From: an uncultured Candidatus Pelagibacter sp.
GTDB taxonomy: Bacteria; Pseudomonadota; Alphaproteobacteria; Pelagibacterales; Pelagibacteraceae
Direction of reading: 5' to 3'
Length of the DNA: 38,269 bases
Assembly: GCA_905618805.1 (NCBI GenBank)
Contig: CAJQSZ010000051.1
Location: 1-38,269, forward strand
The notes beneath the pieces were generated by a model, which saw only the letters and a list, made by a program, of their open reading frames with translations, searched no databases and was not told the origin of the DNA. Below, piece after piece: positions 1-38,269 of this stretch. The first letter of the stretch is position 1, and every line of letters starts with the position of its first letter. The translations under genes were made by a program, and so were the position numbers.

Positions 1-197
1 TCATAAACTTTTGCGTTTACAATTAGATCTTTAGCACCAACAGATGTTGCTAAAATTTTATCATTAGGGAAAATTGGCTTTGGTTTCACAACTGCTAATT
101 TTTTAAATTTAAAATTTTTTATTGCTCTTGCACAGGCACCTATATTTTCAGATAACTGAGGTTGGTGTAAAATAAATGAAATATTATTAAAGGACAT
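1..197 (-). CDS. trmJ: TrmJ-like RNA 2'-O-methyltransferase, N-terminal fragment cut by the window edge
   Basis: An open frame starts at ATG 197 and runs off the left edge with no stop (65 codons visible). The visible protein starts MSFNNISFILHQPQLSENIG and continues with CARAIKNF, the SPOUT/TrmH-class signature (xPxNIGxxARAxKNF) typical of TrmJ, which 2'-O-methylates position 32 in the anticodon loop of some tRNAs. The SAM-binding trefoil knot lies in the C-terminal part outside the window, so the exact subfamily cannot be confirmed. The start lies 11 nt below the stop-side neighbour (DUF1989 gene ending at 209), so it is probably cotranscribed with it. Confidence 0.72.
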   Translation of the reverse strand, partial: MSFNNISFILHQPQLSENIGACARAIKNFKFKKLAVVKPKPIFPNDKILATSVGAKDLIVNAKVY

Positions 198-208
198 TAC
201 CGCTTCTA

Positions 209-1072
209 TTAACCTAATCCGTGATTTCTACTATAACTTGATATTTTTGAACTAGTTAAATCTTTAAGAAGATCTTGTGAGGCAGACCAAATAGAAACTT
301 TTAATGGATAACATTTAACATTATCTGAAGAGTGTTCTGATCCACAATCACCACCAGGACAAGTTGATAAAACACCAAGTAAATCTGTTTCAGCAAAAAA
401 TTCTAAATAATCACCTGGTCTTACTGGGCTTGATTTCATGAAATACTGTTTGGTATCATTAGTAAAGCCAGTACACATAAAAACATTTAAAACATCATGA
501 ACTAATTTTTCAGCTTCATCGATCTTAATACCTTTTTCATTAACCAAAGCCCTTGTTAAATTTGAATGGCAACAATAATGATAGTCATTGTCTGAAAGTA
601 GCTTAGAGGTATATGGATCACAACGTGTTCCAATAACATCGTGAACAGACCCTCCATCTTTATCATATCCATACCAATCCAATGTATCCCATGTAATTGT
701 AGCTAATGACCTTAAGTAAGGGAAACAACTTAACATTTTATCTCCTGTTGAAAGATGGGTTCCATAAAGCGCTCTAGTTTTTCCAGAAAAAAATTTTTCT
801 TCTAAATTGATTGCTTGAAAAATATTTAAATCACCAACTTGAGGTCCTTCTATACTTTCAATTCTAAAAAACTGCCCTTTTTTTACTTCAAAAGTTTTTG
901 CATCTCTTGGGGGTATTATGATTTCACTAATATTTTCTAAATTTTTTCTCACACGGTGTAATATAGGTAAATTGGTCTCTTTTAAGCTATCTATTGGATA
1001 ACATATAGTAGGCTTAACACTTATTCTGTCTTGGGCATCAGATGGAGCTCTAGAATATTTTTTAGTCTTCAT
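209..1072 (-). CDS. DUF1989 / urea carboxylase-associated family protein
   Basis: A 287-residue protein of the DUF1989 family, which includes proteins found beside urea carboxylase. Visible family features are VGDLNIF near residue 78, a STGDKMLSCFPY block, and HDVIGTRCDPY followed by a Cys/His-rich DYHYCCHSN segment. A C-terminal CPGGDCG stretch could bind a metal. The biochemical role of the family is not settled; no urea carboxylase gene lies nearby. The start ATG at 1072 is 2 nt after the cimA stop, so it is very likely in the cimA transcript. Family membership is fairly sure; function is unknown. Confidence 0.75.
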   Translation of the reverse strand: MKTKKYSRAPSDAQDRISVKPTICYPIDSLKETNLPILHRVRKNLENISEIIIPPRDAKTFEVKKGQFFRIESIEGPQVGDLNIFQAINLEEKFFSGKTRALYGTHLSTGDKMLSCFPYLRSLATITWDTLDWYGYDKDGGSVHDVIGTRCDPYTSKLLSDNDYHYCCHSNLTRALVNEKGIKIDEAEKLVHDVLNVFMCTGFTNDTKQYFMKSSPVRPGDYLEFFAETDLLGVLSTCPGGDCGSEHSSDNVKCYPLKVSIWSASQDLLKDLTSSKISSYSRNHGLG

Positions 1073-1074
1073 AA

Positions 1075-2676
1075 TTATTTACTTGCAGGAGCCTTATCTT
1101 TAAATAGCTTATAATCCAAACTATCTACTAGTGCTTTAAATGAAGCATCAATGATGTTGGCTGAAACACCAATTGTAAACCAATTTTTACCCTTTGAGTC
1201 TGTGCTTTCTATTGAAACTCTGGTTATTGCCTCTGTTCCTGTGTTTAGAATTCTAACTTTATAATCGACTAATTTAAGGTCTTTTAAGTATTTAGAATAT
1301 TTATTTAATTTTTCCACATTTTTTCTAATGGCATTATCTAAAGCATTTACAGGTCCATTACCTTCACCTTCACAAATAATTTTTTTTCCATCGACTTCGA
1401 GTTGAGCTTTTGCTGATGAAACTATTTTTCCAGATGAGTCTTTTTTAACTGAAACATCATATTCCTTAATTAATATATACCTTGGTATTTCACTTATAAT
1501 TCGTCTTGCCAATAATTCAAAAGAGGCATCAGCTCCATCATAGCTGTATCCAATAAACTCTCTGTCTTTTACTTCATCTAATAGCTTTTTTATTTTAGGA
1601 TCATTTTCTTCTATTTCAATTCCAATTGTTTTTAATCTTGAAATGATGTTTGATTTGCCAGATTGATCTGAAACTACAATGTTTCTAGAGTTTCCAACTT
1701 CTTCTGGATTTATATGCTCATAAGTCTTTGGGTTTTTTTGTACAGCGGAAACATGTAAGCCACCTTTATGAGAAAATGCTGCGGCACCAACATACGGTAA
1801 GTGTTTATTAGGTTTTCTATTTAATATTTCATCTAATAGTCTTGAGCATTGTGTTAATTTTTTAATATTTTCAGGCTTAATTTGTAACTCAAATTTGGAA
1901 ATAAAATCTTTTTTTAAAAAAAATGTTGGGATTAATGTCATCAAATTAGCATTGCCACATCTTTCACCTAGTCCATTAATTGTTCCTTGGATATGTCTTA
2001 CACCTGCCCGAACTGCAGCTAAAGAATTAGCTACCGCATTACCTGTATCATTGTGAGCATGTATTCCTAAATTTTTTCCTGGTATAACCTTACAAACTTC
2101 AGTCACTATTTCTGTAATTTCATGAGGCAAAGTACCACCATTGGTATCACATAGAATTATCCACCTTGCCGTCTGCTCAAATGCAGCCTTAAGACAGGCC
2201 ATTGCATAACTAGGGTTAGATTTATAGCCATCAAAAAAATGTTCTGCGTCAAACATAAATTCTTTATTTTCTTTAACAAAGTGTTTTGCACTTTCTCTTA
2301 TGTTTTCTAAATTTTCTTCATTAGAAATACCTAATGCAATATCGACATGAAAATCCCAAGATTTGCCAACCAAACAAACTGCAGGTGTGTTTGAATTTAA
2401 AAGTGCAGATAACCCAGGATCATTATCAGCGCTACGACCTGTCTTTTTAGTCATTCCAAATGATGTTAATTTTGCGTTAATAAATGTATGTTTTCTTTGA
2501 AAAAACTCAGTATCGGTAGGGTTTGCTCCTGGCCATCCTCCTTCTATATAGTCCACACCTAAATTATCCAAAGCAGAGGCAACTTTTACCTTGTCGTCTA
2601 CAGAAAAATGTACACCTTGAGTTTGGGCACCATCTCTTAATGTTGTGTCAAATATATAAAGTCGTTCTTTACTCAT
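1075..2676 (-). CDS. cimA: (R)-citramalate synthase
   Basis: A 533-residue member of the LeuA/CimA/NifV acyltransferase family. It condenses pyruvate and acetyl-CoA to citramalate, the threonine-independent entry to isoleucine synthesis. The TIM barrel begins with DTTLRDGAQTQG (residues 10-21; Arg and Asp contact the keto acid and metal) and carries GIHAHNDTGNA near residue 205 with metal-binding histidines. The C-terminal part, from about residue 390, is the LeuA-type regulatory domain (GNGPVNALDNAIRK). The DGAQTQGV and EGGWPGANPTD motifs point to the CimA (TIGR00977) branch rather than LeuA. It overlaps the cysS stop by 4 nt (ATGA), so the two are translationally coupled. Confidence 0.92.
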   Translation of the reverse strand: MSKERLYIFDTTLRDGAQTQGVHFSVDDKVKVASALDNLGVDYIEGGWPGANPTDTEFFQRKHTFINAKLTSFGMTKKTGRSADNDPGLSALLNSNTPAVCLVGKSWDFHVDIALGISNEENLENIRESAKHFVKENKEFMFDAEHFFDGYKSNPSYAMACLKAAFEQTARWIILCDTNGGTLPHEITEIVTEVCKVIPGKNLGIHAHNDTGNAVANSLAAVRAGVRHIQGTINGLGERCGNANLMTLIPTFFLKKDFISKFELQIKPENIKKLTQCSRLLDEILNRKPNKHLPYVGAAAFSHKGGLHVSAVQKNPKTYEHINPEEVGNSRNIVVSDQSGKSNIISRLKTIGIEIEENDPKIKKLLDEVKDREFIGYSYDGADASFELLARRIISEIPRYILIKEYDVSVKKDSSGKIVSSAKAQLEVDGKKIICEGEGNGPVNALDNAIRKNVEKLNKYSKYLKDLKLVDYKVRILNTGTEAITRVSIESTDSKGKNWFTIGVSANIIDASFKALVDSLDYKLFKDKAPASK

Positions 2677-4034
2677 TTAAGTTTCCAAATTGTTTTACCA
2701 TCTTTATCTTCTATTAAAACACTTTTATCAAAAAGCTCATTTCTAATTTTATCAGCTTCCTTGTAATCTTTATTTTCTCTTGCTTTATTTCTTAACTCAA
2801 TCTTTTTTAAAATATCATCCTCACTAATTGTTAACTTTTTCTTTTTAATGGATAGCCACTCTTCTTTAGTTTTATTTAAAATTCCTATAAAGTTACAAGC
2901 TAAAACAAATAGACTTTTATCATTATTGTTTCCTTTTAATGCTTTTTCATAAAGTTGATGTAAATTTGCTAAATAGCCTGGTGTATTTAGATCATCGTAT
3001 AATGGAGATAAAATATCTTCATTAAGTGTAATTGTTTTATCAATTGCTATGTAAACTTCATACCATTTTTCAATGGTATTTTGACAATCTTTTAAAAGCT
3101 TTTCATTCCAATCTAGTGGTTGTTTATAATGAGCGCTAATAAGAGCAAGTTTTAAAACTTGACCATCAATATTTTCTTTAAAATCTTTAATTTTTAATAT
3201 GTTGCCAGTTGATTTGGCCATTTTTTCATTCGACATAGTTATAAAAGCATTGTGAATCCAATAATTTGCAAAAGATTCAGTATTATTTGCACATCTTGAT
3301 TGGGCTATTTCATTTTCATGGTGTGGGAAAATTAAATCAATACCACCACCATGTATGTCAAATATATTTCCAAGAAATTTTTTTGACATAGCAGAACATT
3401 CTAAATGCCAACCTGGTCTTCCTTTTCCCCATGGTGATTCCCAAAATGGCTCGTCACTAGTCGAGGGTTTCCACAAAACAAAATCTTCAGCGTTCTTTTT
3501 ATTTTCTGAAACTTCAACTCTTGATCCAGCTATTAGATCCTCTAATTTTTTATTTGATAATTTTCCATAATCTTTATATTTATTTACTTCAAAATAAACA
3601 TGACCATTTTTTTCATAGGCAAAATCTTTTTCTAATAACGTTGAAATCATCTCAATCATTAAATCAATATGATCTGTTGCTTTTGGCTGCTGACTAGGTT
3701 CATCTAAATTTAAATACTTACAATCATCATTAAAATCTTTAATTATATTATTGGTCAATTCTGATATTGAAATATTATTTTCTTTTGAAGATTTTATTAT
3801 TTTATCATCTACATCTGTAATGTTTCTCACATAATTTACTGAGTTATTCCCATATTTTGATTTTAAAACTTTAAATAAAATATCAAATATAACTAAAGGC
3901 CTAGCGTTACCAATGTGTGGGTTGTCATAAACTGTTGGACCACACACGTACATTCCAATTTTTTCTTTGTGTATAGGGATAAATTTCTCTTTTTTATTTT
4001 TTAGATTATTTGTTAAATAAATATCTTTGTTCAT
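2673..4034 (-). CDS. cysS: Cysteinyl-tRNA synthetase
   Basis: A 453-residue class I aminoacyl-tRNA synthetase charging tRNA-Cys. The HIGH signature is HIGN at residues 40-43, after MYVCGPTVYD with zinc ligand Cys31. The other zinc ligands match Cys213 (HLECSAMS), His238 and Glu242 (FPHHENEIAQS). The KMSKS loop is KMAKS at 271-275. The C-terminal helical anticodon-binding part is present and the length is normal. The ATG start at 4034 is the only sensible one. It is upstream of and coupled to cimA, an odd pairing functionally but a normal compact-genome arrangement. Confidence 0.96.
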   Translation of the reverse strand: MNKDIYLTNNLKNKKEKFIPIHKEKIGMYVCGPTVYDNPHIGNARPLVIFDILFKVLKSKYGNNSVNYVRNITDVDDKIIKSSKENNISISELTNNIIKDFNDDCKYLNLDEPSQQPKATDHIDLMIEMISTLLEKDFAYEKNGHVYFEVNKYKDYGKLSNKKLEDLIAGSRVEVSENKKNAEDFVLWKPSTSDEPFWESPWGKGRPGWHLECSAMSKKFLGNIFDIHGGGIDLIFPHHENEIAQSRCANNTESFANYWIHNAFITMSNEKMAKSTGNILKIKDFKENIDGQVLKLALISAHYKQPLDWNEKLLKDCQNTIEKWYEVYIAIDKTITLNEDILSPLYDDLNTPGYLANLHQLYEKALKGNNNDKSLFVLACNFIGILNKTKEEWLSIKKKKLTISEDDILKKIELRNKARENKDYKEADKIRNELFDKSVLIEDKDGKTIWKLK

Positions 4035-4079
4035 TGATCTAGAATTATACTTTAATTTTAGGTTTGTTAATCTTTAAGA

Positions 4080-4817
4080 TTAGTTGGGAATCTTACAAAC
4101 TGGGATTGGTTCCATTTTATGTAAGTTCATCTTTCTTATTTTTTCATATTTTTCTCTATTTGGTGAATTAGGATTACTCATTGCTTCTTCTAGCTCTTTA
4201 TACGTAAGTCCTAGTTGACCTTCGTCTGTTCTTCCATCATCCCATAATCCATCAGTTGGAGCTGCATCAATTATTTCCTGTAATATATTAAGTTCTCTAC
4301 CAATTTCCCAAACTTCTGTTTTATTACAATCAGCAATAGGAGAAATATCAACTCCACCATCACCGTACTTGGTATAAAAACCTACCCCAAAATCTTCTAC
4401 TTTATTTCCAGTTCCAATTACAATACCATTATTTGCTGCAGCGACTTGGTAAAGCGTTGTCATTCTAAGTCTTGCTCTTGAGTTCGCCAATCCTAGATTA
4501 CTATCAAATTTAGATAGGCTGTTCTCAAATGTTTCAAATAATTTATCTAAGTTCACTGTATGTTTTTCAACATTATTAAATTTTTTAACTAACCACTCTT
4601 GATGCCTAAGACTTAGATCGTGCTGAGATGATTTCTGTTTAATTGGCATAGATAGAACAATTGTTTTTAAACCAGTCATAGCACTTAGCGTACTTGAAAC
4701 CGATGAATCTATTCCACCAGAAATACCAATCACCAAAGATTTTGCCTTGGTTGGCATCGCCTCAGTATATTTTTTTATCCAATTACTTATAAAGTGTGCT
4801 TTTTCTAAGGGTTTCAT
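4080..4817 (-). CDS. nadE: NH3-dependent NAD(+) synthetase
   Basis: A 245-residue single-domain NadE that amidates nicotinic acid adenine dinucleotide to NAD+. The adenylating N-type ATP pyrophosphatase P-loop SGGIDSS is at residues 33-39. Other family marks are GTGNKVEDFGVGFYTKYGDGGVD and APTDGLWDDGRTDEGQLGLTY. There is no N-terminal nitrilase/glutaminase domain, so it should use free ammonia, or glutamine through a separate partner. It sits 45 nt from cysS and 40 nt from the DAHP synthase gene on the same strand. Confidence 0.94.
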   Translation of the reverse strand: MKPLEKAHFISNWIKKYTEAMPTKAKSLVIGISGGIDSSVSSTLSAMTGLKTIVLSMPIKQKSSQHDLSLRHQEWLVKKFNNVEKHTVNLDKLFETFENSLSKFDSNLGLANSRARLRMTTLYQVAAANNGIVIGTGNKVEDFGVGFYTKYGDGGVDISPIADCNKTEVWEIGRELNILQEIIDAAPTDGLWDDGRTDEGQLGLTYKELEEAMSNPNSPNREKYEKIRKMNLHKMEPIPVCKIPN

Positions 4818-4857
4818 TGTTGTAAAATTTAAACCAAATTGTATTTAATACAATCTT

Positions 4858-6237
4858 TTAAGATGCTACTTTAATATTATTTTTTGTATATTTCGCATTT
4901 TTTTTAATCTCATCAGAAATTAAAAATGCTAATTCTAATGCTTGATTGGCATTAAGTCTTGGGTCACAATGTGTGTGATATCTGTCAGATAAGTCTTGAT
5001 CAGATATTTTTTGTGCACCACCAGTACATTCTGTTACATCTTGACCTGTCATTTCAATGTGTAAACCACCAGCGTAACTTCCTTCGCTTTGATGACATTC
5101 AAAAACATTTTTGACTTCTTTAACAACATTATTAAATGGACGAGTTTTATATCCTGAGGTAGCTTTTATTGTATTACCGTGCATTGGATCACATGACCAG
5201 ATTACATTTAAACCTTCTTTTCTTATAGATCTAATTAGTTTTGGTAGATGTTTTTCAACATTCTCACTACCAAATCTGGAGATTAATGTAATTTTACCTT
5301 TTTCATTCTTGGGATTAATTCTGTTGCATAAATTAATTAAATCTTCGCTTTTTAATGTGGGTCCACATTTAATTCCTATGGGATTTTCAATTCCCCTACA
5401 AAATTCAACATGTCCACCATCTAATTGTCTAGTTCTATCACCTATCCAAACAAAGTGAGCAGAGGTAGCATGATACTCACCAGTTGTAGAATCTACTCTT
5501 GTCATGGATTGTTCAAAAGGAAGTAATAAGGCTTCATGTGAAGTCCAAAAGTTTACAGTTTTTAACCTTCTGTTAAAATCTGAGTTAATTCCACATGCAT
5601 CCATAAATGCTAGTGCGTCTGCAATTTTATCTTCTAATTCTTTAAATTTTTTACCTGCAGGTGTTTTTTTAATAAAACCAAGGTTCCATGTGTGAACTTT
5701 TTTAAGATCCGCAAACCCTCCATGGGAAAAAGCTCTTATAAGATTAAGAGTTGATGCTGATTGTGAGTATGCTTTGAACAACCTCTTTGGATCAGGAACT
5801 CTTGATTTTTCATTAAATTCCATACCATTAATATTGTCTCCTAAATAACTAGGCAATTCTACACCATCAATATTTTCAACTGGTGAACTTCTTGGTTTGG
5901 AAAATTGTCCAGCTATTCTTCCTAATTTAATTACAGGAACAGATGCAGAGTAAGTGAGCACTAAAGACATTTGAAGTATCAATTTAAAAGTATCTCTAAT
6001 GTTATCAGGATGAAACTCTGCAAAACTTTCCGCACAATCTCCTCCTTGTAATAAAAATGCTTTTCCATCAACAACTTGAGCTAGTTGTTCTTTTAAGTGT
6101 CTTGTTTCTCCCGCAAAAACTAAAGGTGGAAAATCTTTAATCTTATTTAGAACTCCATCCAATTCTTTTTTATCCGGATACTCCGGAATATGCTTAACGG
6201 GATAATCTCTCCAGCTATTTATTTTCCAATTTTTCAT
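4858..6237 (-). CDS. Class II 3-deoxy-7-phosphoheptulonate (DAHP) synthase
   Basis: A plant/bacterial class II DAHP synthase (about 459 residues), first step of the shikimate pathway (phosphoenolpyruvate + erythrose 4-phosphate). Diagnostic blocks in order are QGGDCAESF, KLGRIAGQFSKPRSSP, GIKCGPTL, WSCDPMHGNT and GGLHIEMTGQDVTEC. The Cys in GGDCAES and the histidines and acidic residues of the later blocks are the metal-site set. The frame could open at TTG 6243, but ATG 6237 gives the usual MKNWKINSWRDYP start and is preferred. A 35-nt gap separates it from glmS upstream. Confidence 0.94.
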   Translation of the reverse strand: MKNWKINSWRDYPVKHIPEYPDKKELDGVLNKIKDFPPLVFAGETRHLKEQLAQVVDGKAFLLQGGDCAESFAEFHPDNIRDTFKLILQMSLVLTYSASVPVIKLGRIAGQFSKPRSSPVENIDGVELPSYLGDNINGMEFNEKSRVPDPKRLFKAYSQSASTLNLIRAFSHGGFADLKKVHTWNLGFIKKTPAGKKFKELEDKIADALAFMDACGINSDFNRRLKTVNFWTSHEALLLPFEQSMTRVDSTTGEYHATSAHFVWIGDRTRQLDGGHVEFCRGIENPIGIKCGPTLKSEDLINLCNRINPKNEKGKITLISRFGSENVEKHLPKLIRSIRKEGLNVIWSCDPMHGNTIKATSGYKTRPFNNVVKEVKNVFECHQSEGSYAGGLHIEMTGQDVTECTGGAQKISDQDLSDRYHTHCDPRLNANQALELAFLISDEIKKNAKYTKNNIKVAS

Positions 6238-6272
6238 ATTCAACCTAGAGGTGTTCTAGCAGAGTTTAATAA

Positions 6273-8093
6273 TTATTCAACTGTAACTGATTTTGCCAAA
6301 TTTCTTGGTTTATCAATGTCATAGCCTTTTTTAAGAGCTGAATAATAGGCTAGTTTTTGCAGAGGTATCGTTAATAAAAACGGAAGCAAATCATCATTAG
6401 TACTCTCCACTTCTATAGTTTCCCAAATATTTTCTGACACAATTTCGTCCTTACTTTTATTGGTAATCAATAAAACTTTTGCACCTCTTGCTATTACTTC
6501 CTGCATATTTGAAATTGTTTTTGGATAATATTTGTCTCTCGGAGCTAAAACTACTACTGGCATTCCATCTTCTATTAAGGCTAATGGGCCATGTTTCATT
6601 TCACCCGCTGGATACCCCTCTGCATGAACATAGACTAGTTCTTTTAATTTAAGAGCACCCTCTAAAGCTATAGGATAAGAAAATCCCCTTCCTAAAAACA
6701 TTGACCCTTTAGCATCAGTAAATGTGCTTGAAACTGTTTGAATTTTATTTTCAGTCAATAAAGTTTCTTCAACTAATTTTGGTAATTCTTTTAAATCTTT
6801 AATTTTATTTAGATATAGATCTTTATCTAAATCTTTTTTTAAAATTCCCATTTTTAATACCAAAATATAAAGAACAAGCATTTGTCCCAAAAAAGCCTTT
6901 GTTGAAGCTACCCCAATTTCAGGCCCACAATGAATTGGTAATACAAAGTTAGAATCTCTTGCTATTGAACTTTCAATAACATTAACCACACTACAAGTTT
7001 TCACGTTGTGTTTATTACATAAGTCTAAGGCCGCATAAGTATCTGCGGTTTCACCAGATTGTGAAACAAAGATATACAAATTATCTTTTTTAAACCTATT
7101 TTTTCTGTACCTAAATTCTGAAGCAATATCAATGGTAACATCTAATTCTGTTAATTCTTCAAACCAATATTTTGCCATTAAACAAGAATGATAAGCTGTT
7201 CCACATCCTATTAAAGTTACAGAAGAAATTTCTTTAATATTCCAAGGAAAATTATGAATATTGATATCATTATTAATAGTATCAACATATTCCTTAATGC
7301 AGTTTTTTAAAGTTGTTGGCTGTTCTTCAATTTCTTTTGCCATAAAATGCTTAAAATCACCTTTTTCATAATTTTGCTCATCTGTAGATAATTCTAAAAC
7401 TTTCTTATTAACTTTAATTCCTTTTTCATCAAAAAATTCAACTTGATCCTTTTTTATAATACAAAACTCACCATCATTTAAGTATGAGATTTTATTTGTC
7501 ATTGATTTTAAGGCGTAGGAATCTGACCCTAAATAATTTTCATTAGAACCATACCCAACTGCTAATGGAGAACCCCTTCTAGCACCAATAATTAAGTCTG
7601 GTTCATCTTTAAAAATTATACCTAGAGCAAAACTTCCATGAAGCTGCTTAAGCATTTTAATTACAGACTCTTTTAAACTATCTTTCTTTAAGTGTTCTGT
7701 AATTAAATGAACAATTACCTCAGTGTCTGTTTGAGATTTAAACACATGTCCCTTGTCAATTAAATATTTTTTTAAAATTGTAGAGTTTTCAATAATTCCA
7801 TTGTGTACAATTGAAACATTGTCTGAAGAATGTGGGTGAGCATTAATAGTATTTGGTATACCGTGAGTTGCCCACCTAACATGTCCTATACCAACAGATC
7901 CAGACATATTTTTGATAGCTAAATTTTTTTCTAAATTATCTACACGTCCTTCAGATTTAACTTCATTAATAACTCCATCTGACAAAGTAGCTATTCCAGC
8001 TGAATCATACCCTCTATATTCTAATTTTTTTAGTGAATTTATAATTGCTGAAGAGACTGGTCTGTAGCTAGTGATACCTATAATTCCACACAT
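6273..8093 (-). CDS. glmS: Glutamine-fructose-6-phosphate aminotransferase (isomerizing)
   Basis: Full-length 606-residue GlmS making glucosamine 6-phosphate from fructose 6-phosphate and glutamine, the entry to UDP-GlcNAc for peptidoglycan and lipid A. Cys2 (MCGIIGI) is the N-terminal glutaminase nucleophile. The glutaminase domain shows the GHVRWATHG and NAHPHSS motifs. Two SIS isomerase domains follow (SQSGETADT, and EGYPAGEMKHGPLALIEDGMP near the C terminus), ending in PRNLAKSVTVE. It lies 3 nt after the GlmU-like acetyltransferase gene, consistent with a glmU-glmS transcript. Confidence 0.97.
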   Translation of the reverse strand: MCGIIGITSYRPVSSAIINSLKKLEYRGYDSAGIATLSDGVINEVKSEGRVDNLEKNLAIKNMSGSVGIGHVRWATHGIPNTINAHPHSSDNVSIVHNGIIENSTILKKYLIDKGHVFKSQTDTEVIVHLITEHLKKDSLKESVIKMLKQLHGSFALGIIFKDEPDLIIGARRGSPLAVGYGSNENYLGSDSYALKSMTNKISYLNDGEFCIIKKDQVEFFDEKGIKVNKKVLELSTDEQNYEKGDFKHFMAKEIEEQPTTLKNCIKEYVDTINNDINIHNFPWNIKEISSVTLIGCGTAYHSCLMAKYWFEELTELDVTIDIASEFRYRKNRFKKDNLYIFVSQSGETADTYAALDLCNKHNVKTCSVVNVIESSIARDSNFVLPIHCGPEIGVASTKAFLGQMLVLYILVLKMGILKKDLDKDLYLNKIKDLKELPKLVEETLLTENKIQTVSSTFTDAKGSMFLGRGFSYPIALEGALKLKELVYVHAEGYPAGEMKHGPLALIEDGMPVVVLAPRDKYYPKTISNMQEVIARGAKVLLITNKSKDEIVSENIWETIEVESTNDDLLPFLLTIPLQKLAYYSALKKGYDIDKPRNLAKSVTVE

Positions 8094-8096
8094 ATG

Positions 8097-8720
8097 TTAT
8101 TTCTTTTTTCTTTTATAATTTTGTATTTCCGTCTGCACGCTTCGAGTTAAAGCCAGAGATTTTTTTTTAACATTTTTTGTTATTACAGAACCTGCACCAA
8201 CAATACTATCTTCATTTATTATCACAGGCGCAACTAAAGATGAATTAGATCCTATAAAAACATTATCTTTTATTTTTGTTTTGCTTTTTTTAACACCATC
8301 ATAGTTACAAGTAATAGTTCCAGCTCCAATGTTAACACTTTTTCCTATTTCACTATCACCAATATAAGATAGATGATTTACTTTTGATTTTTTACCAATT
8401 ATACTTTTTTTAATTTCAACAAAATTACCAATTCTAGATCCTTCTTTTAGAACTGTACCTGGTCTTATTCTTGCATAAGGTCCAATGTCAACTTTATCTT
8501 CAATTTTACAATTTTCTAAATATGAAAAGGAATTTATTGTTACATTGTTTCCAATTTTGACTTTGGCACCAATAACAACATAGGGGTTGATAATTACATT
8601 TTTTCCAATTTTTGTATCTGCTGAAAAAAAGATTGTTTCTGGGCCAATCATTTTAACTCCAAATTTAACAAACTTATTTCTCAGTTTTATTTGAATTTTT
8701 TGTGAATTTATTTGTTTCAT
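8097..8720 (-). CDS. glmU: GlmU acetyltransferase half (glucosamine-1-phosphate N-acetyltransferase) without the uridylyltransferase domain
   Basis: A 207-residue left-handed beta-helix protein aligning with the C-terminal half of bifunctional GlmU. Present are PETIFFSADTKIG (residues 28-40), GPYARIRPGT (80-89), GNFVEIKKS, HLSYIGDSEIG with the putative catalytic His116, GAGTITCNYDG (132-142) and GSNSSLVAP. Ordinary GlmU is about 450 residues, with an N-terminal pyrophosphorylase (G-x-G-T-R-M motif). Nothing upstream encodes that: only 70 nt separate the ATG at 8720 from divergent gph, and no broken frame is visible there. It should therefore acetylate GlcN-1-P, while the UTP-dependent step must come from another gene. 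glmS follows 3 nt downstream. Confidence 0.85.
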   Translation of the reverse strand: MKQINSQKIQIKLRNKFVKFGVKMIGPETIFFSADTKIGKNVIINPYVVIGAKVKIGNNVTINSFSYLENCKIEDKVDIGPYARIRPGTVLKEGSRIGNFVEIKKSIIGKKSKVNHLSYIGDSEIGKSVNIGAGTITCNYDGVKKSKTKIKDNVFIGSNSSLVAPVIINEDSIVGAGSVITKNVKKKSLALTRSVQTEIQNYKRKKK

Positions 8721-8790
8721 TCCTAAAAATCTTTATAGTAAAAATTAAGATACCTTAATTCACAAATTATTTCTTAAAAATACTTTATTA
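8721..8790. promoter_or_regulatory. Divergent promoter region between glmU/glmS and gph
   Basis: This 70-nt A/T-rich interval separates two divergent start codons (ATG 8720 on minus, ATG 8791 on plus), so both promoters should be here. TATAGT/TAAAAAT-like hexamers exist, but in such AT-rich DNA no specific -10 or -35 can be assigned. Confidence 0.4.
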
Positions 8791-9480
8791 ATGACTCAAA
8801 AATATACAATCTTATTTGATTTAGATGGTACCTTAGTTGATACAGCTCCTGATTTAATGAATGCACATAATCACGTAATGAAAAGGTATGGCTATCCAAC
8901 CAAATCTACTAAGGATATTCGAAATCTTGTAGGACAAGGTGCTGGTGCAATGATTGGAAGATCTATCTGGGGACAGGCTAAAAAAGAATTTGGAAAAATA
9001 GATGATAAAAAGATAAAAGCCGAAATGGTTAAGGAATTTGTTAGTTTTTATGGAAATAATATTATTAATGAAAGCACTCTTATTAATGGTGTCGAAAAAT
9101 TTTTACAATGGTGCAAGGAAAAGAGTATTTCTATGGCAGTATGTACTAACAAACAAGAGCACTTAGCTATTGATCTTTTAAAAAAAATTGGAATTTACGA
9201 TTACTTTGAATATGTTGCGGGACACGATACTTTTGATTTTTGCAAACCTGACCCTAGACATTTAACAAATATTATTGAAATCTTGGATGGTGATATAAAA
9301 AAATCATTAATGTTTGGTGATAGTGAGGCTGATGCAAATGCAGCAAGAGACGCTTCTATACCTGTTTTTCTACTAGAAAATGGCTATACAGAAAAAAATA
9401 CAGATGAAATTTATCACAATCATCTAATAAAAGACTTTATTGGTGTTGAAAAAATCGTTTCTACCTACTTAAAAGATTGA
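8791..9480 (+). CDS. gph: HAD-family phosphoglycolate phosphatase
   Basis: A 229-residue haloacid dehalogenase-type hydrolase. Motif I is FDLDGTLVDTAPDL with Asp10 and Asp12. Motif II is AVCTNK (Thr), motif III Lys lies in CKPDPRHL, and motif IV is GDSEADANAAR. The cap sequence fits type I Gph, which clears 2-phosphoglycolate made by DNA repair or Rubisco. Many alphaproteobacteria keep gph next to glmU/glmS, as here, which supports the name over other HAD phosphatases. Confidence 0.88.
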   Translation: MTQKYTILFDLDGTLVDTAPDLMNAHNHVMKRYGYPTKSTKDIRNLVGQGAGAMIGRSIWGQAKKEFGKIDDKKIKAEMVKEFVSFYGNNIINESTLINGVEKFLQWCKEKSISMAVCTNKQEHLAIDLLKKIGIYDYFEYVAGHDTFDFCKPDPRHLTNIIEILDGDIKKSLMFGDSEADANAARDASIPVFLLENGYTEKNTDEIYHNHLIKDFIGVEKIVSTYLKD

Positions 9481-9520
9481 TTTAGTTTTTTTTCTTATTA
9501 TTAATACCCCATATAAATAT

Positions 9521-9526
9521 AAGGAG
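9521..9526 (+). promoter_or_regulatory. Shine-Dalgarno that sets the prpD start
   Basis: AAGGAG lies in frame-neutral AT-rich DNA just after an in-frame TAA (9520-9522). It is 5 nt upstream of a CTG (9532) and 8 nt upstream of an ATT (9535). No ATG or GTG is at the right distance, which points to a non-standard start codon for prpD. Confidence 0.6.
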
Positions 9527-9531
9527 AAGTT

Positions 9532-11034
9532 CTGATTTCACATAAAGTTAAAGTTTACCCGTCTAAAATTCATTTACCAAAAAAAAAACAATTGGCTTGG
9601 AAAATTGCTGAGATAGCTTCTGATAATGCTAACTTAGATAAAAATTCAGTTGAAATGGTTATCAATAGGATAATTGATAACGCATCAGTAGCAATTGCTT
9701 CTTTAAATAGAAAAGCAGTTATTTCATCGAGAGAAATGGCACTAAAGCATCCTAGAAAAAATGGTGCAACACTATTTGGTATAGACTCAAAGTTAAAATT
9801 TGATTGTGAGTGGGCTGCTTGGTCTAATGGAACTGCTGTTAGAGAGCTTGACTTTCATGACACTTTTTTGGCAGCAGACTACAGTCACCCAGGAGATAAT
9901 ATTCCTCCATTACTAAGTGTTGCTCAACAAACTAAAAAAAATGGTTTAGATCTTTTAAGAGGAATTATTACGGCATATGAGGTGCAAGTGAATTTAGTAA
10001 AAGGTATTTGTCTTCATGAACATAGAATTGATCATATTGCTCACTTAGGACCTAGTGTTGCGGCAGGTTTAGGTGCAATGCTCAAGTTAAATACTGAAAC
10101 AATATATCAATCTGTTCAACAAGCTTTACATACAACTATATCAACTAGACAATCACGAAAAGGTGAAATTTCTAGCTGGAAAGCATTTGCCCCCGCTCAT
10201 GCAGGCAAACTTGCGATTGAAGCAGTTGATAGATCAATGCGTGGAGAGGGTGCACCAAGTCCAATCTATGAAGGAGAGGATAGTGTTATTGCTAGAATCT
10301 TAGGTGGTAAAAAAAAAATATATAACGTTCCCTTACCAAAAAAAGGTGAGAGCAAAAATGCAATTCTAGAAACTTATACAAAAGAATATTCTGCTGAGTA
10401 CCAAGCTCAGGCTCTGATTGATATTGCTAAAAAATTAAATAAAAAAATATCTAATCTTAATCAAATTAAAAAGATTGATTTATACACCAGTCATCATACG
10501 CATTACGTAATTGGTACAGGTGCGAATGACCCTCAAAAAATGGATCCAAATGCAAGTAGAGAAACTTTAGATCATTCTATTATGTATATTTTTGCCGTTG
10601 CTTTAGAAGATGCAGATTGGCATCATGTTAAATCTTATACCAAACAAAGAGCTAACAAAAAAAGTACAATTAAGTTATGGAAATCAATTATAACTCATGA
10701 AGATAAAGTATGGACTAAAAAATATCATGACCCTAACCCAAAAAATAAATCATTTGGAGCTAAAGTAGTTGTTACATTAAATAATGGTAAAAAGATTATA
10801 GAACAACTTGATAGGGCTGACGCTCACCCTTACGGCGCTCGTCCATTTAAAAGACAAAATTACATTCAAAAATTCTTAACACTTACAGATGGTATTTTAG
10901 ATAAAAAAGAAAGTTCAAGATTTCTAAAAACTGTTCAAAATCTTAAAAATTTAAGATCTGGTGAACTAAATAGATTGAATATTGAGATAAAAAGAAGTCA
11001 AATAATGAAAAATACAAGAAAAGGAATTTTTTAG
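9532..11034 (+). CDS. prpD: 2-methylcitrate dehydratase
   Basis: MmgE/PrpD-family dehydratase turning 2-methylcitrate into 2-methyl-cis-aconitate in propionyl-CoA breakdown. Recognisable blocks are the [19 protein letters not shown] segment (equivalent to the LDFND...HPSDN of E. coli PrpD), the [19 protein letters not shown] core, and [14 protein letters not shown] near the C terminus. The first conventional start would be TTG 9592, but the frame stays open to 9523 and encodes a plausible PrpD-like lead ([18 protein letters not shown]). A good AAGGAG sits right before CTG 9532/ATT 9535, so I place the start there, giving 500 residues. Its stop overlaps the prpB start by 1 nt. Confidence 0.87.
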
Positions 11035-11930
11035 TGCACTTTGTCGAAAAAGAACCCGCTCAAAAAAGAGCTGACTTTGCAAATAAGCTTAAAACTAATA
11101 AAATTTTAAGAGTTCCAGGTGCCTACAATCCTTTAACAGCAAAATTAATTGAGGAAATTGGTTATGATGCGGTTTATGTGTCAGGTGGTGTTATGGCAAA
11201 TGACTTAGGATTTCCCGATATAGGTTTAACAACATTGCAAGATGTTAGTACAAGATCTTATTTAATATCAAGAGTTACAAGTCTTCCAACAATTGTCGAT
11301 ATAGACACAGGATTTAAATCTTGTGAAGAGACCATTAAAACCTTTGAAGAATTTGGAATAGCTGCCGTTCATTTAGAGGACCAGGTAGAACGTAAAAGAT
11401 GTGGCCACCTTGATAACAAAGAGTTAATTTCGACTGAAGCAATGGTTAAAAAAATTAAGGAATGTGTTGCAGCGAAACAAGATGAAAACTTTAAGATTAT
11501 AGCAAGATCTGATGCTAAAGGAGTTGAGGGAATAGATAAAATGATTGATAGATGTAAAGCTTATGTTGATGCAGGTGCTGAAATTATTTTTCCTGAAGCT
11601 CTACAAGATGAAAAAGATTTTGAGAAAGTTAGAAAAGAACTTTCGTGCTATTTGCTTGCTAACATGACTGAATTTGGAAAATCTAAACTTTTTAACTACA
11701 AAGAATTGGAGAATTTTGGTTATAATATTGTAATATATCCAGTAACCACACAAAGATTGGCCATGAAAAATGTGGAAGATGGACTAAGAGTCATTTATAC
11801 AGATGGACATCAAAATAATATTATTAATAAAATGCAGACTAGAAAAAGACTTTATGAGTTAGTTGAGTATGAAAAATATAACTCTTTAGATGAAAAAATT
11901 TATAACTTTAGTACAGAAGGGCATGAATAA
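11034..11930 (+). CDS. prpB: 2-methylisocitrate lyase
   Basis: A 298-residue member of the isocitrate lyase/PEP mutase superfamily that cleaves 2-methylisocitrate to pyruvate and succinate. The catalytic-loop motif KRCGH holds Cys123. VDIDTGF (Asp89 and Asp91) and HLEDQVERKRCGH form the metal site and the gating loop. The protein starts at GTG 11034, which overlaps the prpD TAG (TAGTG). It ends TAATG, overlapping prpC by 1 nt. This tight coupling and the flanking prpD and prpC support PrpB over a generic PEP mutase. Confidence 0.93.
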   Translation: MHFVEKEPAQKRADFANKLKTNKILRVPGAYNPLTAKLIEEIGYDAVYVSGGVMANDLGFPDIGLTTLQDVSTRSYLISRVTSLPTIVDIDTGFKSCEETIKTFEEFGIAAVHLEDQVERKRCGHLDNKELISTEAMVKKIKECVAAKQDENFKIIARSDAKGVEGIDKMIDRCKAYVDAGAEIIFPEALQDEKDFEKVRKELSCYLLANMTEFGKSKLFNYKELENFGYNIVIYPVTTQRLAMKNVEDGLRVIYTDGHQNNIINKMQTRKRLYELVEYEKYNSLDEKIYNFSTEGHE

Positions 11931-13054
11931 TGAATGATGATATAAAAAAAGGATTAATGGGGGTAACGGTTGATGTTACTGCAGTTTCAAAAGTTATGCC
12001 TGAAATTAATTCACTAACATATAGAGGTTATGCTGCTCAAGATTTATGTTCACAGTGTCGATTTGAAGAAGTTGCTTACTTAATCCTGAATGGTGAACTA
12101 CCAAATAAAAAACAATACAAACAATTTCTTAAAGATGAAATAGGTGAAAGAACACTATCAAAAAACCTTATCAATATAATTAAGCAAATGCCTAAGAAGT
12201 CTCATCCGATGGATGTTGCTCGAACAGCTGTTAGTTTTATGGGATTAGAAGATAAAGAAACTACAGACAATAGTTCTACAGCCAATTTAAGAAAAGCTAT
12301 GAGAATATTTTCTAAGACACCAACGGCACTTGCAGCATTTTATAGATTTAGAAAAGGTAAAAAGATTATTCCACCAAAAAAAGACCTTACTTTTGCTGAA
12401 AATTTCTTTCATATGTGTTTTGGCAAAGTTCCTAACAAAGATATAGTTAAAGCATTCGATGTGTCTTTAATATTGTATGCAGAACATAGCTTTAATGTTT
12501 CAACATTTACCGCAAGAACTATTACGAGTAGTCTATCAGATATTCATGGAGCAATCTCTGGAGCTATAGCTAGTTTAAAAGGTCCTTTGCATGGTGGCGC
12601 GAATGAAGAGGTTATGCATATGATGAAAAAAATTAAAAAACCTGAAAATGCATTAAAATGGATTAATAACGCACTAGATAACAAGGGTGTTGTCATGGGA
12701 TTTGGTCATAGAGTTTATAAAAGTGGAGATTCAAGAGTTCCAACAATGAGAGAGTATTTTGGTAAAGTTGCTAAGATTAAAAAAGATAAAACTTTTGAAA
12801 AAATATATGACATCGTTGAAAAGGTTATGATTGAAAGAAAAGATATTTATCCAAATGTTGACTACCCTACTGGACCTACTTATCATTTAATGGGTTTTGA
12901 TACTGATTTCTTTACACCAATATTTGTAATTTCTAGGATTACCGGTTGGTCTGCACATATTATGGAACAACATGCAGCTAATAAACTAATTAGACCTCTT
13001 GCAGCTTATAACGGCTGTAAACACCGAAAAGTGTTAGAACTTAATCAAAGATAA
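11930..13054 (+). CDS. prpC: 2-methylcitrate synthase (citrate synthase family)
   Basis: A 374-residue short-form citrate synthase. Active-site blocks are AEHSFNVSTFTAR, GPLHGGANEEVMHMM (His), GFGHRVYKSGDSR (His/Arg) and PTGPTYHLMGFDTDFFTPIFVISRITG (Asp). The N terminus KGLMGVTVDVTAVS and place in the prpDBC operon favour propionyl-CoA + oxaloacetate to 2-methylcitrate over the housekeeping citrate synthase. Some activity with acetyl-CoA is possible. No prpR regulator or prpE ligase is next to it. It converges on the methyltransferase gene with only 3 nt between stops. Confidence 0.92.
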   Translation: MNDDIKKGLMGVTVDVTAVSKVMPEINSLTYRGYAAQDLCSQCRFEEVAYLILNGELPNKKQYKQFLKDEIGERTLSKNLINIIKQMPKKSHPMDVARTAVSFMGLEDKETTDNSSTANLRKAMRIFSKTPTALAAFYRFRKGKKIIPPKKDLTFAENFFHMCFGKVPNKDIVKAFDVSLILYAEHSFNVSTFTARTITSSLSDIHGAISGAIASLKGPLHGGANEEVMHMMKKIKKPENALKWINNALDNKGVVMGFGHRVYKSGDSRVPTMREYFGKVAKIKKDKTFEKIYDIVEKVMIERKDIYPNVDYPTGPTYHLMGFDTDFFTPIFVISRITGWSAHIMEQHAANKLIRPLAAYNGCKHRKVLELNQR

Positions 13055-13057
13055 AAA

Positions 13058-13684
13058 TTAATTTTTTTCAATTTTTACAAATCTATCAAAAAGAATTTCC
13101 GATTTAACTTTATTGATCTCTATAAATTCATCTATTGCTTTTTTTACACCAGGAGCATAAGACAAGTTATAATCATCACAAAGAATAGTTCCATTGTTAT
13201 CTAAAACAGGGCTGGAATAATTAAGATCACTTTTTACAGTTTCGTATGCATGACCACCATCTAAAAAAACATAATCAATTTTTGACATATCTATCTTTTG
13301 TAAAAGGCTGTTAGAGTTTCCTTGAATTAAATGAATATTATCTTTAAATTTCTTTAAAAGGCTTGTTACAGCAATAAGAGAGTATGGGTCTTGTCTTAAT
13401 ATATATTTAAAATAAATTTTTTTTATTGGATTATTAAACATTGTATTTGGTATAATTTCACCTGAATTTTCAGTACTTTCACCAAACAAATCTAAACCTA
13501 TATATTTAAAATCATCTTGATGAATACTATGTAATAATTCACAGACATTCCTGGCTGTTACACCATGAAAAACACCTATCTCAAGAAAATTATGAGGTTT
13601 TTTAGAAGCAATCTCTTTTAGAAATTGCTCCCCAATATTATCCTGTTTGAGGCTAGTTTTTCTAAAATATTTTTTGTATTTCAA
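13058..13684 (-). CDS. Class I SAM-dependent methyltransferase (Methyltransf_24 type)
   Basis: A 208-residue Rossmann-type methyltransferase. The SAM motif is NFLEIGVFHGVTARNV (about residues 33-48). Motif II is YIGLDLFG, and DYVFLDGGHAYETVKSDL (about 137-154) followed by ILCDDYN is typical of the Methyltransf_24 group. The substrate cannot be read from sequence. The apparent start is TTG 13684, with no good Shine-Dalgarno, only 2 nt after the nrdB stop, so it may be translated by readthrough coupling from nrdB. No internal ATG precedes the SAM motif. Confidence 0.75.
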   Translation of the reverse strand: MKYKKYFRKTSLKQDNIGEQFLKEIASKKPHNFLEIGVFHGVTARNVCELLHSIHQDDFKYIGLDLFGESTENSGEIIPNTMFNNPIKKIYFKYILRQDPYSLIAVTSLLKKFKDNIHLIQGNSNSLLQKIDMSKIDYVFLDGGHAYETVKSDLNYSSPVLDNNGTILCDDYNLSYAPGVKKAIDEFIEINKVKSEILFDRFVKIEKN

Positions 13685-13686
13685 GA

Positions 13687-14715
13687 TTAACTAAATGCTT
13701 CAGTCCAAGTGCCCTGAGTAGATGCTTTAGAATACTCAGTTGAACGTCCTTCAAAAAAGTTCATATGCTCGACGGCATTCAACATAGAATCTAACCATGT
13801 TAGTGGGTTTTTATCCACTTTATAGATCGGTTCTAATCCTAGTTGAGATAGTCTTCTATTAGCAATAAATCTTATATAAAGTTTTACATCTTGGGCTGTA
13901 AGACCTTCCATTGGACCCATTTCAAAAGCTAAATCAATAAAAGCATCTTCATGCTCTATGATTGTTCTACACGCTTTATAAAGTTCTTTCTTTAACTCAG
14001 GATTCCAAATTTCTGGATTCTCATGAATGAACTCTTTAAATAATCTGATCATGGAATTACAATGAAGAGTTTCATCTCGTACTGACCAAGTAACAATCTG
14101 ACCCATACCCTTCATTTTATTATGTCTTGGAAAGTTAAGTAAGATTGCAAAACTTGCAAATAATTGTAGTCCTTCTGTAAATGCACTAAACACAGCTACA
14201 GTTAATGCTATATCTTTTTTTGAACTCATATCAAAATTTTGCATGTAGTCGTACTTATCTTTCATCTCTTTGTATTTCATGAAAGATGAATATTCTGACT
14301 CGGGCATTCCAATAGTATCAAGTAGATGTGAGTAAGCTGCTATATGAACCGTTTCCATTGAAGCAAAAGCTGTCATCATCATTAATACTTCAGTTGGTTT
14401 AAATACTGTCGTATAATGTCGTAAATAGCAATTTTGCACCTCAACATCAGCTTGTGTAAAAAATCTAAAAATTTGAGTTAATAAATTTTTTTCAGATTGT
14501 GTCAAATTTTTCTGCCAATCTCTAACATCATCACCAAGTGGTACTTCTTCTGGTAGCCAGTGAATTCTTTGTTGAGTTAACCATGCATCATAACACCATG
14601 GATATCTAAATGGTTTATAAACAGGATTCTCAACTAATAGTCCCATTTTTTGCTGTGGAACTATTTCTTTTTTTGGTGGTTGAATAATTTTAGGTTCCAT
14701 TTTTTCTACTGACAT
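13687..14715 (-). CDS. nrdB: Class I ribonucleotide reductase small (radical) subunit
   Basis: About 342 residues from ATG 14715. This start is preferred because GAGGAG lies 8 nt upstream, while the alternative GTG 14724 overlaps that site. The complete diiron/tyrosyl radical set is visible: Asp90 (FTQADVEVQ), Glu121, His124 and Tyr128 (METVHIAAYSH), Glu181 (FTEGLQLF), Glu215 and His218 (VRDETLHCN). A tyrosine at 128 indicates a class Ia-like tyrosyl radical. The C terminus (STQGTWTEAFS) would dock on NrdA. It overlaps the nrdA end by 10 nt, so the ratio of subunits is probably set by coupling. Confidence 0.93.
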   Translation of the reverse strand: MSVEKMEPKIIQPPKKEIVPQQKMGLLVENPVYKPFRYPWCYDAWLTQQRIHWLPEEVPLGDDVRDWQKNLTQSEKNLLTQIFRFFTQADVEVQNCYLRHYTTVFKPTEVLMMMTAFASMETVHIAAYSHLLDTIGMPESEYSSFMKYKEMKDKYDYMQNFDMSSKKDIALTVAVFSAFTEGLQLFASFAILLNFPRHNKMKGMGQIVTWSVRDETLHCNSMIRLFKEFIHENPEIWNPELKKELYKACRTIIEHEDAFIDLAFEMGPMEGLTAQDVKLYIRFIANRRLSQLGLEPIYKVDKNPLTWLDSMLNAVEHMNFFEGRSTEYSKASTQGTWTEAFS

Positions 14716-16643
14716 GACAGGCACTCCTCATATTCTGGTTGTTCGGTTGTTTTTGGTTTTGATTTATAGACATTAGCGGTAACATCTATTGCTTTAGTAT
14801 CATTAACATTCTCAGCACGTTGAATTGATTTTGACCTACAATAATAAAGGCTCTTTAAACCTTTTTTCCAAGCATCAAAATGAATTTTGTGAAGTTCTCT
14901 TTTATGTATATCAGCCGCTACAAATAAATTTATTGATTGAGCTTGAGATATGTAAGGTGTTCTATCTGCACTTAATTCAATGATCCATTTTTGATCTAAT
15001 TCAAATGCTGTTTTAAAGACATCTTTTTCTAAGTCAGTTAAGAAATCTAAATGTGAAACAGAACCTTCGTTTGTTGTAATACCTGACCACATTTCTTCTG
15101 TATTTTTCCCATGTTTTTCTAATAACTCAACTAAATATCTATTTCTAACGTTAAAAGATCCTGACAAAGTTTTGTGAGTGTAGCTATTGGCGGCAACTGG
15201 CTCCACTCCCGGTGAGGCTCCACCACAAATAATAGAAATTGAAGCTGTTGGAGCAATGGCAGTTTTGTTAGAAAATCTTTCATTGTAACCATAATCTGCA
15301 GCATCAGGACAGGGTCCTCTTTCATCTGCTAAATCTTTGGAAGCTTGATCAACGTGTTCTTGAATATGTTTGAATATTTTTTTATTCCAAACTTTACTCA
15401 TTACTGACTCAAGTGGAATACTATGTTGCTGCAAATAAGAATGGAAACCCATAACACCTAAGCCAACACTTCTTTCTTTTTCAGCAGAATATTTAGCATC
15501 ATCAAATTGATCGGGCGCTCTCTCAATAAAATCAGTTAACACGTTATCTAAAAATCTCATAACATCATTAATCATAACCTTGTCATCTTTCCACTCATCA
15601 TACTTTTCCAAGTTTAATGATGATAAACAGCAAACTGCCGTTCTATCTCTTCCATTTTTATCAATTCCTGTAGGTAAAGTTATCTCGCTACAAAGATTAG
15701 AAGTTTTAACAGTTAAGTTTGCAAGTTTATGATGTTGTGGAATTTGTCTATTAACAGTATCGATATAAATAATGTAAGGTTCCCCTGTTTCAATTCTTGC
15801 AGTTAATAATCTAATCCATAAATTTCTTGCAGAAATAGTTTGCTGTACAGTTCCATCAGCAGGACTTTTTAATGCCCACTGTTCATCTGTTTCAACAGCT
15901 CTCATAAAAGCATCTGTTACCAAAACTCCATGATGAAGATTTAATGCTTTTCTATTTGGGTCTCCACCCGTTGGTCTTCTCATTTCAATAAACTCTTCAA
16001 TTTCAGGATGATCGATTGGAAGATAACATGCAGCCGAACCTCTTCTTAATGAACCTTGGCTAATTGCCATAGTTAAAGAATCCATAACTTTAATGAATGG
16101 AATTATTCCAGATGTCTTTCCAACTTTACCAATTTTTTCTCCAATAGATCTAAGGTTACCCCAATAACTTCCAATCCCACCACCTTTAGCAGCTAACCAA
16201 ACATTTTCACTCCATAGATCAAGTATTCCACTTAAGCTATCTGATGCTTCATTTAAGAAACACGAAATCGGTAGACCTCTTTTTGTTCCACCATTTGATA
16301 AAACAGGAGTTGCTGGCATAAACCATAAATTACTAATATAATTATAAATTCTTTGAGCATGCAGATTATCATCAGCATATGAGCTTGCGACACGTGCAAA
16401 TAAATCTTGGTAAGATTCGTTATTACCTAGATATCTGTCGTTTAAAGTTGCTTTTCCAAAGTCAGTTAATTTTGAGTCTCTTGATCTGTCAATCTTAATA
16501 ATTATACCTTTTTCGTTTTGAAAAAGTTCAGTATCATTGCTAAGTGAAAATAAATCTGGTCTTTTTTCTTTTACTATTTCATTGTTATCTGGGTTATATT
16601 CGGAGACAGCTTTCTTGAGAGCCTGCGATAGAATTTTGTTCAT
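14706..16643 (-). CDS. nrdA: Class I ribonucleotide reductase large (catalytic) subunit
   Basis: A 645-residue NrdA reducing ribonucleoside diphosphates. Active-site motifs are GLPISCFLNE (first cysteine), SNLCSEITLP (N-x-C-x-E radical site) and AVCCLSSLNLEKY. ASISIICGGASPGVEPVAAN is the conserved catalytic loop. The C-terminal redox pair is Cys641 and Cys644 (ECLSCQ). The protein is shorter than E. coli NrdA (761) because the roughly 100-residue N-terminal ATP-cone is missing: the family core starts by about residue 65. Overall activity control by dATP at a cone is therefore not expected. nrdB follows with a 10-nt overlap. Confidence 0.93.
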   Translation of the reverse strand: MNKILSQALKKAVSEYNPDNNEIVKEKRPDLFSLSNDTELFQNEKGIIIKIDRSRDSKLTDFGKATLNDRYLGNNESYQDLFARVASSYADDNLHAQRIYNYISNLWFMPATPVLSNGGTKRGLPISCFLNEASDSLSGILDLWSENVWLAAKGGGIGSYWGNLRSIGEKIGKVGKTSGIIPFIKVMDSLTMAISQGSLRRGSAACYLPIDHPEIEEFIEMRRPTGGDPNRKALNLHHGVLVTDAFMRAVETDEQWALKSPADGTVQQTISARNLWIRLLTARIETGEPYIIYIDTVNRQIPQHHKLANLTVKTSNLCSEITLPTGIDKNGRDRTAVCCLSSLNLEKYDEWKDDKVMINDVMRFLDNVLTDFIERAPDQFDDAKYSAEKERSVGLGVMGFHSYLQQHSIPLESVMSKVWNKKIFKHIQEHVDQASKDLADERGPCPDAADYGYNERFSNKTAIAPTASISIICGGASPGVEPVAANSYTHKTLSGSFNVRNRYLVELLEKHGKNTEEMWSGITTNEGSVSHLDFLTDLEKDVFKTAFELDQKWIIELSADRTPYISQAQSINLFVAADIHKRELHKIHFDAWKKGLKSLYYCRSKSIQRAENVNDTKAIDVTANVYKSKPKTTEQPEYEECLSCQ

Positions 16644-16800
16644 ATTTTTATACTTTTAAAGTTAATTTATATAAAACAACCATATGTTGTATGTATATAG
16701 TGTTGATATACCATATAAATCATTAATCAACAGAACATTTATAGAACATTAAGAAAAAATATCAATAAAATAATTAAAACAAATGTAAAAAAGATATGTA
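16644..16800. promoter_or_regulatory. Divergent promoter region between nrdAB and the phosphohexomutase gene
   Basis: This 157-nt A/T-rich interval lies between divergent starts (ATG 16643 on minus, ATG 16801 on plus), so it must carry both promoters. It contains a near-palindrome ACAACCATATGTTGT at 16676-16690 and, read on the minus strand, ACACTATATA (16703-16694), which resembles half of an NrdR box. The pair does not match the usual two-box NrdR layout well, so regulator identity is only a guess. Confidence 0.4.
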
Positions 16801-18255
16801 ATGAAAGAGATTTTAAAAATAGACCCATATGGTTTCAGAGAGTATGACGCAAGATGGTTATACGAGAAGGATATAAATCTACTTGGGATAACGAATCTAG
16901 GTAAGGGTTTGGGCTCTCAAATTATAAAAAATACAAAAAAAAATAACCCACGTGTAATTGTTGGTCATGATTATAGATCCTACAGTGAAGAAATTAAAAC
17001 TGCTTTAAAAAAAGGACTGTTTTCGACTGGATGTAACATTGAGGATATTGGTTTGTCATTATCTCCTACTGTTTATTTTGCACAATTCAATTTAGATGCA
17101 GATGCAGTAGCAATGATTACAGCAAGTCATAATGAAAACGGTTGGACAGGAGTTAAAATGGGTATTAAAAAAGGATTAACCCATGCTCCAGAAGAAATGA
17201 AAGAGTTAAAAGATATTACCTTAAATCAAAAATTTATTGAGGGGCAAGGAAGTGAAAAATCAATTGATGGTTTTCAAAAAATTTACAAAGATGACTTAAT
17301 AAATAAAAATAAAATTAAAAAAAAAATTAGGGCAGTTGTAGCTTGCGGAAACGGAACAGCTGGAATATTTGCACCAGAAATTTTAAGAGGTATTGGTTGT
17401 GAAGTTATCGAATTAGATTGTAACTTGGATTGGACATTTCCAAAATACAATCCAAATCCAGAAGATTTAGAAATGCTTCATGCAATAAGTAAAGCTGTAA
17501 AAGAAAACAATGCAGATATTGGATTTGGTTTTGATGGTGATGGTGATAGGGTTGGTGTTATAGATAATAAAAGTAATGAAATTTTTTCTGATAAAATTGG
17601 ATTATTAATTGCAAGAAATTTATCTAACTCTTATAAAAATTCTAAGTTTGTGGTTGATGTTAAGTCAACAGGATTGTATTCGAAAGATAAAGTCTTATTA
17701 AGAAATAACTGTGAAACAATTTATTGGAAAACTGGACACTCTCATATAAAGAGAAAAGTTAATACTGAAAAAGCTATAGCTGGTTTTGAAAAAAGTGGCC
17801 ACTTCTTCTTCAACCAACCATTAGGCTTTGGTTACGATGATGGAATTAATTCAGCAATTCAGGTTTGTCACTTATTAGATAATCAAAATAAAACAATGAA
17901 TGAGCTTATAAATGAATTACCTAACACTTTTCAAACACCTACGATGGCACCTTTTTGTAAAGATGAGGAAAAATATGAAGTGGTTGAAGACTTGGTAAAA
18001 CAGATAACCAAAATTAAAAATAATAAGATTAAAATTGATGGTCAAGAAATAACAGAAGTTTTAACAGTTAATGGGATTAGATTTTCTTTTAAAGATGGTT
18101 CTTGGGGTTTAATTAGAGCTTCGTCAAATAAGCCTTCTTTAGTTGTTGTAACTGAAAGCCCTACATCAGAAGAACGAAAAAAAAGGATATTTGATTTTAT
18201 TGATGATTTGCTTCAAAAAACCAGAAAAATTGGTGAATATGATCAAAAAATATGA
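16801..18255 (+). CDS. Phosphomannomutase / phosphoglucomutase
   Basis: A 484-residue alpha-D-phosphohexomutase. The phosphoserine loop is TASHNENGWTG (Ser around residue 104), the Mg2+ loop is GFDGDGDRVGV, and the sugar-binding loop is EKSGHFFF. The C-terminal phosphate-binding domain ends around RASSNKPSLVVVTES. Family members (AlgC/ManB type) interconvert mannose or glucose 6- and 1-phosphates for surface polysaccharide and nucleotide-sugar synthesis. GlmM is less likely because its GEQSGH loop and length differ. It stands alone and divergent from nrdA; its stop overlaps a small membrane ORF (TGATG). Confidence 0.87.
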   Translation: MKEILKIDPYGFREYDARWLYEKDINLLGITNLGKGLGSQIIKNTKKNNPRVIVGHDYRSYSEEIKTALKKGLFSTGCNIEDIGLSLSPTVYFAQFNLDADAVAMITASHNENGWTGVKMGIKKGLTHAPEEMKELKDITLNQKFIEGQGSEKSIDGFQKIYKDDLINKNKIKKKIRAVVACGNGTAGIFAPEILRGIGCEVIELDCNLDWTFPKYNPNPEDLEMLHAISKAVKENNADIGFGFDGDGDRVGVIDNKSNEIFSDKIGLLIARNLSNSYKNSKFVVDVKSTGLYSKDKVLLRNNCETIYWKTGHSHIKRKVNTEKAIAGFEKSGHFFFNQPLGFGYDDGINSAIQVCHLLDNQNKTMNELINELPNTFQTPTMAPFCKDEEKYEVVEDLVKQITKIKNNKIKIDGQEITEVLTVNGIRFSFKDGSWGLIRASSNKPSLVVVTESPTSEERKKRIFDFIDDLLQKTRKIGEYDQKI

Positions 18256-18344
18256 TGAGGCCTCATGATTATATTTCTCTATACCTACTGGTTATAGTTT
18301 TAACAGTAGTTTCGGTAAATTTTGTGTATCGTCTATATTTCTAG
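18255..18344 (+). CDS. Candidate 29-residue single-span membrane peptide
   Basis: An ATG at 18255 overlaps the TGA of the phosphohexomutase gene (ATGA arrangement) and opens a 29-codon frame ending at TAG 18342-18344. The peptide starts MRPHDYIS and continues with a hydrophobic stretch LYLLVIVLTVVSVNFVY long enough for one transmembrane helix, with an Arg at the far end. Translational coupling and hydrophobicity make it plausible, but there is no family match I recognise and chance ORFs of this length are common. Confidence 0.3.
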   Translation: MRPHDYISLYLLVIVLTVVSVNFVYRLYF

Positions 18345-18555
18345 TAATTTATGCTTTTTAGAATTAAATAACAGACACCTCTAAAAAACTTCTAATAGTT
18401 AAGGTATAGTTTGCAAAAAATAATCCAATAACCTGTAATTAAAAGTCAATTTTGATTGAGGCATTTTGCACATGCAAAGTGACAATAATGGTTATGTCAT
18501 AAATATCTAAAATTCTTATTGTTCTATTAACTTAAATTAATAACAAAGGAAAAAT
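18345..18555. other. Intergenic leader with a perfect inverted repeat
   Basis: About 210 nt of AT-rich noncoding DNA upstream of the small secreted-protein gene. The one clear element is TTTGCACATGCAAA at 18465-18478, two 6-bp arms (TTTGCA/TGCAAA) around CA. It lies 78 nt before the start codon at 18556, where an operator would sit. I see no tRNA or coding frame. Confidence 0.4.
18465..18478. promoter_or_regulatory. Palindrome TTTGCACATGCAAA, possible operator
   Basis: A perfect 6-bp inverted repeat with a 2-nt spacer in otherwise unremarkable AT-rich DNA, upstream of the gene at 18556. The shape fits a homodimeric regulator site. No regulator gene is adjacent, so its identity is open. Confidence 0.3.
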
Positions 18556-18762
18556 ATGAAAAAAATAATAACAACATTATTCTTGGTGCTTTTTACAAGT
18601 TCGGTTTACGCTGGCTCATGCCCAATGATTGCAAAAAGCTTAGATGATAAAATTACAGAAGCACAGACACTTAGAGACCAAGGTATGGCAGCTCACGATG
18701 CTGGAGATCATGCTAAGTCTGAAGAGCTATTAGGTAAAGCTATGGAGCTTTTTAAAAGTTAA
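18556..18762 (+). CDS. Small exported protein, 68 residues, function unknown
   Basis: Starts MKKIITTLFLVLFTSSVYAG, a clear signal peptide with probable cleavage after VYA (about residue 19). AAAGGAAA lies just upstream, giving a good ribosome site. The mature part is about 49 residues, mostly predicted helix (DDKITEAQTLRDQGMAAHD, then HAKSEELLGKAMELFKS). It contains one Cys and a heptad-like Leu/Ala pattern, resembling a short TPR-like or coiled periplasmic peptide. I do not recognise a named family. A 30-nt hairpin element starts 10 nt after its stop and recurs after the next gene. Confidence 0.7.
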   Translation: MKKIITTLFLVLFTSSVYAGSCPMIAKSLDDKITEAQTLRDQGMAAHDAGDHAKSEELLGKAMELFKS

Positions 18763-18771
18763 TATAAAAAC

Positions 18772-18801
18772 GGTCTGGGGCACCGAGTAACAGAACGCCC
18801 C
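18772..18801 (+). repeat. 30-nt hairpin repeat, copy 1
   Basis: This 30-nt sequence has a GGGGC arm (18777-18781) and a GCCCC arm (18797-18801) around a 15-nt loop containing GTAACAGAAC. It differs from the copy at 19284-19313 by one base (A versus G at its position 15). It begins 10 nt after the stop of the exported-protein gene. A T-run (18820-18829) follows about 20 nt later, so it might act as a terminator or 3' UTR element. Confidence 0.75.
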
Positions 18802-18969
18802 CTCACACTCTCCTACTTCTTTTTTTTTATAATGCTGATTAGTGTTTAGATTACTTTTAGTCAGCCTGTAATTGGCATTTTTCTTAAAATCTTCATCAAT
18901 CTAATGATTAACCAGTCGTTCTACAGAACACCCCTTGAACATCTTAAAATTAAAATATAATTAATAGAG

Positions 18970-19284
18970 ATGAAAAAATTATTTTCAATTTTAATCTTAT
19001 TTCTATTTTGCTATTCCTGTGCAACACCAACAGTGATTAATGTTATTGGACCAAATGATAACAAGCTAAATTGTGAAGAATTAAGTGCAGAAATTGCTGA
19101 AGCAAATAAATATGCAGATGAAGCACAAGAAGCAAAAAAAATGGGTAAACCTCATAATATAGGAGCACTATTATTTTTTCTTCCTGGTGCAGGCATAACG
19201 ATGAAAAATGTTGAGGAAGCAGCCAAGGCTGCACAAGATAGAGCTTTACACTTAAATAAATTGAAAGAAAAAAAAGATTGTTAG
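18970..19284 (+). CDS. Small lipoprotein-like protein, 104 residues, function unknown
   Basis: Starts MKKLFSILILFLFCYSCATP: a lysine-rich start, hydrophobic core and a lipobox-like FCYSC, so it is probably lipidated at Cys17 and exported. The mature part has a helical Ala/Glu/Lys segment, a hydrophobic GALLFFLPGAG stretch that could be membrane-associated, and a second helix ending in KKDC. I do not recognise a family name. The TAG stop shares its last base with the second copy of the 30-nt hairpin repeat. Confidence 0.65.
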   Translation: MKKLFSILILFLFCYSCATPTVINVIGPNDNKLNCEELSAEIAEANKYADEAQEAKKMGKPHNIGALLFFLPGAGITMKNVEEAAKAAQDRALHLNKLKEKKDC

Positions 19285-19313
19285 GTCTGGGGCACCGGGT
19301 AACAGAACGCCCC
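19284..19313 (+). repeat. 30-nt hairpin repeat, copy 2
   Basis: Second copy of the 18772-18801 element: 29 of 30 bases are identical, including both 5-bp GC arms (GGGGC at 19289-19293 and GCCCC at 19309-19313). It begins at the last base of the lipoprotein gene's stop codon. No T-run follows directly here, which weakens the idea that it is a simple intrinsic terminator. Confidence 0.75.
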
Positions 19314-19359
19314 TAAAGAATCTGGAAAACTTCAATCACATTAACACTTTTAGAAATAA

Positions 19360-19390
19360 AATTACGGCCGTCCGTAGTACGTCCGTAATT
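19360..19390. repeat. CGTCCGTA direct repeats inside an inverted repeat
   Basis: AATTACGG (19360-19367) and CCGTAATT (19383-19390) are inverted arms. Between and into them run two direct CGTCCGTA copies (19369-19376 and 19380-19387), 11 bp apart, i.e. about one helical turn. The local GC is far above the surroundings. It sits 18 nt upstream of the integrase fragment, as arm-type or promoter sites of tyrosine recombinases often do. Confidence 0.55.
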
Positions 19391-19408
19391 AGAAAGAAGA
19401 AAGTTGTT

Positions 19409-19552
19409 ATGGCGTATATTCATAAAAAAAATAGTCGTTGGCACGTTGATATAAGAAAAAAAGGATTTCCGAGTATTTATAAATCTTTTTTGGACTTAAA
19501 GGACGCCAGTTTAGAAACTTTAGTACCAATTAATAAAAATTTTAAAAAGTAA
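19409..19552 (+). pseudogene. Tyrosine recombinase (phage-type integrase) N-terminal fragment
   Basis: A 47-codon frame from ATG 19409 to TAA 19550. It starts MAYIHKKNSRWHVDIRKKGF and continues PSIYKSFLDLKDASLE, matching the start of many phage-type integrases, whose three-stranded arm-binding domain reads roughly xKRNGKWxVxIRRKGxPxxSKTFxTKxDAxxW. The frame ends soon after that domain and no core-binding or catalytic domain (R-H-R-Y) follows, so it is a truncated remnant rather than an active enzyme. The upstream CGTCCGTA repeats fit an integrase context. Confidence 0.6.
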
Positions 19553-19556
19553 AATA

Positions 19557-19636
19557 TCCCACCTCTGGTTTCGGGGTGCTTGGTTAAGGGCGACAACGAC
19601 TAGGAGTTCTATTAATGTGAAGCCTTTTTGTTTCAT
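19557..19636 (-). pseudogene. Broken type IV prepilin gene start
   Basis: Read from ATG 19636 on the minus strand, the frame gives MKQKGFTLIELLVVVA, an exact type IV prepilin leader with the G/F cleavage site, Glu at mature position 5 and a hydrophobic helix. After VVVA (19589) the usual IIGILAAVG is missing and unrelated sequence (LNQAPRNQRW) follows, running out by about 19520. It is a pilin stump left by deletion or recombination. An open stretch of about 30 codons upstream in the same frame is probably not translated. Confidence 0.6.
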
Positions 19637-19779
19637 AATAAACCCAGAACCAGGATCCCTAAAAGTTTTTTCATGATCCAAGATCTTAGCACAAACAATC
19701 TGATCAGACCATGATTGGCATCCCAATGAAATTACTGTCTTTTAGCATCTTAATTTCGTTGTCTAATTATTAAATAATA

Positions 19780-20268
19780 CTAATTTGGACTTGTCCAGTA
19801 TCCATAAACACAACGTGTTCCACGTCTTGAGCAATCATAAGTGTCATGGAGAACACCATCTATGACAACTGTTATATGTTTTGAGCAAGATACAATTAAA
19901 GTACCCATTGGAAGTTCACTTTTTTTTAAATGAACCTTGCAACCTTGACCAATAAACATTGTTGGTGTCCAGTTCCATCCTAGTTTTTCAAGATACTTTT
20001 TAACAACAACTCGGTGAGTGCCTGATCTTGGGCTGTCATTTTTTTGTTTTAAACTTTTTGCAAGTTTGGTTCTTGATGTAGTTCTAAATTCTTCGTTTGC
20101 TTTATAAAGATTATTATAAATCTCTTGGTATGGAAGGCCTGATACAATAGCAATGGATCTAACCACACAATCTCCAGCTTGACCTTTGTATCCTGCGGCA
20201 GCTCTCCCACCATCATTTATTTGTAACTCTAAATTACTTTTTGAAAATAATCTTTTAAAAAAATTCAT
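19780..20268 (-). CDS. Phage-type conserved protein, possible papain-like cysteine hydrolase
   Basis: A 162-residue protein of a family I know from phages and scattered bacteria, with no settled name. Conserved features are NDGGRAAAGYKGQAGDCVVR at about 18-37, a GTHRVVVKKYLEKLGWNWTPTM block, and SCSKHITVVIDGVLHDTYD towards the end. A Cys in AGDC, a later His in SKHITVV and an Asp in DGVLHD have the spacing of a papain-like or C39-like Cys-His-Asp site. That catalytic reading is inference. No signal peptide. Its ATG overlaps the previous gene's stop (ATGA), putting it third in a sulP operon. Confidence 0.6.
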   Translation of the reverse strand: MNFFKRLFSKSNLELQINDGGRAAAGYKGQAGDCVVRSIAIVSGLPYQEIYNNLYKANEEFRTTSRTKLAKSLKQKNDSPRSGTHRVVVKKYLEKLGWNWTPTMFIGQGCKVHLKKSELPMGTLIVSCSKHITVVIDGVLHDTYDCSRRGTRCVYGYWTSPN

Positions 20269-20558
20269 GATTTACTTTTATGGTCTAAAATCTCAACCAT
20301 GCATTGCGTTGCATATTCACGCCACGCTTTAGCCCCTTTACCCTTAAGGCTATTAAGATGTTGTTTATTACTTTCAATATTTTCTTGATATTTGGTTTTA
20401 TCTTTCTCTTCTAGTTTTTTTTCGATGCTAGTAAGGTTAGTTTCCATTGCATTGATCCAGCCATTTCCAAGTTCTACACATTTTTGATCATCTTTCTCAT
20501 CACATATTTGCTGAAAGAATTTAAAAATAACGTCATCTGCTTTTATCTCTTTACTCAT
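20265..20558 (-). CDS. Small hypothetical protein between sulP and the hydrolase-like gene
   Basis: A 97-residue protein from ATG 20558; a TTG start at 20570 would add MADK and overlap sulP by 11 nt. ATG is preferred because it follows the sulP TAA by 1 nt. It is charged and helical (EKKLEEKDKTKYQENIESN) with three cysteines and no signal peptide or membrane segment, so it is probably cytosolic. I recognise no family. Position suggests translation coupled to the SulP transporter and to the downstream gene (4-nt overlap). Confidence 0.6.
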   Translation of the reverse strand: MSKEIKADDVIFKFFQQICDEKDDQKCVELGNGWINAMETNLTSIEKKLEEKDKTKYQENIESNKQHLNSLKGKGAKAWREYATQCMVEILDHKSKS

Positions 20559-20559
20559 C

Positions 20560-22170
20560 TTATCTGCCAAAAATTCCTAATTTAACATCATAGTCAACAG
20601 CCATTCCATAATCAGGATCATCATCACTATCTACAACAAGCTGACCAGCTCTACTCAATAGTCTATGGCAATCACGAGTTAGATGTCTAAGCTTAACCTT
20701 TTTTCCAAAACTATTGTATTTATCAGCAATATCTTCAATTGCTTTTAATGCAGATTGATCAATCACTTTTGATGCTGCAAAATCAATAATAACTACCTCA
20801 GGATCTTCTTCTGGTTTAAATATTTCTAAAAAACTATCTGTTGAGCTAAAAAAAAGTGGTCCTTCTATTTCATAAACTTTAGCCCCTTTTTCTCTAATCG
20901 AAGGTCTTTCAACAGCTCTAATTCGTGATGCTGATTTCCAAGCAAATACTAAAGCAGATACTATTACTCCAACAATTACAGCTACCGCTAAATCTTCTAA
21001 AACAGTTACAACGGTTACAAGGATAATAACTAACGCATCACTTTTTGGTACAAAAAATAATATTTTTAATGAATTCCAAGCAAACGTTCCAATGACTACC
21101 ATAAACATAACACCAACAAGAGCTGCTATCGGTATCATCTCGATATAAGATGAAGTATATAAAATAAAAATTAATAAGAATAATGCAGCAGCTATACCTG
21201 CTATTCTAGTTCTACCCCCTGATTTAACATTAATCATAGATTGCCCAATCATTGCACACCCTCCCATTCCACCAAAAAAACCAGTTACAGTATTTGCTAA
21301 ACCTTGAGCTAAACATTCTTGGCTAGCACCTCCTCTTTTATTTGTAATTTCACCTACTAAGTTTAAGGTTAATAAACTCTCAATTAAGCCAATAGCTGAC
21401 AAGATAAATGCATAGGGAAAAATAATTTTTAATGTTTCAAAGTTTAAAGGAACATTTGGAATTAAAAAGTTTGGTAGACCTCCTTTAACACTTGCAAGAT
21501 CTCCAACGCTTGGGATATCAATTTTTAATGCTAAGACCAATATTGATGTAGTTAAGATAGCAGCTAATGTTGCAGGAACTGCTTTAGTGATTTTGGGTAG
21601 CAACCAAATGATTAGCATCGTTAATATAACAAAACCTGTTGAGTAATATAAAGTATTTCCTGAAATCCATACTGATTGACCCATTTCATTAATAGTTTTA
21701 AACTGACTTAATTGTGAAATACCAATTACTATTGCAAGACCATTAACAAAGCCCAACATTACTGGCTGAGGTACCATTCTTATAAACTTTCCAAGTTTAA
21801 AAACCCCTGCAAATAATTGCAAAACCCCCATTAAAACTACAGTTGCAAATAAATATTGAGCTCCATGATCCATAACTAGTGCAACCATTACAACTGCTAA
21901 TGCACCTGTTGCACCAGAAATCATCCCCGGTCGTCCACCGAATACAGCTGTAATTAAACCAACAATAAATGCCGCATAAAGACCAGATAAAGGTGCAACT
22001 CCCGCAACAAAAGCAAAGGCTATAGCTTCGGGAACTAAGGCTAAAGCAACTGTTAAACCTGATAAAACTTCAATTCTAAATAAAGAAAATGATAATCCTT
22101 CTTTTGGAATGTAATTTTGTGAATTAAAACCAATAGATTTTGCAAATAATGAAAGAGTTGTTTTGATCAA
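20560..22170 (-). CDS. SulP family anion permease with STAS domain
   Basis: A 536-residue inner-membrane transporter of the SLC26/SulP family (sulfate, bicarbonate or other anions). Landmarks are [38 protein letters not shown] and [21 protein letters not shown], with about ten or more hydrophobic segments. A C-terminal STAS domain occupies about residues 435-530 ([22 protein letters not shown]). The substrate is not readable; bicarbonate (BicA-like) or sulfate are both possible. The start is TTG 22170, supported by AAGGA 6 nt upstream. A structured leader element lies about 130 nt upstream. Confidence 0.88.
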
Positions 22171-22298
22171 AAGTTCCTTAAATTTTATTTAATTATGAAT
22201 CGTTTAGTTGGTTAGTTTAGTAAAGCAACTAGTTAATAAAGTCTAGTTTCAATTATTACGTGTTAACTGAATTAGAGAGAATCAGATATATAATATTT

Positions 22299-22347
22299 AA
22301 GAGGTAGTGGAGGGAGACTAAAGCTACCTCTGTCTTCTCACCCTCTT
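22299..22347 (-). promoter_or_regulatory. Structured RNA candidate between the HIT gene and sulP
   Basis: Several complementary blocks are packed into 49 nt. AGAGGTAG (22300-22307) pairs with CTACCTCT (22324-22331). GAGGGAGAC (22310-22318) lies in the loop of that stem and can pair with GTCT (22332-22335) plus CCCTC (22341-22345), giving a pseudoknot order. AAGAGG (22299-22304) can instead pair with CCTCTT (22342-22347). On the minus strand it follows the HIT stop and precedes sulP by about 130 nt. The local GC content is unlike the flanks. Function is unproven. Confidence 0.4.
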
Positions 22348-22741
22348 AAAAAAACTCTTTAATATTATTAGTTATTTTATCTAATAAAGCTTTGGAATAT
22401 GGTTTTCGTTTAACCACCCAAACAGATAAAGGCCATGTACTGTCTTTTATAAATCGTGCAATGATATGAATATGTAATTGTGGAACAATGTTACCAATTT
22501 TTTCAACATTAAGCTTTTTTGTTTTAAATATTTTTTTCATCAACGTGCTGCAATAAACAATTTCTTTCATTAACAAATTTTGATCTTTTAAATTTAGATC
22601 AGTTATATCTGTAACATTTTTTCTATTGGGGATTAAAATGATCCAGGGGAATTTACTGTTATTAATTAAGCGAACACTACATAACTTTAAATTTGCTATA
22701 AAATAAGAGTCTTTTAAAAAACTTTTATTAATTTTATTCAT
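22346..22741 (-). CDS. HIT-family (histidine triad) protein
   Basis: A 131-residue HIT-domain protein; the family hydrolyses or transfers nucleotides on phosphoramidates and dinucleotides. The motif reads NIVPQLHIHIIARF, the Q-x-H-x-H-x-x variant seen in a bacterial HIT subgroup, with PWIILIPNRKNVTDI earlier and STWPLSVWV after it. The first triad His is replaced by Gln, which is normal for that subgroup. It starts 3 nt after the end of a malonyl-CoA decarboxylase remnant. Confidence 0.8.
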   Translation of the reverse strand: MNKINKSFLKDSYFIANLKLCSVRLINNSKFPWIILIPNRKNVTDITDLNLKDQNLLMKEIVYCSTLMKKIFKTKKLNVEKIGNIVPQLHIHIIARFIKDSTWPLSVWVVKRKPYSKALLDKITNNIKEFF

Positions 22742-22744
22742 TAA

Positions 22745-22937
22745 TTATAGGTATTTCTTTAGTTTATCTGAAAAAATTACTTTTTTATAATTCATGTAAT
22801 CTTCATGATTTTTTTCGATACTGTTAAGTTCATAAAGATAAAATTGATTCTACATTATTTTCTTTAATATCATCTTTATTAAATAGCTTTTGGCCAGCAT
22901 CAGCAATTAATGAAATTATTTGTTTTAAGTTAAACAT
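22745..22937 (-). pseudogene. Malonyl-CoA decarboxylase remnant with large internal deletion
   Basis: From ATG 22937 the frame reads MFNLKQIISLIADAGQKLFN and on to ENNVESILSL, stopping at 22830. This resembles the N terminus of alphaproteobacterial malonyl-CoA decarboxylase (LISLIADTGQRLL-like). In an overlapping second frame the DNA then reads YLYELNSIEKNHEDYMNYKK and ends SDKLKKYL at stop 22745. This resembles the extreme C terminus of the same enzyme (VNYLYxLxxIExNHExY). About 350 codons between are gone and the two ends are out of frame, joined near 22838-22850. The assignment is from memory of the family, not a search. Confidence 0.55.
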
Positions 22938-22954
22938 AAAATTTTAATTCTTTA

Positions 22955-23773
22955 TTAAAGTTTAAAATATTCATAAAAAAATTTAAAAGCTATAATAAGT
23001 AAAAAGATTCCAAAGTACTTGCTTATTTTGCTTTTATTGATTGTATGAACTGTTCTTGCCCCAATTCTTGCCATGAATGTCGTGATTGGTATAAAAATTA
23101 AAAAAGCTGGTATGTTTAAAAATCCAATACTTAAAGGAATGTTTGTCTTTAAATAACTTCCTGTAATTAAAAATCCAAGAGCACCAAATAGTGCTATCAA
23201 AAAGCCTATAGCTGCTGCACTCCCAATTGCTCTATTAATTGAATATCCAAAGAATTTTAATATTGGCACATTCATTACAGCCCCACCAATGCCCATTGGT
23301 GCTGATATAAAACCAACTAAAAATCCTAACATAACCTTTGAGTGTAATTTAATCTTAAGAGTAATATTTTTCTCTTTCTCTTTAAGTGATAATAAATAAA
23401 CACTTAGTAGAAATATAACGATTGCAAAAAAAAGAACTAATGTCTTTGTTTTAACAGTTGCTGCAAAAAGTGTTCCCAAAATAACTCCCAGTACTACAAA
23501 TATTCCATAACTTTTAACAATATCAAAGTCTACTGCTTTAAACTTGTGATGTGTTAGGACAGACACTGTTGAGGTTGGGATGATGATTGCAAATGAAGTT
23601 CCAACAGCCAAATGCATTACGTAATCTTGATCAATACCAAGAGAGTTAAATATATAAAACAAAAAAGGTACTGTGATTAAACCTCCTCCTATTCCAAATA
23701 ACCCCGCAACAAAACCAACAGGAATTGCTGTTAAAGCCATTAATATGCCAAAATAAATATATTCGTTAGACAA
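22955..23773 (-). CDS. Sulfite exporter TauE/SafE family permease
   Basis: A 272-residue polytopic membrane protein of the TauE/SafE (DUF81) family, linked to export of sulfite, sulfoacetate or other organic anions. The family repeat GLFGIGGGLITVPFL (about residues 25-39) recurs as GFISAPMGIGGAVMNVPIL in the second half, and there are about 8 hydrophobic segments. It begins at TTG 23773, 7 nt after the dusA stop. ATG 23740 would remove part of the first membrane segment, so TTG is preferred without much support from a ribosome site. Confidence 0.83.
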   Translation of the reverse strand: MSNEYIYFGILMALTAIPVGFVAGLFGIGGGLITVPFLFYIFNSLGIDQDYVMHLAVGTSFAIIIPTSTVSVLTHHKFKAVDFDIVKSYGIFVVLGVILGTLFAATVKTKTLVLFFAIVIFLLSVYLLSLKEKEKNITLKIKLHSKVMLGFLVGFISAPMGIGGAVMNVPILKFFGYSINRAIGSAAAIGFLIALFGALGFLITGSYLKTNIPLSIGFLNIPAFLIFIPITTFMARIGARTVHTINKSKISKYFGIFLLIIAFKFFYEYFKL

Positions 23774-23780
23774 TAAGGAG

Positions 23781-24773
23781 CTAAGCAGATTGGCCTACTG
23801 ATGTATCAAAATTGTTAAATTTAATCTTATCCATAATATGATCAATTTTTTTAACATCAGCATCTCGAACACACATATTCTCACTTAAATATCTTTTCCA
23901 AAAACTTGAACCTGTTTGACCATGGAACAATCCCAGTGTGTGTCTCATAATCTGATTTAATCGGGTTCCTTTTTTTATTTCTTCTCTCACGTAGGGCAGT
24001 AACCGTTCAATAACTTCCTGTCTACTTGGCACATCTTCATTATTAAATATTTCTCTTTCTATATCAGCCAACAAGTATGGTGTGTGATAAGCTGCCCTTC
24101 CAATCATTACACCATCTACTTTTTTTAAATGGTCTTTCATTTCATCTGTGGTGGTAATTCCACCATTAATAATTATCTCTTCATTAGGAAAATCTTTTTT
24201 TAAACGATAAACAAAATCATATTTTAAAGGCGGAATATTTAAATTTTGTTTAGGAGTAAATTTTCCAAGAATAGCTTTCCTCGCATGAATAATAAAAGTT
24301 TTAACACCAGTATTTTTTAATGTTGAAATAAAATGATGTAAATTTTCGTAGTCTTCAGTATCATCATAACCAATCCTGGTTTTAATCGTGACTGGCAATT
24401 TTGTGACTGACTGCATTTTACTTAAACAATCTGCGACTAGGTTTGGCTCTTTCATTAAACAAGCACCAAATTTATTTTTTTCAACTTTTTTAGAAGGACA
24501 ACCTAAATTTAAATTAATTTCATCATAACCAAAATCTTCACCTGCTTTTGTTGCCTCTGCTAATAGAGCTGGGGAAGAACCACCAATTTGAAGTGCAATA
24601 GGTTTTTCATTAATATTAAATTCTAATAGCTTTTTTTTATCACCTCTATGAATTGCTTCAGAGACAACCATTTCACTATAGAGAAGTGTATTTTTACTAA
24701 TTAATCTTAAAAAAAATCGCTCATGACGATCAGTACAATCCATCATAGGAGCAACAGATACTTTCCTATTCAT
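23781..24773 (-). CDS. dusA: tRNA-dihydrouridine(20/20a) synthase
   Basis: A 330-residue FMN-dependent tRNA-dihydrouridine synthase reducing uridines in the D-loop. It starts with VAPMMDCTDRHERFFLRL, the DusA-specific form of the Dus N terminus. The NLNLGCPSKKVEKNKFGACLM block contains the catalytic Cys (GACLM). RIGYDD, FIIHARKA and NGGITT line the flavin barrel, and GVMIGRAAYHTPYLL is the phosphate site. Length and motifs favour DusA over DusB. It is followed within 7 nt by the TauE-like gene. Confidence 0.92.
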   Translation of the reverse strand: MNRKVSVAPMMDCTDRHERFFLRLISKNTLLYSEMVVSEAIHRGDKKKLLEFNINEKPIALQIGGSSPALLAEATKAGEDFGYDEINLNLGCPSKKVEKNKFGACLMKEPNLVADCLSKMQSVTKLPVTIKTRIGYDDTEDYENLHHFISTLKNTGVKTFIIHARKAILGKFTPKQNLNIPPLKYDFVYRLKKDFPNEEIIINGGITTTDEMKDHLKKVDGVMIGRAAYHTPYLLADIEREIFNNEDVPSRQEVIERLLPYVREEIKKGTRLNQIMRHTLGLFHGQTGSSFWKRYLSENMCVRDADVKKIDHIMDKIKFNNFDTSVGQSA

Positions 24774-24795
24774 GATTAACTTTTATATTATTTTT

Positions 24796-25443
24796 TTAGT
24801 TATTTGTAGTGTCTGAATCTTCAGGGTTAACATCAATTGTTTCAGCTTCGGCTATTTGATCTAAAGAAACATCGGTTGTTTCAGCTTCAGCTATTTGATC
24901 TAAAGAAGCATCGGTTGTTTCAGCTTCAGCTATTTGATCTAAAGAAACATCGGTTGTTTCAGCTTCAGCTATTTGATCTAAAGAAACATCGGTTGTTTCA
25001 GTGGCAACTTCTAACTCTGGGTTAACTTCTACTTCAGGCTCTGCTTTTGCAGTTAATTCTTCTAAATCTTCTGGTGCTACCTGAATTTTTTCTGGAATTT
25101 TTCTAGCTCTTTTAGATGGCAAAATAGGAGTTCCACTTTTAGAAATTTCTCCTTTGTACATGCTATCAAAATCATCACCAATAATTTCATCGTCATCTGT
25201 ACCATCATCAACTTGCTCAACATGTTTTCTAAGTTTATGAATTGCACTTTCTGTTAAGTCTGGAACCTTAATAGTTTCTTCGGCAATTTCTCTTAATGCA
25301 ATAACGGTGTTTTTGTCATTATCCCTATCAAGCGTAGGTTCTAATCCTGAATTTAATTGAACTGCTCTTTCTTTTGCGACCAATACTAATTCGTAAGGAC
25401 TATCTACTTTATCTATGCAGTCTTCTACAGTTACTCTAGCCAT
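24796..25443 (-). CDS. rpoZ: RNA polymerase omega subunit with long acidic repeat tail
   Basis: The first ~70 residues ([44 protein letters not shown]) are a standard alphaproteobacterial omega subunit, which helps assemble RNA polymerase. ATG 25443 gives this canonical start; ATG 25449 adds MR. Ordinary omega is about 90-130 residues, but this one is about 215. Residues about 85-140 are acidic and Lys/Pro-rich. Then four 13-residue units of the type [13 protein letters not shown], plus a partial fifth, precede the C terminus SDTTNN. The repeats are near-identical at DNA level (39-bp units). Confidence 0.9.
24838..24993 (-). repeat. Four tandem 39-bp repeats in the rpoZ tail
   Basis: Units start at 24838, 24877, 24916 and 24955. 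They differ at only a couple of positions (G/A at 24850 in unit 1, G/A at 24909 in unit 2). A truncated fifth copy follows at 24994. Each unit encodes 13 residues, so copy-number changes keep the frame. Near-perfect identity suggests recent expansion by slippage or unequal crossover. Confidence 0.92.
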
Positions 25444-25486
25444 GCGCATTATCTATACAATGCTTAAAATAAAATCAAGGTTAATT

Positions 25487-26695
25487 TTATAAATAATGAG
25501 GATTTAATTTATTCTTTATTGAAAATAACAGCGATATTGCGACTAATATATAAGAGCCTGAAACTAAAGCAATTTGCTCTATCGAAAAGCTATTATCTAT
25601 TAGAATTCCAAATAAAGCTGTGCCAAAAGCGGTTGAAAATACCATCAGAGCAGTTGTAAATGCTTTAATTGAACCAATATATTTAACACCATAAATCTCA
25701 GCCCAAGTAGCCGAACCTAAAACATTAGCTAATCCATTTGAAATACCAATTAACCCAAGGAATACAAAAGATGAAATTGGTGAATTGAAATAGTAAAGAA
25801 CAATTGTAGAAATAAACAAGGGTATGTTCATATAGATTAATAATTTCCTACTACTAAATTTATCTATTAAAAAGCCAGATAAAAATAAAGTAATTACAGA
25901 TAAAATTGAATACACCATAAATGATTGAGCAATTACATAAGGGCCCCAGCCTTTTGAAGAAACTATAAATGATTGATAAACAAATGTCCCCGTTGCAATC
26001 GATGGCATGGCTAACATACTTAAACAAATAATATAAAACCTATAATCTTTTAATACCTCAATTCTTTTCCATTGTTTTATATCTTTTGTTTTTGCACCTT
26101 TGGTGCTTGAAGCTTCTCTTGAATCTAGTTTTATATTTTTTATCAATAAAAAAGAGGCTGCTGGTAACACTACAACAATTAAAATTGAAATTGTTAACCA
26201 AATATTCCTCCAATCAATAATTGTTAATAAAAAAATAATTAATAATGGTAGAATGAACTCAGCTAAAGAAAGACCAAGCCATGTTGCGCTTAAAGCTCTG
26301 CCTCTACTTCTTTCAAAAAATCTTGATATGGTTGTGCTTGCTGTGTGAGACATTAGCCCTTGACCTGAAAGCCGCATTAGAAAAATAGAAAAAAATAGAA
26401 AAATTATTGATGAAATTTTAGAAAATAAAAAGCAAGAGATTGCCAGTAACGCAGCTACATATAATGCAAATTTTAATATATTTACATCATCTATTTTCTT
26501 TCCAATCCAAACCAATATAAAACTACTTAATAATGTTGCTGATGCATAAATTGTACCAAATTGACCATGAGTGATGGAAAGAGACTCTCTTATACTAGAA
26601 TTAAAAAGACCTAAAAAAAAACTCTGTCCAAAACTTGAAAAAAATGTAAATATAAATCCAAATAGAATTACTTTAAAATTCAAACTTTTAAACAT
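25487..26695 (-). CDS. Major facilitator superfamily transporter
   Basis: A 402-residue membrane protein with about 12 hydrophobic segments in two halves and a central charged loop (about residues 190-215, SREASSTKGAKTKDIKQWKR). The 2-3 loop motif WIGKKIDDVNILKF and the SRFFERSRGRALSATWLG block are MFS-like, as is FLIDKFSSRKLLIYMN in the second half. It could carry a carboxylate or act as an exporter; the substrate is not identifiable. Its start is only 14 nt from the divergent dehydrogenase gene. It precedes rpoZ by 43 nt on the same strand. Confidence 0.82.
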   Translation of the reverse strand: MFKSLNFKVILFGFIFTFFSSFGQSFFLGLFNSSIRESLSITHGQFGTIYASATLLSSFILVWIGKKIDDVNILKFALYVAALLAISCFLFSKISSIIFLFFSIFLMRLSGQGLMSHTASTTISRFFERSRGRALSATWLGLSLAEFILPLLIIFLLTIIDWRNIWLTISILIVVVLPAASFLLIKNIKLDSREASSTKGAKTKDIKQWKRIEVLKDYRFYIICLSMLAMPSIATGTFVYQSFIVSSKGWGPYVIAQSFMVYSILSVITLFLSGFLIDKFSSRKLLIYMNIPLFISTIVLYYFNSPISSFVFLGLIGISNGLANVLGSATWAEIYGVKYIGSIKAFTTALMVFSTAFGTALFGILIDNSFSIEQIALVSGSYILVAISLLFSIKNKLNPHYL

Positions 26696-26709
26696 AGGAA
26701 ATTATAATT

Positions 26710-27594
26710 ATGAGCAATGTTGCATTTATAGGTTTAGGTGTCATGGGCTATCCAATGGCTGGTTATATATCAAAAGCTGGTCACAATGTAACCGTTTATA
26801 ATCGAACAGGTGCAAAAGCTGACAAATGGCTTTCTGAATACAAAGGTTCAAAAGCAACTACTCCCTCGGAAGCCGCAGATGGTGCTGACTTTATTTTTAC
26901 ATGTGTTGGAAATGATAAAGATTTGAAAGAAGTAACTTTTGGTGACAGCTGTAGCAATAGTCTTAACGGAATTTTTAAAACTATTAAGAAAGGTGCCGTT
27001 TATATAGATAACACTACTGCATCAGCAACAATTGCAAGAGATATCTATGATTTTTCAATAAAAAATGAATTTGGTTTTTTAGATGCCCCAGTATCGGGTG
27101 GTCAAGCTGGAGCTGAAAATGGTGCGCTTACAGTTATGATTGGTGGAGATCTGGTAAATTTTAATAAAGCAAAAGATATTATTAATTGCTACAGTAAAAA
27201 GATGAAGTTACTTGGTGCTGCTGGAAGTGGACAGCTTGCTAAAATGGTTAATCAAATCTGTATTGCTGGATTAGTTCAAGGTTTATCTGAAGCTATCAAC
27301 TTCGGTAAGAAAGCTGGCTTAAACATGGAAAATGTTATTGAGGTGATTTCAAAAGGTGCCGCACAATCTTGGCAAATGGAAAATAGATACAAAACAATGA
27401 TTGATAATAAATTTGATTTTGGTTTTGCTGTTGATTGGATGAGAAAAGATTTAAAAATTGCTCTTGATGAGGCTAAAAAAAATGGATCTTTATTACCTGT
27501 TACCGAAATAGTTGATCAATATTATGAAGATGTTCAGAAAATGGGTGGCAATAGATGGGATACCTCTAGTCTTATCAAAAGATTAAGTAAGTAA
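26710..27594 (+). CDS. 3-hydroxyisobutyrate dehydrogenase-type beta-hydroxyacid dehydrogenase
   Basis: A 294-residue member of the beta-hydroxyacid dehydrogenase family (3-hydroxyisobutyrate, tartronate semialdehyde or related substrates). The N-terminal dinucleotide fold has FIGLGVMGYPMAG and YNRTGAKADKW. DAPVSGGQAGAENGALTVMI is the substrate loop, and GAAGSGQLAKMVNQI carries the catalytic Lys. The Asn-Arg after the second strand (YNRT) hints at NADP use but is not decisive. The next gene follows 6 nt after the stop. No valine-degradation neighbour is present, so the substrate is left open. Confidence 0.85.
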   Translation: MSNVAFIGLGVMGYPMAGYISKAGHNVTVYNRTGAKADKWLSEYKGSKATTPSEAADGADFIFTCVGNDKDLKEVTFGDSCSNSLNGIFKTIKKGAVYIDNTTASATIARDIYDFSIKNEFGFLDAPVSGGQAGAENGALTVMIGGDLVNFNKAKDIINCYSKKMKLLGAAGSGQLAKMVNQICIAGLVQGLSEAINFGKKAGLNMENVIEVISKGAAQSWQMENRYKTMIDNKFDFGFAVDWMRKDLKIALDEAKKNGSLLPVTEIVDQYYEDVQKMGGNRWDTSSLIKRLSK

Positions 27595-27600
27595 TCGAGT

Positions 27601-28203
27601 ATGCAACCAGCATACTATGAAAATTTTTATGAAATAGAAAAAAAAATATGGTCACTACTTGATGATGCAGTAACCAATAGAACCTCTCCTTTTAGAATTC
27701 CTGTATTTATTTCTGGTAGCCAAAATGACTTTGATGGGAGAATAGTGGTTCTTAGAAAATCTGATCAATCAAAAAAACTTCTTCAATTTCATAGTGACAT
27801 CAGGTCTGATAAAATTAAAAAACTAAAAGATAACAATAATGCCTCAATGTTATTTTATGATAAAGAAGAAAAGATTCAAGTTAGAGTAAAAGTTGAGTGT
27901 ACTATAAATCATGAAAATGAAGTTACGAAACAATCCTGGTTAAAAACAGGACATATGAGTAGAAAGTGTTACTTGGTAGATAGTGGACCTGGAACAGAGT
28001 CTTCAACTCCGACTTCTGGTCTAAAACCTGAATTAGATAATTTTGAATTTACAATGCAACAAAGTGAAGTGGGATATAAAAACTTTACAGTAATTCAGTG
28101 TGAAATTAAAAGTTTAGAATGGCTTTATTTAGCTGCAAAAGGTCACCGTAGAGCTAGATTTGAATTTTCTGATTACACAAAGGGATATTGGTTAATTCCA
28201 TAA
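27601..28203 (+). CDS. Pyridoxamine 5'-phosphate oxidase-like (Alr4036-type) flavin protein
   Basis: A 200-residue split-barrel protein. GRIVVLRKSDQSKKLLQFHS followed by DIRSDKIKKLK matches the FMN-binding domain of Alr4036-like PNPOx relatives, and FYDKEEKIQVRVKVE continues it. A C-terminal KGHRRARFEFSD block matches the PNPOx dimer/flavin region. True PdxH activity is uncertain; many relatives are uncharacterised. It lies 6 nt after the dehydrogenase gene and 2 nt before the SemiSWEET gene, so these three share a transcript. Confidence 0.75.
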   Translation: MQPAYYENFYEIEKKIWSLLDDAVTNRTSPFRIPVFISGSQNDFDGRIVVLRKSDQSKKLLQFHSDIRSDKIKKLKDNNNASMLFYDKEEKIQVRVKVECTINHENEVTKQSWLKTGHMSRKCYLVDSGPGTESSTPTSGLKPELDNFEFTMQQSEVGYKNFTVIQCEIKSLEWLYLAAKGHRRARFEFSDYTKGYWLIP

Positions 28204-28205
28204 AA

Positions 28206-28469
28206 ATGATAATAGATTTCATAATAAACTACATCGGTTTTTTTGCTGCATTTTGTACAACGATTGCTTTCGTTCCTCAGGTAATTAAAGTTTACAAATC
28301 TAAAAGTACTAAAGATATATCTTTATATATGTTTTTGATATTTACAATTGGTGTTCTATCTTGGTTAATATACGGAATTATAATTTTTAACATTCCAGTT
28401 ATTCTAGCAAACGCAGTAACTCTAATATTAAGTTTTATTATATTAATTTATAAGCTGCGATATAAATAA
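28206..28469 (+). CDS. SemiSWEET / PQ-loop sugar transporter
   Basis: An 87-residue three-helix membrane protein from ATG 28206 (a TTG at 28188 inside the previous gene could extend it by six residues, but ATG after the stop is better). TTIAFVPQVIKVYKSKSTKD is the PQ-loop signature of the MtN3/SWEET family, followed by two hydrophobic helices. Bacterial SemiSWEETs dimerise to carry small sugars. It ends exactly where the convergent gamma-carbonic anhydrase gene ends (28469/28470). Confidence 0.85.
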   Translation: MIIDFIINYIGFFAAFCTTIAFVPQVIKVYKSKSTKDISLYMFLIFTIGVLSWLIYGIIIFNIPVILANAVTLILSFIILIYKLRYK

Positions 28470-28982
28470 CTAAAATATTGATTTTGAATATTTTTTCCAG
28501 TTTTCTTGATAATGAATAGCATTTTCAGTAATTGATTTTTTTTCCTCAGTAGTTACTTGACGTGCAATTTTACCAGGAGATCCAATAACTAAAGAATTAT
28601 CAGGTATTACTTTATTCTCTGTCACTAGTGCATTAGCACCTATAATACAATTTTTACCAATCTTAACACCATTTAAAATAATAGCACCAATTCCAATTAA
28701 GGAGTTATCTCCAATAGTGCATCCATGAAGCATTACTAAATGTCCTATTGTTACATCTTTTCCAATTTTTAATGGATAACCTGGGTCTGTATGTAAAACA
28801 CTTCCATCTTGGATATTTGACCCTTCACCAACATAAATATTTTCAACATCGCCTCTTAATGTTACATTAAACCAAATACTAGTATTTTTTTCTAAGGTAA
28901 CATCTCCAATAATAGATGCGTTAGATGCAGACCAATTTTCACCTAAATTTTTTACTTTTTTATCTTTCAAATTATAAAACAT
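28470..28982 (-). CDS. Gamma-carbonic anhydrase family protein
   Basis: A 170-residue left-handed beta-helix protein. The three zinc-ligand histidines of gamma-carbonic anhydrases fit His64 (SVLHTDPG), His81 and His86 (IGHLVMLHGC). RGDVENIYVGEGSNIQDGS precedes them, and GSPGKIARQ is the family C-terminal motif. Many such bacterial proteins (YrdA/PaaY-like) have weak or no carbonic anhydrase activity and may be thioesterase helpers, so the role is inferred only at family level. Confidence 0.85.
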   Translation of the reverse strand: MFYNLKDKKVKNLGENWSASNASIIGDVTLEKNTSIWFNVTLRGDVENIYVGEGSNIQDGSVLHTDPGYPLKIGKDVTIGHLVMLHGCTIGDNSLIGIGAIILNGVKIGKNCIIGANALVTENKVIPDNSLVIGSPGKIARQVTTEEKKSITENAIHYQENWKKYSKSIF

Positions 28983-29002
28983 ATCTTATATATTATTATA
29001 AC

Positions 29003-29557
29003 ATGCCGTTAAAAACTCCAATATGTGATTTTGGACAAGCAGCCAAAAGCTTTGAATTAAAATCAACTAATAATGAAATTGTCAAATTAAATGATATTAA
29101 GGGAGAAAATGGAACGTTAATAATGTTTATTTGTAACCATTGTCCTTACGTTATAGCAGTTATTAAAGATATTATTGAAGATTGTAAAAATTTAGAGGAA
29201 CTAGGAATTAAAGCGGTAGCCATATGTTCCAACGACTCAATTAATTACCCAGAAGACTCTTTTGATAAGATGATCAAATTTTATAAAGATCATAATTTTA
29301 ACTTTCCCTATCTTCTAGATGAATCACAAGATGTGGCAAAGATTTATGGTGCAGTATGTACGCCAGATTTTTTTGGTTATAATAAAAATTTAGAACTTCA
29401 ATATAGAGGAAGAATTAGAGAGTTAAAAAATTTAAAACCTGTAAAAACTGGTGAAAGTGATTTATTTAAAGCAATGAAACAAATATCTAAAATTGGTAGA
29501 GGTCCTAAAGAGCAGACTCCAAGTATGGGGTGTGGAATAAAGTGGTTAGATAATTAA
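29003..29557 (+). CDS. Thioredoxin-like / AhpC-TSA family protein
   Basis: 184 residues from ATG 29003 (MPLKTPICDFGQAAKSFEL); open frame continues 26 codons upstream but crosses the divergent gene's start. The motif FICNHCPYVIAV is the CxxC-type PRX-like1 group signature. LLDESQDVAKIYGAVCTPDFF and YRGRI complete a thioredoxin fold with a cis-Pro (TPDFF). It is probably a cytosolic redox protein; the partner is unknown. Its TAATG overlaps the next glycosyltransferase gene by 1 nt. Confidence 0.82.
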   Translation: MPLKTPICDFGQAAKSFELKSTNNEIVKLNDIKGENGTLIMFICNHCPYVIAVIKDIIEDCKNLEELGIKAVAICSNDSINYPEDSFDKMIKFYKDHNFNFPYLLDESQDVAKIYGAVCTPDFFGYNKNLELQYRGRIRELKNLKPVKTGESDLFKAMKQISKIGRGPKEQTPSMGCGIKWLDN

Positions 29558-30639
29558 TGTATTTAATTGTTACAAAAACTTTTCCACCTGAACTTGGTGG
29601 AATGCAAAATTTAATGTGGGGGTTAGCTAATGAACTCTCAAAAAACTTCATGATAAAAGTTTTTGCTAACTTTTATGAAGATCACAAAATTTTTGATGAA
29701 CAAGTTTCTTTTTCAATTGAAAGAGTTGGTGGAATAAAGTTTTTTAGAAAATATAGAAAAGCTCAACTAATTAATGAATTTATAAAAGAAAATAAAATTG
29801 AAGGAATTGTTGCAGACCACTGGAAAAGTTTAGAACTACTTAAAACTAATAAGAAAAAAATATGCTTAATTCATGGTAAAGAAATAAATCATAAAAAAGG
29901 TACGTCATTGAATAAAAGAGTTTTAGATGTTTTAAGTAATGTTGAAACCATAGTTGCCAACTCAAAATATACAAAAGATCTTGCTGTATCACTTGGTGTT
30001 CCACAAGATAAAATTGTTGTTATCAATCCTGGTGTAGATCAAGTTCAAGAATTGAATCAGAAAACCTTAAATAAAGTTGAGAATTTATTAAAATATAAAT
30101 CTCCTAGATTAATTACTGTTTCAAGATTTGATAAAAGAAAAAATCATGAAAAAATTATAATGGCCTTAAGAAATTTAAAACAGATTTACCCTGAAATTGT
30201 CTACATATGTATTGGTTATGGAGATGAGGAAAAAAATATTAAAAAACTAGTTGCAGAATTAAGTTTACAAAGTCAGGTAATGTTTTTTAAAGATATCTCA
30301 AATGATCTAAAAAATTCACTTGTAGCTAAATCTAATGTTTTTGTAATGCCTTCAATAATTCATAAAAAGTCAGTTGAGGGTTTTGGTATTGCTTATGTTG
30401 AGGCCGCACAATATGGAGTCCCATCCCTTGGTGGCAAAGATGGGGGCGCTTCTGATGCAATTGAACATCAAAAAACTGGTTTGATTTGTGACGGTACTGA
30501 ATTAAATGAAGTTTATTCTTCAATCAACTCAATGATAGAAAATAATAAATATTTAGAGTTAGGCAAAGCTGCTAAAGAAAATTCATCTAAATTTCAGTGG
30601 AATAAAATAATTGAAGAATATAAAAAAATTCTAACCTAA
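29557..30639 (+). CDS. GT4-family glycosyltransferase
   Basis: A 360-residue GT-B glycosyltransferase. The N-terminal domain begins TKTFPPELGGMQNLMWGLAN, typical of GT4. The C-terminal donor-binding domain has SRFDKRKNHEKIIMAL and the EX7E region SVEGFGIAYVEAAQYGVPSLG. These enzymes add sugars to lipopolysaccharide, glycolipids or glycans; acceptor and donor are not readable. It converges on a GT9 gene with a 9-nt overlap, suggesting both act in envelope polysaccharide synthesis. Confidence 0.85.
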   Translation: MYLIVTKTFPPELGGMQNLMWGLANELSKNFMIKVFANFYEDHKIFDEQVSFSIERVGGIKFFRKYRKAQLINEFIKENKIEGIVADHWKSLELLKTNKKKICLIHGKEINHKKGTSLNKRVLDVLSNVETIVANSKYTKDLAVSLGVPQDKIVVINPGVDQVQELNQKTLNKVENLLKYKSPRLITVSRFDKRKNHEKIIMALRNLKQIYPEIVYICIGYGDEEKNIKKLVAELSLQSQVMFFKDISNDLKNSLVAKSNVFVMPSIIHKKSVEGFGIAYVEAAQYGVPSLGGKDGGASDAIEHQKTGLICDGTELNEVYSSINSMIENNKYLELGKAAKENSSKFQWNKIIEEYKKILT

Positions 30640-31572
30640 AATATTAAACATTCTCTCAAAAACTTTTTCAGCACTTAATTTATTAAGGTCTTCAACTTGT
30701 ATTGCTTTAAAATTTTTTCTCTCAATACTAACTTTAAACGCTGTTGTGTGTTTACCAAATAGAGTTAACCCTTTTGCTCCTAGATGGGCAGACATATGAG
30801 CGGGACCAGTATCATTAGCTACAACAAACGAACTTTCTTTAATTAATGTAGATAGCTGTGAAATGTTAAGTACTTTATTCTGATCTAAAATTGGGGTGGC
30901 GTGAATATTCTTTGCATCATCAACTTCATTAGGACCAGGCGCAACTATAATTTTATATCTATCCTTAAATTTATTTTTAATAAGTTCAATTAATTCATTA
31001 TAGTAAGGCCATTTTTTAATATCTAAATGTGTTGAGCAGAAAGGAAATAATACAATATACTTTTTTAATTCATTTTCATTTTTAATGTTGTCTATATTTG
31101 CACAAGACCAATTGAAGTTTGGTGACATAGTATGTTGAGTGTTGAGGCCAGACTTTTTTAATTGATGTTCGAATCGATTGAGGACAGAATTTTTATCAAA
31201 TTCTTCTTTTGATGTCTTTAATGGTAGTGTCGTTTCTGAGCTTGACCATATTTTAAAATTTGCTTTAGGAAATAATATGCTTTTATAAAATTTTGTTCTA
31301 GATGAATTCTGAAGGTCGTAAACCTTATGTGCATTAAGTTTCTTTAAAGTTCTCATTAACAGATATAGATAAATTAGATTAAACTTGGATAGTCTTTTGT
31401 CTAAAATGACATTATGTATAAATGGATTTTTCTTAAATAACTCAGAATATGGCTCTGTTGTTAATAGATGTATTTGATCTTCTTTGTGATTTTCAGAAAT
31501 GTCTTGAATTGCACCACTTGCTTGAGCTATATCTCCAAGTGAACCATGTTTGATTATTAAAATATTAGACAT
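30631..31572 (-). CDS. GT9-family glycosyltransferase (heptosyltransferase-like)
   Basis: A 313-residue protein. IIKHGSLGDIAQASGAIQDI at the N terminus and VANDTGPAHMSAHLGAKGLT near residues 260-280 are the two main blocks of lipopolysaccharide heptosyltransferases (WaaC/WaaF/RfaF-like, GT9), plus LFGKHT downstream. It would transfer a sugar from an ADP- or nucleotide-sugar to the lipid A core. The exact sugar is unknown. It is divergent from the DUF6165 gene across 32 nt and overlaps the GT4 gene's end. Confidence 0.85.
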   Translation of the reverse strand: MSNILIIKHGSLGDIAQASGAIQDISENHKEDQIHLLTTEPYSELFKKNPFIHNVILDKRLSKFNLIYLYLLMRTLKKLNAHKVYDLQNSSRTKFYKSILFPKANFKIWSSSETTLPLKTSKEEFDKNSVLNRFEHQLKKSGLNTQHTMSPNFNWSCANIDNIKNENELKKYIVLFPFCSTHLDIKKWPYYNELIELIKNKFKDRYKIIVAPGPNEVDDAKNIHATPILDQNKVLNISQLSTLIKESSFVVANDTGPAHMSAHLGAKGLTLFGKHTTAFKVSIERKNFKAIQVEDLNKLSAEKVFERMFNILG

Positions 31573-31604
31573 ATTTTTAAGAAGTTAACATATTATAAAT
31601 TTTT

Positions 31605-31994
31605 ATGAATAAAATTCTAGTTGAAGTATCAGTGGGAGAACTTTTAGATAAAATCTCTATTCTTGAAATTAAAAAAGAAAAAATTAAGGATCCTGAAAAA
31701 CTAAAATTTATTAACGATGAACACTCTATATTAAAGGTTCAATTAGAACAAAATGTAAAGTCAGATGACAAACTTAATAAACTATTTCAATCTCTAAAAG
31801 AAAATAATGCTAAATTATGGGTTATTGAAGATGACAAAAGATTATGCGAAAAAAACTCTAACTTTACTGAGAATTTTATAAAACTTTCTAGGGACATTCA
31901 TTTCTTAAATGATGATCGTGCTAAAATTAAACTTGAAATAAATAAACACACAGGCTCTAAAATAAAAGAAATCAAAGAATATACTAAATATTAA
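31605..31994 (+). CDS. DUF6165 family protein
   Basis: A 129-residue protein whose start reads ILVEVSVGELLDKISILEIK and then KEKIKDPEKL, matching the DUF6165 pattern (VxVSxGELLDKITILEIKxxxI). Function is unknown; homologues often lie near glycosyltransferase or LPS genes, as this one lies next to the GT9 gene. It is helical, Lys/Glu-rich, with no signal peptide or membrane segment, and so probably cytosolic. Confidence 0.75.
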   Translation: MNKILVEVSVGELLDKISILEIKKEKIKDPEKLKFINDEHSILKVQLEQNVKSDDKLNKLFQSLKENNAKLWVIEDDKRLCEKNSNFTENFIKLSRDIHFLNDDRAKIKLEINKHTGSKIKEIKEYTKY

Positions 31995-32013
31995 AACTGA
32001 GTCTCAACTTGTT

Positions 32014-32160
32014 ATGGTAAAATCTCCCTGCACTAATATTTGTACAATGAGTAAGGATGGTAAACTTTGCCTTGGATGTGGACGCTCTATAGATGAAATA
32101 ACTAATTGGGGTTATTTTAGTAATAAAGAAAAAGAAAAAATTATAAAAAAAAATATCTGA
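32014..32160 (+). CDS. DUF1289 family small Cys-rich protein
   Basis: A 48-residue protein from ATG 32014 to TGA 32158-32160. The start MVKSPCTNICTMSKDGKLCL followed by GCGRSIDEITNW is the complete DUF1289 motif (SPCxxxCxxxxxxxLCxGCxRTxxEIxxW). Cys6, Cys10, Cys19 and Cys22 could bind a metal or Fe-S cluster; the family is often called Fe-S protein, without proof. It starts 19 nt after the DUF6165 gene. Confidence 0.85.
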   Translation: MVKSPCTNICTMSKDGKLCLGCGRSIDEITNWGYFSNKEKEKIIKKNI

Positions 32161-32243
32161 TCTACTAATATTAAAAAAGACTTCTAATGAATAATGGTTA
32201 GATTATTTTTTTCTCACATCTTTAAACAAGAAATTTTAATAAA

Positions 32244-32921
32244 TTATTGCTGAAAACTATATTTTTTTTCTAAATACTTTATCGATTTGTGAATTAAAAA
32301 AGTCATAAATAAATAAATACCACCCGCCATAAGAAATACCTCAAGTGGCTTATACGTGGTTGAAACAATATGTTTGGCAACACCAGTTATATCCATTAAT
32401 GTTACTGTGCTTGCAAGAGATGTGCCCTTCATCATTAATATAATTTCATTACCATAAGCTGGTAAAGATTGTCTAATAGCAACGGGTATTTGAATTTTAT
32501 AAAATATAATCTTTTTTGATATTCCTAAACTTTTTCCCGCTTCAATAACTCCAGGTTTAATAGTTTGAAAAGCGGATCTTAAAATTTCTGATGTATAGGC
32601 GCCAGTATTTAGTGCAAATGCAATAATTGCACACCAATATGGTTCTTTAAAAATCACCCAAAAAAAAGTTGATCTAAAATATTCTATTTGCCCTAAACCA
32701 TAATAAATTATAAATATTTGAACTAATAATGGTGTGCCTCTAAAAACATATGAATATCCGTAAGCAAATTGATTAATCATAGGATTTTTATTTAATCTTA
32801 AAATTGCGAATATAAGACCAATGAATATTCCAAAAAATAAAGATAGTGATAACAGTTTTAAAGTTATAACTGCTGCACTCAATAATTTAGGTAAGCTTGA
32901 AGCCATTAAAACTATATCCAT
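32244..32921 (-). CDS. Amino-acid ABC transporter permease (HisM/ArtM type)
   Basis: A 225-residue inner-membrane permease with about five hydrophobic segments. The cytoplasmic EAA loop reads EAGKSLGISKKIIFYKIQIP and continues VAIRQSLPAYGNEII, typical of the polar amino-acid family (HisM/GlnP). It partners with the permease upstream (TAATG overlap) and the binding protein at 33659. No ATPase gene lies in this cluster, so a shared ATP-binding subunit must come from elsewhere. Confidence 0.9.
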   Translation of the reverse strand: MDIVLMASSLPKLLSAAVITLKLLSLSLFFGIFIGLIFAILRLNKNPMINQFAYGYSYVFRGTPLLVQIFIIYYGLGQIEYFRSTFFWVIFKEPYWCAIIAFALNTGAYTSEILRSAFQTIKPGVIEAGKSLGISKKIIFYKIQIPVAIRQSLPAYGNEIILMMKGTSLASTVTLMDITGVAKHIVSTTYKPLEVFLMAGGIYLFMTFLIHKSIKYLEKKYSFQQ

Positions 32922-33613
32922 TAAAAACCCCTGCTGTACTTGACTTCAAGTCTATTAATTAATTTCATACTTAAAAAAGTAAGCATCAAATATAAAACTG
33001 CAGCAAAAGAATAAAAAAATAAAGGGTCTCTTGTTGATCCAGCCGCAATATAGGATTGCCTCATAATCTCAACTAAACCAGTAACAGATATTAAAGATGT
33101 ATCTTTTAATGTTATTTGCCAAACATTACTTAAGTTTGGAATCGCCAGTCTTAACATTTGTGGCATAATCACTTTTAAAAAATAAATATATTTTTTAAGT
33201 CCTAAAACTTTACAAGCTTCAAATTGACCTTTGTCTATTGATTGAATTGCACCTCTGAAAACTTCTGTTGAATATGCTCCCGATATTATTCCAATAGCAA
33301 AAGAGCCTGTTATAAATGCATTAATCTCTATATATTCAAAATAACCAAAAATTGAAGCCACATACATTATTGCCCCACTTCCTCCAAAAAAGAATAGGTA
33401 AATCACAAGAAGTTCTGGAACACCTCTTATTACTGTTGTGTAAGAATTTGCTATAAAATTTAAAAATTTATTATTTGATAATTTTAATGGTGTAAAGATT
33501 ATTGAAAATATAAAACCAATCCACAACGCTGTGATTGAGACAGCAATTGTCATTAGAGTTGCATAAAGCAACTCATCTCCCCAGCCAGTTTTTCCAAAAG
33601 TTAAAAGATCCAT
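32921..33613 (-). CDS. Amino-acid ABC transporter permease (HisQ/ArtQ type)
   Basis: A 230-residue permease with about five hydrophobic segments. PELLVIYLFFFGG and the EAA loop EACKVLGLKKYIYFLKVIMP, then QMLRLAIPNLSNVWQITLKD and TSLISVTGLVEIMRQSYIAAG are HisQ/OccQ-like. Together with HisM it would form the heterodimeric channel for histidine, lysine, arginine, ornithine or a related cationic amino acid. The gene follows a strong stem-loop after the binding-protein gene. Confidence 0.9.
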   Translation of the reverse strand: MDLLTFGKTGWGDELLYATLMTIAVSITALWIGFIFSIIFTPLKLSNNKFLNFIANSYTTVIRGVPELLVIYLFFFGGSGAIMYVASIFGYFEYIEINAFITGSFAIGIISGAYSTEVFRGAIQSIDKGQFEACKVLGLKKYIYFLKVIMPQMLRLAIPNLSNVWQITLKDTSLISVTGLVEIMRQSYIAAGSTRDPLFFYSFAAVLYLMLTFLSMKLINRLEVKYSRGF

Positions 33614-33621
33614 ATCGAAAG

Positions 33622-33643
33622 GGCGACTAAATAAATAGTCGCC
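33622..33643 (-). terminator. Stem-loop between binding protein and permease genes
   Basis: A perfect 8-bp hairpin (GGCGACTA/TAGTCGCC, 6-nt loop), extended by A/T pairs, lies in the 45-nt gap after the binding-protein stop. On the minus strand only CTTT follows, so it may act as a partial terminator or mRNA-stability element that raises binding protein over permease output, as in many ABC operons. Confidence 0.5.
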
Positions 33644-33658
33644 TTTTCAAAATATTAA

Positions 33659-34519
33659 TTACATAGATGCGTCAAAGCCAAAATGCTTAATAGCAAGTCT
33701 GCTAATAACTCCATCTTTTTTTGCTTGATCAATAGCTTTGTTAAAAGCTTTTAAAAGTTCAGCGTCTCTTGCACCTAGTGTTCCACCTAATTGAGAAGCC
33801 TGTCTTAAGCCAACTCCAACACCATTACCAAAGGCACCACCTGAAAAAGTCGGTCCAACTATCACAACAGATTTTCCAGATTTTTCTGCATAATCAGTAA
33901 AAGCAACAGCTGCAGCCAATGCTACATCACATCTTCCAGATGTTAAGTCTAAATTAACTTCATCTTGAGTTTTGTAAGTTCTAACATTTACTTTACCCAC
34001 ATCACCAGATTCTAAAAAATTTTGGTGAATAGTTCCAGTTTGCGTACAAACAGTTTTTCCAGTCAAAGCCTTAGTAATAGTTTTTAAAGCTTTTTTAGCA
34101 TCACCATTTGGTTGTGAAAGACTAATACTTGCAGGAGTATTCATTCCTTCAAGACTTGATCCTTTCATAACTGCAAGTGAAGCAACTTCATCAGCATAAC
34201 CCTGTGAAAATGTTATAACTTTTTTTCTTTCATCGGTTATTGACATTCCAGCCATTATTGCATCAAACTTTCTCATTTGAAGAGCGGGTATCATCCCATC
34301 CCAATCTTGCTCAACAACTTCACACTGTCTTCCAATATATCTGCAAAGTGAATATGCTAACTCAACTTCAAATCCAATTAGTTTTCCTGAGGCATCTTTA
34401 GAGTTCCAGGGAGGGTAAGCACCCTCTGTTCCAATCCTAATCTTATCAGAAGCGTAAACATTTCCAACAATCAATAAAGAAGCTAAAACAGTTAATATTG
34501 TTTTTTTAAATATCTTCAT
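33659..34519 (-). CDS. Periplasmic amino-acid-binding protein (HisJ/ArgT/OccT type)
   Basis: A 286-residue solute-binding protein of family 3. Signal peptide MKIFKKTILTVLASLLIVGN ends near VYA (residue 23). The mature part starts DKIRIGTEGAYPPWN, followed by GFEVELAYSLCRYIGRQCEV and DWDGMIPALQMRKFDAIMAG, matching lysine/arginine/ornithine and octopine binding proteins. TQTGTIHQNFLE and TSGRCDVALAA form the second lobe. GGAGG precedes the ATG. Ligand is inferred as a basic amino acid; adjacency to polyamine genes favours ornithine or arginine but is not proof. Confidence 0.85.
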   Translation of the reverse strand: MKIFKKTILTVLASLLIVGNVYASDKIRIGTEGAYPPWNSKDASGKLIGFEVELAYSLCRYIGRQCEVVEQDWDGMIPALQMRKFDAIMAGMSITDERKKVITFSQGYADEVASLAVMKGSSLEGMNTPASISLSQPNGDAKKALKTITKALTGKTVCTQTGTIHQNFLESGDVGKVNVRTYKTQDEVNLDLTSGRCDVALAAAVAFTDYAEKSGKSVVIVGPTFSGGAFGNGVGVGLRQASQLGGTLGARDAELLKAFNKAIDQAKKDGVISRLAIKHFGFDASM

Positions 34520-34536
34520 TTTTCCTCCATAATTTT

Positions 34537-34553
34537 AGGGGAGAAATCCCCCT
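34537..34553 (-). terminator. GC-rich hairpin between speDE and the binding-protein gene
   Basis: AGGGGAGAAATCCCCCT on the plus strand (the minus strand reads AGGGGGATTTCTCCCCT) forms a 5-6 bp stem with a short loop. It is the only GC block in this 79-nt gap, between the end of speDE (34599) and the binding-protein ATG (34519). It is followed by AAAATT rather than a T-run, so it could be a weak terminator or a processing site. Confidence 0.4.
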
Positions 34554-34598
34554 TTGAGGATATTTATTTCACAAATTTGATAATTTAAAAAGAAAATT

Positions 34599-35639
34599 TT
34601 AATGGTTGATGGAGGACGAGAAGTTCCAAGAACAGTCAAAACTTGGGATATAAACCCTATCTAAAGTTGTGTTTCCAAAATTTTTATTAAAAACATCTAA
34701 CCATTTTTCAACTTGTTCTGGTTTTTTATCTTTGCTGCCCACTTGAGCTGTAATTACACCATTAGGTTTCAATATTCTAATTAATGAATCCATATTTTTA
34801 GCAGCAAGGTCTATACAGAATTGATCATCATTAAGATCGACAAAAATTTTATCATACTTATCATCCTCAACAGTTTTAATACTTTCAAAAGCATCTCCCC
34901 AAATACATTTAATTGAATTTTTTTCAGTTGACTTACCACCAATACTTCCTAAGTGTTTTTTGCAGATTTCAACAACTTCTTGGTCGAGTTCATACCAATC
35001 AATAAAATCAAATCCTTTTGAAATACATTCTCTCGCAACTCCACCATCTCCGCCACCAATAATTGCCACTGTACCCGTGTCTTTATTTAACTTTAATGCA
35101 GCATTAACAAAAGTTGAGCTATACAAAACTTCATCATTTGTCGCTACTTGAATTTCATTATCTATAAAGAGAGATTTACCAAATTGTTCTAAGTCTAATA
35201 TTTCAATATGTTGACCTACTTTAGATTTAAAATCCTCCAAAACTTCATTTACTACGTAGGATTTTTGTAAACCTGGTGTGCTATAAATATCATGGTACAA
35301 AGATTTACTATCTCTATTAAATTCTTTTTTAATAATTCGTTTATGTTTAAATTCTTTTTTAATGATATCTAAAGCTATGGAGGGGCTAATTTTTCCACAT
35401 GTAAAAAAATCAAAACTAATAATTCCTTTTTCCGGAAAGGTATGAAAGCTAATATGACTTTCGGCTAATAAAGCAAGTATGGTAAAACCTTGTGGTTCAA
35501 ACTTATATTTTGAAATTTCAAGGACCGTTACATCTGCAGCTTTTGCAATTTTATGTATTACACTTTCAAATAATGATGGATTATACTCTTGCGTAGTTCC
35601 AATAATATCTAAAGTTATATGCTCACCAACTTTAGTCAT
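34599..35639 (-). CDS. speDE: Fused S-adenosylmethionine decarboxylase-spermidine synthase
   Basis: A 346-residue two-domain protein. Residues 1 to about 120 are a bacterial class 1b SpeD. The self-cleavage/pyruvoyl Ser61, His66 and Cys81 lie in LAESHISFHTFPE and FFTCG, aligned with Ser63, His68 and Cys83 of Thermotoga SpeD. Residues about 125-346 are an aminopropyltransferase: GGGDGG at 195-200 binds decarboxylated SAM, and D268-LN-D271 match the catalytic DxxD of SpeE. One chain would make decarboxylated SAM and transfer its aminopropyl group to a diamine, releasing MTA. SpeD could instead act on ornithine or arginine in neofunctionalised relatives. Confidence 0.88.
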   Translation of the reverse strand: MTKVGEHITLDIIGTTQEYNPSLFESVIHKIAKAADVTVLEISKYKFEPQGFTILALLAESHISFHTFPEKGIISFDFFTCGKISPSIALDIIKKEFKHKRIIKKEFNRDSKSLYHDIYSTPGLQKSYVVNEVLEDFKSKVGQHIEILDLEQFGKSLFIDNEIQVATNDEVLYSSTFVNAALKLNKDTGTVAIIGGGDGGVARECISKGFDFIDWYELDQEVVEICKKHLGSIGGKSTEKNSIKCIWGDAFESIKTVEDDKYDKIFVDLNDDQFCIDLAAKNMDSLIRILKPNGVITAQVGSKDKKPEQVEKWLDVFNKNFGNTTLDRVYIPSFDCSWNFSSSINH

Positions 35640-35645
35640 AAAAAA

Positions 35646-36278
35646 TTACCCTCTTTTATAATTTTTTGCTTTACTTAAAACTTTAATCATTTCTTTTGAT
35701 GATAAAATTTTAGGCTTACCAATTTTTAGAGCTTTTATATACTGGTTCGAAAGATTTTCAACCTCTTCAGCTAATTCAAATGCTTTTGATAAATTTTCTG
35801 AGAATGCAATCTGTCCGTGATTAGCAATTAAACATGCTGCTCTATTTTTTAAAACTTTGAGAATATTTTTAGACAAATCTCTTGTTCCATATGTAGCATA
35901 TTTCGCACATTTTATATCGTTACCACCAGCCATTGCTATCATGTAATGAAATGCTGGTATTCCTTTTCCATGAGTGGAAATTGCCGTTGCATAATTTGAA
36001 TGTGCATGAACAATTGCTTTGGCATCTATTTTATTTAAATATATGTCCTGGTGAAACCTCCATTCAGAGGAGGGTATTCCTTTTTTTTTGTCAAATTCAC
36101 CCTTGAGAGAGACAAAAACTATATTTTTACTTTTTAATGTAGAATATTTAGCCCCAGATGGTGTTATTAAAAAGCCTTCTTTGTATCTTACGGATATATT
36201 ACCAGATCTAAGTGCTGAAAGTTTTTTAGTATTAAGCATTTTAGCGTATTTAACTACTTCGGTTCTTAAATTTTTCAT
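35646..36278 (-). CDS. Class II aldolase, likely Ald2-type (5-methylthioribulose-1-phosphate aldolase)
   Basis: A 210-residue class II aldolase/adducin-family enzyme. Metal and catalytic residues match L-fuculose-phosphate aldolase: Glu72 (SSEWRFHQDIY), His91 and His93 (VHAHSNYAT), His154 (NHGQIAF). The SSEW form, rather than SAEx of MtnB dehydratases, supports an aldolase. Its ATG 36278 overlaps the mtnA TGA by 1 nt (TGATG); GTG 36281 is an alternative. In this operon it would cleave 5-methylthioribulose 1-phosphate into dihydroxyacetone phosphate and a methylthio-aldehyde. An MtnB-like dehydratase role is the alternative. Confidence 0.75.
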   Translation of the reverse strand: MKNLRTEVVKYAKMLNTKKLSALRSGNISVRYKEGFLITPSGAKYSTLKSKNIVFVSLKGEFDKKKGIPSSEWRFHQDIYLNKIDAKAIVHAHSNYATAISTHGKGIPAFHYMIAMAGGNDIKCAKYATYGTRDLSKNILKVLKNRAACLIANHGQIAFSENLSKAFELAEEVENLSNQYIKALKIGKPKILSSKEMIKVLSKAKNYKRG

Positions 36279-37354
36279 CACTTAAACATCTTTTTTAACG
36301 CTTTATTTGAAGCTTCACAGATTCCTTTTTCCGTAATTAGTCCTGTTACATATTTTGCAGGCGTTACATCAAATGCCAAATTTAATGATTTGCTTTTTTT
36401 TGGATAAATTAATACTTTTTTAAGGTTATTGTTTTCATCCAATCCCTCTATATGAGATAACTCTTGAGGGTCTCTTTCTTCTATTGGAATATTGTTAAAA
36501 TTTTTAATATCCCAATCTATAGTTGAGCTGGGTAAAGCCACATAAAAAGGTACACCGTTATCATAAGCAGCTAATGCTTTTAAGTAAGTTCCTATTTTAT
36601 TACAAACATCACCAGTTGATAAGGTTCTATCCGTTCCGACAATACACATATCAACATCACCTCTTTGCATTAGTATTCCTCCCGTATTATCTGCAATAAT
36701 AGTATTTGGAATTTGCTCCTCATTTAACTCAAAAGAGGTTAAGTTTGCACCTTGATTTCTTGGTCTGGTTTCATCAACCCAAACATGAACTGGAATTCCT
36801 TTTTTATGAGCATGATATATGGGAGATGTAGCTGTTCCCCAATTAATAGTTGCTAACCAACCAGCATTACAATGAGTTAAGATATTTACAGTATTTTTTT
36901 TTTTATTATAAATTTCTTCAATTATTTTTAATCCATTTAAACCAATATTTTTACAAAACTTTTCATCCTCATCACAAATGTCTTTAGCTTCTTTTAACGC
37001 AACACTTAAATATTCATCTTTATTAATACTTGATAATTTTTTGATCATACGGTCCACAGCCCATTTTAAGTTAATTGCTGTAGGTCTTGATTGAATTAAA
37101 TCTTCCGAAATTTTTGTAATAAAATTAAGATCATTATTTTCTTTAACCGCTAAAACTATTCCATAAGCAGCAGTCCCTCCTATAAGTGGAGCACCTCTTA
37201 CTTCCATATTTTTGATAGCACTTATTGCCTCTTTTACAGTCTTCAGATTCTTAATTATAAATTGATGTGGAAGCTTAGTTTGGTCAATTATCTGCACATC
37301 TTTGCTTTGTGTATCAAACCAAATTGTTCGATATTCTTTTCCATTAATTTTCAT
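36278..37354 (-). CDS. mtnA: Methylthioribose-1-phosphate isomerase
   Basis: A 358-residue MtnA of the eIF2B-like fold, converting 5-methylthioribose 1-phosphate to 5-methylthioribulose 1-phosphate. The catalytic pair matches Cys162 (THCNAGWLA) and Asp242 (VGTDRTLSTGDVCNKIGT). RGAPLIGGTAAYG (53-65) and ETRPRNQGANLTSFEL line the site. It overlaps the mtnP stop by 4 nt (ATGA) and its own stop overlaps the aldolase start, so the three are one translation-coupled unit. Confidence 0.93.
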   Translation of the reverse strand: MKINGKEYRTIWFDTQSKDVQIIDQTKLPHQFIIKNLKTVKEAISAIKNMEVRGAPLIGGTAAYGIVLAVKENNDLNFITKISEDLIQSRPTAINLKWAVDRMIKKLSSINKDEYLSVALKEAKDICDEDEKFCKNIGLNGLKIIEEIYNKKKNTVNILTHCNAGWLATINWGTATSPIYHAHKKGIPVHVWVDETRPRNQGANLTSFELNEEQIPNTIIADNTGGILMQRGDVDMCIVGTDRTLSTGDVCNKIGTYLKALAAYDNGVPFYVALPSSTIDWDIKNFNNIPIEERDPQELSHIEGLDENNNLKKVLIYPKKSKSLNLAFDVTPAKYVTGLITEKGICEASNKALKKMFK

Positions 37355-38223
37355 TTACTTAATACTCTTCCAGCAATTGTTTTTAATTTATTAATTGTTT
37401 TTTGACTTCTTTTTTCAGGCGCTGTTATTATAGCCAAATCTAAACAATTAATTGTTGGATCTTTTGGGTCTATGTGGCTTTCAAAATTATCAACAATATT
37501 TTTAATCATTGCTTTTGCTTTTTCAGCATTTGCCAGTAAAACTTTAATTACCTGCTGCACATCAACACTTTCATGATCTGGATGCCAACAATCAAAATCT
37601 GTAACCATTGAAATAGATGCATATCTAATTTCTGCTTCTCTAGCTAATTTAGCTTCAGGCATGTTGGTCATTCCAATAACATCAGCATTCCATGATCTGT
37701 ATAGATTGGATTCTGCAAGTGTTGAAAATTGAGGTCCCTCCATAACTACATAAGTGCCCCTTTTTTGATACTCTATATTTTCTTTTTTAATTGCTTCCTC
37801 ACATGCATTCATTAGTCCATTTGATGTAGGGTGTGCCATTGAAACATGTGCAACAATTTCATCATCAAAGAATGTTTTGTTCCTAACAAAAGTTCTGTCT
37901 ATAAATTGATCCACAATAACAAACTTTCCAGGTGGTAAATCTTTTTTTAAAGAACCTACAGCTGAAATAGAAACAATATCTGTAACTCCTAATTGCTTTA
38001 GTGCATCAATATTCGCTCTAAAATTTATTTTTGAAGGAGATATAAAATGTCCCCTGCCATGTCTTGGTAAGAAGCAAATTTCTTTACTTTTATAACTTGT
38101 TTTTAAAATATCATCTGAAGGTTTTCCCCAGGGAGTGTCTAATTTGACTAGTTCTCTATCTTTAAACTCTTCCATGTCATAAAGGCCACTACCACCAATA
38201 ATTGCTAATTTATTATTTGCCAT
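37351..38223 (-). CDS. mtnP: S-methyl-5'-thioadenosine phosphorylase
   Basis: A 290-residue trimeric-type nucleoside phosphorylase. It starts MANNKLAIIGGSGLYDMEEF, with the phosphate-binding GGSGL, then RHGRGHFISPSKINFRAN and VSISAVGSL, and later MEGPQFSTLAES and the C-terminal VTDFDCWH block. It cleaves MTA with phosphate to adenine and 5-methylthioribose 1-phosphate. ATG 38223 is chosen over TTG 38256, which would add an unusual lead. It heads the operon with mtnA, the aldolase and speDE, so its substrate is made by SpeDE. Confidence 0.92.
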   Translation of the reverse strand: MANNKLAIIGGSGLYDMEEFKDRELVKLDTPWGKPSDDILKTSYKSKEICFLPRHGRGHFISPSKINFRANIDALKQLGVTDIVSISAVGSLKKDLPPGKFVIVDQFIDRTFVRNKTFFDDEIVAHVSMAHPTSNGLMNACEEAIKKENIEYQKRGTYVVMEGPQFSTLAESNLYRSWNADVIGMTNMPEAKLAREAEIRYASISMVTDFDCWHPDHESVDVQQVIKVLLANAEKAKAMIKNIVDNFESHIDPKDPTINCLDLAIITAPEKRSQKTINKLKTIAGRVLSK

Positions 38224-38269
38224 ATCATTAAAATTCTTTAAATATTTATATATCAATAGAAAAAAAAAT

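Follow-up and report, generated by a model that had tools for sequence, protein, structure and literature searches.

5'-Methylthioadenosine (MTA) is a toxic by-product of polyamine synthesis. In Rhodospirillum rubrum and Rhodopseudomonas palustris it is handled by the dihydroxyacetone phosphate (DHAP) shunt, which in both organisms relies on MtnP, and not on a nucleosidase plus kinase, together with MtnA and the class II aldolase Ald2 (PMC5893883). R. palustris is described as running the shunt in air, to methanethiol, and the same account leaves the aldehyde step to a putative alcohol dehydrogenase (PMC5893883). The E. coli shunt, encoded by mtnK-mtnA-ald2 in the tRNA-leuX island, likewise combines MtnA with a class II aldolase but differs in its use of Pfs and MtnK, and is reported to be no significant source of sulfur in that organism (PMC10986504).

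Polyamine synthesis in SAR11 bacteria involves a fusion of AdoMet decarboxylase and aminopropyltransferase, and the fusions of two Pelagibacter strains make spermidine, spermine and thermospermine; in its description of these enzymes, the published account is silent on neighbouring genes and on how MTA is disposed of (PMC11107197). Here we describe a locus, from a marine lineage with streamlined genomes, in which the three families of the R. rubrum and R. palustris shunt are found again and in which, unlike in those organisms, their genes continue into speDE. The 38,269 nucleotides analysed, hereafter the window, belong to a SAR11-like genome that is 64% complete.

Results

The preliminary description reported a single minus-strand run of mtnP, mtnA, a class II aldolase gene and a fused speD-speE with overlaps of 1-4 nt or a 6-nt gap, and the ORF coordinates confirm this four-gene run, all four ORFs being intact. 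The mtnP gene (38223..37351, 290 aa) matches the 5'-methylthioadenosine phosphorylase models NF006492 (444.5 bits, cut-off 437) and TIGR01694 (313.7 bits, cut-off 274.85) and overlaps by 4 nt with mtnA (37354..36278, 358 aa), which scores 407.7 bits against the 5-methylthioribose-1-phosphate isomerase model TIGR00512 (cut-off 279). The ald2-like class II aldolase gene (36281..35646; PF00596, 158 bits) encodes 211 aa from a GTG start, overlapping mtnA by 4 nt, or 210 aa from the ATG at 36278, overlapping it by 1 nt. After a gap of 6 nt follows speDE (35639..34599), in which family profiles place a class 1b AdoMet decarboxylase (residues ~1-115; TIGR03330, 95.6 bits, cut-off 75.65) N-terminal to an aminopropyltransferase (~116-346) that is above the Pfam cut-offs of PF01564 and PF17284 and below those of the NCBIfam equivalogs, an architecture identical to that of the published SAR11 fusion (PMC11107197). 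The cluster contains no recognisable gene for an ornithine or arginine decarboxylase, so the earlier term "self-contained" was an overstatement.

The gene order is not due to chance, as in named SAR11 loci, chosen for carrying this aldolase, the aldolase and speDE are adjacent in 79 of 80 and mtnA lies at most 50 nt away in 59 of 80; mtnA is missing from the examined stretch in eight of these loci, three of which have less than 2 kb of upstream sequence. A search across the class gave a similar picture, with mtnA or mtnP within ~1.5 kb of the aldolase in 27 of the best 29 loci, the window excluded and four of the 29 coming from its own family. In relatives, apt is encoded divergently to mtnP.

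In the aldolase tree Ald2 was represented by the E. coli enzyme. In it the window aldolase groups with mtn-linked alphaproteobacterial aldolases and FucA, apart from the MtnB references, which form a clade of their own (support 100/100), and also apart from E. coli Ald2, which is the sister of FucA (58% identical) and not of the SAR11 enzyme. Profile comparison with the PDB yielded 265 bits for FucA, 211 for 6btd and 39 for MtnB (4m6r), and the identity of the window aldolase is 45% to E. coli FucA and 38% to E. coli Ald2. A review notes a remarkable similarity between the E. coli S88 enzyme and Ald2 of R. rubrum (PMC6302742); together with the position of E. coli Ald2 beside FucA, this suggests that the closest relative of the SAR11 aldolase may be an enzyme other than R. 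rubrum Ald2. E. coli UlaF falls inside the aldolases in the tree on a branch so long (6.44) that its placement carries no meaning.

One genome thus encodes all three proteins that make up the MtnP variant of the DHAP shunt: MtnP, MtnA and a non-MtnB aldolase of class II. The idea that the aldolase route replaces MtnB, MtnC and MtnD holds for MtnB and MtnD: in a search of 61 genomes, only 18 of which combine a completeness of 90% or more with low contamination, none carried an MtnB above the curated cut-off (TIGR03328, 137 bits) and none the acireductone dioxygenase MtnD. The RuBisCO-like protein that marks the MTA-isoprenoid shunt (PF00016) was found in 0 of the 61, a further difference from R. 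rubrum and R. palustris.

Of 37 genomes of the genus, 31 carry speDE, and its immediate upstream neighbour is Ald2 in 25, a 677-aa aldolase-dehydrogenase fusion in four and an MTA/SAH-nucleosidase-like gene, standing in for the whole module, in two. No genome among the genus set carries Ald2 and the fusion together; of the 25 with Ald2, all but G001 and G005 yielded mtnA, and in these two the contig breaks off at that point. In the mtnA tree, three or more changes between the Ald2 and fusion labels fall inside the genus, and shuffle tests showed no clustering of the fusion label (values as low arose in 94 of 500 shuffles, and in 59 of 500 without G041), which fits repeated swapping but could also reflect noise in a tree built from one gene, many of whose forks are weak. 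We suggest that the position upstream of speDE is a slot for MTA disposal, predicted to be filled by Ald2, by the fusion or by an MTA nucleosidase.

The fusion joins a class II aldolase to a short-chain dehydrogenase, the domain plan of RhaEW, an L-rhamnulose-1-phosphate aldolase with an NAD-dependent L-lactaldehyde dehydrogenase (PMC3870299). The two types are ~30% identical, and the match of the fusion to the rhamnulose aldolase-dehydrogenase model TIGR02632 (RhaD_aldol-ADH), 441.5 bits, is below its cut-off of 567.75. Across Alphaproteobacteria, mtnA or mtnP lies within ~5 kb of the fusion in 41 of 64 loci, compared with 0 of 13 for RhaEW-type relatives, and many fusion loci have mtnP, mtnA, apt or speDE as neighbours. 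At the catalytic position all 69 fusion sequences aligned have Glu, whereas 11 of 13 RhaEW-type sequences have Asp. The fusion may carry out two steps of the shunt, the cleavage and the as yet unassigned conversion of the aldehyde, and is a concrete candidate for the step that the R. palustris work assigns to a putative alcohol dehydrogenase (PMC5893883). The chances appear even that it unites, in one polypeptide, a methylthioribulose-1-phosphate aldolase not described before and a methylthioacetaldehyde dehydrogenase, which, by analogy with RhaEW and lactaldehyde, would most likely perform an NAD-dependent oxidation to methylthioacetate, a fate of the sulfur that would differ from methylthioethanol.

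Discussion

We propose, with a probability of roughly 80%, that the four genes form a DHAP-shunt operon linked to polyamine synthesis, which would dispose of the MTA released by SpeDE. SpeDE would decarboxylate AdoMet and then transfer the aminopropyl group, freeing one MTA per transfer; its activity here is expected from that of the close Pelagibacter fusions (PMC11107197). The other three genes are predicted, from family and context, to degrade this MTA: MtnP would convert it to adenine and methylthioribose-1-phosphate, MtnA would isomerise the latter to methylthioribulose-1-phosphate, and the aldolase would cleave this into DHAP and 2-methylthioacetaldehyde, while adenine would pass to Apt. 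The coupling of by-product removal to polyamine synthesis, already suggested in the preliminary description, appears strengthened, since the slot upstream of speDE swaps predicted disposal genes (25, 4 and 2 genomes).

That the third enzyme is instead an MtnB dehydratase of classical methionine salvage has next to no probability, although the two share the class II superfamily and the aldolase gives a match of 60 bits to TIGR03328, well short of the cut-off. The residues E72, H91, H93 and H154 (numbered from the ATG), previously singled out as FucA-type, are indeed present, but they are common to 6 of 6 MtnB references and hence not diagnostic for Ald2 versus MtnB. In contrast, W73, Y112 and Y207 (same numbering) are shared with FucA and E. 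coli Ald2 and with none of the six MtnB references, whose few C-terminal residues lay outside the residue comparison and include no Tyr. The profile, the separate clade and W73, Y112 and the C-terminal Tyr led us to reject the dehydratase reading, and the lack of MtnB matches above cut-off and of MtnD among the 61 genomes also stands against it. It is very unlikely, too, that the substrate is fuculose-1-phosphate or ribulose-1-phosphate and the position in the operon incidental: the best NCBIfam models are of these kinds (fuculose-phosphate aldolase, 212 bits; haloarchaeal ribulose-1-phosphate aldolase, 171 bits; both below cut-off) and the identity to FucA is 45%, but mtnA or mtnP accompanies the aldolase in nearly all of the best 29 class-search loci, and within the genus it is exchanged, exclusively, with another mtnA-associated aldolase.

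The substrate of the operon as a whole may also be questioned. As the shunts of E. coli and R. rubrum accept 5'-deoxyadenosine as well as MTA (PMC10986504, PMC8102628), the operon might serve mainly 5'-deoxyadenosine from radical SAM enzymes, with DHAP and acetaldehyde as products and MTA as a secondary substrate. We regard this as unlikely, although it is the least improbable of the alternatives, given that the operon adjoins speDE, a source of MTA, and that in two genomes this slot holds an MTA/SAH-nucleosidase-like gene in place of the module. Use of both substrates is conceivable; this nucleosidase family acts on 5'-deoxyadenosine too (PMC10986504). A broad role of MTAP has been proposed in Prochlorococcus (PMC11698098), and with Apt divergent to mtnP in relatives it is conceivable that MtnP serves general deoxynucleoside salvage, the role of the operon in MTA removal being only partial. 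This has little probability, as MtnP scores above the MTA-phosphorylase cut-offs and deoxyadenosine salvage has no known place for mtnA or the aldolase.

SAR11 bacteria are among the most abundant cells in the ocean and need reduced sulfur from outside. If the DHAP-shunt reading is correct, the locus would tell the methylthio fate in each lineage, be it a reactive aldehyde, an aldehyde handled by the fused dehydrogenase or exported methylthioribose. Removal of MTA would, moreover, draw the spermidine synthase reaction forward, and such a pull would be relevant to the published suggestion that SpeE of SAR11 works in the reverse direction (PMC8437039).

Two candidate regulatory elements were rejected. 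No Rfam family is above threshold in the window, and the apt-mtnP gap of ~30 to 45 nt in most named relatives carrying apt leaves little space for an RNA switch. The gap before the ABC transporter genes folds into a hairpin in the window, but none was seen in the gaps of the 22 relatives inspected from a set of 49. For mtnP, an alternative TTG start is possible upstream at 38256, the contig ending at 38269. On the other side of the operon, and outside the proposed pathway, lie minus-strand genes for an amino-acid ABC transporter binding protein (33659..34519; PF00497 above and TIGR01096 below cut-off) and two amino-acid ABC transporter permeases (32244..33613; PF00528 and TIGR01726 above cut-off), and the binding-protein gene is found 3' of speDE in many relatives too.

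Operon structure and conservation in SAR11

The four-gene run that the preliminary description had proposed is present on the minus strand at 34599-38223, where mtnP, mtnA, a 211-aa class II aldolase and a fused speD-speE (speDE) follow one another with overlaps of 4 nt and 4 nt (1 nt at the aldolase junction with an ATG start) and then a 6-nt gap. Profile searches place MtnP, MtnA and the SpeD half above the curated thresholds of their families, and the SpeE half above those of Pfam but below those of the NCBIfam equivalogs. We confirm the operon, and its main interpretation is probably correct: MtnP, MtnA and the aldolase would pass the methylthioadenosine (MTA) released by SpeDE through the dihydroxyacetone phosphate (DHAP) shunt, giving adenine, DHAP and methylthioacetaldehyde. 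According to PMC11107197, Pelagibacter SpeD-SpeE fusions decarboxylate AdoMet, and their products are spermidine, spermine and thermospermine.

Relatives were taken as the best 80 of 592 stretches matching the aldolase, loci chosen, that is, for carrying it. All 80 belong to SAR11; their record titles read Pelagibacteraceae in nearly every case, Pelagibacterales in one and Candidatus Pelagibacter ubique in one. In 79 of these 80 loci speDE is the immediate neighbor of the aldolase gene, and mtnA lies at most 50 nt from the aldolase in 59, farther away in 13 and is absent from the stretch examined in 8. As no aldolase locus of the class search outside the family had speDE within ~1.5 kb, this link with speDE seems confined to SAR11. 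Where the stretch reaches that far, the SAR11 relatives, these 80 among them, usually carry apt (adenine phosphoribosyltransferase; one representative scored) divergently upstream of mtnP; the window contig ends short of its expected position.

The mtnP-mtnA and mtnA-aldolase junctions hold inserted genes in many SAR11 genomes: among the same best 80 of 592 (loci L191-L270) we found a secreted alpha/beta-hydrolase-like protein (a cluster of 10), a Tautomerase_3 protein (9), a small membrane protein (4), a GFA-domain protein (2) and others. The mtnP-mtnA junction looks like an insertion hot spot.

Identity of the aldolase

The rival reading, in which the aldolase is an MtnB dehydratase of the classical route, was examined by genome content, phylogeny and residues. 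Our set of 61 genomes comprises 37 of the genus, including the window's own (810 kb, 58 contigs, 64% complete), and 24 of the order, and 18 of the 61 reach 90% completeness or more with contamination of 5% or less. The scan for mtnB and mtnD that had been proposed found neither, with MtnB above cut-off in 0/61 and MtnD in 0/61, and RuBisCO or a RuBisCO-like protein was likewise found in none of the 61. Run against the PDB, a profile built from 25 mtn-linked aldolases gave 265 bits for FucA, 211 for 6btd ("fuculose phosphate aldolase", which we take to be B. thuringiensis DrdA) and 39 for an MtnB chain. The six MtnB references make up a single clade (100/100) of a 42-row tree, and the window aldolase lies outside it, in a 13-row set (95/92) of SAR11 aldolases and alphaproteobacterial ones next to mtn genes, which answers the phylogenetic check in favor of an aldolase. 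Residues E72, H91, H93 and H154, earlier quoted as FucA-type, are indeed present, but they occur in 6/6 MtnB references as well, so that they do not tell the two families apart. FucA and E. coli Ald2 share W73, Y112 and the C-terminal Y207 with the window aldolase, and 0/6 MtnB references have them, the 2 to 5 C-terminal MtnB residues outside the residue comparison including no Tyr; residues of this type are catalytic in FucA.

The E. coli Ald2 used here comes from the mtnK-mtnA cluster of ATCC 25922. In the same tree it is sister to E. coli FucA (100/99), with which it shares 58% identity, and the window aldolase shares 38% identity with this Ald2 and 45% with FucA. At its locus (L273:9782-12838) the E. 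coli shunt aldolase is annotated L-fuculose-phosphate aldolase. This kinship to FucA hints that the shunt activity may have more than one origin, on more than one aldolase branch. A review (PMC6302742) notes a remarkable similarity between the E. coli S88 enzyme and R. rubrum Ald2, so the latter may not be the closest relative of the SAR11 enzyme.

Three alternatives upstream of speDE

Protein searches of the 61 genomes matched mtnA in 28 genus genomes and in G041, of another family, the aldolase at >250 bits in 25 genus genomes and speDE at >600 bits in 31. Where the aldolase is missing, the neighborhoods hold a different protein of 677 aa, a fusion that joins a class II aldolase to a short-chain dehydrogenase, which scores 905 bits against NF006192 (cut-off 639) and has Pfam domains for both halves. 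It was found in G013, G023, G024, G027 and G041; none of these five carries an operon-type Ald2, and the fusion is absent from all 25 Ald2 genomes. Among the 29 mtnA genomes 23 have Ald2, five the fusion, none both and one neither (Fisher p 5e-5, kinship uncorrected). That one, G031, has its genes in the same order as G004, where Ald2 follows farther along, and the G031 contig stops before that point. Two Ald2 genomes without an mtnA match are both at contig edges, the contig of G001 ending inside the aldolase and that of G005 beginning within a G004-like order. Two speDE genomes, one of them G012 (a single contig of 1.34 Mb, rated 100% complete), have no mtnP, mtnA, operon-type Ald2 or fusion.

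The position directly upstream of speDE holds exactly one of three genes in each of the 31 loci: Ald2 in 25, on the same strand and 4 to 29 nt from the speDE start; the fusion in four, on the opposite strand and 86 to 91 nt away; and a nucleosidase-like gene, sought at the speDE loci only, in two, on the same strand and 56 and 82 nt away. In G041, mtnP, mtnA and the fusion all lie on one strand. The two nucleosidase-like genes (L341:8253-8780 and L342:9083-9616) stand between apt and speDE in the genomes that lack mtnP and mtnA, and encode MTA/SAH nucleosidase-family proteins of 175-177 aa, shorter than the 232 aa of the E. coli protein. The protein scores 96 bits, below the NCBIfam cut-off of 129, and its 30 PDB matches are all MTA/SAH or aminodeoxyfutalosine nucleosidases. 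Two catalytic residues of E. coli Mtn, E174 and D197, keep their positions in it, and E12 is unaligned. Methylthioribose would be the end product in this lineage.

The fusion across Alphaproteobacteria

In 385 alphaproteobacterial genomes an Ald2-type match (E up to 1e-20) was found in 115 and the fusion (identity at least 44%) in 69, five as fragments; 11 further genomes have the RhaEW-like type (rhamnulose-1-phosphate aldolase-lactaldehyde dehydrogenase) alone. Ald2-type and fusion co-occur in 5 genomes against 20.6 expected (p 8e-7, kinship uncorrected). mtnA or mtnP lies near 41/64 fusion loci (18/30 within ~1.5 kb, 23/34 within ~5 kb) and near 0/13 RhaEW-type loci. As the other 23/64 have no mtn gene within reach, the 12 of the ~1.5-kb set still lacking one on wider flanks, the fusion family may also serve other purposes. 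All 69 fusion rows (64 class loci, 5 SAR11) keep the catalytic Glu and three metal His, whereas 11/13 RhaEW-type rows have Asp at the catalytic position, in line with the Asp noted for RhaE in PMC3870299.

The Ald2 and fusion labels change at least four times on the mtnA tree with G041 and at least three times within the family without it, counts forced by well-supported branches; G024 (fusion) and G022 (Ald2), for instance, are sisters (100/98). In a quick tree the four fusions of the genus fall into one clade. Either swapping of a ready-made cassette or loss from an ancestor with both would explain these changes, and a single-gene tree fits both accounts.

In air, R. palustris converts MTA to methylthioethanol and methanethiol via MtnP, MtnA, Ald2 and a putative alcohol dehydrogenase (PMC5893883). 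Since RhaEW oxidizes its aldehyde with NAD and showed no activity with NADH (PMC3870299), the likelier guess by analogy is that the fusion would oxidize methylthioacetaldehyde to methylthioacetate.

In the literature searched, we found no account of the SAR11 operon or of an aldolase-dehydrogenase beside mtnA, although the distribution paper on the DHAP shunt (PMC7237333) might mention them. The shunt and the SpeDE fusion were each known separately; the joined operon, the three-way position and the candidate fused aldolase-dehydrogenase appear to be new.

Downstream flank

Directly downstream of speDE, in the window (32244-34519) and in many relatives, lies an amino-acid (arginine-like) ABC transporter, in the window a binding protein and two permeases with no ATPase gene seen beside them, which possibly serves precursor uptake. 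The intervening gap (34520-34598) contains a GGGGGATTTCTCCCC hairpin, seen in none of the relatives' gaps inspected. A TGTGAAATAAT-like stretch recurs in this gap in the window and in relatives, and may be a promoter element.
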